The position numbers and the translations under genes were made by a program. This document shows positions 1-64,000 of a stretch of DNA of 64,000 nt, piece by piece. The DNA comes from Podaxis mareebaensis (taxonomy: Eukaryota > Basidiomycota > Agaricomycetes > Agaricales > Agaricaceae): assembly GCA_018524725.1 (NCBI GenBank), contig JAEUWP010000316.1, positions 62,001-126,000 on the forward strand, given 5' to 3'. The stretch's first letter is position 1; every line of letters starts with the position of its first letter. The notes beneath the pieces were generated by a model that was given only the letters and a program-made list of their open reading frames with translations, was not told the DNA's origin and ran no database searches.

Positions 1-61
1 GGTATCATTGCCTATAGCACAGTAGCAGTCAGTTAGAAAGGTGAGGGGAACGTGTGATGAC

Positions 62-950
62 CAGTTTCCTGACTGGAATTTTCGGCAAACAGATTCTGGG
101 ATTAGAAAAGGGAGTGCATCCCCTTCCATCCCTGGAATGATACTTGGGTGTCCTTTTCATGCCACAGGTGGCGGTGAGAGGTTAACGGATGAATTGGCAC
201 CTTGTAGATTGAAGGGGTCTGGGATGAATGGTGGTCCTAATGGAATGCGTAGGTCAATAACATGGTTCCCTGATATGGTAGCAACAATAATGATGTTGTT
301 TATAATAATGGGTATTGCCCTTTGTGATGTTGGAAAAAATTGGGTATGTCCCATGAGGATGGTAATGATGTGTAATGGGCATAATGGTGGTGGTGTGTTG
401 ACATGACAAGCCATCGTCAACGGGTGATCATCATCAGCTATCTCAAGTGTGATGATGGAGGAGGGGTCATGGCCAGGAATATAATAGGGGAGCACTCACT
501 GAGTATTGAAGCAGGTGATGGGGGACATTGGTCTTCTGCCTGTGGTTGTTCTCTTTGGTCATCGTTTTGGCCATCAACTCTGTTTGGTGGGGTTAAGGGT
601 CTCTGAATTTGTTGTATATCCAGGAATGGAGAGGGGTGTAGTAGGTCTGCTGGGGTGTGTCTTGAAGAGGCTGGTGAAGGTGGACGTGGGATGATTCTGT
701 CTTGGGGACGCCAGGCAGCTCGACCCCTATGTTCTGGGAATAGCCTGTTGTAGCGTGGGTCGTTTCACAGGCCAGGGTGGGCTTCGAAATGTCTCTTAAT
801 TTCACGTCTGAGCTCCGTGACTGTTGCTTGGCCAAGATCCCCTTGGGGAATGTTAAGTTCTGCTGCGATGAACTCAAGTTGATGCTTTCGTAGTTGGGAT
901 GCTGGGATGTTTGGGGGACGCTGATTTTCTTGAGCTTGTCTCAGCATTTT
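62..950 (-). mobile_element. Degenerate transposon-type ORF (gag-like)
   Basis: Minus-strand frames at 947-765, 877-593 and 495-157 look like pieces of one former coding sequence separated by stops and frameshifts. The first piece has a charged helical stretch (LRKHQLEFIAAELNIPQ, then VTELRREIKRHF) like the SAP-type N-terminus of some fungal retroelement gag proteins. The later pieces are rich in Pro, His and Ile, which is unlike the neighbouring cellular genes. No reverse transcriptase, protease or integrase motif is visible, and the window edge may cut the element. Classification is by composition and layout only. Confidence 0.35.
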
Positions 951-1932
951 CAGGTAACGAAGGGCACAAAATTATTATGAAGAGAAAGAAAAGAGTGGGG
1001 AATTTGTCTAGGACACTGTCAGCAAGGGATTTGAAAAGGGGGGTAGACGAAGAAAGGGAGTATGACTATTTTACGGAATCTAATACCTGTGACAGTCACG
1101 TTTGGGCACGAGAAATTGCACCTGGCTCATTCTTCGCCAGGTGCGGCACTGATTGTCACTCCGCGGCATGACACTAATCCCATCATCACGGCTGTCACAT
1201 GCTGACGACATCCGCCAACCTACAAGCGGATCTTGACCGCAGTAGTCTTCGAATTCCCTGTTATGTATGTGCTCTGCACAGCACTTTTCTGTCTGACAGA
1301 TAACGTTCAGTCGACGTCCTTGCGGCGGATGCTCCAGAACACAGGCAAGATCCGACCATCCGCCCGCAATCCGACATTTGGCAAGAGCTTCTTGTAACGA
1401 CGTTGCAACTTGGATTCTGCCCAAGGATCTAGATTTCTCTTTGCCAATTGTTCTCGAGGATATGGAAGATTGTCGCTGATACATCCATCATGCTCAGGGT
1501 CAGAAATGAAAGTTCTAGTAATCGATGGTCACGATCCCTCGTACCACGACGCAAAGAACATCTTTGATCCTGCCTGAAGTTTCGAGGTTGTACACGGTCG
1601 CACACTCACTTGCCCATCGCCCATCACCACATAAGTCTTTCGTTTCTCCGTGGTCCAACTATTTGAGGACAAGCTTAGCGGTGCTAGAAGCTGACATGAA
1701 TATGTCCGTTACGATATTGTGTCTATCTGCGCTTTTATGAGGGTTGTCCAATTTCTCACTCCCTAAATTAACCAACATGAGGCAGATGAACTAGGGTTCC
1801 TTTCCAAGTAAGGACACAAATCACTTCTCGTTCCCAGGTCCTGGCTAGATAAGAAGGTTGATCCCGTGGATTCTGCGCCATTATCTACCTTGTTCCCTTC
1901 CATACTCTGGAATATACAATTCTCGCCTTTCC
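951..1932. other. Intergenic, no supported gene
   Basis: Open frames here, the longest being minus 1484-1080, show no recognisable domain, no splice pattern and no paralogue in the window. I treat the stretch as spacer between the transposon remnant and the first BTB gene. Confidence 0.5.
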
Positions 1933-2860
1933 ATGATGCCACATCCCAACGGGAATATTAACAATACCAACACTAGCAGTGTTGAGAGAAGCCCTAGTCT
2001 ATCTACGCATCCGGACTACTACGTTCGAGGAGGTGATCTATACTTTCTGGTACGTTGGGCTATGGTTTTCATGTCATTGGTCTGACGCGGCCTTAAGGCG
2101 GACCGCACCTTGTTTAGAGTCCATTCCTACTTCTTTGTGCGCGAGTCCGCACTCTGGAGGACAGAACTCGGGGTGTCAGTGTCACCTGAAGACACACCAA
2201 CAGCCAGAGGGACCAGCACTTCCAACGCCATTGTTCTTAATGAGGAACCCGAAGACTTTGCGCAGTTTTTATGGGTGTTCTATAATACGTCGGTACACTT
2301 TTCTACTGTGGACATGTGCTTCTGCTTAGCCGTATTTCAGTCAATATGGCGATTACTCGAGGGCAACACTTGCCAACTGGATTACCATCCTCCGGTACGC
2401 CGACGAGTGGGAATTCCCCGTAATCAAGGATTTGGCCACCCGCCACATCGGGCGACAAGAGTTGAGTCCTATTGCGCGCATAAATTTGTACGAGAAATAC
2501 CACGTTCCCGAGGGGTACCTTTTCCCCCTGTACGTGCAACTTGCACGCCGGGAGGAGGTCCTCGGGCTGGAAGAGTCTCGCGCCTTGAGGATCGAGACAC
2601 TCGTCTTGATACATCAAGCCCGCGAGCGTCTTCGCAGCCAACCCTCTGCAAACAAGGACCCTCTTCGTTGCCCTATCCGCCCAGGCCTCAAAGACGAGGA
2701 AGTCAACAAAATCATTGCCTCGACCTTTAAGAATGCCGCCTTGCATGTGGAAGGTAATATGGTATTTTACTTCTTTATTAATGGCTTGAGCTTACTATGC
2801 TTTTTGTATTTCATAGGTGTTTACCCTGGACCGACTCCCAATACGCCCCCTATCAATTGA
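1933..2860 (+). CDS. BTB/POZ-domain protein (BTB1)
   Basis: Predicted exons are 1933-2049, 2098-2288, 2341-2753 and 2817-2860, giving 254 aa. Exon 1 ends with the family signature DYYVRGGDLYFL. Exon 2 carries the BTB core (FRVHSYFF to FAQFLWVFYNT) and is 191 nt long, the same as in BTB7, BTB8 and BTB10. Exon 3 is the helical C-terminal half (ANWITILRYADEWEFPVIKDLA). The first intron is phase 0 and the second phase 2, the positions kept by nearly all copies in this window. The second intron has a weak donor (GTCGGT). BTB proteins dimerise or act as cullin-3 adaptors. No partner domain is seen here, so the role is unknown. BTB2 lies downstream in the same direction. Confidence 0.85.
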
Positions 2861-3972
2861 CCAGGGGGAGGCCCCGAAACTCTGACTGGTGATCGCGAAC
2901 GGTTGAGCAGTTCATAGGATGTCAACTCTCGATGGTAGTTCAGAGGTAGGCTCCGACTCTACTTTTTCGTTATTGGACGATTGTGTTTGCCATCCAACAT
3001 GTAATAGTAACTTGTGCGTATGATTCGCGGGTGATCAACCACTCTGTTTTCTTCTATGTGTAGCTGTTTATTATATAATCCAACTCTTGTTTCGAAGTCA
3101 CATATCGGGGGTACTGCGCAATTCTTAACTTTGCTGCGGACGGACACGATAGCCGGCTGTGACGAATTGGACGTACGCCACACGAGGAGCAATTCAGTCT
3201 CTTGGGCGCGGCCAGGGAGGGTGCACAGCAGAGGAGCGCGGCAGTCAAAATCTGATAGCAGTAATGTCGCTCGGATGAGGCGTTGATATGATCACATTGT
3301 CAGGTCTTCTCTGGCGTCAGTTGTCATATGCGATCAACTTGATCCAGGCGTAGGTTATTTTTATCCCTCGACCGATCACTTCATGGCAGTAGGAAGCTCT
3401 GGCTGGATCCCCTTCTCCACCACAAAAACCATTCGTACGCCCGCCGTAAAAATCTCACCAAAAATCGCGCGTACGTATGAAGACGCGCACCACATCAACT
3501 CTGTGCAGCCGAAGCGAATTGATCGGGATTTGAATTTCCCATCAGCGCGGATTTAATTCGACAGAACCCTCGAACTCGAACTCCTTTGGCCCGTTTACAA
3601 CAACCTCAAGTAACCGTATCCTTGGCTCGGTGGTTCCATACCCATAGACCATTGAGTGTGACTCAAGACGTACAGAGCCATATAGCGGGACAATGAGTAT
3701 TACGCAGGAGCTCCCAATCTTACGTCGAGCCTGTGCAAACAATGGTCAGGGTATCGCTGCCTCATGTCGATCGGAACAAAGGATAAAACTAGAGCTTGAA
3801 TGCAAGGAAAAAACCGTTTGATTTGACGGAAACGTGGTGTTGGTCCGTACACGTGTTCCCCATTATCGTCTTGGATTCAAATACTGAGCACCGTCTCCAT
3901 CGATCCCTATTCCACAACCCCCCCTCTCCTCCCTTTCCATCTTTCGCGCAGCAAGGCGCTCTTCTCCTCGCA
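2861..3972. other. Intergenic spacer between BTB1 and BTB2
   Basis: No convincing coding sequence or paralogous block was found. It presumably holds the BTB1 terminator and the BTB2 promoter. Confidence 0.5.
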
Positions 3973-5675
3973 ATGACTCACGATAACGCCTTCCGCTCCT
4001 TAACTCGTTATGAGGACTACTATCTCTCTGGCGGTGATCTGTTCTTCCTGGTACGCTGTCATCGTGTCTGATATGATTAAGCGTCTGGCTGATCACATTC
4101 CCGCAGGTTGAGCACCATGTCTTCCGCGTCCACCGATATTTCTTCGAGCGGGAGAGCTCTTACTTTAAGGGCAAGCTTGCAACACCCGCCTCGCCGGGTT
4201 CGTCTCGCCAAGGAACCAATGAAACGAACGCCATCGTGCTAGATGATGTCAAAGTTCACGAATTTGCGCGTTTCCTTTGGGTCTTCTACAACCCGTGAGT
4301 AGCCCGGTTTTCTCGCTCGCCCAAGCCCCGGTTCTGAGCCTTGTCTAGGAAGTACTCCCTCTACCACACCTCCGTCGCTGACTGGGTGTCTATCCTTAAC
4401 CTCGCTCATCGCTGGTCGTTCCCCGAGGTGAAGGCTCTCGCCGTCCGTGAACTGGAGAAACAATCGATGCCCGACATCGATCGTGTTGTCGTTTATCAGG
4501 AGAACGACGTCGACAGGAACCTCCTCATCCCCGTTTATGCTGCGCTTTGCGAGCGCGATGCACCTATTACGCCTGCTGAGGGTCGCCGTCTAGGCATCGA
4601 AACTGCACTCACGATTGCTCAGCTTCGTGAAGTGTCTCGTCGTTCTCCCGTCGATTGTCGTTCACCAGCACCAGCCAACTTCCACGGAAATGAGCTATTT
4701 ACTCTTGTGCGGGAACTGTTTGGGATTGCCCCACCTCCAGAGGATGATACCGCCCCTGAGACACCACTAGGTGGACCGGTGATAACCGTCCTTTAATTTC
4801 TTTTCTACATCATACTGACCATCTCTCTTTTTTTTTTCCTGCAGCCTCCTCCCCTTTGGCTCCCATCACCGGCAACGGCACCGCTGGCCCCACAGCAACA
4901 GCAACCACAACCAACGGCACCACTACGACCAACGAAGGCGCCAGCACAGACGGGCCCGCCACCACGAACGGTCACGCCACCACCGCCAGCAGCACCGGCC
5001 CAAGCACCACTGACACCTCCGCAGGACCCGCCCCCGGTGCCACCGCCAAAACCGGAGCTCCCGCCGGTGCAAACGGGGCGGATGGGGCAGCTCCGCAAGG
5101 GAGCCGACCCGTCTCGCCCGTCAACACCCGCCCCCGAAACTCCGGTAGCGGGGACACCCAACCCGGGCCAAAAGCTGAAGAAACCAAAGAAGGGGACAAA
5201 GAAACAGGAGGAGATGGCCCCGAATGGCTCTCCAATGCCAAGAACCGACGAAAAACAAAGAAGGCCGGTGGCAGCTGAGGAGACGGTGCAGCAGTCACAG
5301 GAGGGGGAAAAGAAGGACGATGGTAACGAGTTGGATGTAGAAAAAAAGGATGAGAACGGTGTTGGATCTTCGCAGGAGGGTTCTGGGGCAGGTTCCTCTG
5401 TGGCCCCTGGTGTTGGTGGTGTGGCGAAGGCGGGTGACGGTAAGGAGGTCTCGACTGCAGATGGTGTTTCCACGGACAATACTGCCACGACTGATGCTCA
5501 AGGTGCTGGCACCAAGATCGAACCGATGGGGACGTCGAGTTCCACAAACCCCTTCAACATCATGTCTCCGACAGCGAAGTCGAAGGGCGTTGTGGTCAAC
5601 AAAAATGACCTCAAGTCCCCCTCGGAGAAGTCTAAGCCAACCAGTTTCTTTGATGATCTTCTCCCCAAGTGGTAG
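3973..5675 (+). CDS. BTB/POZ protein with long proline-rich disordered tail (BTB2)
   Basis: Exons 3973-4050, 4107-4294, 4349-4778 and 4845-5675 join in frame to a 508-aa protein. Resid. 1-26 contain DYYLSGGDLFFL. The BTB core follows (VEHHVFRVHRYFFERES to FARFLWVFYNP), then the helical C-terminal region (WVSILNLAHRWSFPEVKALA). The last exon is unusual: about 276 residues very rich in P, then K/E/T/S (QQQQPQP, KLKKPKKGTKK), ending with a short motif SFFDDLLPKW. Most family members here are 200-340 aa, so this tail is an extension. The frame of exon 4 is fixed by the donor at 4779 (GTGATA) and the pyrimidine-rich acceptor at 4843-4844. Function beyond BTB-mediated dimerisation is unknown. Confidence 0.8.
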
Positions 5676-5890
5676 TTGTTATGATCTCTTGTAACGTTTG
5701 TAGCGCAACTTCATTGTATTTTCCCTCGCAAATTTTTCCCTTTTGAATGCATGGATTTCGCAAGCGACGTAGTTTCGAGAAAAAGCAGACTTCCAGGCCA
5801 GATGACAACCAATCGGCTTGAATCAATTCCGGAACCTCGGTCATTTCGGCATGAATTAACTCACATTTTACAAGTTATGTAATTGTCAAA

Positions 5891-6277
5891 ATGTTTACCA
5901 GCACGTACCTTCCGCATGCCATCTACTCCCTCGCCATAACCTCGATATCCATCCACCTTGTTAGCCAGAAACGCACAATAAGCGATGACAGGGCCCGTGT
6001 TGCAGCGCGTCTGTCAATCCTCGAGTCGGTAGCAAAACAATTGCGGGAGGACAAGAACATTTCACTGGATGAGCTGGACCGGCTTCATCGGTTAGCACGT
6101 CCGCCTGCGCCTTCGGAAGGTAGCGCTTCGCGGGCGAAGGAGGAAATCGGATGGAAGGAGGTCATTTTTGGACAGAAGAGGAGTGTAGAACCTGAGATGA
6201 GCGAGTACGAACGACGGGACTGGGAGCAAGGTGCGTATGATGATTGGGCGGCGTCGGGCACGATAACTTACGCGTAA
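5891..6277 (+). CDS. Small conserved agaricomycete protein, one membrane segment
   Basis: Single-exon 128-aa ORF starting MFTSTYLPHAIYSLAITSIS. The N-terminus is hydrophobic (residues 8-22), suggesting a signal anchor. It is followed by a charged helical stretch (DDRARVAARLSILESVAKQLRED) and an acidic, tryptophan-containing C-terminus (EYERRDWEQG). I recall similar short proteins of unknown function across Agaricomycetes but cannot name a domain. It is convergent with BTB3, with about 80 bp between stop codons. An intronless conserved reading frame of this quality is unlikely to be chance. Confidence 0.7.
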   Translation: MFTSTYLPHAIYSLAITSISIHLVSQKRTISDDRARVAARLSILESVAKQLREDKNISLDELDRLHRLARPPAPSEGSASRAKEEIGWKEVIFGQKRSVEPEMSEYERRDWEQGAYDDWAASGTITYA

Positions 6278-6357
6278 CTTCCAGTTCAAAAGGAAATGGA
6301 AAGGCAAAAGTAAAATACATCTGACTGTCGACGATATCTGGACTGCTTGGAACAACA

Positions 6358-7074
6358 CTATTGCTTCCCCCTCTTCCCCTTCTTCTTACCTCCGCCGGTG
6401 GGAAGCCCTAGATTGCTGAAGGGGCCAGCTACCTCCTGTATAGGAGAACCAGCCGCCCCTCGTGCGTACGCGATCTTCATAGCCAACGAGATGCCAACAC
6501 TTTCAAGCTCCTCCTCACTCAGGTTTCTCTTTTCGTCGACTATTTTCTTAATCAACGGCTCGATCCAGTCATCCAGCGCGTTTTCCTTCGCGCATAAAAG
6601 AGCCTTGATCGGATCCCCAGCGAAGAATTTATCCCTCAAGTTTCTCGCCGCTTTTCGACGAACATCATCGAGGCCGAACGTTTCGCTCAGCTTGAGAACC
6701 ACGAGCCATTCCTCTGGGCTCAGCGTCTCAGGAGTGTTAAAGTGCCTAAAGGGCGTTCAGTTACTTGGAAGTCCCGGAGCTGCGCCGACGTACCTTGGGT
6801 ATACAGCACGAAGCAGCTGAAGGAAATCATTCTTCTTGATGTCTGCTCCGAGCACCACCAGGTCGTCGTTGTTATCGGTGCCTTGTGGTACAGCCTGAAG
6901 GTTCGCATTTGGCATAAGCAAAAGGTGGCGAGGGACGCGGAACAATGTATCCTCGACCTTGATGCCAGCAGTTAGTGCTTCATCTAATGGTGCGATTGAA
7001 ACGACTCTACATACCTGGAAGGTCCTGAACGAGAAATAGAAGTCGGGATCCCTCTGTAACTGAACTTCTGACAT
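6358..7074 (-). CDS. BTB/POZ-domain protein, short form (BTB3)
   Basis: Exons 7074-7015, 6957-6794 and 6745-6358 give 203 aa. Exon 1 encodes MSEVQLQRDPDFYFSFRTFQ, the second VEDTLFRVPRHLL to FLQLLRAVYPR, the third LSPEEWLVVLKLSETFGLDDVRRKA and a Lys/Gly-rich end (GGGKKKGKRGKQ). The intron phases (0 then 2) are those of the family. The BTB core exon is short (164 nt against 188-194 in most copies), so one strand or helix of the fold may be missing or shortened. The 5' exon is duplicated at about 8.95-9.0 kb as part of a larger repeat. Confidence 0.8.
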
Positions 7075-8045
7075 GGTTGGGCAAGCCTATCCTGCGACAA
7101 GGATGATTTCACTGATGTTGGCTCTTTTGAGCCTCGGAAAGCGAAGCGCGCGCCCCCCCCCCCCACAATTCTTTCCACATCCAGAATACGCTGAACCTTC
7201 CTCAATGTGGACAAAAGGGGGGATGGGACAGATGATCAATATGATCGACCTTGAGGCGCTGCGCAGATTCTCCGCAGTATTCAGAACGTTCTAAGGAGTC
7301 CTCTTCTATGATACATAGTAAGTAAATCGAAAGACGGGACAGGAGAAGCCGCGTGCGGTGGCAGGCTGGCGGAACCACCCTGCGAAGTATGGGCTGTTAC
7401 CCCAGATCCTGTATCTCATCTTCGGACACCCTCCTTACTATATCCGTAAAATCTCGGTCTTCTCTGCGACAGTGTCTGTATTTATGACCAGTAGCGGCGA
7501 TCTCTTCCCGGATATGACACAGCAGAATGGAAGTCTCCAAACCCAACTTCTGGGCCTCGTCGAGGGAGAGTGTAGGGATTCGACGTACGAGCTCGTGATA
7601 TCCTGCGATGAGCCAGGACGGGACTTTGTATTCCTTGGCAAGGAGAATTTGGTCAACCGCATTCATCTTGACAGAGGAGAGTTCTTGGATGGCACGTTCA
7701 CGGATGTCAGTGAATCCCCACATTGTGGCGAGTTTGAACGCCGAAATCCAGACAGACGAGGGAAGGTCCTTTGCAGGAGACAAGGTTGGCTCTCTACCGA
7801 AGGTCGATGAATACCACAGGTGAAAGTAACCACTTGCGTTGTTCAACGTACAATGGATACATGACCTTCAAAAGCCCCTGAAAGTCGCTCTTGCTCACAC
7901 CCTCGAGTCTGATTGGATTTTGGTCTGTTCGGCCCTCGAGCGTTCCATGATTCGGGGGTGGTAGTGTGAAAAGGGTTGAAAAGATATCAGAATAGCGGGA
8001 GAAATAGTACTGAGGGACTTTGAATAAACAGCTATCCACCTGGAA
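7015..8045. repeat. Tandem duplication, unit A
   Basis: This segment holds the first exon and upstream region of BTB3 plus BTB4 exons 2-3. It is matched, shifted by about 1.92 kb, by 8940-9965. Examples are the BTB3 start region (7030-7075 against 8955-9001) and the BTB4 core exon (8039-7852 against 9953-9766). Confidence 0.8.
7153..7164. repeat. Homopolymer run of 12 C
   Basis: An uninterrupted C tract lies 79 bp upstream of the BTB3 start codon, preceded by GCGCG. The equivalent site in the duplicate (about 9065-9080) has only a short C run, so the tract expanded after duplication. Confidence 0.9.
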
Positions 8046-8187
8046 AGTTGCAGGTCAGGCCCTATCGTCAAGATGCCAGCAAGAACGTCGTGGATAATTT
8101 GAAACGTACTAGGAATGTGGTCATCTCCATGTAATAATCGTTGTCTCGCTCATATTCTATCCGGGCCTTGGACTCCTCTAAGGTCAT
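7397..8187 (-). CDS. BTB/POZ-domain protein (BTB4)
   Basis: Exons 8187-8110 (26 codons, with NDYYMEMTTFL), 8039-7852 (188 nt, VDSCLFKVPQYYFSRYSD to FQGLLKVMYPL) and 7793-7397 (WISAFKLATMWGFTDIRERA and C-terminus) give 220 aa. Exon lengths 78 and 188 are exactly those of BTB2, which supports the model and the choice of start. The ORF remains open across all three exons. The downstream duplicate of exons 2 and 3 is broken (8940-9965), so this is the functional copy. No accessory domain is present. Confidence 0.8.
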
Positions 8188-8939
8188 CGGGGAAAAGCTG
8201 GTGCAGGAGGTGGGGTTTTGTCTTCCTGCTATGGTTACTTATGAGATTTGATGCTGATGTGTTTGTCTGCCGCGTCTGGCACAATCTGAAGTCGTGACCA
8301 AGACCCGATTACTGCAACGGTGCAGCTATGAGAAGCAGAGCTTGCTACTACTGAACTGACCCGCCTAGCCAGCCCGACCTCGTCGAAGGTGAGACTATAT
8401 GCATTAGAGTCCACGAACGAAATTATTAGGTGCTAAGAACTATCGTTGAGCTGTTATCATGTGGGCAGGGCCACGTGGGGTCGCTCGTTTGACCTTGTTC
8501 TGAAGCAATCTGAAGTCTCAGCCAAGACCATCCTGTGTCGATAAGCCTATGAAGTTGTTGGGTTACATTACGAGAAACATGCCTTTTAGTGGCTCATGTG
8601 TTGGAATTTAGCCACAGAATGTCGCATGTAACAAGTACGAGTAGTGCGATGGTTTATATCCCGCGACCACGTAACCGTCCGCCGGTGGTATATTACAGTA
8701 CATTACAAGCTGGCAGTCCCATGGAAAACGTCAAGGGCAGGAGACCGTGTTGGGACGTACCCCCACTGAGTGAAATGACGACCCCGGGTTCGTCCTCCCG
8801 GTGGCATCATTTACGTCACTTTCGCGCCCATGGACCACTCCTTTGGGTTAAAACTATCGAAACAAACATTGGTTAACATAAATATCAATTTGCGAACGAT
8901 AGGTGATGTAATGTAACCCTGGTTCATGAAATCAAGAGT
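8188..8939. other. Intergenic, no supported gene
   Basis: The sequence lies between BTB4 and the duplicated block. No homology to either repeat unit and no coding pattern were noticed. Confidence 0.5.
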
Positions 8940-9965
8940 TCAAGGGTCGCTTGAACGAGAAATAGAAGTCGGGATCCCACTGTAACTGAACTTCTGTCAT
9001 GGACGGGCAAGTCCATCTTGTGACAAGATGCTTTCACTGTGATGTCGGCTCCTTTAAGCCTCGGAAAGCAAAGCGCCCGGACAATTCTTTCTATGTCCAG
9101 AATATACCGGACCGGCTTTCTTAATATAGACAGAAAGTACAAGGTATATGATCAATACAGATTATCGACCTCGAGGCACTGCGCAGAAGCTCTCCGCAGT
9201 ACTCAGAACATCCTATGAGGTCACAGTTTTCTCTGATACATGGCAGTTGAATCACAGCAAGGGACAGAAAATGCCGCATGTGATGAGAACTGGCGGAACC
9301 ACCAAACGAAGTATAGACTATCTTCAGATCCTGTATCTCATCTTTGAACATTCGTGTATGCTTTCCTCCTCTGCATATTTAACACTAATTCTTTGGGTCG
9401 AAGCCTCAACGCCAGACGAACGCTGACGTGCTCGCACTTTTACCGCCACCGTTTTCCCCCATCGGGGCCCTGTCGAGAGTGAGCGTGCGGGCTCGGCGTG
9501 CGGGCTCGTTATGTCCTGCGATGAGCGAGGACAAGACTCTGCAGTCCTTAGTCCTTCACAAGGACTTGAACTTGGTCGACGGCGCTCATCTTGACAAGAG
9601 AGTTCTTGGATGGCACACTCACGGATATCAGTGAATCCTCACATGTGGCGAGTTTGAGCCCAGAAATCCAGCTAGACAGTGGGAGGTCCTTTGCAGGAGC
9701 TACTGGTTCCCCACGAAAGGTTAGTGGATGCCATGAGCGAAACTAGCCACTTGCGTTGTTCGATGTACAATGGATACAGAACCTTCAAAAGCCCGCGAAA
9801 GTCGGTCCTGCTCACACCCTCAAGTCGGATTGGGTTTGGTCTGTTCTGCCTTCGGGTTTTCCATGGTTCAGGGTGATAATGCGAAAGGGCTGGGAGGTTA
9901 TCGGAGTAACGGGAGAAATAGTACTGAGGAACCTTGAATAAACAACTATCCACCTGGAAACGCGG
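8940..9965 (-). pseudogene. Tandem duplicate of unit A with a dead BTB4 copy
   Basis: The second unit begins with a copy of BTB3 exon 1 (start codon equivalent at 9000) that leads nowhere. It then carries BTB4 exon 2 in good condition (9953-9766, VDSCLFKVPQYYFSRYSD retained). The copy of exon 3 is destroyed: after KLAT the frame shifts and stops follow, although later words such as KMSAVDQ can still be matched in other frames. The first exon of BTB4 is not duplicated in recognisable form, so the unit probably arose already truncated. No intact product is possible. Confidence 0.75.
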
Positions 9966-10640
9966 TCTAAGGCCGGAATATCACTCCTGACGCTCGTAAA
10001 GAGATAACACGGGGCCGTCCGGGAATGACAGTGGGTCATCTCCGATGGTGACAAATTCGACGTTGCCTGTAGTGATCAATGCGAACCGGAACGACTGCAT
10101 AGACTCGCGTCTTATAGGTGATCTACTAATAGCGCTTGCTCTTTGCATAACGATGCCTTTCTCGAAGATATCAACAGAGGGTAACGAGTCACAGCTTATT
10201 AGCAAGGGAACGAGTGCCAGCTTGTTTTCTATCTATGCTGGATACATGCAGGCTGGAGAACTTTATCTTTTACTACGTGGGTTCTCCAGCACAAGCTCGC
10301 ACAGTAAGTGGCCGAACGCCGTCTTTCGATAAAATGTCAAATCAATTTACTCCAAGGGACGAGTATTAGCAACGAAGACGGAGAGGGAATAGTCAACTCT
10401 AGGGCTTGGAAAACAGTATGAAAGTATTGAGTTCTTGGGACATTCATTTAAATACTACATGCATAGATCATCTGTCTGAGACTCAATATCCACCAAGCCA
10501 AACGCACATCGGGAGGCTCCGATGCACACAAGCTCGGCGGCTCTGACCAGACCATAGAAGTGTTAGCTGAAGCTGGAAGGCTGGCCCAGGTTGGTGAAAG
10601 TTGCAGGCACGTCGAGTGGCAGGCCGCTATCTTAGACCTC
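9966..10640. other. Intergenic, no supported gene
   Basis: Short frames on both strands show no family resemblance. Nothing recognisable was seen. Confidence 0.45.
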
Positions 10641-10649
10641 TTCTCATTC

Positions 10650-10740
10650 AGGTTGTTTCGGTTCCGAACCTTTTCTTTGCTTTTGGTCCAACTGGGGCAG
10701 GACTTCGTCGCAGGTAACGTAGTGCAAGATTATGCCCTTA
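10650..10740 (+). promoter_or_regulatory. Upstream block shared by the two 98/99-aa secreted protein genes
   Basis: About 70 bp containing TTTTCTTTGCTTTTGGTCCA and GCAGGTAACGTAGTGCAA recurs, in the same orientation relative to the gene, 220-300 bp upstream of the paralogue at 41168. It recurs again inverted at 41302-41367. Here it lies 160-250 bp upstream of the start codon at 10899. Conservation across about 30 kb suggests a retained promoter element or 5' leader. A small transposed repeat is the alternative. Confidence 0.5.
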
Positions 10741-10898
10741 GGGCAAATCAACCTGGAAGACAACGTCCTAGGCTTCGTTTATTCACCGAATGCACCACAC
10801 AGGCACTTCTTTGAGTGCATTTTAAACTCCAGGAGCTACGAATGTTTCCCCTCAGAACCAGAATTAAATCTACATATCACAGCGTTAGTATCAACGGG

Positions 10899-11309
10899 AT
10901 GAATCTCGCTGCTCTTTCGGCTTTTGCACTCGCCATTACTACCCTCGCAGCCAACTTCAGGGCAAGCTAAACTACTGGAATTAATCAGACTGAGGTTAAC
11001 TGTTGTCGCTATAGGTGTACGAATGCAGTGATGCTTACTGTCTGCGTCTTCAGGGTATCAGTAGCCGTTCGACCTGTTCTTATAGCAACATCGGAGAGAA
11101 TACTCGCACTTTGTGCATCAGCTCTAAAAGCAAAAGCAATGCCGTATTCTCTAGGTGAGCCCAAGACGCTTTCATCGCGCTAAAAATCGCTCATGAATTT
11201 AATGCACTCGATTAGTGATCCCTACTGTAGTGGTTTGCTCCTCTATACGGTTTCTGTTGAGGAGCGTGCGAAGATGAAAGGGGGAGAACGTAACATGAAA
11301 ACTGTCTAG
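10899..11309 (+). CDS. Small secreted cysteine-containing protein, 98 aa (copy 1)
   Basis: Exons 10899-10961, 11015-11154 and 11216-11309 give 98 aa. Exon 1 is a signal peptide (MNLAALSAFALAITTLAANF). Exon 2 encodes VYECSDAYCLRLQG and NIGENTRTLC, exon 3 SDPYC and a charged end. The first intron is GC-AG (GGGCAAGC donor), and the alternative of reading through meets a stop. The paralogue at 40754-41168 has the same three exons (63/143/94 nt against 63/140/94) and identical intron phases, which strongly supports both models. Shared residues include YE, DA, CL, IG and TR around the cysteines. There are five cysteines in the mature part. No known family is recognised; a role outside the cell is inferred from the signal peptide only. 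Confidence 0.7.
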
Positions 11310-12456
11310 CTTGAACTTGGAGAATGGATAACTATCCTTGCCTCCCTACATGAGTGTACTTTGCCGGATGCACCACCAAATGGGTTGTAGATGTCACTGG
11401 TTACAGCGGGGTTCTCCAAGGGACAGCATATACTTAATTGCTGTTGACACAACATCGAATGTTTGGCTGAGAATTCAAGAGTGGGCGCTACTGTTCCTGC
11501 TAGAGTGACTGCAATCACTTCATGATAAGTATATGCGATTCCCTGAGCACTACATGTAGACCCTTTGGACAGGGTAAGGGAGGGGAGCTAAAGGTTGTTC
11601 CAGAAACGGGCAGAGCATCTTCGTCATAGTCGACATCCTTCAAAAGTCCGACTCCAAATGGAACCCTCAAGCGTCGGACCCCAATGCCAGGTCGCATATA
11701 GGTGGGCCTCCTTCACTACCCCTTGGAGACGAATGAAATTCCTCGCAACAGAGGACACTCCGAATAATAGGGTCCGTGCCTTCGCGTCGATCCCCGGTCG
11801 CAGCTTATGTATCTTCCATTGTTTCTATGGCTAACTTGTTGGTCGGTGGATAAACATCCCCGTTGTTCTTTGTCACATACTCGTCCCTTTTTGTCAGCGT
11901 GGAGAATTTTTCATATGGTTGGATTTCAGAGCATGGTGCTCAACCATCTTCAGCCATCAGGGGATTCCGAGGTGTATGTATAAGTGTGTATAACGCCTAT
12001 TGGGTTTCATATCTATTTTAGGAACCGGTAAACTATTTGCCGGAAGCTCTCTTAGCTCTGTGATCGGATTCTGATCATCCAAGTTGTGTCAGCGCTTGTG
12101 TATACTTACATCATATCGAGGGATCGTACTCGAGTAACCGAGGTAGGACTTGAGCATCTGTGTTTCTATTCCGTCGTGGAGTAGTCCAAAAATGTCGCAT
12201 CCTCGGCCATCGCTATATCATCCCAATCAAGTCTGGCAGCAGACTCGGGGACGGGGACAGGGAAACAGACATGACCGTAGTTGAGCGTTGACATCTGAGA
12301 AAAGGCAACCCAAACTGAAACATTCGCTTATCCACGTGATTGAACAACCGCAAGGTTCTTTGTATATAAGTCTCTCTCAGAGGGAGGGCCCTATAACGAA
12401 GATCCCCCATTATCCTCCTCCTTGTAGTGCATCTGGGTAACTCTTGACGAGCGACA
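11310..12456. other. Intergenic region upstream of the P450
   Basis: No supported gene. A minus-strand frame at 11518-11306 contains a CC pair and several cysteines but has no start context or signal sequence. The 3' part serves as the P450 promoter. Confidence 0.45.
12362..12368 (+). promoter_or_regulatory. Candidate TATA box of the P450 gene
   Basis: TATATAA lies about 90 bp upstream of the ATG at 12457, a reasonable distance for a fungal core promoter with a short leader. Confidence 0.4.
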
Positions 12457-15101
12457 ATGACGATCTCCCCTGGCCTTGATTTCATAGGACGCTCCCTAGC
12501 CCATCTTTTATTTCCTTGTATTGTTGCTTACGGAATGCTCACGGTTATATGCGATCTGCTGGCACTTACGGCGCCTTCCTGGGTGCTAGTCTTTCTCAGT
12601 CTTGTTCCACGTCTCCTATATTTCCTTCTGAAACCCTTTTTGAACGACCGCAACAATTCGAGGGACGCGAAAGCCCATGGTGCCGTGTTACCGCCGCATA
12701 TCGGCGTGAACTCGGTCGAGGCATCCAAGCAATTCATCGAGAATTTCAAGAGTGGATATCCAGGTCAGCGAAAATCATATGACCCTTGCCTTGACGACGA
12801 GACTCATTTCACCAAGCCGGCCTTTTCTTCGAATGGGGCCAGGAGTTCGGCCAAACATATAGGTTCACCGTTGGCCTAGAGCAGCGAGTGCGTGAAAGCC
12901 TTTACCGTTTTCACTGAGCGCAACTGAGCAAGCGCCATTCAGGTATTCACAACGGAGCCAGAGCACGTAAAAGTACATGTGAACCGCTAGTTTCCCAGGA
13001 GCTTCCGCGCTAACGGTTTATGCCTAGGCTATCCTCGCTACTCAGTTCGAAGCCTTCGCAAAGGGTGAGTAATTATCGACGCAGTCGGATGAGAGATGAC
13101 TGAGGGATGACGCAGGACCGTTTGTATTCACCCAACTGAAATCATTGCTTGGTACGGGAGTCTTCAACTCGGATGGTGCGTAAAGTGCTTTGCGCGTACA
13201 AACGTTGTGCTGAGTTGCCACTAGGCGAGATGTGGAAGTTAGTACCTTGGTTAAATTGACGGCTTCCCAGTGTTCTTGACTCCCTACCCTTCAGGTTCCA
13301 TCGTTCAATCACAAGGCCTTTCTTCAGCAGGGAGCGTATCAGTGACTTTGACGTTTTTGATCGTCATGCTGAAGACGCACTAACACAAGCAAAGCATCGC
13401 CTGGCTGAAGGATATCCGATCGATTTTCAGGTACGACATCCTCTCTTATGGGTGTATGGCAACTTGACAGCAACATAACACTAAGGATCTCGTTTCGCGG
13501 TTCACACTTGATTCTGCCACGGAGTTCCTCTTCCGGAGTGATGTACACTCCCTCTCAGCAGGTCTTCCCTACCCGGCTCACCCTTCTCCTCTTGCCAAAG
13601 CCAACTCTCTGACTTTCGAAAACCACCCTTCCAATGCTTTTGTCAAAGCTTTCGTCAGCGGACAAGATATTGTGGCTCTGCGCGGTCGAAAAGGTACATT
13701 TTGGCCTTTGAAGGAAATCTTGGGAGATGCTGTTGCACCGCTCCGGAAGGAAGTAGACCGATTTGTGGAGCCATTCGTTCAGGAGGGTATGAAACGAAAA
13801 CAAGAGAAAGAGAAAGGCTCAGGAACGGATGAAATTGAGACACTTCTCGATTACTTAGTGGACCAGACTCATGGTGTGTTCTGCCTTCTTTTGACTTCCA
13901 TCTTTTATGTGATCTCTCTGACGCTCAAATAGACCGGGAAGTTATCAAGGACGAGGTCCGTCCCACCTGACTGGCTCTAGAGTGACCGGCAGGCTCATGA
14001 TCACTGAAGCTCGTGAACCTTCTTGTCGCTTCTCGGGATACGGTAAGTTTATCAACCTAAGACCCTTACCCACCCTTTACTGAGACCTTCTCAGACTGCA
14101 TCATTGCTAACCTTCTCGCTGTACATGCTTATTGAGCACCCTGATATCACTCGCCGTTTGCGCCAAGAGATACTCTCCGTAGTTGGTCCAAAGAGCCGGC
14201 CAACATACGACGACATCCGTGACATGAAATACCTCCGTGCGTTCCTCAACGGTATGCAATCGAATCTGTCCTCAGTGGCTCCAGCTGAGCTAATTACTCC
14301 ACAGAGGTCTTGAGGTTGTATCCTGCAGTGTAAGTATTATAGGACATTGGAGTTTGTTCGCGTCCCAAATTGATGATTGTAAACCAGTCCTATAAATAGT
14401 CGGTAAGTTTATCGAAGATTCCGATGCGTAGACCCCGCTGCCTAACTCAATTCCAGCACGTCAAACAAACCAGTCGTCCTTGCTCCCTCCAGCGGTTCCG
14501 ACGATCCCATCTACATCCCCACTGGTACAAGGTGAGCACGGTGTTAATGTTGCTGGGAACAGACCGTTTATGCTGCTCTGCACCTTGCAGGGTCCTTTAC
14601 TCTGTCTTTTTGATGCACAGGCGTACAGACCTTTGGGGACCAGACGGTAAGCCTTGGATATCTGAAATGCCTTTCCGCGGCCGACTAATGGGGGCTCCTA
14701 GCACTTGAATTCGACCCTGATCGATTCTTGGATGAAAGGTTACACAAGTACCTCGTCAAAAACCCCTTTATTTTTACACCCTTCAATGCTGGTCCTAGGA
14801 TTTGTCTTGGCCAACAGGTCAGTGAATTTTGTACCATGTTTCGATGAACGCGTGCTCACAGGCCATGTAGTTTGCCTATAATGAAGCGTCGTTCTTCCTT
14901 ATCCGCTTACTTCAACAGTTCTCATCATTCAGCCTGGCTCTGGACGCGCAACCGCCGGATTCGCTGCCTCCGAAGGAATGGGCTGGGAAGAAAGGCCCAC
15001 AGGGCAGGGACAGAGTGCGCCCTGCTTCTCATCTGACCATGTATGTGAAGGGGGGGTTGTGGGTTAGGATGAATGAGACGAGCGAAAGCGAAACCTTGTA
15101 A
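12457..15101 (+). CDS. Cytochrome P450, CYP63-like
   Basis: Seventeen exons join without a stop to 590 aa: 12457-12763, 12817-12887, 12943-12972, 13028-13064, 13116-13175, 13225-13237, 13295-13430, 13486-13873, 13933-13955, 14010-14042, 14095-14251, 14305-14329, 14388-14402, 14457-14531, 14591-14646, 14702-14817 and 14871-15101. The N-terminus has hydrophobic spans ([34 protein letters not shown]) for ER anchoring. Visible motifs are [37 protein letters not shown], the ExxR helix (EVLR), PDRFLDER and the heme-binding [12 protein letters not shown] with its cysteine. The set matches fungal CYP63-type monooxygenases that hydroxylate alkyl or aromatic compounds with an NADPH-P450 reductase. The actual substrate cannot be read. 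All key residues are intact. Confidence 0.88.
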
Positions 15102-15221
15102 CACAACAAAATAGTTTTTTCTGAGGCTGACTCATTCTTTGTAACAGTCATGCATGAAAGTGCGGCATTGTGGTTTGTTCTAGTGATAACTAAAACAGGA
15201 CAAAATGTAATCTTTGTGTCC

Positions 15222-16854
15222 TTACAACAAGCTTGATAGTTTTTCGGCTAAGTCCACACCCTCAGGTATCTCCCCACGTTCATTCCTAATATGTACGCGA
15301 TAAGTGTAGTAGCCGTAATAATGGTTTGTGTATTGATTCCGATAATGCGCTCGCTCTCGAAGGTCAAGGATTTGGAGAATGTGTTGTTCACTGAGAACCT
15401 GACACTCAAGGGTGGCAAGTGGTTCCTTCCGGGTAATTAGTGTTTTCATTCCAGATGAGAACCACTTTTGGACTCCAAGTCCCTGAGCCATCTGAAGTTT
15501 TGTGGCGACATTGCCGAAGTCAAGGCCTTCGAGTTTTCGTACCGCCAAGCTTTTCACTTGCGTCATGTCCCATCTTGCCGAGAGCCTTAGAATCGATGCC
15601 CATTCTTCCGAGGTCGGCTCCCATTCCTCTAATGACTTTCTTCAACGAAGAATAAGTCACGTCCGTCTCTAGTTGCGATGTAAGACAAAACGACTCACGG
15701 CGGGAAGAAGAGACGTAAGAGATATTCGAAATCGGTTCTCTTGACGTCTTTAATCAAGAAAGGGTCGTGATGATCGTACTTGGAGAAACCTCGTTTTTCA
15801 AAATTACGTCTGAAAATTGGGGAGTGCTGGGCGAACGGCTGATTAGGTACTCTATAAAGATGATCTTCGACCTGGAGATCAGGAAATCAAGACAATGCAT
15901 TTACTGGAATCTGACCAAGCTTACTTGGAAAACGACCTTCTCGAAATAGAACTCGCCGCTTTTCCGAAGACCATCATGCCCCGAGGTCGTATACTCGTCA
16001 AGTTCAGACTGCAACGATGGGGAAGGGCAGTCGAAATTGAAGGGATCTAAGTCAACTATGGTTTCACCACGTTCCTGACGGATATCCCAGTGACCGATGG
16101 TGTGGTTCTCCGAGCTGAAGTTCCCATACCGGCTGTCAGAATCATAGAATACGGGATAACAAGATTCTCGAACTGCCGCGACTTTCAGCAGAGTCTCTCG
16201 GTCAAGCATCTGGTACTCTCTACTACCGAGAGGAGAATTACGTCGAACCAACTTCTCCAGGGCAGGCCGCGTCCAGTCAGAGATGTCATATTTTTTGGAT
16301 AAATTCCATTTATAGGCGGGGTCGTCCTCGAGGAGTGGTAGAAGGTATTCGATGGCCGTTTTCCGTATCGTGGGCATGTCCCACATCCTCGACAGCTCGA
16401 GAACCTCCAGCCATTCATCCTTGGTGAATTGCATGCCGAGATCCGAGCTATCAAGGAGAACCATCAGGGCCAAAAGACTAGTTCCCTTTGAGAGTACGGC
16501 GCACCTGCCATACGGGTACAATATGCTCAGGAATGTGCGAAAGGCGAACGCAGTGACCGGTTCAGGTAGTATCACTGGAGTCGCATCCGTGGATCCCTCT
16601 TCAGCAACACCGCCCTCGTTGGTGGGCTGAGGGAGTTGGAGCAGATCCAGAAACACAGATGATTCTTGAGAAAGGTATTCTCGAGGGACTCGAAACAGCT
16701 TATCCTCTACCTACTCTTCCGGTTAGCATTTGTCAGGCATGATGAAGCGAAGGAGGATACGTGCACGGAAGATGAGGGGTTCGATGTAGTAATCGATGTC
16801 CCTATGTGTAACTTGGGGTGCATTGATCGATACAGAGGGATTGGAGATTTCCAT
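15222..16854 (-). CDS. Tandem BTB-BTB fusion protein (BTB6)
   Basis: Exons 16854-16767, 16706-16514, 16447-15925, 15871-15699 and 15639-15222 give one open frame of 464 aa. The first BTB module is DYYIEPLIF, then LFRVPREYLSQ to FLSILYP, then WLEVLELSRMWDMPTIRKTA. The long third exon runs on without stop or ATG into GEFYFEKVVFQ, the exon-1 signature of a second module. That module continues VEDHLYRVPNQPF to LLRLFFPP and WASILRLSARWDMTQVKSLA. Intron phases inside each module fit the family pattern. Because the second module has no start codon of its own, a fused protein is the simplest reading. The first intron is least certain (phase 1, GTGCAC donor). Confidence 0.7.
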
Positions 16855-17599
16855 AGTGGCAAGCGAAGAGGATCGTGTTAATCCCTAATTCAGAGCAAGG
16901 GGAGATGCTTTTGTATGTCCCCGAGGTGGTGATCGTGGAATCGATAAACGGGCGTTTATAGGCCACGTTGACAACCCGCAGCAGAAGTGGGGTCTTCTTT
17001 GGCCTTGAGAGGACGTTCTAGATCAAAAGCGAAGTGTAACATTTGCTGCGCATCGTTGAAATATGGTGAAAGGTAACAAAACAGAGAGGGTTTTAACTTC
17101 AATGATGCGTGTTCACGGAACGATTTTCCACCGAGCCGCTGGCATGAGACTGCCTTCTCGTCACAATTCTGGACCGAATTTCGGCACCCCTATTCTGCCT
17201 TCTCTACTTATATCATTTATCCTTGTTTTAATCGGCAGCCGATCAGCATTGATCACTGTATGCATTGCTTTCAGCTTCCAGAACAGATGAGGTTCTATTC
17301 GAAGACTGAGATAACTAGGCTCTATAACGCATAAACACGTCCTCCAGTTTTAGGACGGCAGCATTCACGTCGGAGTCCTCATAGGACTTACGGCTCTTGG
17401 AACCAAATTTGGCTTATTGAAAAGATACACGATTTGGGAGGCAGTCTATTTCTCCCAAGTGAAACGCTGGTAAATCATTTCAGTTGAAGACTATGCTCAA
17501 CCGATAATGTATCACTCTTCTCCAAGTTGACTTGGCCCTCAACCTCACAATAGCGCACAAGGACGACCAGTTCTGGATCGCAGTCTAGGGATGATACAT
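16855..17599. other. Intergenic, no supported gene
   Basis: Only short frames are present and no paralogous block was seen. This is the presumed promoter of BTB6. Confidence 0.45.
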
Positions 17600-17833
17600 C
17601 TAAGGTTTGTTTGAAACGGTTATGGCCATAGTTCTGAGTCCGAGCATTTTCCATTTAGTCGAAAGTCCAAGAATAGAGGCGTAATTGACTCTGAAAAGTC
17701 GCCCGTCCTCAGGGAGCTGGAAGGACATGTTTGCTTGCGGGGTGAAATCACGGCCTATATGAGGGAGAGGCGGGAACTCGGTACTCACGGAGGGGAGAAT
17801 AACTTGGGTAAATCCTGAGACACCGGGACCCAC
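17600..17833 (-). pseudogene. BTB-family fragment
   Basis: The minus frame contains ASILGLSTKWKMLGLRTMAI, which resembles the start of the helical half of the BTB proteins here (compare WASILRLSARWDMTQVKSLA in BTB6). No BTB core precedes it and stops follow within 15 codons, so it can only be a remnant. Confidence 0.4.
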
Positions 17834-19371
17834 AGCGCCCTCGATCGAGGGTGATCTTCATCACTACTTGAGCCTCACCCACGGTGTGGTGGGTACTAAA
17901 CAAAAGGCAGGTTGTTAACCCTGATGAAAGTGCCTGGGACCTGATATAATTCAGCCATATGCAGTATTCACAAGGAATGCACTAATCTCGAGATGGCGTA
18001 GTGAGAAACCATCATCTTTGACTTCTTTCAGACATGGGTAGGGACTCCGCTACCGGTTCGGAATGTTTTGGAGTTTTTCCGAAAGATATCGGGTCGATGG
18101 TAGGTGGGTAATTCAAGAGCTTATTCAGGGTCATAGGAAGGTAGCGTAGCACTCGCAAATAGCAGCTACTTCAAAGCAAGATTTTGCCGCTTGCTAAGCG
18201 GTTCGCTTCGCCCGGTAAGGTTGTTAAGGACAAGGAGACGCCAATCGCGGGCGCCGCGTTCCTGGGATATGTTTCACTGTAGGATGGGATGGGTGTCGTT
18301 TGCGCGAGCGTTCCGAGTAGGTAGTGATGGTAGCATCACGGATATTCAGCGCGGTCCACTCTCCGTAGATCTAGCACATCCGCCATTTCTGCTGACAATA
18401 GGCGCTGAATCTAAAATCGGAAGAAATTCGATGGAACGCGCAGGAGGGAGGACATAAGTGCATACCTATCCAAACAAATTTGAGAAAAGCTCCGAAGGCA
18501 GCGGCGGAATTCAAACGTCGACATGCCCTTCCCTCCCGAAAGCTCTGTGGGCGAGCTGAAATAGAACCCAAAAGAACTAGGCCCCTTACGCGATATGTAG
18601 GCGTATCCGGATAATATAGATATATTTGTATTTCGTTCGGGGCTAGTGGAAGAGCTGGTGGGTGACCCGTCGTGGCATTCGAGCCGGAGCCCCACGTTCA
18701 AACGTTATGGTGGTGCAAGATAGTTTGCTAGATTCTTAACCGGTGGTCAGGAAAAGTGGAGAGAAAGCTTCGAGTTAAACGAGTGTCGGTAATTCACGAT
18801 AAGACCTTGCTTCGTGCATCCAGTAGATCACCGGAACGAGCCTCTTCAAACCCTAACATTAAACAATAAAGGAGGCAATGAAAAGTGGATCTGAAATCCA
18901 GTGAGACCACCTAAGACCACCTATAGCATCACGTGATTGTGTGACACCGAAGCCGTAATGTTTTGGGACGAGCGGACATTGGTCACCCTCTTTCCTCTTT
19001 GAAAGCTTCTCTGATTGCTGGTTCTCGCGCTTTACATACATACTGCCGACCATGTGTCTTTGTCCCCATGACCTATACCCTGGGATTCCCCTTACATGTC
19101 TTAGGTCAAATACTCAACCTTGGACAACCCTCTTGAGAACCAGCCTCCAATAGTGAGGTGATACTCACCTCACAACTCCCCTGCACTTGCTCCATGATGT
19201 GGCCTAGGAGTTGGATCTCGATGATGTAAACTTGTTCTCGGTCTTTGCCTTGACGGCAATTCGTTCCTCCACGATGTCAATTTTAGCCCGGAAGCATAAG
19301 CTCGAGCGCTGCAATCAGAGATCTAACAGAAGGGTCCTGATGCCCACATCGAACAGCTTCGCTCGGTATAA
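17834..19371. other. Gene-poor stretch with possible BTB debris
   Basis: Around 18500 the minus strand reads STFEFRRCLRSF, reminiscent of the end of a BTB core exon, but with no supporting context. The rest shows nothing recognisable. Confidence 0.3.
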
Positions 19372-20517
19372 CATGAAGTTCAAATTAGTGATTCGGCCTA
19401 CCTGCACTTTTATGGTCCTTACGCTACCCTCCCCTCTCTCATAGTCCCGTTGACAAGGCAGCGGTCTCTTCCTCCTACGGTTTCCCTTCGGGAAGATATA
19501 AGGACACCCACCCAGACACAATTGGAAGTAGCATCCCTCTTCCCATCCGACATCGATACGCCAGACGACTTTCTCTTCCGCTTCACTCCTCGACCTTTTA
19601 TATCCCCTGTAGCATTCTCACTTTCGTACACGATACTCATGGCAAGTGCCCAGCATTCCTGAATGATTCAGGGCTATTTTATGACGTTTTACATTGTAGT
19701 CTTCGGTCTCCTCTAACGACCTTTTTTCGTCTCTCGGCTGGTCCGCGACGGTCGATGGCTCGGCTTCAATATCGTGCTCTCAGACAGTCCCGGTTGATGT
19801 CCACCGAGCAGATAGCGATTGCAGCCTAGCCGAGTTGGAAGTAGAATTGGATCTCGTTCTTGACAGAACGACGCTTGATGTTGGATTCGATATCGAATGT
19901 CTTGACGGACTCGATGACATGCTCCTTCTCTCCCCTTTCGATGCATTCACCGCTGTGTGTTGGGATACTGCTATTCAACTTCCTCCGAAGCCGCAGCCGC
20001 AGCCGCAGCCGAAACCTCCCGCGGGAGGGAAGTCTACGATACCCTTCCCTCGTCGTCGTCGTAGGCCAGCCTCTCTATCCATTGTCCCGGAGACGTCCTC
20101 GGAGGAGTCGGGATATGAGTCGGACGCCGATGAGCTAAAGACCCTGAAAGATGAGACAACCCCGCTTCCTTCTCCTCTCCCTTCCCCCCTCCCTTCTCCT
20201 CTCCCCTCACCCTATGACACGGGCTTTCATTTAAATCATCAGCCCACGGTAGAACCAATCACGCTGGTAAGCCGACCATTTCCCCCGTTTTGACGTACGG
20301 CTAACGACGTATCCGGTAGATCAAGTACAGTTGTCTCCCATACGAGATCAATACGTCCTTTATCCTCTTCGAACCACATCATACCATCAACTACTATGCT
20401 GAGGATAGCGCTGGGCTCTCCCCTTTCAATGCAGAACAACGAAAAGCGACGACGGTCAATCGTATCGCCGCATTTTGCGCGAACCTGCCCACCCGTCTCC
20501 TCAGAACATCTTCATGA
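19372..20517 (+). CDS. Hypothetical disordered protein, Pro/Gln and PSPL repeats
   Basis: The frame is open from 19372 to 19641, joins across a GC-AG intron (donor GGCAAGT) to 19700-20266, then a GT-AG intron to 20320-20517. That makes at least 344 codons. The body has acidic segments (SSEESGYESDADEL), a PQPQPQPK run, an Arg cluster (FPRRRRRP) and four PSPL units. The last exon is ordered-looking (IKYSCLPYEINTSFILFEPHH). No start codon is in frame at the 5' end, so an upstream exon is missing from this model. Possibly a regulatory or signalling scaffold; no domain is recognised. Confidence 0.55.
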
Positions 20518-22710
20518 TAGTATCACAGGTCTCTTTCGTGCTCAATCTTGGACTCTTCCTCACAGGATAGAATAGCTGATAGCATTCAAAACCTACAAAA
20601 TGATCATCGGAACAATAATCAGCCACTCCTTAGTACATAACATAACTCCCACTATTATTATTGTCCGTTTTGATTTCGTTCACTGTATTCTCCATCTCTC
20701 GTTTTTGTATCAAATGTACCCCTACTATTACGCTCCTTTGCAACAGTAGTAATCTCCCCCTTATAGGGTGTCTTCCGCGTTCCCCAATTGTGTCCCATAT
20801 CAATTCTTCAACGCTTTATTGTAATCTTCATGCCCGAGTGCATTCACAATGACCAAGTTCCGTCCCGGTAACCAATGTTCCAAGACCCTCCATCTCACCT
20901 CACCTTCTCCACGAGGGCAACGCCATCAAGGACTCCGGCGTCACACACCGCAAATCTTCCAAAGAGTCGTGGGAGACTCTCAAGTTGGGAGTCCCAAAAT
21001 GCCTCCGCGGCTTCCCTGTCACCCTATAATTATCATATTGGGAACCCTGCCGACGCCACAAATCGTCCAATTCCATGGTGTCTATGTATATGTCATGGGA
21101 CTATGTAGTAAGGATGCCCCTATATGGTCCTCTGGCATCACTCTACCTCCGTGAAATGGGCGCCAAGGCACGGCGAGATTCTCCATGGTGATTTAATTGA
21201 AAATTTATCACCCGAAGGCCAGAGTCAAGTTCACCTGTCGATTCTGATTAAACGAGTTTATGGGTACCGAGACCTTCTCGATAATCCAAGAACCAAAGGT
21301 CATGGCAGAAAATGAATGCAACCGCTAACCATTCGACAGAATAGTTATTAAAGTCAACAGCTAATGAAATCCGCCTTCGGTAAAATCAGCAGTCATGTCA
21401 GACAGCTTGGAAGTTGGGAAGATCACTGGAAATCCAGGCATCCCCACACGGCAACATGGAATGGTGTCAAGTTCTTCGGTCGGTTTTCCATGAGAAAGAT
21501 TGTATGGCACTGGCTCTTGGGTGTACTGCGGTAATTGTCTTCTCAGAACCTCGTGTTTCATCAACGCATCATGATACCGAGAAGATACGTTATGGGCTTA
21601 GTCCTATCCAACGGGGCTTGGAGCCCGTAAGAGATTTACGAGAGCACAAAGATAAGAAAAAGTAAGTGGTTGTTATGGCCATTGGGGTAGGGGGTGGCGT
21701 GCAGGACCGCATTACATTTTTCAATTAGCAATGTTATGGTGACGATGTGTAGGCTGTACTCGTACGGCTGTACACTCAGCTTTTTCACACTGTGGGGATC
21801 ACGTTCAACTTAGACGTGGGAAGTAAGAGTCGAGCGTTGGCACAAAGATAAGCTCCGCAAAGACCCTTCTTACCCAGTCTTCGCCACCATTCTCGTTCTG
21901 GTTCATAGCTGAGCCGACCTCAGCCGAATAATAAACGCCAACACCGCTCGAGTCATGTCATCCTTCTTTCCGTCGACGTAAAACCGAACTTGGAATGTGC
22001 CATAAATTAAACATATTCATATCGTATATTTAGCCATGCTTGATTCCTCAAAACCGCTGGTACTGACATTAGGTCCCGCCCGCCTTCATAGAAGCCCAAC
22101 GCTCAGATCGCTGACAAGCCTCGTGGCATCCGAACCAGTGTCACACGAAATACAACCGAGAATGACGCGTACACAGCGGACCCAAGACGCCAATTTCCCT
22201 CAAGATTAATGTTACACCCTATAAGCGGGTCAAGTCACACCGTTGGAAACAACCAGGGCTCTGCCAACGGATGATTGGGCACGAGCTTATCGCGGCAGAA
22301 ACATCGATGATAACTGGCGGGAGGCCCATACTACTTATCTATCTTTGAATTATGTCACGTTCTCCGCCGATATGGGGGAGCTAGAGGAGACGGAGCTATG
22401 GACGTATATGTTTATTACTTAGAGTCAGGGAAAAGGAAGGCCATAATAATCCACAGACATCGCCGCTCGAAGTAACATTAAACATCTGATGTCAAGAAGT
22501 TGAGATTGACAGTGGGAGAGGTGCTAGTGAATGGAAAGCCTGATCCGTCCAGACTAGCGTAACTGTAATACTCGTGAGGCTGGTAGGCAAAACACAGAAG
22601 AAGAGAACCAGGAGCAAGGCCACGGGTTGCGCAAACGAATTGGATACAATTCACGAACGGGACCGCAAACTGGAAGTGCAACTACTCTAGAGTAGTACCA
22701 CGTTCCCACT
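20518..22710. other. Intergenic, no supported gene (2.2 kb)
   Basis: Frames such as plus 20849-21154 and minus 21564-21361 lack domain signals, codon regularity and splice logic. Nothing recognisable was found on either strand. Confidence 0.45.
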
Positions 22711-25460
22711 TTAATCTCCACCACCTTCGCCTCCACTCTTCTTATGCTTGCGCCGCCTTTTCTTCTTCGGTTTCCCGTTCTCTTCCCGCTCCTGCGGTTC
22801 CTGTACCTCTACTTCCGCGGGCTCGACCTCGTCGTGTTTCCTCTTATGTCCACTCTCTTTCTCCTTCTCTTCCTCCGTTCTCTTCCCCTTGGCCTTCTTC
22901 GACTTCTCGGTGCTCGCGTTAGGCCCAGAGGAGTTTAGATCGTCCGCCTGCATCATGGTATCCCCATCGTCAGCCGCGCCTTCTCCCTCATCGTTATCCT
23001 CGGCTGCGGCGGCTGCCTTGGCTCTCATACGCTCCTTCTTCCCCTTCCTCTTCTTCACCTTTGGCTCGGCTCCACCCCATGTGCGTTCACCATTAGTACC
23101 CGTAGCACTAGCGCCACCGTTAGCAGAATCCTTAACCAACCATCCGCCATTCTTCGCCCGCTCTGCAAGCGTAGCCTTGAGCTCTCTGAGTTTTTGTTGG
23201 CGCTTTGCGTCCCACTTCCTAGCGTCATTTTTGTACGGCGCGTATTTCTTGATGCTCATAAATTCGTTTAGCTCTTTATCTGTCGCAAGTAAAATCTCGG
23301 CGGGGGTGAGGGAATAGGTTTGCGGTGCGACCGGGACGTATTTGAAGCGTGTTGGGAGGTCACCGACCTGGATAAATGAAATTCCAAGAACGTTGTGCTT
23401 AGCGGTGAAATTTCATGTCGTGAACGAGAGCTGTGTGCGCACCATGTCGTTGAAATCGAGGTTATACACTTCCTCCATATATTCATCCAGCTTCCTCTTC
23501 CGCATCTCCTCAGTCCCATCCCACTCTTCCTCCTCACCCAACTCCTTTTTCATGGCTTGGACATTGGCGTCCATAGCATCTACATCAACACCCTCGTCCT
23601 CCTGTGCCTCCCCACTCTTCTTCTTTTTCTTCTTTTTCTTTTTCTTGTCTTTTTTGTTACTTGATACCGGGACGGCATCGTCGTCCGACATATGGATATC
23701 ACCAATGTCAATATCATCTTTCCAGACAGGCTTCCCGTCCTCATCAACCTCACCCGCATCGTCCCACTCCCCATCACCCTCGCCACCAAAAAGCCCTGCC
23801 ATCTGCGCATCATGTTTCTCCGGATCCCAATCCCCTTCCAAATCCAACTCCCTCAACGCCTCATCCATCTCCCCACCCTCATCTCCCTCCTCCCAATCCT
23901 CCGCATTCCCCTTCCCTTTCTGCTTCCCCTTACCCTTCAAAATCCCTCCCTCCCTCCCAACGATCTCCAACTTCCTCCTAATCTCCCTCATCTTCAACGC
24001 CTTCAACCTCCTCACCTCCTCCCTCTTCTTCTCCATCTCTTCTTCCTTTCGTTTCTTCTTCCGCTCACGTGCTTCTTTACGTTTGGTATCTTCGCGGCGG
24101 ACGAGGGAGGGTATTGTACGTGGATAGGAAGGGATGACAGAGCTGTTAGGTTCTTCGAAGCGGAAGTTGTAGGAGGTTTCGAAGGCGTCTACGAGGGATT
24201 CGAAGGAGGTGTCGGAGTCATTATTTTCGTCGTCGTTCTCGTTGTCGCGGTGTGATTCAGCACTTGAGGACTCGGAATCAGATTGAGAGATGTTTTTGGG
24301 TTTGGATTTGGACTTTTTGGATTTGGAGGTGATTTCGTTGTAGGTTGGTACGCGGTCTTTGGATTTGTCGATCCACCCGCGGTTGAGGATGTAACTAAAG
24401 AAGGCGGAATTGAGTCCGGTTTTGGGTGAGGGAGGGGTAAGAACACATACTTCAGGAGGAATTCTTGGTCCTCTTCCTCTTTGGACTTCCGCGTCTTTTT
24501 GGTCGTCGGTGTGCTATCTTCCTCTTGCTTGTCATCTCCACCCTTCTTTTTCTTTTTCTTTTTCTTCTTCTCCTTCTCGCCTTCCTCCTCTTGCCCCTCT
24601 TCGACTTGGACACCAGTATCAGCCTCACCAATGATATCCTTCAAATCCCCAACTTCGCGCTCCAGGTACGCACGATACTCTTCTTCCTCCCGTTCTTGCT
24701 CATCTTTCGTTTTCTCTCTCAAAACAAGGAGATCATCATTATCAGCGTCTCCAGAACCATCGACGGCTGTATGGAAGGCAGAAATGGTCTCTTTGCGTAG
24801 AGCTTGTTGTTCTTGGACGTGTGTGAGTGGTTCGGGAGAGGGTGACCGAGATGGATTAAGTTGAGCTTCAAGTGCCACTTGGCGTAGTGTTACGGGTTTG
24901 TGCTGTCGATTTCTGTCAGCTGCTGAAGCACCTTATGGGAGGTAGACGGCGCACCGAGTCTTTGTCCTTCTTTTTATTTTTGCCTGGGGCAGTGAATGCA
25001 GCTTTCGCAGCGAGTTTTTCCTGTTCCTCTGAGTCACCATGGGTACTCTTTTCCCCTCATAGGACCAGAACCAGGGGACGTACCTTCAAATATGTCCTTG
25101 CCGGACTCGTATATTGAAGGATCCTTTTTTCGTATCCGCGCGAGGGTGCGTAGGATGGCAGCGTCGACTGCAGGTGTCAGCTCTTCCCCATCTTCATCTT
25201 CCGATTCTGCGGACTCGGAGTCTGTTTCTTCATCCTCCAGATCGGACTCGGATATATCTGAGCCTAACTTGGCCTTGACTACACAACGAGAATAATAACA
25301 GGATCAGAGTTTTGAACTTAAGCACAGGGTTGAATGAGCACATACGTTTGTCGAGTTCCTCGCGCTCCTTTCTGTATTGAAATGCCTTTGCGTAATGTTC
25401 ATTTATCGTAATCTTGTGTAGTTCTTCATTCTGGAACTCGTCCTCCGAGTCTGACAGCAT
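22711..25460 (-). CDS. KRI1: KRI1-like nucleolar ribosome biogenesis factor
   Basis: Exons 25460-25346, 25278-25084, 25028-24984, 24922-24451, 24394-23443 and 23367-22711 give about 811 aa. The N-terminus TINEHYAKAFQYRKEREELDK, the central YILNRGWIDK, and the C-terminal block LDFNDM/VGDLPTRFKYVPVAPQ followed by MSIKKYAPYKNDARKW are hallmarks of Kri1. That nucleolar protein works with Krr1 in early 40S ribosome assembly. Long acidic runs and Lys runs (a 10-residue K tract near 24550 and another near 23630) and the basic C-terminus (KKKRRRKHKK) suit nucleolar localisation. The intron between exons 3 and 4 works only as GC-AG and is the weakest junction. The large plus-strand frames here are antisense shadows. 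Confidence 0.88.
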
Positions 25461-25844
25461 TGAGGAAGACCAGAATTGTCAAGGCCGATGTGTAGCTGCC
25501 AATGGAATTGAGAAAATCCCATCTCGATCACATGACGCATGTCGGCTAATGGACATGATTATATAATGTACTTATATGACCATTCCTTATTGGCCAACCG
25601 GGATCAAGGGAGGCTCTCTTCCCATCTAAACCCAGAGAACCGGTGGGGACATGTCCGAGCCCCTGGCAGGTTCGTGGATTGTTGAGAATGTCAACGGGGT
25701 TTTGTGCAACAGACCAAACCGTATGCTCACTTCCTGCCTTTCCCCACTCCTTTACCAAGAGCTAACGTTCTTCCACCACTTGAACCAGATCATCTATTCG
25801 CCACCATTGCTCGGTGACGGGGACTATATCGGCTTCTGCTGACA
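25461..25844. other. Intergenic, divergent promoter region
   Basis: The 384 bp between the divergent KRI1 and membrane-protein genes must hold both promoters. No specific site is claimed. Confidence 0.5.
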
Positions 25845-26626
25845 ATGATCATCGACGGCGACGCGACGGCAGAGGATTCTGCCAAATCTACATGTCTTAA
25901 TCATATCGCTGACGCACAAGCTTCCTCGACAATGATGAACTCCCCGCCCCCATATACATATCCCCAGCACTTGGCCCCAGTTCGCCCAGTCCTTCCTACC
26001 TCATCCCAACATACGACGATGCCTCATCAATTCCCCAGTGCAACAACTCCAACGGCAGCACCACCCTACCACTCACCACAGTCAAGGCTCTATCCCCACT
26101 CTGTTCTCCGCGTAACAACAACCCGATACGATTTCCGTAACACCACCGGAAATGAACACTCGAGCCTCCTCCCTTCCTCCCCTAGTACCCAAAGCTCACA
26201 CTCGCATTCAGATTGTTCCAGACCTGCAAGCCGCGCCTTGAAGAGATTCTTTAGATCTTTCATTGTTGCGCTTGGAATCCTCTTCCTATGGCTCATCCTC
26301 GTACAATCTATACGATTCTTTGTTTTTGGCGGTGAACTGCCATTCTGGGGACGACCCCCGCATCATGTACCACCACACCGTCGACCGCGTTGGGGTGGTG
26401 GTGGGGGTTTCGAAAGACACAGACCACATCCAACGCCTGTGAGTTTGGTTGGTTCCCACCCTCCAAAGTCGAGAATAATTCTGATCTGAGTTTCGTTCAT
26501 TGACAGACGGTAGTGAAACCGAGCTTTGGCACGAGCAGACCATATTCAACGCGGTATCCTAGCACGCCTACGGTAACGGCTGCGTCAGTGGGATTTCGAC
26601 AACCAGTGATCACAGCCGACCGGTAA
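25845..26626 (+). CDS. Single-span membrane protein, Pro/Ser-rich cytosolic part (TM-1)
   Basis: Exons 25845-26438 and 26507-26626 give 237 aa. The first 120 residues are disordered and rich in P, S, T and Q (SPPPYTYPQHL, SSPSTQSSHSHSD). A basic patch (RALKRFFRS) then precedes one strong membrane helix (FIVALGILFLWLILVQSI), as in a type II signal anchor. After the helix comes a Gly/Pro/His stretch (PHRRPRWGGGGG). The layout and the intron after the helix match the gene at 27700-28354, so the two are probably duplicates. The His-repeat protein at 38103 has a similar N-terminal plan but adds a large ectodomain. Function unknown. Confidence 0.65.
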
Positions 26627-27561
26627 ACGTTCATGCTATGTTGAACCTGAATAGCTCGTACCCCACACACGCCTTCGTCCTCGGCTTCTCAGCCCAATCA
26701 TGTCCGAATACTTCGACACTAGCCACTTCATCATCACCATATTCACCGTGTTCCATTCGGTCTTGCCCATGCCCCACTTTCAAGTCCACCTCCACCCAGA
26801 ACCCTAGCATGTTCCTCGACCTTGGCCCTATCTTACCCCCTAGCCTTCCCCCCCAACAACCAACCGCTCGACGTTTCGCACCAATCGCCGCCAGTTCAAA
26901 CTATATCCCTAAAACACACCACTTTTCCTCCCACCGGCAGATCAGAAGCCTCGACAATGCTATACTATCTCATGCGATAGCCATCAAGAATTACACCCCA
27001 CTTTGATACCCGACGGCGGCCACAATTCAATCTTGTCGGTTGTTGTATAACATGTTTCTACTGCGATGCTGTGATGCTGTAAGCGCAGTGGTGATTGTGG
27101 GAGGGTGCTGAACGTAGCAGTTATTTTTATCGCTTCGCGGACCAATTTGGGTTGTACCTGGCTACTGGGTATGAGTTTTCATCCCCTTATCTGGGTTTTT
27201 CTACACACGTTTTGTAGAAACACTTATGTCGATGTCGTTACATATGCGTATCATACCAGTACGAGTCACTACGCGCAGGTCGACGAGGGATTCAAAGCAC
27301 GGCCCTTTTGTGAGTTCTTATACCACCGAGGTCTCGCGATCCCACCAGTGTCACCAATGCAAGCCCAGTATCAATTCCGAACAGCTCGCATGTCTTCCCC
27401 AAGCTTCCAACTTCCAACTGCGGCTGCGCACGAGGTGGCTTAACAGCACCCTATCCGGTTCTCCTGTGCGATGTCAAGGATGTATCACGCGGTTGATACT
27501 TATAAACTACCTACGGTGATATCAATAATCAGGGCGTCGGTGCACATGAGTCAATCGGTAT
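26627..27561. other. Intergenic, no supported gene
   Basis: Plus-strand frames (26638-27006, 27105-27443) have no domain signal and no equivalent elsewhere. They are treated as spacer. Confidence 0.45.
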
Positions 27562-27699
27562 ATGTACATCCCCGTTGGGCGCTCCTCGCGTGTCCTCCTG
27601 TCTTCCCCTCCCCTTCCTCCCTTCTCGCACCACCACTACCACCAACCTTATCAATCCCAACTCTATCAAACTGCATATCCCAGTGGCCCACCGCCGATC

Positions 27700-28354
27700 A
27701 TGATTATCCTCGACGACGAATCCATATCCCAATCCCCCTCCACAGAACGCTCCCCCCTCAAAAGCCCCACCTCGCCCGTCACAGCTCGATACGACTCCCA
27801 CCCGCCTGCAGTCAATACCAATACAGCAGCCACCAGCGCACAACATTCTTCACCACCACCATATCAACCCAACTCGCCCACTCACATTCTAGTGAACACA
27901 TCCCCACTTCCCGAGCACATCGCCGAACTACTACGCGAAAGAGAAATCCAACGGCGTACCCTTCACCGATTTCTTAAAACATTCTTGGTCGCATTGATCA
28001 TTGTTCTGATATGGAGTAGTATTGTGAGAGGGGTCGGTTTAACTATTCACGCTGTATGTATTTTTTTTTTTCTACCGAGTGGTCAGATCTTTTTCATCTG
28101 GTGGTTCGCTTTTTTTTTACAACAAATAGTTTTCGACAAATGGAATGGATGTGTCTGAGTCGTCAGATTCGTCATCTGGGAGAGAACATGACTATTCGTT
28201 CTCGTTACCGTTCATTCGGTGGCCGCCCGTTTACTCGAGCCCAAAGTCGGTGGTAGTTCCATGTCCGACTGTCACTATCACCCTTACACCTACGCCAACT
28301 GCTGAGCGGATTTTATCGATAGCATATCCGCCGCCTTCGCGTACTGCGACTTAA
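27700..28354 (+). CDS. Single-span membrane protein, paralogue of TM-1 (TM-2)
   Basis: Exons 27700-28053 and 28130-28354 give 192 aa from the ATG beginning MIILDDESIS. An in-frame ATG at 27562 would add 46 residues. The start was chosen because TM-1 begins MIIDGDAT. The N-terminal part is Ser/Pro-rich (STERSPLKSPTSPVTARYDS). A basic run (EREIQRRTLHRFLK) precedes the membrane helix (TFLVALIIVLIWSSIVRGVGL), and a short outer tail follows with an acidic Ser motif (SESSDSSSGREHD) and Thr/Pro repeats. The intron is 76 nt with a long T tract. Function unknown. Confidence 0.6.
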
Positions 28355-28484
28355 GAGAGAGGTGGTGTTTGAGGTGTTTAAGGTTATATATTCATCTATA
28401 TTAGTATTATCTGTCTACGTGCATATATCGAAGCTTCTATACCCAAACTTGCTTCACATAGGACGGTATCCACGAATCCTCTAA

Positions 28485-29486
28485 TTAATCCCTCACAACA
28501 GGCCCGCTCTTCCACCCACCCACCTTTCCCTTCCCTCCCACATTGCCTCCACCACCCGCACTCGGACCAACACCATCCCATGCATACAACACCCTATCCC
28601 TGGCACTCTCCACACCAAACCTGGCACCATCCACTATCGCATCCGTCAAACTCACAAACCAATACTCCCTCCTCCTTTTCTTCACCTTTCCTTGTTCATC
28701 CAACACGTCCTTTGCGCGTATAACCAGTTCCGTCTCGTTCCGTCCGTCTTGGATCGTTAGTTGACTTAGGGGGAGGGTTATTCCGGATGGGTTTGACGCG
28801 GTGGATATGTGGATCATGCGTTTGAGTTTTTTGTTGGTGCCGGGCACGGCGTTGGTAGTAGTCGTTGCGGAAGAGGAGGTGGAGGTGGAGGTGAGAATAT
28901 CACGAGGGGCACGGAAGAACTTGAGTTTCGTGACGTATGTCTGTCGGTACTTGAGCAACCAAGCAGTGGAGAGTGCCCAGCCCATAACGTATATCCCGCA
29001 GAACGCGGCCCGCTGCCATGTCGGTCGACGTTCCCAGTAATACGCCTCTTCTTCCTTTTGTTTCTGGTTCTTTTGCGCAGTAGCAACCGAGCCTTTTACA
29101 TCTTCCGGTGATGTGGAGACAGCAGTCTTAGCTTGAGCCTGAGCAGCGTCCAATCTATTCTTTTCTGCGACGGCTTCCAGATCTTTCACAAGCGTCGCCC
29201 AATGGTTCCATGTAATCTCAATTGCAGAGCCCCTAGCTAAGCATATAAACACACGTTCAATGCTCGATGTTGCTGAACGGACTTACATGAGAAGAGCGTT
29301 GGCGATGATGATAGGCCATGCGAAGCGCACCCATGCGGGTGGTTTTTGGACGAAAGTTGGTGGGACTTGTGTTGCTGCTGCTCCAGTTGTTGTGGAGTTG
29401 AGGCGTTTAGAGGTTACGTTGATGGCATTAGGCGTGTGAGGGCGGAGGGTAGGGAGACGCAGGACGCGTCGAGAAAGGAACGACAT
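28485..29486 (-). CDS. Probable mitochondrial inner-membrane protein, two spans
   Basis: Exons 29486-29287 and 29232-28485 give 315 aa. The first 40 residues are rich in R, S and T with no acidic residue (MSFLSRRVLRLPTLRPHT, then SKRLNSTT), typical of a mitochondrial targeting sequence. A first hydrophobic segment crosses the exon junction (FAWPIIIANALLM). A charged coiled-coil-like stretch follows (LVKDLEAVAEKNRLDAAQAQ), then YYWERRPTWQRAAF and a second span (CGIYVMGWALSTAWLL). The C-terminal domain is soluble with Ser/Thr- and Gly-rich linkers. The layout resembles small mitochondrial assembly factors of the TMEM type, but I recognise no specific family. Confidence 0.65.
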
Positions 29487-29762
29487 TAGGTTCTTTGGGT
29501 GGCGGAGGACTCGGAACGGAGGAACGCATGTTTGGCTGGGGCGTTTGTGTTAAACAATACCCGTGTCAACAATGAAAATCCTCAAATTTCGTTAACCGTT
29601 GGGCTGGATTCTATCAATAAGGGTGTTCGATGTTTGGGTGGCGCGTGTACTTATGTAGAACCAAGAAGAATCGACAATCCAAGACTTCGTCGTTCATTTT
29701 GCATAAGACCTCTGTACTTTACATTTCTTCCACTTAAGCATACAACAGCAGGACACCAAAAA

Positions 29763-30937
29763 CTAAACTACCGCAGCGAAGATAAACAGAATTGGAAGGA
29801 AAAAAGGAACCAGAAGTTCGGCGCGCAGGGCAAGGACACGTGCGAGATCACCGAGAAGATGTGGGCGCCGACTGACCTCATTCGTAACTCCGGGGTCATC
29901 AATCGTTTCCTGACCGCCCTGTCCCTCTCCGTCACCCACCTCCTGAGCTTCAGCCTCTGAAACCGGAACCAGAACCTCCGCATCATCAGGTCCTGTCTCC
30001 GGCTCCAGATCACCACTGGGACCAGGATCTTCTGTAGTCGGCTCATCCGGGGTGGGCACCTAATATGATCGCTACAGTAAACTTAAGCAAATCGAGGCGG
30101 TTAGAATTGACACAATACCAAAGCTTCCCCACCATGTCGGGCCCGAAGCGCTTGGATTTCCTGAGGGGTCAATTCGAAAGTAGTTGCCAAAATGTCGGTT
30201 TCTCTTTCTTCTTCGTTCTGGTCTGCGTGAAGGGAACTCGTTGAAGGTGGAGCGAGAAGCATTTCACGCGCTGTGACGATAGGATATAGAGTATCGGCGT
30301 CAAGAGCATGAAACAGTTCGCGTTCCAGTCCCCGTTCGCGAGTGGCGAGTTCGATGTAAACGGGTAGGAAATAGTCTTGGGAGACGTTGTACTCCTGATA
30401 TATCCTGATCTTATCTATGGCTTCCATTTGGATTTTGCCGATATAGGAAATAGCGAATTGGCGGATAGTCGGGCAATCCCATTTTGTCGCCAGACGAAGG
30501 ATGGCAACCCATTGATCGAGAGTTGTCCTGTAGATGTTGTATCGTCTTGTATTTACATCAGGTTTGTGGAATTTGCTGTGAGAAGTTGAGAGTCATACGG
30601 GTTATAGAAGATCCACAGGAACCTGGCAAAGTCTTGTGGATCTTCATCTACTACAAGAGGAACAGACTCGTGAGAACCAGGTCGCCTCCCGTAACCTCCC
30701 ATAGATAGCGAGCCGTCGATCAGATCCTTCCAAAAGCTAGAATCACGACGAAGGAAATAAGAGTGGACACGGAAGCGTATTCCTCCAACCTTTAGTGGTC
30801 CGAGCTCATGAACAGCTTTTGGCTAGGGGAGCGAACACAGTGCTCACTCGAACATGGAGGTCTCCTCCAGTAATCCAATACCTCTCATGACGAGGATAAA
30901 CCAAAGGGTCGCTTGGATCCTGAGTAGTTTGGGACAT
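29763..30937 (-). CDS. BTB/POZ protein with hydrophobic C-terminus (BTB7)
   Basis: Exons 30937-30848, 30789-30599, 30545-30119 and 30059-29763 give 334 aa. The order is ERYWITGGDLHV, FRVHSYFLRRDSSFW to FARFLWIFYNP, then WVAILRLATKWDCPTIRQFA and YNVSQDYFLPVYIELATRERGL. The last exon is acidic (TEDPGPSGDLEPETGPDDAE). It ends in a hydrophobic stretch LLVPFFLPILFIFAAVV at the very C-terminus, which would fit a tail anchor. It is the last member of a head-to-tail array of four. BTB8 is its closest relative, alike in exon lengths, promoter and tail. Confidence 0.82.
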
Positions 30938-31079
30938 GATCAGTATGAGAGATAGTCGGGAAGGAAAGCAGATGAGATACGAAGAATAGGTAACAGCTCT
31001 TTCTTTAATTATAGGATTGCTGTGAGGAAGTGGGTCCTCAACCCATTCATAGACATACCCTTCTCCCGTTTTGTTCGCC

Positions 31080-31220
31080 TCATGGACAGGACATTCCTGA
31101 ATAGCACACCTTAAGCGGATTGTTCAAAGAAGTTCCGCCCAAAACCAGGTTTGGAAGACCAGGACAATGCTTATGCTGCGCATACGTAACCGCCGCTATC
31201 TTCAGTGCCAAGTTACAACT
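31080..31220 (-). promoter_or_regulatory. Conserved upstream block of BTB7
   Basis: Contains CATACGTAAC at 31181-31190, about 245 bp upstream of the start, preceded by a TTTGGAAGACCAGGACAA-type stretch. The same order recurs upstream of BTB8, BTB9 and BTB10. Confidence 0.5.
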
Positions 31221-31734
31221 GTCTTTGACACCATCTCAATCAGTGACTTACAACAAAAGAACCCCATATGGACGGACTCCGTGTCCCTCCGTGAGGTTCC
31301 ATCCTGTGACAAATTACATAGTCAGTACAAGTGATGTTAGCTAGTTCATGGACCCTATGTCCTCAATGGTCAATTATAAATCAATGATTATATAGATGAT
31401 ACTTATGAAGACAATAAATGTTTTCTAAAAGAAAATAGCCAACTGATACGGACTACATGATCTGGTTTTGTGAGGACAACGAAGTCCTTTGTTGTTTTTC
31501 CTCTATGACCGAATACATGAGGCTCACCGACTCATACAGATGTTCCGACTCAGGGGAGAGATTCATGGTGCCCTTCATGGTCCTCTTGTATTCTCATCTG
31601 TCCCAGGCGTGTGCGATGCTTCAAATCAGTACTTAGAACAAAGCAAAAATGACTACCCAAGGTTTCGCATGAGACTCTTGTACTTTACGTCTTGTACTTT
31701 ACAATTTCTCCCACCTCATCATGCAGTAGCAAGA
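31221..31734. other. Intergenic between BTB7 and BTB8
   Basis: No gene seen. The 3' end flanks the BTB8 stop codon. Confidence 0.5.
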
Positions 31735-32918
31735 TTAAGCTATTGCCGCGCACATAAACAAAATTGAAAGAGAATAGGGAAAGAGGAGTTTGGCATGGAG
31801 GGCAGGGACACGTGTGAAAGCATCGAGAAGACCCGGCCGCCGACTGACCTCGCTCATCTGCACGATGTGCCACTCATCCCCAAGGTTGTCGGCCGTTCCT
31901 TGATCATTAGGTCCCTCTTCCTCATCCGCCACTTGCGTTTCAGCCTCTGGAGCCGGAACCAGAACCTCTGCATCATCGGGTCCTGTCTCCGTCTCCAGAT
32001 TACCACTCGGGTCAGGATCCTCTGGAGTTACCTCACCCGAGGTTGATACCTTATGAGATCGCAACGGTAAGCTTAAGCAAATTGAAGCAACTGGAATTGA
32101 CACAATACCAAATCTTCCCCACCACGTGGGGCCCGAAGCGCTTGAACTTTCTGAGGAGTCAAGTCGAAAGCAGTTGCCAAGATGTTGGTTTCTTCGTTCT
32201 GGTGGACGTGAGGGGGGCTTGTTGAAGGTAGAGCGCGAAGCATTTCACGCGCTTTGACAATGGAAAACAGTGTATCATCATCAAGAGTATGAAACATTTC
32301 GCGTTCCAGTCCCCGCTCGCGAGTGGCGAGTTCGATGTAGATGGGTAGGAAATAATGTCGGGGAACATTGTACTCCTGGTATATCATGATCTTCTCTATT
32401 GGTTCCATTTGGATGTTGTCAATGTGAGATACGGCAAATTGGCAAATAGTCGGGCAATCCCATTTAATCGCCAGACGGAGAATCGCTACCCATTGGTCGA
32501 GAGTTGTCGTATAGATGTTGTATCGTCTGATATTGAAATTAGTTTTGTGAGATTAGCCCAGAGAGAGTGACAATCATACGGATTATAAAATATCCACAAG
32601 AACCTGGCAAAGTCTCGTGGGTCTTCATCTAGGACAAGCGGAACAGACTCGTGGGAACCAGGTCGCCTTCCGTAAACTCCCTGAGATCGTGAGTTGTCGA
32701 TCAGGCTCTTCCAAAAGATAGAGTCACGACGGAGGAAATAAGAATGGACACGGAAACGTATTCCTCCAACCTGTAATGGTCCGAGCTCATGAACAGCTTT
32801 TGACTAGGGGAGCGAACGCGGTGCTCACTTGAACATGAAGGTCTCCTCCAGTAATCCAATACCTCTCATGTCGAGGATAAACCAATGGGTCACTCGGATC
32901 CTGAGCAGTTTGGGACAT
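31735..32918 (-). CDS. BTB/POZ protein with hydrophobic C-terminus (BTB8)
   Basis: Exons 32918-32829, 32770-32580, 32526-32109 and 32049-31735 give 337 aa. Domain order is as in BTB7 and identity is high: ERYWITGGDLHVQ, FRVHSYFLRRDSIFW, FARFLWIFYNP, WVAILRLAIKWDCPTICQFA. The third exon is three codons shorter than that of BTB7. The acidic tail exon (SGNLETETGPDDAEVLVPAPE) ends KLLFPYSLSILFMCAAIA. Both tail exons are open to equivalent stops, so the tail is under some constraint or the duplication is young. The upstream 300 bp is also nearly the same as that of BTB7. Confidence 0.82.
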
Positions 32919-33059
32919 GATCAGTATGAGAGATAGTTGGGAAGGAAAGCAGATGAGATACGAAGAATAGGCGACGGCTCTTTCTTTAGTCGTAGGATTG
33001 CTGTGAGAGAGTGAGCCCTCAACCCATTCATAGACATACCCTTCTCCCATTTTGTTCGC

Positions 33060-33205
33060 CTCATGGCCAGAGGAACATTTCTGAATAGCACTCCTTAAGT
33101 GGATTGTTCCAAGAAGTTCTGCCCAAACCCGGGTTTGGAAGACCAGGATAACGCTCGTGCTGCGCACACGTAACTGCCACTATCTTCAGTGCCATGCCAA
33201 GTTAC
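33060..33205 (-). promoter_or_regulatory. Conserved upstream block of BTB8
   Basis: GCGCACACGTAAC ends at 33184, about 260 bp upstream of the start codon, preceded by the same GTTTGGAAGACCAGGATAA-type stretch as in BTB7. Confidence 0.5.
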
Positions 33206-33935
33206 AACTGTCTTCGGCGCTGACAGGTGGAGCATGGTTGAGCTCAATGCAAATGAGAGACAGCGTTCCGGTCGTCTGACCTAGTTTCTACGCCCGACCC
33301 ATGAGTTTGATTACACCATGATTCACATATCCTTTTTCGGCTACACGGGGAGATGTGGGGCGAGAGGCGGGATTCTAGTCGAAGGCACCGGGATGCAAGG
33401 CTGGCCGTTGCATCGAAAAACGGGCAACGGAGGACGGAAGTGCATTTCGTTGTGGGGCTCACAATCATAATTACGAGTTCTCTGAGTACTGGACTGGTCA
33501 GACTGAACCAGAACGTCTTCGCCGTATCCTTAGTCAAACCTATTCAAACCGTTGAAGCATTGTTATGTGGCATTGCGGGTTTACAGGGGTCTAGGAGGCT
33601 AAGGGTTCAACGCGCTCAATATCCGACATTCGTTCTCCGTGTTTCGGGGATGCAGGTCCAGTTCTGCGTAACATAAGGACGGTTATACATTGTTATTTAC
33701 AAGGGCAACAGGTATCACGAAACAGAGACATGGTACACAAGGCGGGAACGCATGAGAGGATATCGATAAGATGCGGTCACTGACTGACTTCAAACATCTA
33801 CACGATATACCACCCACCCGCAGCGCCATCAATTGTTTACAAGCCGTTGCACAGGCCACTTCCCCGGGTTTCAGGGTTTCTTTTTATCAAACATGCCTGG
33901 GTACAGTAAGTTTAATCAAAGTAAAGAAATCGAAA
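33206..33935. other. Intergenic between BTB8 and BTB9, with remnant of a tail exon
   Basis: Minus-strand sequence near 33780-33910 sits where the acidic tail exon of BTB7/8/10 should be, but it has stops soon after the expected splice site. This suggests a lost tail exon of BTB9. The rest is unassigned. Confidence 0.35.
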
Positions 33936-34730
33936 CTAGTACGCCAAATCCTCACCTGAAGCTTTGAGCATTTCGATATCTTCCTCAGTCAGTTCAAAAG
34001 CCTTTTTCAAGATACCACCCCTTCCTTTGTCTCCGTTCTGGTTGGCTTGGGAAGAACCCCCTGATCGTGGAGCGTGAAGCATTTCGCGCGCTGTGACGAC
34101 GCAGTAAGCGTAGTCAGGGTCGAGGGCACGAAATTCTTCGCGCTCCAGTGCTTGCTCGCGAATGGCGAGTTCGATATAGAGAGGTAAGAGGTATTTTCGG
34201 TGAAGCTTGTGGTCCTGATAGATCTTGATCCTCTCAATGGTCGCCATTGGGATGTTTTTGATATGGGAAATAGCAAATTCACATATTGTGGGACTGTCCC
34301 ACTTCACCGCCAGGCGGAGAATCGTAATCCATTGATCGCGATTTGCCTCATAAACATCATACTTTCTAATACTGACATTAGCCTTGCGAACTAATGGCGA
34401 AATGCGGCGGCGTACGGGTTATAAAAGACCCAAAGGAACCAAGAGAAGTCTTCAGGGTCTACATCTATCGGGAAAGGGACAGACTCTTGGGAACCAGGGG
34501 CCCTCTGGTTGTTGCCTGAACGTTCTGGATCAGGGATCTGGTCATTCCAATACTTGGAGTCACGGGTTAAAAAAGAGGAATGGACGCGGAAGAGCCTCTT
34601 CTGATTAGCCTATGGGTAGTCATGAACAGCCATCCACTAAGATGGTGAGTTCACTCACCAGGATGTAGAGATCACCCCCGCGAAGCCAATACTGCTCGTC
34701 GTGAGGGTAATCCGGTTTTTGGGGAGGCAT
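33936..34730 (-). CDS. BTB/POZ protein without tail exon (BTB9)
   Basis: Exons 34730-34659, 34609-34416 and 34365-33936 give 231 aa. Signatures are DEQYWLRGGDLYIL, KRLFRVHSSFLTRDSKYW to FSWFLWVFYNP, and WITILRLAVKWDSPTICEFA. The protein ends ASGEDLAY at a stop where the neighbours splice into an acidic tail exon, so this member has lost the tail. It lies between BTB8 and BTB10 in the same direction. Confidence 0.78.
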
Positions 34731-34889
34731 GATGTTGGGTGTAAGGTGGTTGATAAAGGAAGACAGGAGGTGAAATATGAAGCATAGGAACAGGTGACGA
34801 CCTACTGTTTTTAACAGCAGAATGGTGATCGCTCTGTGTGAAAGTGCGCAGTTCAAACCATCCCAAGAAGGAACCCTCGCACAGGTGAT

Positions 34890-35035
34890 TCGCCTCATGG
34901 CCAGAAGCATTCCTAAATTAGTACGCGCAAAATGGGTTCTTCGCTTAAGACCAGACTTGGAAGACAGGAACAGCGTTGGTGCTGTGCACAGTACGTAACA
35001 GTCCCTGTCTTGAGTGACACTACTTACAATGACGA
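34890..35035 (-). promoter_or_regulatory. Conserved upstream block of BTB9
   Basis: CACAGTACGTAAC ends near 34999, about 262 bp upstream of the start, preceded by ACTTGGAAGACAGGAACAG. This matches the order in the other three array members. Confidence 0.45.
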
Positions 35036-35691
35036 AATTCTACTTTGATAGCGGGAGATCAACGCGGGGGGCCAGAGCAGCGCTACGCCCGTGGGATTAT
35101 GTGGCGCAACAGTGGTTGTATTTTGAGCTTTAACCTGTACTTGAGCAAGGTTTCATCTGATATTTTCCGCGACAACTTACGAATCTTTCATAAGCGTCGT
35201 TCAATAGTTCCGGATAATTCCGGCTACAGAGGCCTTGCCCGGATATATAGAAACACGTCCGCTACGGGGCATCTCTTCAATGCACCCGCATGAAAGTGTG
35301 TCGATGATTGCGATAGGCAACATGAAACGCAGCTATAAGGGTGATTTTGTGGTGAACGTTGGCACGGTGCCACTTTGGTGAAAGAGGACCCGTGAAGGGC
35401 AGAGAAAAGCGAGACACGGCGATAGGGAAAGAAAGTGGGTGTTGGGCTGGGCAGGTCGTAGCGTGGGACAGAAGGACCAGTATTGGAAGTTGGAATGTTT
35501 GGGATGAGGAATAGATAATCGAGCTGTCTTCTGTGTTTTCAATCGATATCGTCTTCCGTCTAGTGAAAGAACTCGGGAGTTTGACTATTATTCCAAGAGT
35601 ATGTACGATATTGGGATACAAAAAATCAACTTATTATACCATGCACGAATGAATCTGCAGGGCAAAAGCCTGAGAAGCTTGACACCCAGTC
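35036..35691. other. Intergenic, no supported gene
   Basis: A minus frame at 35621-35277 has no family resemblance and no intron logic. It is treated as chance. Confidence 0.45.
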
Positions 35692-36756
35692 TTACACACT
35701 TACCCCATCCATCTGCACAATATGTGATTCATCCGCCTGGTCACTGGCCGGTTCCCGACCTCTAGCTTCTTCTCCGTCGCCCGCGACTTGTGTTCCACTC
35801 TCTCGAGCTAGGACCAGAGCCACTGCTATGTCTGATGCCGTTTCCGACTCCCAGTCGTTGCTGTGGTTGGGAGTCGTTGGATCTAAGCGAAGCAGCTAAT
35901 TGTGACGATGAACTCAATTAGATTAAGAAGGTTGAAACGAAGACCAACGAATCTTCACCTGAAGCTCTGAGCGTTTGGACTTCTTGATGAGTCAATTCAA
36001 AAGCAGTTGCAAAGATATCAAGCCTTCTTTCTTCCTCTGTCTGGTCAGTGCCGGAAGAACTGACTGATCGTGGAGCGCGGAGCATCTCTCGCGCCCTGAC
36101 GATGAGGTACAATGTACCAACGTCAAGGGAGCAGAATCCTTCGCGCTCCAGCATCTCCTCACGAGTGGCAAGCTCAAAATACAGAGGGAGGAGATAGTTT
36201 CGAGGAACGTTGTACTCCCGGTAAAGCTTCACCTTCTCAACGGCTTCCATTGGGAATGCATCGATATAAGAAATAGCTAGTTGCCGTATATCGGGACAAT
36301 CCCATTTAGTCGCCAGACGAAGAATTACAATCCATTGATCGAGAGTCGTCTCGTAGATACTATATTTGCTGATACCGGTATTAGTCTCGCGGGATTAACA
36401 ACAAAGGATGAAAGACATACGGGTTATAGAAGACCCAGAGGAACCTAGCAAAGTCTTCCGGATCCTCATCTACGACTAGAGGAATGGATTCGTGCGAGCC
36501 AGGTCGCCTTTGGTAGTCGCCCGGGGTCACTGGACCGGCGATCCTTCCTCTCCAATAGTTGGAATCACGAAGGAGAAAAAAGGCATGGACCCGGAAGAGC
36601 CTCTCCCCAGCCTGGGGCAGTTGACGTTCGTAAAGTAGCTTCTAGCAAAAAGGGTGATTACTTGCTCACTACAAGATGTAGGTCGCCGCCAGGAATCCAG
36701 TATTTATCGTGGCGGTAAAACGGGGAACCATTCACTCTCTGAATGTTTTGCGACAT
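35692..36756 (-). CDS. BTB/POZ protein with acidic tail (BTB10)
   Basis: Exons 36756-36670, 36611-36421, 36368-35945 and 35895-35692 give 301 aa. Signatures are DKYWIPGGDLHLV, ERLFRVHAFFLLRDSNYW to FARFLWVFYNP, and WIVILRLATKWDCPDIRQLA. The tail exon (LDPTTPNHSNDWESETASD) is acidic and ends HIVQMDGVSV. BTB8 has the same HIVQM word but then continues into a hydrophobic end, so the end of the family tail has diverged. First gene of the four-gene array. Confidence 0.78.
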
Positions 36757-36889
36757 GATGATCGAGTGTAAGATGGCCGCGGAAGAAAGAGACAGCCAGA
36801 GCAGCCGATAAGCTCTGGCTTTTAGCTGCAGGACTATCGCGCCTGCAGGCAAGTGTCTCGTCCTTCCGTGTAATCGCCTTCTATTTCTT

Positions 36890-37035
36890 TCGCCCCATGT
36901 CGGGTAGCATTCCTGAAGGGGCGTGCATGAGGCGGATTATTCTATGATGTTCCACTAAGCACTGGTTTTGGAAGGAAGTAGCATTGCCAGTGCTGCACAC
37001 ACGTAACATCCATTGTCTTCGGTTACAAGCACTGT
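36890..37035 (-). promoter_or_regulatory. Conserved upstream block of BTB10
   Basis: CACACACGTAAC ends at 37006, about 245 bp upstream of the start codon, preceded by TTTTGGAAGGAAGTAGCAT. Confidence 0.45.
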
Positions 37036-37040
37036 CGCCA

Positions 37041-38102
37041 TCTCAGCTGACGACCAAAGGCACGAGTTGGCCTAATACGGATGAGAAATGGCGTTCAAAG
37101 TCACTGAACTTACCTTCCATCCCACGGACTTTCAAGAACACTATGATTTACGCGTCCTCGTTTTTCGAACATAGTAAGATGTATGTGAAGGTGATCGATG
37201 GGCGCGATTCCAGGTTCATCCCGACCATGCAGACAACGTGTGACGGACGTCACGTCGCCTTGTAGCCGAACGCTTGAGGCCTTGAGGCTTCAGCGCTTCT
37301 TGAAGGACTGCCTCTCGTCCTACCTCCCATCAGACTCGTATCAGGGTACAACCGCCCCGTATGGCGAGGTCGGCTGTCAACGACCCCCCAAATCACTGTC
37401 CCCCCGCGCCCAAATCTATTTTTGACAGCGCGCAGCAGTACCTGCTGTCATGGAAGAAGTCCATGGGTTACCAGTAGTAGGTCCCTTGTGAAACCCTTCG
37501 GGCTTTTGAGGTGGCTCACGTGGCTCGCGGACGAGTCGCTTGCAACTGGTGTGTTGGAACTTAGCACAACTCAGACAACCTCTCCCTAGTCCTCACAGCT
37601 AGTTGTCTAAACCGCTATAGCTTGGTGGAATTCCTCGTTTCTGTCGCTAATGAGAGCCTCCGGTAATCTGTATCTGTGTAATTTGGTGCAGCGATCTGGA
37701 TTATCAGCCTGATTGCCGTGTTGCCGGGCGTTATTTTCGACAGTGCGCGGTAGAGGCGGCAGTCGCTGAAATACCCTTGGATTAGCCCCCCTGTGATCCC
37801 CTGAAGAGACAGAAGTTTGACGAAGGCCGTCTAAGAGGCCAACATCGACCCGGATTCGTCGCGTGCGATGATAGTGCACAAAAAACCTGAGTGGGAATCA
37901 TTTCCGGGATACGATAGTCTATGGCGCTCGAATTGAAGTTGAGGGCGTGTGCGTGGGATGGGGACTACAAAAGGGTAAGCTCTATGGAATCTGTGGAGAT
38001 AAGTGGACCGGTTCATTGCACAGATTGGATCCTATTCTTAACAAGCAGACGATATATACGACGAAATCAAGGTTGCACCCAACCGCTTTCCGTCCTGCAA
38101 GA
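37041..38102. other. Intergenic with a possible integrase scrap
   Basis: Minus 37879-37607 reads RLPEALISDRNEEFHQAI, which resembles the LP..I.SDR..F stretch of Ty3-type integrase. No other catalytic motif is present and the rest of the frame does not align with integrase order. At most a fragment; otherwise empty. Confidence 0.25.
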
Positions 38103-39945
38103 ATGCATTCTACTGGTGCGGAGCAGCGTCTTCTGCGCGATGGGCCTCTATCACCTCCCTCTTACGGGAGTTCAGACGACCACCACCACGACCATCACGA
38201 CCACCACGACCAGAATCATCACCATAATCCTCACTATGGCCATCACTATGGTCATCACTACGGCCACCACCACGGCCACCACCACGGTCACCACCACGGT
38301 CACCACCACGGCCACCACCACAGTCACCACCACGGCCACCACCACGGCCACCACCACGGTCACCACCACAGCCGCCACCACGGTCACCATGGCCACTACT
38401 ATGGGCATTATCATCATCTTCATCGCGAAGTACTCTACATCCCTCATACCCACCCTGTACCAGTAGTTGTACAGCCACAAACTCGCAACACGGTCGTGGT
38501 TACCAGACGGATGCATCGTGCCTTCTTCGGTGCCATCGCCTTCGTAATTACCATATACCTTCTCCTTGGCGCTCTTGCGATGAGCACGTCATGGTCACAG
38601 ACTAGGGTCACGAATACGGGCATGAGAAATCCCAGTGTACGTTCATCCATGAATTCCATGTAATTGACTGACAATCGTCTGCGTTAACAGCAGTGGACCG
38701 TTGTATCAGAGATTAACGGCACAGATTATCTGATTCCACAAGGAATCAATCTAACGTCGTGTGAGAAGTCGTTGAGGTACAGAGGCTCGAGCAGGACGAC
38801 TCTCCAGATCCCTTCATATTCTGATTCTGTTCTCCTGTTGGCGGATGGGCCTTGGCTCCGTGGATCAGTGCGACTGACCAGCACTACGGAACGGACAGAT
38901 TCCATCAAATTTTCCATTAGTCTTTCATCGCAACTTGGCAGGGAGATGAATACTATTGTATGCGCTCTTAAACGAGGGGACGGCGAACAAGGCCTCGGTA
39001 TTTTTGTAAGTGTCCCCGCACTTTTTGATTGGAAATGTGTTGAAATTGAGTATTCCCGTAGAACCCAGTATGGGAGAGGAGACGTGATAGCATCCACTAC
39101 GACGTCGTAGTCACATTCCCAGAGAACCATCCCGTCATTAGGCGCTTCGAATCTCGTACCTCACACTCCGTCTATGAGATCGACGATCTACAAGGCAAAG
39201 TCTTGTTCGAAGCACTGAAGCTAGAAGGTTCAATTGGTAATATTCGCTCCAAGGTGCGCCCAGGTCCTCTACCCAAAGGTTTCTAACCTAAAAGCTTTCA
39301 CAGTCCTTGTTTGCTCGGTGGGCAGATATCAAAGTCTCCGGTGGTCGCATTGATGGATATTTCAATGTCACCAATTACCTCAGGCTTGAGACGTATAACG
39401 GTCAGATCAACGTCGGCATTGATCTCAACCAGGCTCTCTTGGCTACTAGTGCATCCCTCTCGCTGATCACCGCCAATGCGTACGTTCACTACCCAACTAA
39501 GATAATATTATTTTCAACTAACACAACCTCTAGTGCACTTGGAGCCAAGATTCGCCTTCATGACCTTACCTCTCCAAAGGTTGCAATGCCTACGTTTGAC
39601 GTGACAGCCAAAACTTTGAACGGACCGTTGAATATTGTATTTGAAGAAGCTCCAGTCAACTCTAGGCTCTCTCTTCAAGCGGTAACATCTAACTCACCGG
39701 CTGAAGTATCCCTTGATCCGACGTTCGAAGGTCACTTCTTCCTGACTTCGAACATGATCAGTCCAGTGGTTCATCAGCGCTCTGGTACCATGGACCCCTT
39801 GGGTAAGGGAAGAGATCGTGTCTTGAAGTTTAGGAATTTGACGGGGCGTGTCGAGGGTGATGTTGGTTGGGGTAGTGTTTCAAGTACCAGGAAGGGGCAA
39901 GTATATGTGAGCGCAGCGAACGATATGGTGACTATGAATTTGTAA
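38103..39945 (+). CDS. Type II membrane protein, His-repeat N-terminus and DUF7330-like beta-rich ectodomain
   Basis: Exons 38103-38636, 38691-39005, 39062-39253, 39304-39479 and 39534-39945 give 542 aa. Residues 1-25 include GPLSPPSYGSSDD. Residues 26-110 are a His repeat (HHG and HHHGHHHG units, with HYGHHYG). One membrane helix follows at about 139-160 (AFFGAIAFVITIYLLLGALA). The remainder is beta-rich with VVSEINGTDYLIPQG, GDGEQGLGIF, VVVTFPENHPVIRRFE and repeated short strands with N-glycosylation sites. This matches my memory of agaricomycete proteins annotated DUF7330, adhesin-like. The His tract lies on the cytosolic side and could bind Zn or Ni (inference). The last intron is 54 nt and open in frame. 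Confidence 0.75.
38178..38400. repeat. Tandem CAC/CAT-rich repeat encoding His-His-Gly units
   Basis: Imperfect tandem copies of CACCACGGC/T and CACCACGGTCACCAC lie inside the first exon. Frame is kept throughout, so the tract is coding and prone to length change. Confidence 0.85.
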
Positions 39946-40286
39946 AGGGCTGTGTACGCTGATATAAAGGCTCCTGACGTGCAAATCTTAATGCTGAGCG
40001 TTATCAAAATCAGGAAAGAAAATCCTTCCGAAGCAAAGGCGTATGATAATGAGCATTGCTATTAATGTAGTATGATATATATCAGCGAAAGGTACCAAGG
40101 TAGTGGGATCTGACCACGAATCTCTGACTTCAGTCATAAGTCGAATTATGCGTTTCTACACTCCAGGAACTTCTTGCAGGTAAAAAGTTCTCTGATAAGA
40201 AGCGCGTGTGAGTGCGTAGCTGGAATGAGAAGGGTTGATGAAGGGTATGTTGAAGAAACCATGGCAGAGATCTTGGGATATCTAAG
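39946..40286. other. Intergenic, possible missing 5' exon of the next fragment
   Basis: No start codon or signal peptide could be joined convincingly to the fragment that follows. Confidence 0.4.
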
Positions 40287-40572
40287 TCAGCTTCATCAGA
40301 TGGACGTGGTGGTGGTCACATAATTACTATCTCAGCCGGCCAACCATTCTCTGGTAGGACACAAGGCAATGGAACAGGATGCCAAATTTATGGTTCAAAG
40401 TATGTCTCCAGCTAGCTTGGTAGTGTTGCTGTGAGAGTCGACTCTCAACTGCAGGTGTTATGGAAGTGGCTATCCTGGAATTTCAGAGCACACTGTCATT
40501 GGTTGCAGCTTCCCGTTCTACTTTTTGCCAATAACTTGGGGTGGCATACCTGGCTTAGGGGCTATACAGTAA
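40287..40572 (+). pseudogene. Fragment of an agaricomycete SGYPG/FPFYF-type protein
   Basis: Two exons, 40287-40399 and 40455-40572, read GRGGGHIITISAGQPFSGRT, then QIYGSKCYGSGYPG and CSFPFYFLPITWGG, and stop soon after. The words ITIS-GQPF-GRT, YGSGYPG and FPFYFWPI-WGG belong to a conserved family of unknown function that I recall from Agaricomycetes, in which the protein normally continues for hundreds of residues. Here the N-terminal exon is missing and the C-terminus is cut after GLGAIQ. The intron still splices in frame (GTATGT to CAG), so the truncation may be recent, or a short product may be made. Confidence 0.5.
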
Positions 40573-40753
40573 CTCAATACCTCAGCTGAAGTGTGTTTTG
40601 AAACTGGAACTCATTCCCATTGTTAGAACCCCATGATATCTTGTTTAGTATAGTGAGTTAAAAGTACCCAAAAGGGTCCCCCAAACTAGTACAGCCTAGG
40701 CAAGAGTAACTATTTATTTCCCAAGTTCAAGCTAAGTCATCTGCACCTGCAAA

Positions 40754-41168
40754 TTAACTAATTTTCAGGCTACGTTCCTCTCCAATCCGAGCCACACATG
40801 CCCCTGCGGGAATTGGGCCCAGGTATACACCACGACAGCCGATATCACTAATCAGACACACCAAGTTCATGAGTGATTACTAATGTGTTGGAAGAGTCTT
40901 GAGCCCACCTGTAGGCACCAACATGGCCCGTGTCTCCCAGGGTGCCGATTCGATAAGAGCGAGTACTTGCTCCAATATCACCACAAGAACCAGTCGCAAG
41001 TATACGGACAGATATGAGACTCAGACAAGTGGCATCTGCATATTCATACAGCTATAGTAGCAAGAATCAAGCTCAGTTTTGCCTAATTCAAATAGTCCAG
41101 CTCACCCTATAGTCAACTGCAAAGATGGGGGTAGCAAGTGCGAAAGCCAAGAAGGCAGCGAGCTTCAT
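40754..41168 (-). CDS. Small secreted protein, 99 aa (copy 2)
   Basis: Exons 41168-41106 (signal peptide MKLAAFLAFALATPIFA), 41051-40909 and 40847-40754 give 99 aa. Exon sizes (63/143/94) and phases match copy 1 at 10899. Mature sequence begins VDYR, then LYEYADATCLSL, a TGSC word, DIGASTRSY, and in exon 3 SDIGCRG and PAGACVARIGEERS. Compared with copy 1 the first and fourth cysteines of exon 2 are lost and one is gained in exon 3, so disulfide pairing must differ. No recognised family. A shared upstream block lies 220-300 bp before the ATG. Confidence 0.7.
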
Positions 41169-41301
41169 TCTGCTGGTAGTGCTGTGATATGTGGAGTCAA
41201 TTCTGGTTCTGGGGGAAGCATTCGTAGGCTCTGGACTCTTAAATGCATTCAAAGAGGCGCCTATGTGACCCACTCAGTGAATAAATGGAGATTAACTGCT
41301 T

Positions 41302-41465
41302 CAGTTCTAAGCCTTTTCTTTGCTTTTGGTCCACCTCGGGCAGAAGGACTTCACTGTAGGTAATGTGGTTCTTCTCAAACACACAACTTTGCATCACATT
41401 ACCTACGGCGAACTCTTCTGCCCGAGGTGGACCAGAAGCAAAGACAAGGCTCGGAACCGAATAGG
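41302..41465. repeat. Imperfect palindrome built from the shared upstream block
   Basis: The arm 41302-41367 and the arm 41400-41465 are inverted copies of the same roughly 65-bp block (TTTGCTTTTGGTCCACCTCG against the complement of CGAGGTGGACCAGAAGCAAA), about 85 percent alike by eye, with a loop of about 32 bp. The arm at 41400-41465 has the same orientation relative to the 99-aa gene as the block at 10650-10740 has to its gene. Confidence 0.75.
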
Positions 41466-41469
41466 AAGA

Positions 41470-42105
41470 GATTTGTGATAGTGGCCTCCCACTCAGGGTG
41501 CCCATAATCATCACCAACCTGAGCCGAACCATAGGCTAGCACTTCGGTGGTCTAGTCAGAGTTGAGCCTGTGCGCAATGAGTCCTGCCCTCAGGGCCTCT
41601 CAATGTATGCTCGGCTTGATGAATATGGGGTCTCAGACCGATGCTCTCTGCATTTATTGAAGGACTGTCTCAAGAACTCAATACTTTCATACTGGAAAAT
41701 AAGCTGGCGTTGATTCTGCCTTGCTACTAGTTCTTGCCTCATTACCCTCTCTTGATATCTTCTGGAAGAAAAGTACAAGTGCCATTACCTATAAGGCACT
41801 CTGGGCGATCATTCCAACTTACACTACTCACTGTAGACAATGCCGAAAACATCGCCACCAAAGATGAGGGGTTGCCATTCTCGGACGGCCTCACCTAACA
41901 ATATTGCACGGGAAGCCGCAGTTCTGCGCTAGCACTGACTGATAGCTGAGAAAACAACGGCTATCATATTATCAACCAGGCATCTTGTTCGGGTCCTTGG
42001 GCTCCGGGCCCTTGCACGGCTTTTGATGCATACTCACTTCTTCCATTCACCTCAGAATCCCGAGATTCCCATATCACAAGCTGATGTCATATCGACAGCT
42101 ACCAT
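41470..42105. other. Intergenic, no supported gene
   Basis: Separates the 99-aa gene from the first repeat module. Nothing recognisable. Confidence 0.45.
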
Positions 42106-42189
42106 GTCCATCATGCTCCAAGACACGATGACAATTCAAGCAGCATAACGGAACGGTGAGTAAATGCAGATTTGACGTTTTACTAGAAT

Positions 42190-42468
42190 TTAACTTCTCG
42201 CGAATTCACAAGTAGCATCATTAGGTTTAGCAAGGGGGGAAATAGACATCTGGCCGAGCACCAGATACGACATGCAGAGGAAACGAAGTCCTTCTATAAT
42301 TATTCGAATTGCCCAACTCTGGGCTATCAATGTATGGAACACGCTAGAATATGCTGCCCATCTCATCTGACCAGCAAGTATGTACCAGCAGGGTTGCCGC
42401 AAAGAGATGGCCACCAATGCCAAAATGGCGACAACGCCAGAGCCCGTTTCCGTCAGGATGAAGTCCAA
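42190..42468 (-). pseudogene. Membrane-protein fragment in repeat module
   Basis: A 92-aa frame with two hydrophobic segments (GVVAILALVAISL and RIIIEGLRFLCMSYLVLGQM). Parts recur in module B (RRTSFSLHVVSGARPD in a shifted frame) and module A (FILRWIPKLGFRCMSYLVFGEM). It may be the 3' end of a lost multi-span membrane protein gene carried along by the duplication. No start or upstream domain is left. Confidence 0.3.
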
Positions 42469-42944
42469 TAGTCGACGATTCGCGATTTTTTACAGGGTAG
42501 TGGTTTTCTACCGACTCAATGGTAGAAATCAGCGCATTCCAAGGAATAAGCCAGGTATCCACCTCACAAGCCCCTGGAATAATAGGTCATATACTTTGAT
42601 TACACTTTGAGGCTGACTACCAGCAAGCCGAGTGCTGCAACTGGTAAGGAAAGGAAGCAGGCGCGAATATTTATGCCGCGTGATAAATTACGGGAATACC
42701 GGAAATATTGGGAATACGACCCACCGTCCAACGGTCGGCGCCTACCAGCGCGACACCTACTTCGCACCAAACCCCTCCATAATAATATTGTCATTCACAA
42801 CATTTTCCACCCACCCACATCTAATTCAATGGCTACGTGGTGAGGCACCATTCCCATTTCCTCACGTTGTCGTTTGCCAAACTTGCCCATCACACCTAGG
42901 CACTAGACTTACATTGAGGATTGCATAGTCCAGCCGAAATAAGG

Positions 42945-43600
42945 CTATACCTTCACTTTCCCGGTCCACCGTCCATCCCCAGACCTCCTTGCGAACATCA
43001 GGTACGTCTCACGCCCAATGACACCGAGTACGATTCTTTCAAACGACTTTTTAAACCTCGCATCCTCTCCATACCCTCCTTCATGGTAGCGCAAATTTTT
43101 ACTTCCATTTCTGCTTCTGAGTCGACTTAAACTCGGCCGAGAGCTCATGGATGTCTCTGTTTATGAATCCACCATTTTCTGTGGTTGAGTGAGGATATAC
43201 ATTTCGTATGAATGTATCTAGTCTCCGTTGTCGTCACGAAAGACGAGGAGGGACGACATGTGAATAGTGGTCATTGCTTCTACTGGTGATGATACTGCGG
43301 TTGCATGTGTGGCACTGTTGTCCAGCAGGTGATGCGCGAGTTGTATGGAGCATTGACAAACAGTAACTGACTCTTACTACAGCAAGTATCATTCCTTTTT
43401 GTGTGAGAATAAGAAGGAAGGGCGAGAAGGGACACATGTGGAGCATATACTTACCTACTCGCCCAAGGACCCCCTCCAGGACTATTTGCGGATGCGAATT
43501 TATCACTCCAGCCGCACGGCTAACCAGCTCCCTGTGTTCCACCAAAGTCGCTAGTGCACAGTGTAGGCTGGGCTCGGAAGCGAATTTGTCGACGGGCTAT
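42945..43600 (-). pseudogene. PARG-domain pseudogene 1
   Basis: Pieces match the intact gene at 49215-50262 in the right order on the minus strand. The region around 43545-43490 matches the VGVLNFASA..PGGG motif but with a one-base frame break. 43340-43240 reads SPAGQQCHTCNRSI and DHYSHVVPP against CPVGQQFYTYNHSI and DGYYSHAMI. 43090-42950 reads ARFKKSFERIVLGVIGRETY against SRFGRSFERVVFGVIGHETY. Frames are broken and the N-terminal half is not recoverable. It cannot encode an enzyme. Confidence 0.75.
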
Positions 43601-44336
43601 CATGCAATCCCTGTTGTTGATGTCTCTACCGCTCAGGTCCTCGGCTTTGCCACAAGATATGCCCTTTCCGGTTTCGACTTAGGCCAAGAGAAAAGGACAG
43701 AAGCAGGTTTACACCAGAGCGTCTGCATCCGCAAGTTCTCCAGGTTCTTTCGAGGGTCGATTCATCCACTTAGTGTGGAGCGCATTGGCGCGTTTCAAAG
43801 CCTTCATTGTCCTTCGGCAGTCTTCATCCCGGGAGATCTTTATTCCCATTCATAAGGCCGGGAGACGCACCGTGTCAACGACGAAGGCAAAGAACCAGCA
43901 AAGAATTATCGAAGATTGAGCGCTCGTTGTCGGTATCTGCATCATCGGATCAGGTTTCTGTGCCACGTGATGGGTAAGGGGAGAAAGTGAGCAGAGGCGG
44001 AGATTGAATTGCTCAACAAGTGACAAGACACTAGGACGATGTGCTTCCTGGTAATTATTTTATTTCTAGCAAGCTCTTGTCAGTAGTTCAATCGAGCTCA
44101 GTTGAAGGACAGGATTCCATGTTTCAGGCGCCATGTCATTCCTGTTAGCATTCTCAACCTTCTCTCTCATACCGTAGAGCCGTCTGATAAATCAAACAAC
44201 ATAATGTCTTTGATTCACAAAAACAATACAATTACAAAATCCATTTTACTGCTTTCCTTCTTTCTGAATACAACGTCCACTCAATCATCCAAGACTGCCA
44301 ATACAAAGCAAAGTGCCATTTGATTCGGGAAGTTCC

Positions 44337-44534
44337 TCATTGCGGAGTACAACAGGTCCAGCACCCGTTGCTATACGAGGGGAACGAACCCCGTGCGCAG
44401 TCTGGCTTCTCCAAATAGCAAATAAGCAGGCAGACAGGTGGCTTCTTGTACCCGGCCTCAGGCACCGGGTTGGATCTGGTGAGCGCCGTGAGGGCGAAGA
44501 GGACAGTGAATGATGCGAATATCTTCAAGTTCAT
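44337..44534 (-). CDS. Secreted cysteine-rich peptide 1 (CWTCC family)
   Basis: A 65-aa single-exon CDS. A signal peptide of about 21 residues (MNLKIFASFTVLFALTALTR) is followed by the family word NPVP, then C-x3-C-x6-C-x11-C-x2-C-C (VCLLIC, EKPDC, GCWTCC) and the end TPQ. Six cysteines suit three disulfides in a compact secreted peptide. A splice-acceptor-like CTTTCAG sits 9 bp before the ATG, as in the other three copies, pointing to an intron in the 5' leader. The leader's donor is less clear here. A TATA-like TATAAAA lies at 44785-44779. Function unknown; effector, defence peptide and signal are all possible. Confidence 0.75.
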   Translation of the reverse strand: MNLKIFASFTVLFALTALTRSNPVPEAGYKKPPVCLLICYLEKPDCARGSFPSYSNGCWTCCTPQ

Positions 44535-44889
44535 TGTGTACACTGAAAGGATGAGTTGGGTCAGTAAATCGCATGGGAACGGAGTGCCGGAGACGTTTAC
44601 GAGGTGGTATAACGTGCCCCCAACTTTCGGTTCGGGTGTCGACTCAGGTTAAAAACAAGTCTGTCAGAATCCACATGAGTGTTGATATCCAGCAAGGCTT
44701 AGACTTGCTCACTCACGAACGGCTGGTGGATTGAACACCTGGATGTGGGCTTCAAGCTTCATTTAGGCATTCCCCCTGTTTTATAGACCGCCAGGAGAGA
44801 CTTGGTTATGATTTTGTCACCCTGCTGCGGAGATGTCGCGAACTCCTCATCAATCGTGGAGAATCAAAGCCTATTAGGACACCGGTAGG

Positions 44890-45000
44890 CATCTACACAT
44901 GACGCGCAACCAAACCCAGGCTTGAGGACCCAGCGATCAATGAAATACAACGGTCATAATGCGTTGTCCGCGTCATTACCGAAGGGTTAGGCTGTGTACG
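44890..45000 (-). promoter_or_regulatory. Conserved block upstream of peptide 1
   Basis: Words such as CCCAGCGATCAATGAAAT and ACGGTCATAATGCG recur at a similar distance (about 350-460 bp) upstream of peptides 3 and 4. Confidence 0.45.
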
Positions 45001-45376
45001 AAACTGGACATACATTGTCCGAAACAAGCTCTATCTTTTGGCTGGAGGTTGGTGTGAACTTACCATTAACATTCGGCCTCGTAATACAGAATAACTCTTT
45101 CAAAGCACATAAACCTGCACCACACCGTCCACAACCAAGCCCTGTCGCCGTTCGTCCAAGCCCTTGAGTCACACGCCACTAGCTGATGCCGCATTCACAC
45201 CAACTACATGCGTCAAACTCCAAAACACGATAGCATTTCAAGTAGCATAGCTGAACGGTGGCTACATATTTCGACAGATGTCCTGGAATCTCAGCGTCTC
45301 TTGAATTCACAAGGAGCATGGGTTTGACAAAACATGACAAAAACATCAACGGTAGCCTTCCAATCCCTTCCGCAAA

Positions 45377-45574
45377 TTAGGTCTGCGGAGTGCAGCAGGT
45401 CCAGCAATCATCACTACCTCGAGGGAAAGACGGAGGCGTGCAGTTCGGTCTATCACTGTAACAGACAGCCAAGCAAACGACACCTTGGGGCTCCGGGTCC
45501 GGAACAGGGTTGGCGTGAGTAGCTGCCACGAGTGCGGCAAGCACGGTCAAGGGATTCAACAGCTTGAGAATCAT
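45377..45574 (-). CDS. Secreted cysteine-rich peptide 2 (CWTCC family)
   Basis: 65 aa. The signal peptide (MILKLLNPLTVLAALVAATHA) is followed by NPVPDPEP, then the family cysteine frame with the same spacing (VCLAVC, DRPNC, DCWTCC) and the end TPQT. This is the most diverged of the four (RPN for KPD). A leader intron of 53 nt (45636-45584, GTGAGC to TTTCAG) ends 9 bp before the ATG. TATA-like TATAAAAAA lies near 45815. The corresponding gene in module C has been removed. Confidence 0.75.
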   Translation of the reverse strand: MILKLLNPLTVLAALVAATHANPVPDPEPQGVVCLAVCYSDRPNCTPPSFPRGSDDCWTCCTPQT

Positions 45575-45924
45575 GACGAAACACTGAAAGTCACACCTTG
45601 AGAATGCGGATCAGAATGAAGGCATTAGAAGCTCACGGGGAGAGCGTGCAAGGTAGTTCGTTTCTGAATACACGGATACTTGATACAAGAACTGGGGAGG
45701 ATGCGGTTAGCATGAGCAAAACATAAGGTCCGTTGAGCGCTCACCTGAGTTTGTCCTAATGGTGAGATCCTCCGACTTGAGCTTGGTTGGTCGGGGCATC
45801 TCTTCCATTTTTTATACGACCAGGCATAAATCATTATCAACTCCCCTGTTTCCAAGCGGTCCGTGCGCGCACCCACTCGTGCCATCATTACCTGTGGAGA
45901 ATTACAGAGTTGGAGATGATAGGC

Positions 45925-46060
45925 GTCTGGCCGAGCACCAGATACGACATGCAGAGAAAACGAAGTCCTTCTAATAATTAAATTTTCGCAGTCTGAGCTA
46001 TCAATATGTAACGCGCTAGAAGATGCTGCCTCACTCATCTGACCAGCCAGGTTGATGTAA
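45925..46060 (-). promoter_or_regulatory. Conserved block upstream of peptide 2
   Basis: GTCTGGCCGAGCACCAGATA and GACATGCAGAGAAAACGAAG are shared with 42245-42300 (module C, where no peptide gene follows). In part they are shared with 48740-48770 upstream of peptide 4. Confidence 0.5.
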
Positions 46061-46329
46061 TGGGGCTCACAGGAGGATATCCCCAAGCAACGACCGCCGA
46101 TGCCAAGATAGTGACAACGTCAGAGCTTATGCATTAGGTTTTGTAAAATGGAGTCCAGTGTCAGATACATCCCCACAGGACAATGGTCCTCTGCCAACAG
46201 CCGAGTGGTAGAAATCAGTGATTTCCGAGGAAGAAACTGGGTACCAAAAAGCTCCTGGAACAGAACGTTACATAGCTGGATTGCGGCTTGAGGCCGACTA
46301 CCAGCGAGCTGGCTTCATGAGGGTTGGAA

Positions 46330-46640
46330 CTATTGGGATTTCGCCGGTCGGGTTATGGAAACAGCTAGTGAGGTGAAAGACAAGGCTGTATGGACTGCGT
46401 CGTCGTGTTGTGGCGGTAATACGTACGTCGCATGACTCACGGACGGGAATGCACCGGGGTCATCACTCGCCAGGTGTGAACCACGATTGGCACCTGATTG
46501 GAATAGAGCATTAGCGCACGAGCAGTTGGCCTTCCGATAGCAGGCGTCGCTCCTTTGGGCAGCGGGGGCGAAATCTAGCACTCCAACTGTCTCCTTGAGA
46601 TAGCCCCCCAGGAGACCAGAACGAGCCACACCGATAAAGA
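46330..46640 (-). pseudogene. PARG-domain pseudogene 2
   Basis: A minus frame reads KETVGVLDFAPAA, matching AHAVGVLNFASAK of the intact PARG, but the catalytic GGG is gone and later sequence only loosely follows the intact gene. Little more than the motif region remains, so this copy is more deleted than pseudogene 1. Confidence 0.55.
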
Positions 46641-47076
46641 AAGCAAATAATTATCGGGGACGAATACATGGGCGTTTACATTTAGGGCGCCTGGGGAACG
46701 TATCTTGAACATTGGATCATGTTTCTAGGAGGGTACGGAGAAGGCATGAGGCTTGGCAAGCGGCAAGACACTAGGGTACTGTGCTCAACGTTCAATATTC
46801 GATGCCCGCCCTAGTGATTTATCTATGACCAGGTCTTTATAGTTGTCAATCCAATGTTCCCCACTGAGATCGGAGTCCGTAGTTCGGCTTCGTTATCATA
46901 CTTGCTAGTATCCTCAACCTTCACTCGTACCAAATGGCCCTCTAACAAAGCAAAACAGAACACCGTCGATTCACAATTTGGTACAATTACAAATCCATCG
47001 TCACCGCCAAATTTCTTCCCTTACCATGTCCACTCAACCGTCGTATTCGGCGATTACTAGTGAGAAAGCAAGTTCC

Positions 47077-47271
47077 TCATTGCCGAGAGCAACAGGTCCA
47101 ACACCCATCGCCACCCGAGGGGAACCATCCAGGTCGACAGTCCGGCTTTTCCGGATAGCAAATAAGCAAACACGTAGGCGGATCATTTGATTCCGGTTCG
47201 GGCACTGGATTGGCACTGGTAAGCGCTACGAGGACGAAGAGGGCGGTAACCGAGGCGATCTTGAAGTTCAT
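47077..47271 (-). CDS. Secreted cysteine-rich peptide 3 (CWTCC family)
   Basis: 64 aa. The signal peptide (MNFKIASVTALFVLVALTSA) is followed by NPVPEPES, then C-x3-C-x6-C-x11-C-x2-C-C (TCLLIC, EKPDC, GCWTCC) and the end SRQ. A leader intron 47335-47280 (56 nt, GTGAGC to CCCCAG) ends 8 bp before the ATG. TATA-like sequence is near 47526-47530. It sits at the place in module A that corresponds to peptide 1 in module B. Confidence 0.75.
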   Translation of the reverse strand: MNFKIASVTALFVLVALTSANPVPEPESNDPPTCLLICYPEKPDCRPGWFPSGGDGCWTCCSRQ

Positions 47272-47609
47272 TGCGCACGCTGGGGAGATGGGTCGTTCAA
47301 TTGGAATTGAGGAATCAGTGTGATGAGTGGCTCACAATGCTAAATAACGTGTCTTGACGTTCAATTTCAGCGTCGACTCAGATTTGGAGGTGAATTTGGA
47401 GGTGAGTTTGTGGAAAAGCTGTGAGCGTGTCAACGTCTAGCAAGGCTGAACATAACGGAAACCCCTGACCCGCAAATGAACGGAGTATTGCAGACTTGGA
47501 GCTTCATGTAGTGTACCCTCCGTGCTTTATAGACAGCTGCGAAAGATTTTTGTCATGGCTTTGTCACCCCGCTGCGCACATGCCGTGAATATGGGCAGTT
47601 CGTGGAGAA

Positions 47610-47715
47610 TCAAGGTCTGGGACAGCGATAAAGATCTAAATACGACACGCAAGCTTGGGGATTCACAGCTAGGGATATGGAGAACGGCCTCAATACGCTG
47701 TCCGCGTCATCTCCG
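47610..47715 (-). promoter_or_regulatory. Conserved block upstream of peptide 3
   Basis: Shares GTGGAGAATCAA, TACGACACGCAAGCTTGGGG and TGTCCGCGTCAT words with the regions upstream of peptides 1 and 4. Confidence 0.4.
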
Positions 47716-48181
47716 AATAGTTAGTGAGGAAAGGACCCAGAACAATCCCTACCAAGCCGTTGACGGGATCCGCTATTTTGGGCATATCCCATCCAAAGCA
47801 AACCCCGTCCGAGAAGGACGACTTCGTCTTGGCATCTGTTCTCGTAAAGTTTGAGTGTGCGGGTGAAGTAGTGGATGATTGTTGCCGGTTGTATTCGCAA
47901 CAATTTCCATCTCGTATGTTCTAATTCCGGGTGCAACATGTCTCCGCGATCATGTCATAATTATCAGGTTCTTGTCAATCCAACGTTCGCAATTGAAGCA
48001 GGAGCCCTCCGCTCTATCCCGCGTGGTGCTCTCAAGCTTCACACACTCGTGCAGTTCACCGCCGATAATCAAAATCTCCTATTTACAGCCCAACTAATTA
48101 CAAATCGTCACCAGTACTTCCCTCTGTCTCAACATTCATTCAGTCCAACGACCACAGCAGTTAATTCATTAATGCAGCTAT

Positions 48182-48376
48182 TCATTGCGGGGTGCAGCAG
48201 GTCCAGCACCCGCCGCTGTACGAGGGAAACGAGGGGGGTTTGCAGTCGGGCTTCTCCTCAGCGCAAATGAGAAGACAGATAGCGTTAGGGGGGTCGGCGT
48301 TGGGCACCGGATTGGCTCTGGTGAACGCTGCGAGGGCGAAGAGCGCAGTCAATGGGACCAAAGCCTTGATGTTCAT
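48182..48376 (-). CDS. Secreted cysteine-rich peptide 4 (CWTCC family)
   Basis: 64 aa. The signal peptide (MNIKALVPLTALFALAAFTRA) is followed by NPVPNADP, then the family frame (ICLLIC, EKPDC, GCWTCC) and the end TPQ. A leader intron 48447-48388 (60 nt, GTGAGC to GTCAG) ends 11 bp before the ATG. TATA-like sequence is near 48616-48622. Between the third and fourth cysteine it reads KPPSFPSYSGG, close to peptide 1 (ARGSFPSYSNG). The intact PARG gene lies 840 bp upstream in the same direction. Confidence 0.75.
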   Translation of the reverse strand: MNIKALVPLTALFALAAFTRANPVPNADPPNAICLLICAEEKPDCKPPSFPSYSGGCWTCCTPQ

Positions 48377-48724
48377 CGTACGGAAAGCTGACAAGAGGAG
48401 TTAATCTCAATAGATTGAGCATCTCAGAATATGAATCAGCGGCTCACTAGAAAGGGCTATTTCAAGCGATTGTTAACTTAAGACTGCTCGCCTTAAAGTT
48501 TACTTAAAAGATATGTGGATATCAGCGCAACCGAGTTGAGTGAAGTGGAGACGTACCAAATGATAAAGGCAGAGGAATTTCCCAACCTTGACCTCCGTTG
48601 GTGCAACACTCCTCCATTTTATACGCCATGGCAAGTCATATATGTCACTCTTTCGTCAACCTGCTACTGCGCAGGTTCCGTGAACCATCATTGCCCTTGG
48701 GGAACCAAAGTCTAGGCAGTGATA

Positions 48725-48835
48725 GCCATCTCGCCGAAAACTAGGTATGACATGCAGCGAAAGCCAAGCTTGGGGATCCAGCGAAGAATGAAATGCAGAA
48801 CGGTCATAATGCGTGTCAACACCAAGGGTTGAATG
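48725..48835 (-). promoter_or_regulatory. Conserved block upstream of peptide 4
   Basis: GACATGCAGCGAAAGCCAAG, GATCCAGCGAAGAATGAAAT and ACGGTCATAATGCG combine words found upstream of peptides 1, 2 and 3. Confidence 0.45.
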
Positions 48836-49214
48836 GAGAACAGAAAAAGACAAGTTGACATAACCGTGCATCTGACCTCTGAATTGGCGTAATAATTCAT
48901 TGTGTGGAAACGTCTCCCAAGGCCTTCATCGAAGAGGAAAGAGTGTGCCGCAGGGGCTCCAGGGGAGTCGATACTCCGACATTATTTCCATCATTCTCCG
49001 CATATACGACCGGGTGCAGTGTTTTAGATAATAACTGTACTCTACACCAGATTCATAGAAAACACGGGGGTGAGCAAAAGATTAACTCGAAGTTAACTGG
49101 TGATCAGACCGAGGGTGGTGGAGTTGGTTTTAGGTTGGTGGATATGGATCATATTTTGCGGAGGTGAGTCCAATAGCGTTGCGACACAATCATCTCCTTC
49201 CCTCGGACAAGCGT

Positions 49215-50262
49215 CTATCCGGCGGCCGTCCCAAACTTCTCCGCAAATTTGACATATGTTTCATGCCCAATAACGCCAAACACAACCCGCTCAAATGATC
49301 TCCCAAACCTGGAATCTTCACCTACCAATAGTTCAGCCCATAAGTCCACCACCATATTGACACTGTTCTTGAACACGCCTGTTCCAAAACTTCCTAATGC
49401 TAAATTCCGTACACCCTGCAGTTCGAAGAGGTACAAGAGCCTTCCCATACGCTCTTTCATAGTGGCACGAATCTTTAGTTCCATGTCTATTTCAGAATCG
49501 ACCTCTTGTAATCGATCGAGGGCTTGTTTGCGTTTTTGTCGCACGACGCCAGCATTGACAGCAGGAGACGTAAGAACGTCGATCTCGTATGGGCGGACCC
49601 AGCCCCCACTATCGTTCCGGAAAACGATGACCGAAGGGCTATAGATCATGGCGTGCGAGTAGTACCCATCGTTCTTGCCATTCGTAATTGAATGGTTGTA
49701 CGTATAGAACTGTTGGCCGACTGGGCATGTGAGACTCGGATAGAGTGTCGATGAACGAGCTATCGATTCTTCCTGTGGCAAAGCGTTTTGAGAAGAAAAC
49801 TATAGAAGGCGACGTGCATACACTCACCTGTGCTTGAGACCCAGTCAAAAACCCTCCTCCCGGCTTCTTTGCGGACGCGAAATTGAGCACGCCAACTGCG
49901 TGAGCCCGGCCCCTTCGCTCTTCATTCGCGCCATCCACCGGGGCCTGATTTGATTTAGTGGTGAGTTCGTTAACGAGCCAACGCGCCGCTTCCAGGGTCG
50001 ATTTCTCTACCGCCCATATCTTGGATTCTGGTACGAGACGCGCCTCCCTCGGCATGGACTGAGCCCATGAAGAGATAGAAGAGTTGGGTCCATAGTAGAG
50101 CGTGTGTGCTTTCAGACCTTCCACGTTGGCACGAAGATCGAATATTTCAACAGGGTCGTTCTGTTTACCTTCTGGCTTGTGGAGGGAATATGAGCCTCTC
50201 TCGATAGCATCCAGACTCCCTTCGGCGATTTTCTTGAGGGTATCTCGAGTAATGCCGGGCAT
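49215..50262 (-). CDS. Microbial-type poly(ADP-ribose) glycohydrolase (PARG, TIGR02452/DUF2263 type)
   Basis: Exons 50262-49828 and 49772-49215 give 330 aa. The catalytic macrodomain motif is clear: GVLNFASAKKPGGGFLTGSQ followed across the intron by AQEESIARSSTLYPSL. The GGG loop and the QEE glutamates bind and hydrolyse ADP-ribose polymers in bacterial-type PARGs. Later parts fit the fold: YYSHAMIYSPSVIVFR, VLTSPAVNAG, LALGSFGTGVFKN and SFERVVFGVIGH. No signal peptide, so probably nuclear or cytosolic, reversing ADP-ribosylation. It is the intact parent of the two pseudogenes at 42.9 and 46.3 kb. Minus strand, like the neighbouring peptide genes; no sign of co-transcription. Confidence 0.88.
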
Positions 50263-50618
50263 CTGGGACTAGACTACGTCAACAACTCATGGCTAGACCT
50301 GAGCAAGCAACGTACAGGTGCTCCGGATCTTCTTGACATGAACAACGACCGCAAGTTTGGATACTTCTCGTTGACGCATATGGGCGGAGTTAAGAGTTTA
50401 TTAGGGTAAGCCATGACTTGATCTGCATCATCGCCAGGAACCGAGTCTTATGCGGTGCCTGAAATACACCAGGGTCCCAAAATCACAGGTGTGAAGACAT
50501 TTGGCGAGAAATGACTTGGAAGATGATTATCTGTTTTTCATGGACAAGGAAAGAAACGGAGATGAAATATTTGATAAGCGACAAATAATGCATTATTACT
50601 GATAACCTAGTCACAAGG

Positions 50619-52122
50619 TCAATGAAACACTAACCATCTCCTGGCAGAATCAAACGTGATCAAGAAAATCGAGAGACGAGCAGTAGAATAAATGAGACCG
50701 TACAAAACGAAGGCCACAACTTTCACCACCTTCGGAACTCTCCTCACCACCCAACGTGGTACCAAGACCAGAATGAACGGCTGCAAGCAGAGGAAAAGGG
50801 AAGCTTTAGACCAGACCTCTTGCATCATGCTGGATGAAAATATAGACCCATCACGCCAAATGACACCCCAACCTAGAAAAGTAAAGAACGACATTCCGAT
50901 GGAGCCCCAAACGGTTACGAGGCCCTGGTCGAAGGTAAGGTAGTGATCCCTTGGCTTGATTGGGTTACGAATACGCACCAAAGGCCCATGAGTAATGTCC
51001 CACAGGTATTGCATAGGCGCAGTGAACGCCCAAAACACAGCGCACGGTGGCTCGACCAGGGTGTTCCAAGCAACGTCACGAAGAACACGCGTCCATCGTC
51101 GGAGGGTGGTAACTGTCTCCGCTGGCGGAGTTTGCTCACTACCATCCGGTCTATCACTGGGTACCAAGGCTTCAATATCTGGTTCTAGCGCAGCTTGAGC
51201 TGATTCAGCAATTGTCCATCCGCAAGAGTTACAGGAATCTGCCTCACATTCGTTTGCGCCATTGTCAGAGTCCAATACGTCAGTCGGCTGGGGTTCTAGA
51301 GGGTAGCGAGTTACAATAGCTGGCTCCTCGACGCTAATGATAGTATCATAGCGACATATAAGAGCAAGCCAACTCAACACCCCGTGCACCTCTGCAAGCA
51401 CCACCAACAGTTGGAACTCAGTTCTATGATGCACGAATTTTCCAATAAACCAGACGGCTGGGATAAAGAGTAACCAGAAGATGATGCGACCACGAGCACG
51501 GGTGACCCTAGCATTTATATCTTCTGCAGAGATTGTTGGGGCCTCGATCTCTCCTTCTGTGATCATACGAACGAGCTCATCGAAATCGAGAGTTCTGTTC
51601 GGTTTATTCTCCTCCCACAAGACAAACCCCCCTTTCCGCATGAATGCGGCATGATCTTGAGTCCATCCCTTCTCGGGGTCTGTACCGGCGACATCCTTTG
51701 TCAGTTTGCTACCCTAGGCAGATGACACATACCTCACCCTTTTTATGAAAGGTTTGGTTGTATGTTAACGCACAAGAGCTCTCTATGAGCCTCTCCTTCC
51801 AGGCTGCCATGGGGAAGAAATCTGGGGAAAAGAACCCACACAGGATGCATTCTAGCCAGATTCTGAGTGCTTCCCAGCGCGCCGCCTTACACTTCGGGCA
51901 GGGTATCCTTGAAATCAGAGGCCGGGCGGAGAGGGTAGATAATAAGATGAGGACGAAACAAGTAATGACTGTTTGGCTGGCAGAGGGTCGGTAGCCAGGA
52001 TTTAAGAAGTTAGTGAGTTTCCGCCAGAATGCACGATTTTTAGAGTCGACGATCCAAATAGCAATAACACCCGGAAGCCCTAGTGGCCAAGCAAGAGTCT
52101 GGCCAAAGACCAGCTTTAACAT
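50619..52122 (-). CDS. Fungal polytopic membrane protein of unknown function
   Basis: Exons 52122-51738 and 51679-50619 give 481 aa from the ATG at MLKLVFGQTLAWPLGLPG. The frame is open 26 codons further up but without ATG. Membrane segments include VITCFVLILLSTLSARPL, IIFWLLFIPAVWFIG, LVVLAEVHGVLSWLALI and GSIGMSFFTFLGWGVIW, with two or three more near the C-terminus. The central EKGWTQDHAAFMRKGGFVL followed by IEAPTISAEDINARVTRARG resembles the W-T-x-x-H-x-F-x-x-M-G-G-F signature of a widespread fungal family with no assigned function. A short Cys cluster (CEADSCNSCG) sits in the large loop. Confidence 0.75.
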
Positions 52123-53148
52123 CGTTAGTCGCAGCTTGTGATGGTGTCGGTGAAAGGGTGGAGGACGGCGTTTGGTGGGCCTCGCGCCGAGGGCCTCCAC
52201 ATAACCCTACTGACTCGTTGATCAATCAAGCAAACATCAACTGGTAGATGCAACCATCAGAAAGTAATAATTTTAGAACTTCAATTTCACACCTGGACTT
52301 TTTATGGCGTACTTTTAGACACTTTCAACAAGCAGAATCAATTTCAGTTTCAGACCTGAGTCACGATGCTTCATACCTCCAACTGGTAACCTGACCCGGC
52401 CTACGAAAAGTGCTGGTGGAGCACGACAAGCTCATAGTCATGTAGGTGGAGTACTGAATTTCGGACTGCGGAGAGCACGAGGGGATGGATCTCAGGCTCA
52501 GGTTAATATACGCGTACTGCTCTCAGGCCTTCCTTCCTATACTCGCATCAAACGGTAGCATTCATCGTGAGGGAGGTGATGCTCATTTTCCAACGTTTTA
52601 CCTATCGAACGGTGATCGGGTACATGCTCCTCTCTTTTGATCCCAAGGACGGGAGGATAGTTCAGGCAGCCTTGTTCGCAAGATGATGGATGCCGTGTTT
52701 GCTTCAACTCCTCCGCCCCAGATCATTGAATGGCACATATCTCCAGGGGGGGGTTTATGATAATGTTGGATGTCTGTATGCTTCACGTGCCTGTTCCTTG
52801 AGAGCTGGTCTGGACGAGGTGGAAACCTCACCTCATTATGCCCTTACCTTCGGGAAAATCTCTCGCAGTTCTCTATCCTCGTGAGATACCGTTATTCAAC
52901 CAAGCTTGCGATTGAAAACCAATATTCGAAGGCATAAAGCTGAATCTCACCTCGTCAGTTGTCGCCCCAGATTATGCGGCCGAACTCCTCGGTTGATTGC
53001 CTCCTGGTACTGCCGAAGCTGAAATCATTGAATCTTGGCAGAGGTGGCGGAAATTCTCCCTTCCGGTAATGCTCTCATTTTGAAGCACAGGGAGCTGAAG
53101 AATAATCTTATGTTCGAGCAAAAAAGAGCATGTCAAAGAGGCCCTAAT
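52123..53148. other. Intergenic, no supported gene
   Basis: Contains the promoter of the polytopic membrane protein gene. Small frames on both strands are not convincing. Confidence 0.5.
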
Positions 53149-53226
53149 GCATCAAGGGGGAATCGAACCCCCGGCGGGTCGAGACACCAATGGCAACGAC
53201 CCAGGTTACCACTACCCCATTGATGC
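53149..53226 (-). tRNA. tRNA-Gly (anticodon GCC) with 8-nt intron
   Basis: On the minus strand the acceptor arms GCATCAA and TTGATGC pair perfectly. The D arm reads GGGTAGTGGTAACCT. The anticodon stem GGTCG/CGACC encloses TTGCCA, an 8-nt insertion TTGGTGTC, and T. The T arm is GGGGG TTCGATT CCCCC. The insertion starts one base after the anticodon, the canonical place for a nuclear tRNA intron. Box A (TGGGGTAGTGG) and box B (GGTTCGATTCC) are intact. Confidence 0.93.
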
Positions 53227-53439
53227 CTGCCTTCCATTGGAACATTAATGTTTGCAACAGGGATGAAGGACGGAAGAGGATATGTAGTGAAGAACTCTTT
53301 CTTGGAGCTCACCGGGGGTTTGGCGTTGAACTCAGGGCAAGCGGAGTAGCGCAGTAGTCAGCCGCCGTTCTTCTAAGGCTCCGAGGGCCTTCCCACACTC
53401 ATCAGTATATATTTCCGGCAACTGCGGGCAGCCAAGACC

Positions 53440-54918
53440 ATGCAAGGCGCTCACTACCTTTGCCCAAACACCATGACCATGACCATCCAAAATCCAAAAC
53501 CAACGCTTCCAGTAGAGTTGCTGACAATGATTGTCGAGAATATCTCCGATATAGACGATCTGCGTCGACTTGCCCAGACTTCGCGCGACCTCAACTTTCT
53601 CGCTGTCGAGAAAGCCTGTGCCAAATACGACATTCATCCTCGCGACGGGATCTTGGCTCTTGACGATCATACCCTTCCCATTACGCCTATTCTTGCGATA
53701 TCACTGTCTATGGCTTGGACGCCACTCCAGTTTCTGAATTGCGACTTAACAAATACGCAATCACCGCAGGAGATGACGAAGGAGGCTCTCTCACTGCTCA
53801 ATTTCATCTCGATCATCCCTTCCGTCCAAAGGGCCTCGTTTTATTTCACCAATAGTGGTACAAAGGAATGGGAAGATGCCTTGACCGCTGTCTTCAACAC
53901 CCTGGTCGAAAAGTCTTGTACTGATCTCCACGTCAAGACTCTTACCAAATCCACCACCTCTACCTCTCGCAACAGTAAATTAACTTCGTTGTTGCAGAAG
54001 TTCTCGCTTCCCTCCGTGGGTAAAAGACGAAACACCAGGGCTATTAGACATGACTCCAATCGCCTCGAGACCTGTTACCTCCAAACCCTTCCAACGTTTC
54101 TTCAACCCCTCCTCCTTTATCGACTGAACACGTCTCGACTCACCACTTTAACTTTCCGCTACATTTATAACTACCACGAATGGGACGATTTCCTTACCCG
54201 CCTTGATCTCCCCTTCCTCACCACTCTCACCGTCTCCCACTGTATCATCCCCGGAGATGGTTTCTCCACCTTCCTCAAACACCACCCAACAATCACCTCA
54301 CTGGATTTCCACCATAACACCTATCTTCGCCATAACCCTCCCGCTCTCCCTCCCGGCATCTTACCCCGTCTCACGAAACTACGAACCACTTCAGAATACC
54401 TCGTCCGCTACTTCCCATCCTTGGACACGTTCCCGGAACTCGCAACGGTCATACTGCCCGCAGGAGATATGACGCGTGACTCCCTCAGAGCCGTAATGGC
54501 ACTCCAAGCGCTCCTACCTTGCGTCAATGACATCACACTAACCCTCGAATTCACCTACGTGCAATGCCTGGACACATGGTTGCGTGAAAGCTTAGTTCGG
54601 GCCCATCATCACGGGCAGGCCGCCAACAGGCTCGGGGATACAGACCCGACGCGATTCCTGCGTTGCGTGAAGGCATTGAAGTTGGACTCCAAGCTGATTG
54701 CGTATTCGTCAGACGGAGTGGTGGATTTATTGGTTAGGTGGTTGTGCATGTTCCCCGCTTTGGATCAGGTGTTCATCACACGTCCATGCCTCCCTAGAGT
54801 TTTCACGAGGGACCATTTCCAGAGGTTTGTAAAGGCCATCGAGAGAGGGTCTGCTTCGATAAAGACTGTAACCGTTCAAACGGAGAATCTTAGTATTTGG
54901 ACTTGGTGTATCTGTTAA
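53440..54918 (+). CDS. F-box protein
   Basis: Single exon, 492 aa. The F-box is at residues 23-60 (LPVELLTMIVENISDIDDLR then LAQTSRDLNFLAVEKA). The rest has irregular leucine-rich strands (LTTLTFRYIYNY, FLTTLTVSHCII, ITSLDFHHNTYL, RLTKLRTTSEYL) compatible with a substrate-binding solenoid. F-box proteins join Skp1-cullin-1 ubiquitin ligases; the target is unknown. An alternative ATG at 53473 would shorten the protein by 11 residues without touching the F-box. Agaricomycetes carry large, fast-evolving F-box families, and this is one member. The tRNA gene lies 200 bp upstream. Confidence 0.82.
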   Translation: MQGAHYLCPNTMTMTIQNPKPTLPVELLTMIVENISDIDDLRRLAQTSRDLNFLAVEKACAKYDIHPRDGILALDDHTLPITPILAISLSMAWTPLQFLNCDLTNTQSPQEMTKEALSLLNFISIIPSVQRASFYFTNSGTKEWEDALTAVFNTLVEKSCTDLHVKTLTKSTTSTSRNSKLTSLLQKFSLPSVGKRRNTRAIRHDSNRLETCYLQTLPTFLQPLLLYRLNTSRLTTLTFRYIYNYHEWDDFLTRLDLPFLTTLTVSHCIIPGDGFSTFLKHHPTITSLDFHHNTYLRHNPPALPPGILPRLTKLRTTSEYLVRYFPSLDTFPELATVILPAGDMTRDSLRAVMALQALLPCVNDITLTLEFTYVQCLDTWLRESLVRAHHHGQAANRLGDTDPTRFLRCVKALKLDSKLIAYSSDGVVDLLVRWLCMFPALDQVFITRPCLPRVFTRDHFQRFVKAIERGSASIKTVTVQTENLSIWTWCIC

Positions 54919-55870
54919 TAGGGTGTTTTTGGAGGGTAGAGGACTATGGGACTTTTGACTCGTTATCTTCATTTACAAGCTCTGGATATTCAATGTGATT
55001 TTTTTTTGACTTCTCTCGGCCTCTAAGCGAGACGCATCAAGTCATTTGCGCCCCTGTCTCGGTAAGCATTTCTCCAGGAGCCCAAATTCAATTAATCCAA
55101 GTCCGACTTACCATCTTCGACAGCACAATGAGTCCCTTCATATCCTCAAACGATTCTCACGTACGGCTTTACCCTAACGTAGACTCAGTCCCACCCATCC
55201 CCCTAGCGCACCAACCTTCACCAGCAAATCCTACCCGCAACCTTTAAATATACGCACTCACGCCAATCATCTCCTGAGAAAACATGTGCCCAACCATAAT
55301 GGAATCCGGGAACGTTGCCTCTACCGCTATGTCCTGGCATCTCCGTTCTCTTACTTGCGACGTCAGACCATCTATTCGAACAGCCAAGCGTCACCGGCAC
55401 TGCCTTACCCCTCGCTCCTGCTCTACCTGAGGGACTCACAGAACATCTCCAAAACTCCGCTCCGAGGCACTCAAAAGTCCTATCTCATTACATGCCCCGC
55501 CTGGGGTCGACGACCTGTCCTGTTTTAATAATCTACTCAATGGCAGACGTAAGAAGCGCTCCCTTCCACCGCGGCCGAGGTCTCCGAGTGCTCACGTGCC
55601 CCAGCTCTGGGCCGAACTTCTGTGAATTCGAGTGGCCTTCGATTGCAGGATGCTCTGAGAGCTAAGTTACCGTACTTCACGGGTCGCTGTCATCCTGGGT
55701 TGCTCTGTTCTCTCACCTTCATATTAAGGAATAATAATTGTCCGATTTTTCAATACCGGCCTCTTCATCAAGCGGTGTCCAGATACTCTGCTTATTATTT
55801 ATAACTTGCCAACCATTAATTCCAAACGCGTCCAAAGAACCAAGTCCATCGCGTACCTATCCACCGCGAA
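54919..55870. other. Intergenic, no supported gene
   Basis: Lies between convergent F-box and GH71 genes. Frames at 55286-55665 have no domain signal. Confidence 0.5.
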
Positions 55871-58017
55871 CTACGTCGACATCGCAACAAAAGCATTGAA
55901 ATTATACACACCCGGCCTCGCTTCAAACCGATACCCAACAGGTGTACACTCCGCGACCACTTCCTCATCTCTAACCATAGCCACTTTCATCCCGCCACTA
56001 GGCTTCAACGGACACGAAAGCTTCGTCATGCCCTCCTGGACTTCAAACTCCTGCATATCCGTTCTCGAGTCGTTGGTATATATTTCAACTTTGGCCGGAC
56101 TGGTGGTGAATACGACCACCCACATCATGTCGTCAGTCTGTAAAACAAGAATTTTAAAAATAAGTTATGCGTGGGTGATGCGGAGGAAAGGCGTACGAGT
56201 TCCCAGTTGGCTGGACGAGGAACTTCTTCATTGGCTTCAGCATCCTTCGGGTGGGGACGAGCCCAGGCGAATATTCGGTCGCGTTCTATCTCGGGGTATA
56301 TTCCATCTTTGAACGCACGAGCGAAGTAGCTGTTAAGGTGGAACCAGGGTTCGTGTGGGTAGCCGTCGACCCAAGCTTCAGAGTTTGGCTGGGCGCCCTA
56401 AGCGCAGTTAATACGTGCATATATGCGTAATCTTAGTATGAACACGCACTTTGATAGGTCCTATGTAATGAGACTCGCCATAATCTAGACAGGTTCAAGC
56501 GTTAGTACCAGGTTGTTACTCCAAATAATTTGAACATGCCATTCCACGAAATGACCTGGACAAAATCAATGCGATCCCGCATTTCAATTAACTGTTCCCA
56601 ACGTCGGACAAATAGCCAATCATCACTTCTGTATATCCACTGAAGCCCGATCAACCAAGCATCCAAACCACGTTAACGCTAACGACTCACATTTTTATTC
56701 CAACTCTTGGGGCCATAGTGCTGTATAACGCAGTTGAGGGTCAGGTGAAGGTCGCACAGAAGCCCAAAGAACGCACGGTGAAGAACCAAGGGGATACAGC
56801 AGCCATGAAGCTCTTATTCTCACACAAGTGCCGCAGGTGTTGCAGGTCAGAGTCGAGCTTGGGGTGATCGATCTCCGTACGGGGAGCCGATGGTGTGAGG
56901 TGGACAGGCCAACCGCCGTTCCACTAGAGATAGATTAGCTTCTGCGTGACGGCTCGCGAAGTTCGAGGCTCACATTGAAAACACCATCAAGAGATGAGAT
57001 ATTAGGATACTTGGCGGGATTCACAAAGAATGCAGGTATAAGGTCAATCTGAATGTGAAAGAGGTGAGGAATAGGATCAAAAGGTTAGGCGGGACGCGCT
57101 TACAGGTGTGATCGTTGACAACTCTCGTTTCAGATACGACCACCCGTCCTCCATCCTATGCTGTCCATAAAGACACTGCTCTCCCGAGAAAGTCGAAACG
57201 ACAACTCTCCCAGAACGTGGGTGCTTGAACATGCGCGAATGCTTCCCGAACAAAGACAGGTACGAAGCCAAGTACCGGACATCTTGTGGTGAATGTCCTG
57301 GAATCGACCTAGACGCTCAGCGCATGAGCAGCAAACACAAGCCGAAGGAGAGTGGAACACACGTCATGTCAAAACTAAAGAAAAGTTTGAACTTGTTCTC
57401 TTCCGGGAGACCTCCAGCGGCCTTGAAACAATCCACCACACGATCTTTCTGCCATTCCTCCACTCCCACATTGAGCACAAATCCATCACTGTCGCAAATG
57501 AGTAATCCAAGACATTTCCACATAGAAATTGAAAACATACACCTCGCCCTCACTCGCAAGCTTGAGATCCTCAAACCAGTCCTCCTCGGTATATGGCTTC
57601 GTCAAGTTTCAACACATGGTCATGTCACATCCACCAACACAACACGCACATAGGTGTTTCCAACCATAAAACTAGTAAAAATCTCATCAACAACGCGCTG
57701 GAAGATAAAGGAAAAAGCAAGACATACTGAGCGAAAACAAACTTTTCCTGCTCATCCAACCGCATCAAAGATCCCTGCAACCTCAACGCATCCAAATCCA
57801 AATCCAACATAACACGCGACTGTGTCCAATTTACTCCAACCCCGGTATGAACGCGTCGCCCCCTGGGAGTCCCACCCTGGGACGAAGAAGAGCGCGTCGC
57901 GGACCTAGTCATGGTCATAGGAGCATTCGAGTCGCTATTTTCGGATGGAGATTCCAAGAGCTGCGACAAGGTCATGATCTTGCAGGGTGGGAGGGTTATT
58001 TCATTTGGGCTCGTCAT
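55871..58017 (-). CDS. Glycoside hydrolase family 71, alpha-1,3-glucanase (mutanase)
   Basis: Twelve exons give 517 aa: 58017-57728, 57671-57650, 57596-57541, 57488-57363, 57308-57104, 57048-56974, 56923-56777, 56720-56691, 56639-56540, 56484-56450, 56397-56197 and 56137-55871. GH71 signatures appear in order: VFAHFMVGNTYPYTEEDW, DGFVLNVG, FKLFFSFDMTSIPG, VVVSTFSGE, LIPAFFVNP, LDGVFNWNGGWP, FMAAVSPWFFTHYGPKSWNKN, DFVQVISWNDYGESHYIGP, WFHLNSYFARAF, RIFAWARPHP, and the beta-sandwich end (WVVVFTTSPAKVEI, YNFNAF). The enzyme cleaves alpha-1,3-glucan of fungal walls. No signal peptide is visible: the first 95 residues are polar and Ser/Arg-rich. The intron at 56539-56487 is GC-AG. Confidence 0.88.
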
Positions 58018-58746
58018 TGTCGAGTCGAGAGGAGGGCTTGAACAAAATGGGGCGGGGTGAATTGAGGTTTAAGACCTAAAGCGTGCAGAGAATGTCTCAG
58101 AGTGTTGTGGGCGCATGTGGTCTCTGGCTCAGACGTATTTTGCAAAGAGGGTCAAGTGGAACATAACGCATGCGTGTCGTTGACGCGCACAATCGGCGAC
58201 ATTTATATCAGATAAGATTAAACATAGCGCTGATCACTCTTCTGGGCTGCATTTTCGGATCGACTAGATCGATCCACAGAATGGAGCATCGCAAGGTTAT
58301 ATCTACAAGTTGAAAAATGAACCACTTACCTATACTTCCGCCCAAAAGAACTCAGGCCATTAGCGAAGAATAAAGAAGTATCATAGATGAAGGATAACAT
58401 AGGCTATATACAATAAATGAGAGAATGAGGGTAAGCGTATGAATGCAATCAAAGGAGATCGTTCCAGCGATCGAGGCATAGATGGGTACACCGATATTGA
58501 AATTCATCTCTAGATCTATATAAAGCACATCGATCGTGAAGGCAATCGATCAGAAAAAGTCAAGGTGCCTAAGCTTCAAAAGTCACGATTCCAGAGACTC
58601 AGGCCGCCAACGAACCACACTCACCTCTCCACAAGCTTGAGAAAGCAGGCCACCATCGTTTCTCCTACCCGACTTTTCCCATACGCCTTCGTCCTCCCTC
58701 CCACGAGCCATCAACAACTCGCACGGAGGACGAAGAACACCAGGGT
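58018..58746. other. Intergenic, no supported gene
   Basis: Promoter side of GH71 and 3' flank of the NTF2-like gene. Nothing recognisable beyond that. Confidence 0.5.
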
Positions 58747-59796
58747 TCAGACTCCGCTATATTTATCCCTAGTGTATGGGTTGTACGAAGACGGATACCC
58801 CTGACTCGATCGTGTGTACGAATACGCCTGTCCTTGTGCTCCCAGCGATGTCGAAATCGATCCGTACCTACGCGTCGAAGTCGGGGAATGCCCCTGTCCC
58901 TGTCCCTGTCCTTGTGACCTCGAGGACGAAATTCCTTGGGCCGGAAAAGGACTCGGATAACCATATGTATACCCCGACGACGACGATGATCCGTGCGCCA
59001 TCTGCGTTGGTTGTCCGAGGACTCCTGGGTGACCTCCCTGACTCAAGCTCCGCATCTTCCTCCGCCTATCTTTCTTCCACTCCCCCCTCCTCTGCATTCG
59101 CTGCTCCGCAACAAGCTGTTGATTTTCTTTTATCCATTGCCGTTCCTCCTTGAACCAGGCCTTCGTAGAAAGACTGTCTACGAATTCTTTCACATTGACC
59201 ATCTTTGGTAACGCGTCTGACGGCCAGTTGCCCCCGTCTGTACCGTATTTTCTCAAGTCCCGCGAACTGATTTTGTCAAAGTGGATGATCAAGACGACTT
59301 CACTGTTGAAGCTTCTCTGTGATCTCCCTTTCCAGGCTGTGATACCCTATGGAGACGAGCAATGAACAGCGTGAACAACATACCACATACATAGAATTCT
59401 ACCTGAAAGGTCATCTTGTGGTTTTCCTCAATGACTTCATGTATGCTGACCTATGGGCGACACGATAAGCTGCCGTCATCCCCCCATCAAAGGGTGCCAA
59501 GAAACACGACAATGCCAACTCACCCTAAACTCGGTAATCATCTCCGTAATATCATCCAAATAACCAAGATACTGATCATAGCCCAGAACAGGCCTCTGCA
59601 AGCTAGAGGGCAAAATGGAATGGACGAGTTTGGGATCAAAGACCTCAGTGACGGTATCAAAGTCCATAGCATTGAGAGCACTGGTATATCTCAAGAAGGC
59701 GGCAAGGTAGGGTGACTTTTCCCTCGGGGTGATGTACCCTTCGTTTTCTGGTTCGAAACCACGCTGGACGCGAGGCGGGGGCGGAGACGGGTTCAT
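58747..59796 (-). CDS. NTF2/SnoaL-like fold protein with disordered tail
   Basis: Exons 59796-59524, 59450-59403 and 59346-58747 give 306 aa. The N-terminal half has the cone-fold pattern of NTF2-like proteins: YLAAFLRYTSALNAMDFDTV, EVFDPKLVHSILPSSL, GYDQYLGYLDDITEMI, then EVIEENHKMTFQ and NSEVVLIIHFDK. The second half carries a basic helix (RQWIKENQQLVAEQRMQRRG, then KKDRRRKMRS) and a Ser/Gly/Gln/Tyr-rich tail (SSSSSGYTYGYPSP, GQGQGQGHSP). The core is a domain recurrent in basidiomycetes, without known activity. The start at 59796 is the first ATG in the frame. Confidence 0.72.
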
Positions 59797-59981
59797 GGGG
59801 CGCAAGGTCAGACGGAGATGGCGTCGGGATAGAAGGTGGAGGAAAGCGTCAGAAAACGTGACTGTGCTTTAAAAGAGGATCTGAATGATGTTTATCGATC
59901 GGCCATGTGGGGATGCGGGGCCCAATAGCAGAACAGAGAACAGTGGCTGAAGAGGCATGATGTCATTGCACGTGGTACTCC

Positions 59982-61570
59982 TCAGATAACATACACTTTC
60001 TCTTCTTCCAGCGAATATCGCTCTAGCTCTTTGAAATAGTCTCGCATTGCCGCTCGTTCTTTCGACACCTGTAGTCTATCAGTAGTAATCAACATAGTTT
60101 CAATCAAACACCCACTTCTTTCTTGACCTGCGTAGGTTTCTCGTCACTCGCCTTCTTGCTTCTCGTCTTTGGCTTCCGTGCATTTTGACGGGGCTTAGGG
60201 GCTTCATCAGGGGCTTCATCCTTCTTGGCCCTCTTCCGCCGGCGTTTCGGAAGCCGATCAACAAGTCTCTGCGCAAACTCGAGAGGATCGCTTGGTGTTT
60301 GGCTATCCTTTCTCCTCTTATCTCTCGTCTTCTTCTGAGGTAACGGCGTTGATTCTTCCACCTGTTTCCCCTTTGCCCTCGATCGAAGAACGCGGTGCGT
60401 AACCTCCGTGACCGTCTCGTTCCCATCTTCCTCCACCTCCTTCTCCTTCCCCTCTTTCCCTGACTCTACCTCGTGAACGCCATCAGAATGACCGGTGGTA
60501 CTCCGAACAAAATCGCTTCGATCTTGTGTCGTGTAATCCTTCACCCAGGATTCTCGAACCTTGAGGGGCGAAGGTGAACTTGGCAACGACTCCGTCCGCG
60601 GACTGAAAAGTAACTCTTCCTGCTCCTTCCCCTTTCCTAAGGCACTCATCCGCCGCTTCCGTTTCTTCTTATGTGGTGTCGGAGGCGTAGCGCAAGGCGA
60701 GATCATCTCTTCTTCCTCATCATCAGCTTCCACCGCGACGCTGAGATCAAGCTTAAGAGGGGACGTAGCAGGAACAAGGATCAACCCTCCCGCTTCCCTC
60801 TCCCCAGCTTCCTTACTCGACCCGACACGGGCATCGCGTTCTGCCTTGAGTTCCCTCTCAACGGCAAAGAACCCAAAAGGATCCGAATTACGCGCAGGCT
60901 CCGTACCATCCGAAGCTACAGGCAAGTCTTCCTGTTCCTCCGGCACGATATCCTCCCAGACTTCATGCCGCGGTTGCACATCCTGCACAGGTTGCTCAAA
61001 GGATGTCGGTGGAGGAGGGGAGGACGGTGGTAACGATGAAGGGAATCGGGGATTATGCACCGGGGTTCGTTTCACCGACGATGCAAGGTTCAAAGGCGTT
61101 GGGGACACTTCGCGATATCCGAGTCTGACGCGTTTCCTCCTCTTTGAACCGCCACCCACCTCAGAGGGTCGGTTGCCATGCAAAACAACAAGATCGGTAA
61201 TGTCCTGCAAAGGCCGTTGTTTCCTCTTCCTGCCTCTCACAGGCGCCTTCTCCTTCTCCTTCTCCTTCTCCTTCTCCTTCTCCTTCCCCTTCCGCACTGG
61301 CGCGGGCGCCCTATTCTCATCCACCTCCACATTCTCATCCTCGCCCTCCTTGTACTCCCGATTCTCTTTCAAAGATGATCCCACACTAACACTCGAATGC
61401 CGGTCCTTCACGGGGAGGACGGACGCAGAAGCAGAAGCCAGAGACGACTGGCTCGTATTCCTCTGATGCTGACTCGAGCTCAGAGACCTAATAGCGGAGG
61501 CGGTCGGGTCAGCCGTGGGGGAGACGGCTGCTTCCCATTGTTCACGCGTGACGTTTCTTGTTCGGGGCAT
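59982..61570 (-). CDS. Large basic disordered protein, probably nuclear
   Basis: Exons 61570-60116 and 60068-59982 give 513 aa. The start is MPRTRNVTREQWEAAV. The chain is low complexity with a (KE)n run near residues 94-108, nuclear-localisation-like clusters (RGRKRKQR, SKRRKRVRL, HKKKRKRRM, PKRRRKRAKK) and many SP/TP sites. The final exon is ordered and looks conserved (ERAAMRDYFKELERYSLEEEKVYVI), typical of short C-terminal motifs in basidiomycete chromatin proteins. No domain is named. The large plus-strand frame at 60561-61466 is its antisense shadow. Confidence 0.7.
61250..61293. repeat. CTTCTC hexamer repeat (coding, Lys-Glu run)
   Basis: About seven head-to-tail CTTCTC units inside the exon encode alternating K and E on the minus strand. 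Confidence 0.85.
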
Positions 61571-61845
61571 CGTCCCACGAACAAGGGAGGTTTCAACTGG
61601 GTTAGCGTGTGTGATAGATTGTGAGGTGATTTATCCAATAAGGGATGATGCGGTTGTGGATGCTGGTAGGTGTTTATTTGTGATAAGGAAGATAGAAGGA
61701 TCCGGGTTATCGACAGGGGTTTGTGCGTGGGAATGGACGCGGGAGTTTAATCAACGCGTTATATGTCATGTGATGACAACATTTGGAGCAGAATTTGAAA
61801 TACTGTCGACTCTCAGTCATAACCCATAGCACTATGTTCCATGTC
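61571..61845. other. Intergenic upstream of the basic protein gene
   Basis: No coding sequence; junction region between the gene's promoter and the LINE remnant. Confidence 0.4.
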
Positions 61846-61849
61846 CGGG

Positions 61850-63533
61850 GTATGGGGTATGATAGACAGAGCATTTCGCACAATGCCCACGGGTGGGATT
61901 GAAGCCATTGCAGGTCTCATCCCTATCCAACTCCACCTCTTCAAACTCACTAAGTGATGCTCTCTTTGCTTCCAAACACTTCCCCCCTCCCACCCTCTTA
62001 AAATTCTCACATGTGACATTGACCCTCTTGACATGTGCTCTACCAAAATCTGATCTACAGTGCTGGATTTTGTATCAGATGCCCAACTTGTCTCAGATCA
62101 ATTTAACTGCCTCCACTCCAGTGCCAAACCAGGCCAGCAACTTGTCAACCACTTTGATGCTCAAATTCATTTCCATCAATGTCCCTCCCCACTGATAATA
62201 ATATCAAAACTCAATATATACAATCTCTAAGTGTAGCTAGGGACTCTTCTTTCTCTTCTCCAGTTTCTCTTGTTGTTTCTTCTGATAGTTCCATTCTGAA
62301 TAATCCTCATCTCTCTGTCACTTCTGCTTTTCTCATCTTTGGCTCTTCTGCTTCTGACATTCTCTCTTCTTCTGTCTGCCCCTGTGGGGAAGTCACTTCC
62401 TCTGATTCTGAATCTTATGCTATTCATCTCAGTCTCTTTTCCTCCATATCTTTGGCAATTTCTCACAATTGTTCCTCTATCTCCTTTTTCACAGATTCTA
62501 TTTCATCTGCAAAACTACTTTTTAATTACAGCCCCCACAGTGCTCACAAGGATGCTTTAGCTGTCATTCCTCTTCTCTGAGAATAGTTGTCTTCCTCTCC
62601 CCTTAACAACATCCATTTCTGGTCAGTCCCCTTCTCTGAAAAATGGTCAGTTCATTTCCAAGTGCACAACCTTGCCAAGTCACTGCATATGCCTAATAAC
62701 CCATGGTTCCCCATCTACACATCTATTGGATACATTTGCAACTACTACACCAACAAATGCCTCATCCTCTGGAGACAGAAATTGAATGTACCCAAATACT
62801 ATGGCCATAATTGGCTCCACTTTACTAACCCTATAGACCAACCCCTGGAACCCAAATATGCCAAAGGCAGTACTTGGCTCTCAATGGGCCTTGGCATTGA
62901 CCCCAACTTATACACACACTTCACATGCTGTGTAACTGACCATGCATCTACTGGTGCCTTCAGATAGCACTTCTTCCTAGGGTGCTACATCACCTCCTGC
63001 CCATGTGGCAAGGAACTTGAAACCAGGGACCACATCATTCATCACTGTCACCTTTATCATTGACTTTTAAGTATTCATTCCAATATCTATTGGCTTGTTG
63101 AGTTCCTCTGAGAAAACCTGGCAGCTTTTTCCTTTGCTGACCAGATACAAGGACTAGTCACTTTTAAGGACTACAACACTCAACAGCTTACTTGATGAGA
63201 GAGGCTTACTCTACATGGCACTCCCAACATTCACTAAAGGGCCTCTTCCTTCTCTCATATGTACACTTGCCTCATAGTTAGCTCCCTCTTCCCATCTCTC
63301 TTCTTCTTCATCTTTCTCTCTCTCTTTCTCATTTGATTGAGTGTATAATATATTTTGTGTTAGTTGTCTCATTGCTAGCTCCCTCACTCCCATCCTCTTC
63401 TCTTTCTCTTTTCTTTTCTCTCTGTTTCTTTTTCTGTTTTTTCTTTCTTTTAGGCTTCAGTACTTGGGACTGCTATCATGCACCCATTTGTAGTAGCTAG
63501 TCTATTGCAATAAATGTTGATATTAAAAAAAAA
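61850..63533 (+). mobile_element. 3' part of a decayed non-LTR retrotransposon (LINE) with poly(A) tail
   Basis: Plus-strand frames, broken by stops and shifts, match the RNase H and C-terminal part of agaricomycete LINE polyproteins. RAFRTMPTGGIEAIAGLIPI is near 61866. An RNase H region (VSSDSSIL, FFTDSISSAKLL) lies at 62270-62530. The C-terminal part reads WLHFTNPIDQPLEPKYAKGSTWL, then SCPCGKELETRDHIIHHC near 63000, a zinc-finger-like end. The remaining 3' sequence is CT-rich and finishes with AATAAA at about 63511 and nine A at 63525-63533, as expected for target-primed insertion. The reverse transcriptase is absent, consistent with 5' truncation. Confidence 0.7.
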
Positions 63534-63535
63534 TG

Positions 63536-63850
63536 AGGCTGTTCCTATTCCACAGAACAATTGTCCACTTGATGAAGCTGAGATGATTGCATTTGAGCAC
63601 TAGCTGGTAACAATGCAGGATTCTAGATTTATGCTAGAAGGGTATAATATATGACATGGTGAATGGAATGGAGATTACCTACCCTATGAAGACATTCAAG
63701 TTGGAAGATGGAGAACTGTGTTATATATCAGTCTTACTCACTTCATCTGGTTGCCACACACTAAGGGTTGGGCATGAGGCCTCTATCTATTAGAGAGTAT
63801 TCTTGCTTTACAGTCCTGTGATTGAACTTGTGTATATATACACCACTCAC
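63536..63850 (+). mobile_element. Fragment of a second transposon-associated ORF
   Basis: Reads PIPQNNCPLDEAEMIAFEH, then GEWNGDYLPYEDIQVGRW, ISLTHFIWLPHTKGWA, with stops. The pattern of acidic start, DxYP-E, L--xxW-P---W resembles an accessory ORF I recall next to agaricomycete transposons. It begins right after the LINE poly(A), so the LINE may have inserted into this older element. Confidence 0.35.
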
Positions 63851-64000
63851 AATAACTTCATGCTTCTTAATTCTATTGTTCTTTTTCTCTTTACCTTCTA
63901 CATCTGAGTCACTCTTTTTTGTTACCCCCATGTCATCCATCTCTATTGATCAATTGCCCAAACTGCCTCTATGCCATCAGAAAGAATCAAAGGCCAAAGC
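63851..64000. other. Unassigned window end
   Basis: AT-rich sequence without a recognisable frame; probably more transposon debris cut by the window edge. Confidence 0.35.

What the first reader, a model, noticed from the sequence alone, without database searches (positions are those of the whole stretch)
42110..50262. Interleaved array of PARG-type macrodomain genes and secreted six-cysteine peptides
Three modules lie head to tail. Module A holds an intact PARG plus two peptide genes, module B a PARG remnant plus two peptide genes, and module C a PARG remnant with the peptide lost. Distances between parts are conserved (about 437 bp from each PARG remnant to the next peptide stop). An ADP-ribose hydrolase repeatedly linked to secreted cysteine-rich peptides is, as far as I know, not a described association. 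It may be simple hitch-hiking, or a functional pair under local selection. All peptide copies are open while the PARG copies decay, so selection seems to favour peptide number.
Basis: partly seen in the sequence, partly recalled or inferred. Interest (0 to 1): 0.8.

Follow-up and report, generated by a model that had tools for sequence, protein, structure and literature searches.

The report
Tandem array of mushroom secreted peptides
In a gilled mushroom, four genes for small, probably secreted cysteine-rich peptides sit in a locally duplicated stretch of DNA together with one intact and at least one decayed copy of an ADP-ribose-removing enzyme gene; the enzyme looks like a passenger, while the peptides belong to a larger family that seems not to be catalogued.

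Summary
Observation largely right, interpretation mostly not. The window comes from an agaric fungus (probably Agaricaceae). Four intact peptide genes lie on the minus strand (C-x3-C-x6-C-x11-CWTCC, hydrophobic N-terminus). All four share a TATA box 242-260 bp upstream and a predicted 53-60 bp 5'UTR intron. One intact microbial-type PARG and one clear PARG pseudogene lie among them. The best-supported unit is a two-copy tandem, peptide-PARG-peptide (47.75-45.16 and 45.03-42.06 kb); the last copy has no peptide in the collinear place. The intact PARG shares no detectable flank with either unit, so "three equal modules" is too neat. PARG "B" rests mainly on position. But elsewhere in this genome the peptide family (38 domains in the window and sampled loci, one to four per protein) was found without a PARG nearby, and the second PARG has no CWxCC site within 45 kb. 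Best reading: birth-and-death tandem duplication of secreted-peptide genes, with PARG hitch-hiking. The broader CWxCC domain matched no Pfam family above its cut-off and no solved structure here; that is the more interesting part.

The parts
49828..50262 (-). PARG A exon 1 (microbial-type PARG, PF10021), intact
49215..49772 (-). PARG A exon 2 with stop; 55-bp intron 49773-49827; spliced 330 aa with GGG-x7-QEE
   Evidence: motif named in PMC7050489
48182..48376 (-). pep1, six-Cys CWTCC peptide, 64 aa
48388..48447 (-). predicted 60-bp 5'UTR intron of pep1; TATA box starts 247 bp before ATG
47077..47271 (-). pep2, 64 aa
47280..47335 (-). predicted 56-bp 5'UTR intron of pep2; TATA box 260 bp before ATG
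46310..46608 (-). place of PARG B, almost wholly lost; one 60-column PARG-like piece at 46549-46608
   Evidence: weak alone (reached by 2 of 1000 shuffles); matching flanks on both sides
45377..45574 (-). pep3, 65 aa, the divergent copy; best score among 9 compared peptides is M. fuliginosa P0122
45584..45636 (-). predicted 53-bp 5'UTR intron of pep3; TATA box 242 bp before ATG
44337..44534 (-). pep4, 65 aa
44543..44600 (-). predicted 58-bp 5'UTR intron of pep4; TATA box 251 bp before ATG
42965..43825 (-). PARG C pseudogene with stops and a frame change
42056..42628 (-). flank relic of a pep3-type gene; no coding part between the two matching flanks
45158..47751 (.). duplication unit 1: pep2 - PARG B relic - pep3
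42056..45033 (.). duplication unit 2: pep4 - PARG C pseudogene - missing peptide
52400..52501 (+). possible further PARG fragment, opposite strand, tentative
   Evidence: nucleotide score 48 vs shuffle max 40; tblastn E 0.006 against this small piece, 0.10 against the window

Best explanation
A birth-and-death tandem array of genes for secreted, disulfide-rich peptides. A peptide-PARG-peptide segment of about 2.6-3 kb was duplicated head to tail beside an older intact PARG and one more peptide gene; surplus PARG copies decayed, one peptide copy was lost from its place, and four peptide genes were kept under purifying selection, each with its own TATA-like promoter and predicted 5'UTR intron. 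Shown by sequence: duplicated flanks, intact peptide frames, decay of PARG C, absence of the last peptide from its collinear place. Inferred: the precursors enter the secretory pathway, lose a roughly 20-residue signal peptide before NPVP, fold with up to three disulfides and act outside the hypha (effector-like, antimicrobial or inhibitor; not decided), so duplication changes peptide dose or variety. PARG has no visible signal sequence and is expected to hydrolyse poly-ADP-ribose inside the cell; it is a passenger of the duplication.
For: Flank homology of the two units with shuffle controls. Four open peptides with six invariant Cys. dN/dS 0.24-0.38 over the whole coding sequence for the 3 of 6 pairs where dS could be computed; 0.17-0.23 over the mature part of the same pairs. 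A simple neutral simulation gives 3.7% and 2.4% chance per lineage of keeping frame and all six Cys at 12.5% and 14% divergence. TATA box and 5'UTR intron in the same place in 4 of 4. PARG decay. The peptide family occurs on several contigs without a PARG hit; PARG was listed only on C382 and C130.
Against: pep1 3' flank homology is marginal (54 vs max 49; 52 vs max 38), and pep3's 5' flank does not match pep4's (33 vs max 36), nor its 3' flank those of pep1, pep2 or pep4. In the signal-peptide part dN/dS of the same three pairs is 0.44, 0.74 and 1.01, so there is little constraint there, and dS is saturated for all three whole-length pairs with pep3. A rearranged trace of the lost peptide is possible. 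No expression data; the extracellular role is inferred.
Confidence: 0.77

Rival explanations
1. Functional pair: the intracellular PARG and the secreted peptides belong to one stress or defence programme and are kept together by selection.
Against: Other members of the peptide family lie on contigs with no PARG hit; the C130 PARG has no CWxCC site within 45 kb, and no CWTCC peptide was found in L029-L031 around the PARG remnant at C382:148 kb; PARG copies decay while peptides stay.
Confidence: 0.08
2. The array is moved or amplified by a mobile element, with PARG and peptides as cargo.
For: A diverged inverted copy of the neighbouring stretch 41017-41890 lies at 10.0-11.0 kb, and 41300-41461 is a near-palindrome.
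Against: In the own genome that stretch was found only on this contig apart from one 210-bp match on C109 (lower bound); the units are simple head-to-tail tandems. No dedicated search for transposases was made.
Confidence: 0.06
3. Chance duplication without selection: unequal exchange among small genes, with PARG pieces as older background; the peptides stay open by luck.
For: PARG A flanks are unrelated to the B and C flanks; small genes can stay open by chance; the signal-peptide part shows little constraint.
Against: Low dN/dS in the mature part and low neutral survival; conserved TATA and intron positions.
Confidence: 0.08

Closest known systems
Agaricus bisporus 'small cysteine-rich protein' (P0121, P0125)
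   Same: 61% and 56% identity to pep1 over its whole length, same six-Cys CWTCC pattern, NPLP or NPSP after the hydrophobic part; both listed with a contig of 2,368,395 bp
   Different: PARG P0004 is listed on a contig of another length (2,277,079 bp); whether it is a neighbour could not be tested
Macrolepiota fuliginosa P691DRAFT_675897 (P0122) with PARGs P691DRAFT_805801 and 777663
   Same: Peptide is pep3's best score (62%); all three listed with a contig of 43,110 bp
   Different: Both PARGs are full-length gene models there; only one peptide of this family was found with that contig length
Microbial-type PARG (DUF2263, PF10021, TIGR02452)
   Same: PF10021 hit in both exons and GGG-x7-QEE
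   Different: Nothing unusual seen in the intact gene
Fungal small secreted cysteine-rich proteins / effector-like SSPs
   Same: Short, hydrophobic N-terminus, Cys-rich, tandem duplicated
   Different: The Cys pattern differs from hydrophobins (C-CC-C-C-CC-C) and HFS proteins as printed in PMC8596622 (passages seen)

Membership tests
Microbial-type PARG (PF10021) | Match to PF10021 above the gathering score | tested here: met
   53.8 and 52.9 bits against a cut-off of 23.5 for the ORFs of the two exons
Microbial-type PARG (PF10021) | GGGx6-8QEE catalytic motif | tested here: met
   GGG-FLTGSQA-QEE across the exon junction; motif as printed in PMC7050489, passages seen
Microbial-type PARG (PF10021) | Poly-ADP-ribose hydrolysis | not testable with these tools
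   needs an enzyme assay
Small secreted cysteine-rich proteins | Short with conserved Cys pattern | tested here: met
   64-65 aa; six Cys invariant in A1 and in 38 family domains (these were picked by a pattern that demands the six Cys)
Small secreted cysteine-rich proteins | Signal peptide and secretion | tested here: inconclusive
   hydrophobic N-terminus ending before NPVP is visible in all four; no signal-peptide program or secretome data was available
Hydrophobins | Eight Cys, C-CC-C-C-CC-C | tested here: not met
   six Cys, C-C-C-C-CC
Any Pfam-A family | Match to a curated model above its cut-off | tested here: not met
   38 domains gave only six families with one member each, best E 0.018; 0 families for 9 whole proteins; pep4 had one sub-threshold hit, PF24153, E 0.019, 15.6 bits against a cut-off of 27
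Solved folds (PDB) | Sequence or fold match | tested here: inconclusive

The most novel reading that the evidence does not exclude
The PARG-peptide linkage is a selected, ancient functional neighbourhood in Agaricaceae: an intracellular ADP-ribose hydrolase and secreted CWTCC peptides serve one defence or stress programme, and the CWxCC domain is an undescribed modular secreted domain (one to four repeats) shared by basidiomycetes and some ascomycetes.
Probability: 0.08. Interest if true: 0.6.

Novelty: new member of a known kind. Interest (0 to 1): 0.36.

Why it matters
It shows how a secreted-peptide array grows and loses parts, with an unrelated enzyme gene carried along and decaying. More generally, the C-x3-C-x6-C-x11-CWxCC domain recurs in this genome as single, double, triple and quadruple repeats, has relatives in Agaricus, Macrolepiota, Amanita, Trematosphaeria and Aspergillus and, more weakly (E 0.014), Suillus, and has no Pfam match above a cut-off here; naming it would let such mushroom small secreted proteins be classified and tested.

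Tried and rejected
Text searches for CWGCC and CWTCC listed papers that by title are unrelated to these peptides (20 of 88 and 20 of 25 listed). Searches for agaric or basidiomycete small cysteine-rich proteins listed no paper whose title or abstract start names this motif; only listings were seen, apart from passages of the four papers opened. A maximum-likelihood tree of 10 peptides had 0 of 7 inner branches supported, so orthology of pep3 with the M. fuliginosa peptide rests on best score only. Assigning PARG C to the P0003 lineage was tried: per-piece identity leans that way (33 and 35% against 28 and 29% for PARG A), but summed bits put P0001 first; left open. A 5'UTR intron just before the ATG as a mark of the whole family was not borne out: 7 of 20 other family genes show such a signal, above the 8.6% of 2000 random places but not general (a similar, not identical, test to that, where 4 of 4 array genes have it). 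An antistasin-like inhibitor was considered because of a recalled CPxG...GCxxC resemblance; the Pfam scan of 38 domains listed no antistasin match. Fold searches gave no relative.
Full report
Origin. The window is G000:C382:62001-126000 of a 36.95-Mb, 429-contig genome. It reads as an agaric fungus: the PARG's best named relatives are Macrolepiota fuliginosa (73%), Agaricus bisporus (62%) and Leucocoprinus (63% over 71% of the query).

Observation. On the minus strand, from high to low coordinates: intact PARG A (50262-49828 and 49772-49215), pep1 (48376-48182), pep2 (47271-47077), a place where a PARG B has nearly vanished (46608-46310), pep3 (45574-45377), pep4 (44534-44337), PARG C pseudogene (about 43825-42965) and the flanks of a missing peptide (42628-42056). 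PARG A matches PF10021 in both exons, has GGG-x7-QEE, and aligns over 99% with P0001. PARG C is clear (192 against a maximum of 42 in 200 shuffles). PARG B is weak alone (41; maximum 44 in 200 shuffles; reached by 2 of 1000).

Duplication history. Self-BLAST, global alignments (42-45 kb against 45-47.8 kb scores 433.5, three shuffles 5.5-8.0) and local alignments with 200 shuffles each show that 47751-45158 and 45033-42056 are tandem copies of one peptide-PARG-peptide unit. Against the pep1-PARG A stretch the global alignments of both units paired only the pep1 part. pep1 shares its 5' flank with pep2, pep3 and pep4 (89, 104, 135; maxima 38-42), its 3' flank only marginally with pep4 and pep2; pep3's flanks do not match pep4's, nor its 3' flank those of pep1 and pep2. 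PARG A shares coding but no detectable flanking sequence with PARG C, and none with the PARG B flanks. So three equal modules must be changed to one two-copy tandem plus an older PARG and a related peptide gene beside it. In the last copy both flanks match and the collinear place between them holds no peptide, but a 51-column match to pep3 at 41911-41958, reached by 2 of 1000 shuffles, lies out of order, so rearrangement rather than clean deletion is possible.

The peptides. Six Cys are invariant: C-x3-C-x6-C-x11-C-W-T-C-C. All four have a TATA box 242-260 bp before the ATG and a predicted intron of 53-60 bp ending 8-11 bp before the ATG. Whole-CDS dN/dS is 0.24, 0.29 and 0.38 for the three pairs among pep1, pep2 and pep4 (0.17, 0.17, 0.23 for the mature part; 0.44, 0.74, 1.01 for the signal part); for the three pairs with pep3 whole-length dS is saturated. 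With random substitution at 12.5 or 14% per lineage, 3.7 or 2.4% of 20,000 simulated copies keep both the frame and all six Cys (no indels modelled, which favours neutrality). The mature peptides are therefore being kept, while PARG copies are not.

Is PARG part of a pair? In the own genome PF10021 or the window PARG lists only the window gene and its pseudogene C, a decayed copy at C382:148238-148703, and a second gene on C130 (only best candidates are scored). The CWTCC pattern has 29 sites against 5 for the reversed control, 19 of these 29 lie in open frames with the six-Cys spacing: 4 in the window, 3 at C382:40-42 kb, 4 on C104 (two double-domain genes), 5 on C202, and one each on C5, C68 and C111; the other 10 do not. 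The looser CWxCC pattern has 206 sites against 122 for the control (only the first places, contigs C1 to C197, were listed). On C5 there are proteins with three or four domains ending in CWGCC, and a two-domain one ending in CWNCC and CYTCC; C5 domains are linked to pep1 by E-values down to 2.3e-6. In all, 38 distinct domains were found in the window and 21 sampled loci; the loci were chosen for motif hits or position, so this is not a genome count. Outside the window no PARG hit lies near any of these. No such peptide was found in L029-L031 (C382:130-160 kb), around the decayed PARG at 148 kb, and C130 shows one CWxCC site, about 45.5 kb from its PARG. That they share one contig is inferred from the equal length. 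The most economical reading is old neighbours that are duplicated together.

How it works. Inferred: secreted, disulfide-stabilised peptides that act outside the cell; the array changes dose and variety. AlphaFold gives a small model with three strands (39 residues, pLDDT 85, pTM 0.51) without a PDB relative. No function is shown. PARG A most likely does ordinary intracellular PAR hydrolysis, as described for DUF2263 enzymes in PMC7050489 (passages seen); [quoted passage not shown] Small secreted proteins are discussed as effector-like also in saprotrophs in PMC7105643 (passages seen).

Comparison with what is known. The peptides are of the kind of fungal small secreted cysteine-rich proteins; an A. 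bisporus relative already carries the name small cysteine-rich protein. No Pfam model covers them above its cut-off. Relatives reach ascomycetes (Trematosphaeria pertusa, two domains; Aspergillus sydowii). I did not find a description of the family or of the PARG association in the listings, which cover only the open library.

Verdict. A real, well-kept array with an ordinary explanation; the CWxCC family is the part worth following.

Noticed in passing
L041:5686-6384, L042:5335-5892, L043:4480-4947 and 2403-2987 (contig C5): Secreted-looking proteins with three or four tandem CWGCC six-Cys domains, distant relatives of the window peptides; no Pfam match for the three of these four that were scanned.
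   Followed up: partly
L033 (C382:36001-46000): 4340-4549, 5375-5599, 6063-6260: A second cluster of three CWTCC peptide genes on the same contig, more than 60 kb from the array and without a PARG hit.
   Followed up: partly
L036:5647-6066, 8065-8454, 9472-9813 and L048:4708-5328: CWTCC domains followed by long Gly/Ser/Thr-rich tails, unlike the short window peptides.
   Followed up: no
window 41017-41890 and 10013-11049: Diverged inverted copies (64% over 768 columns) about 30 kb apart, with a near-palindrome at 41300-41461; one further short match on C109.
   Followed up: partly
G000:C382:148238-148703 (+): A further decayed PARG copy 36 kb beyond the array, with two stops.
   Followed up: partly
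window 52400-52501 (+): Possible PARG fragment on the opposite strand, weak.
   Followed up: partly
window 53148-53226 (-): tRNA-Gly (gcc) predicted by ARAGORN.
   Followed up: no
window 37947-38663 (+): ORF with a long His-rich GHHH repeat region.
   Followed up: no
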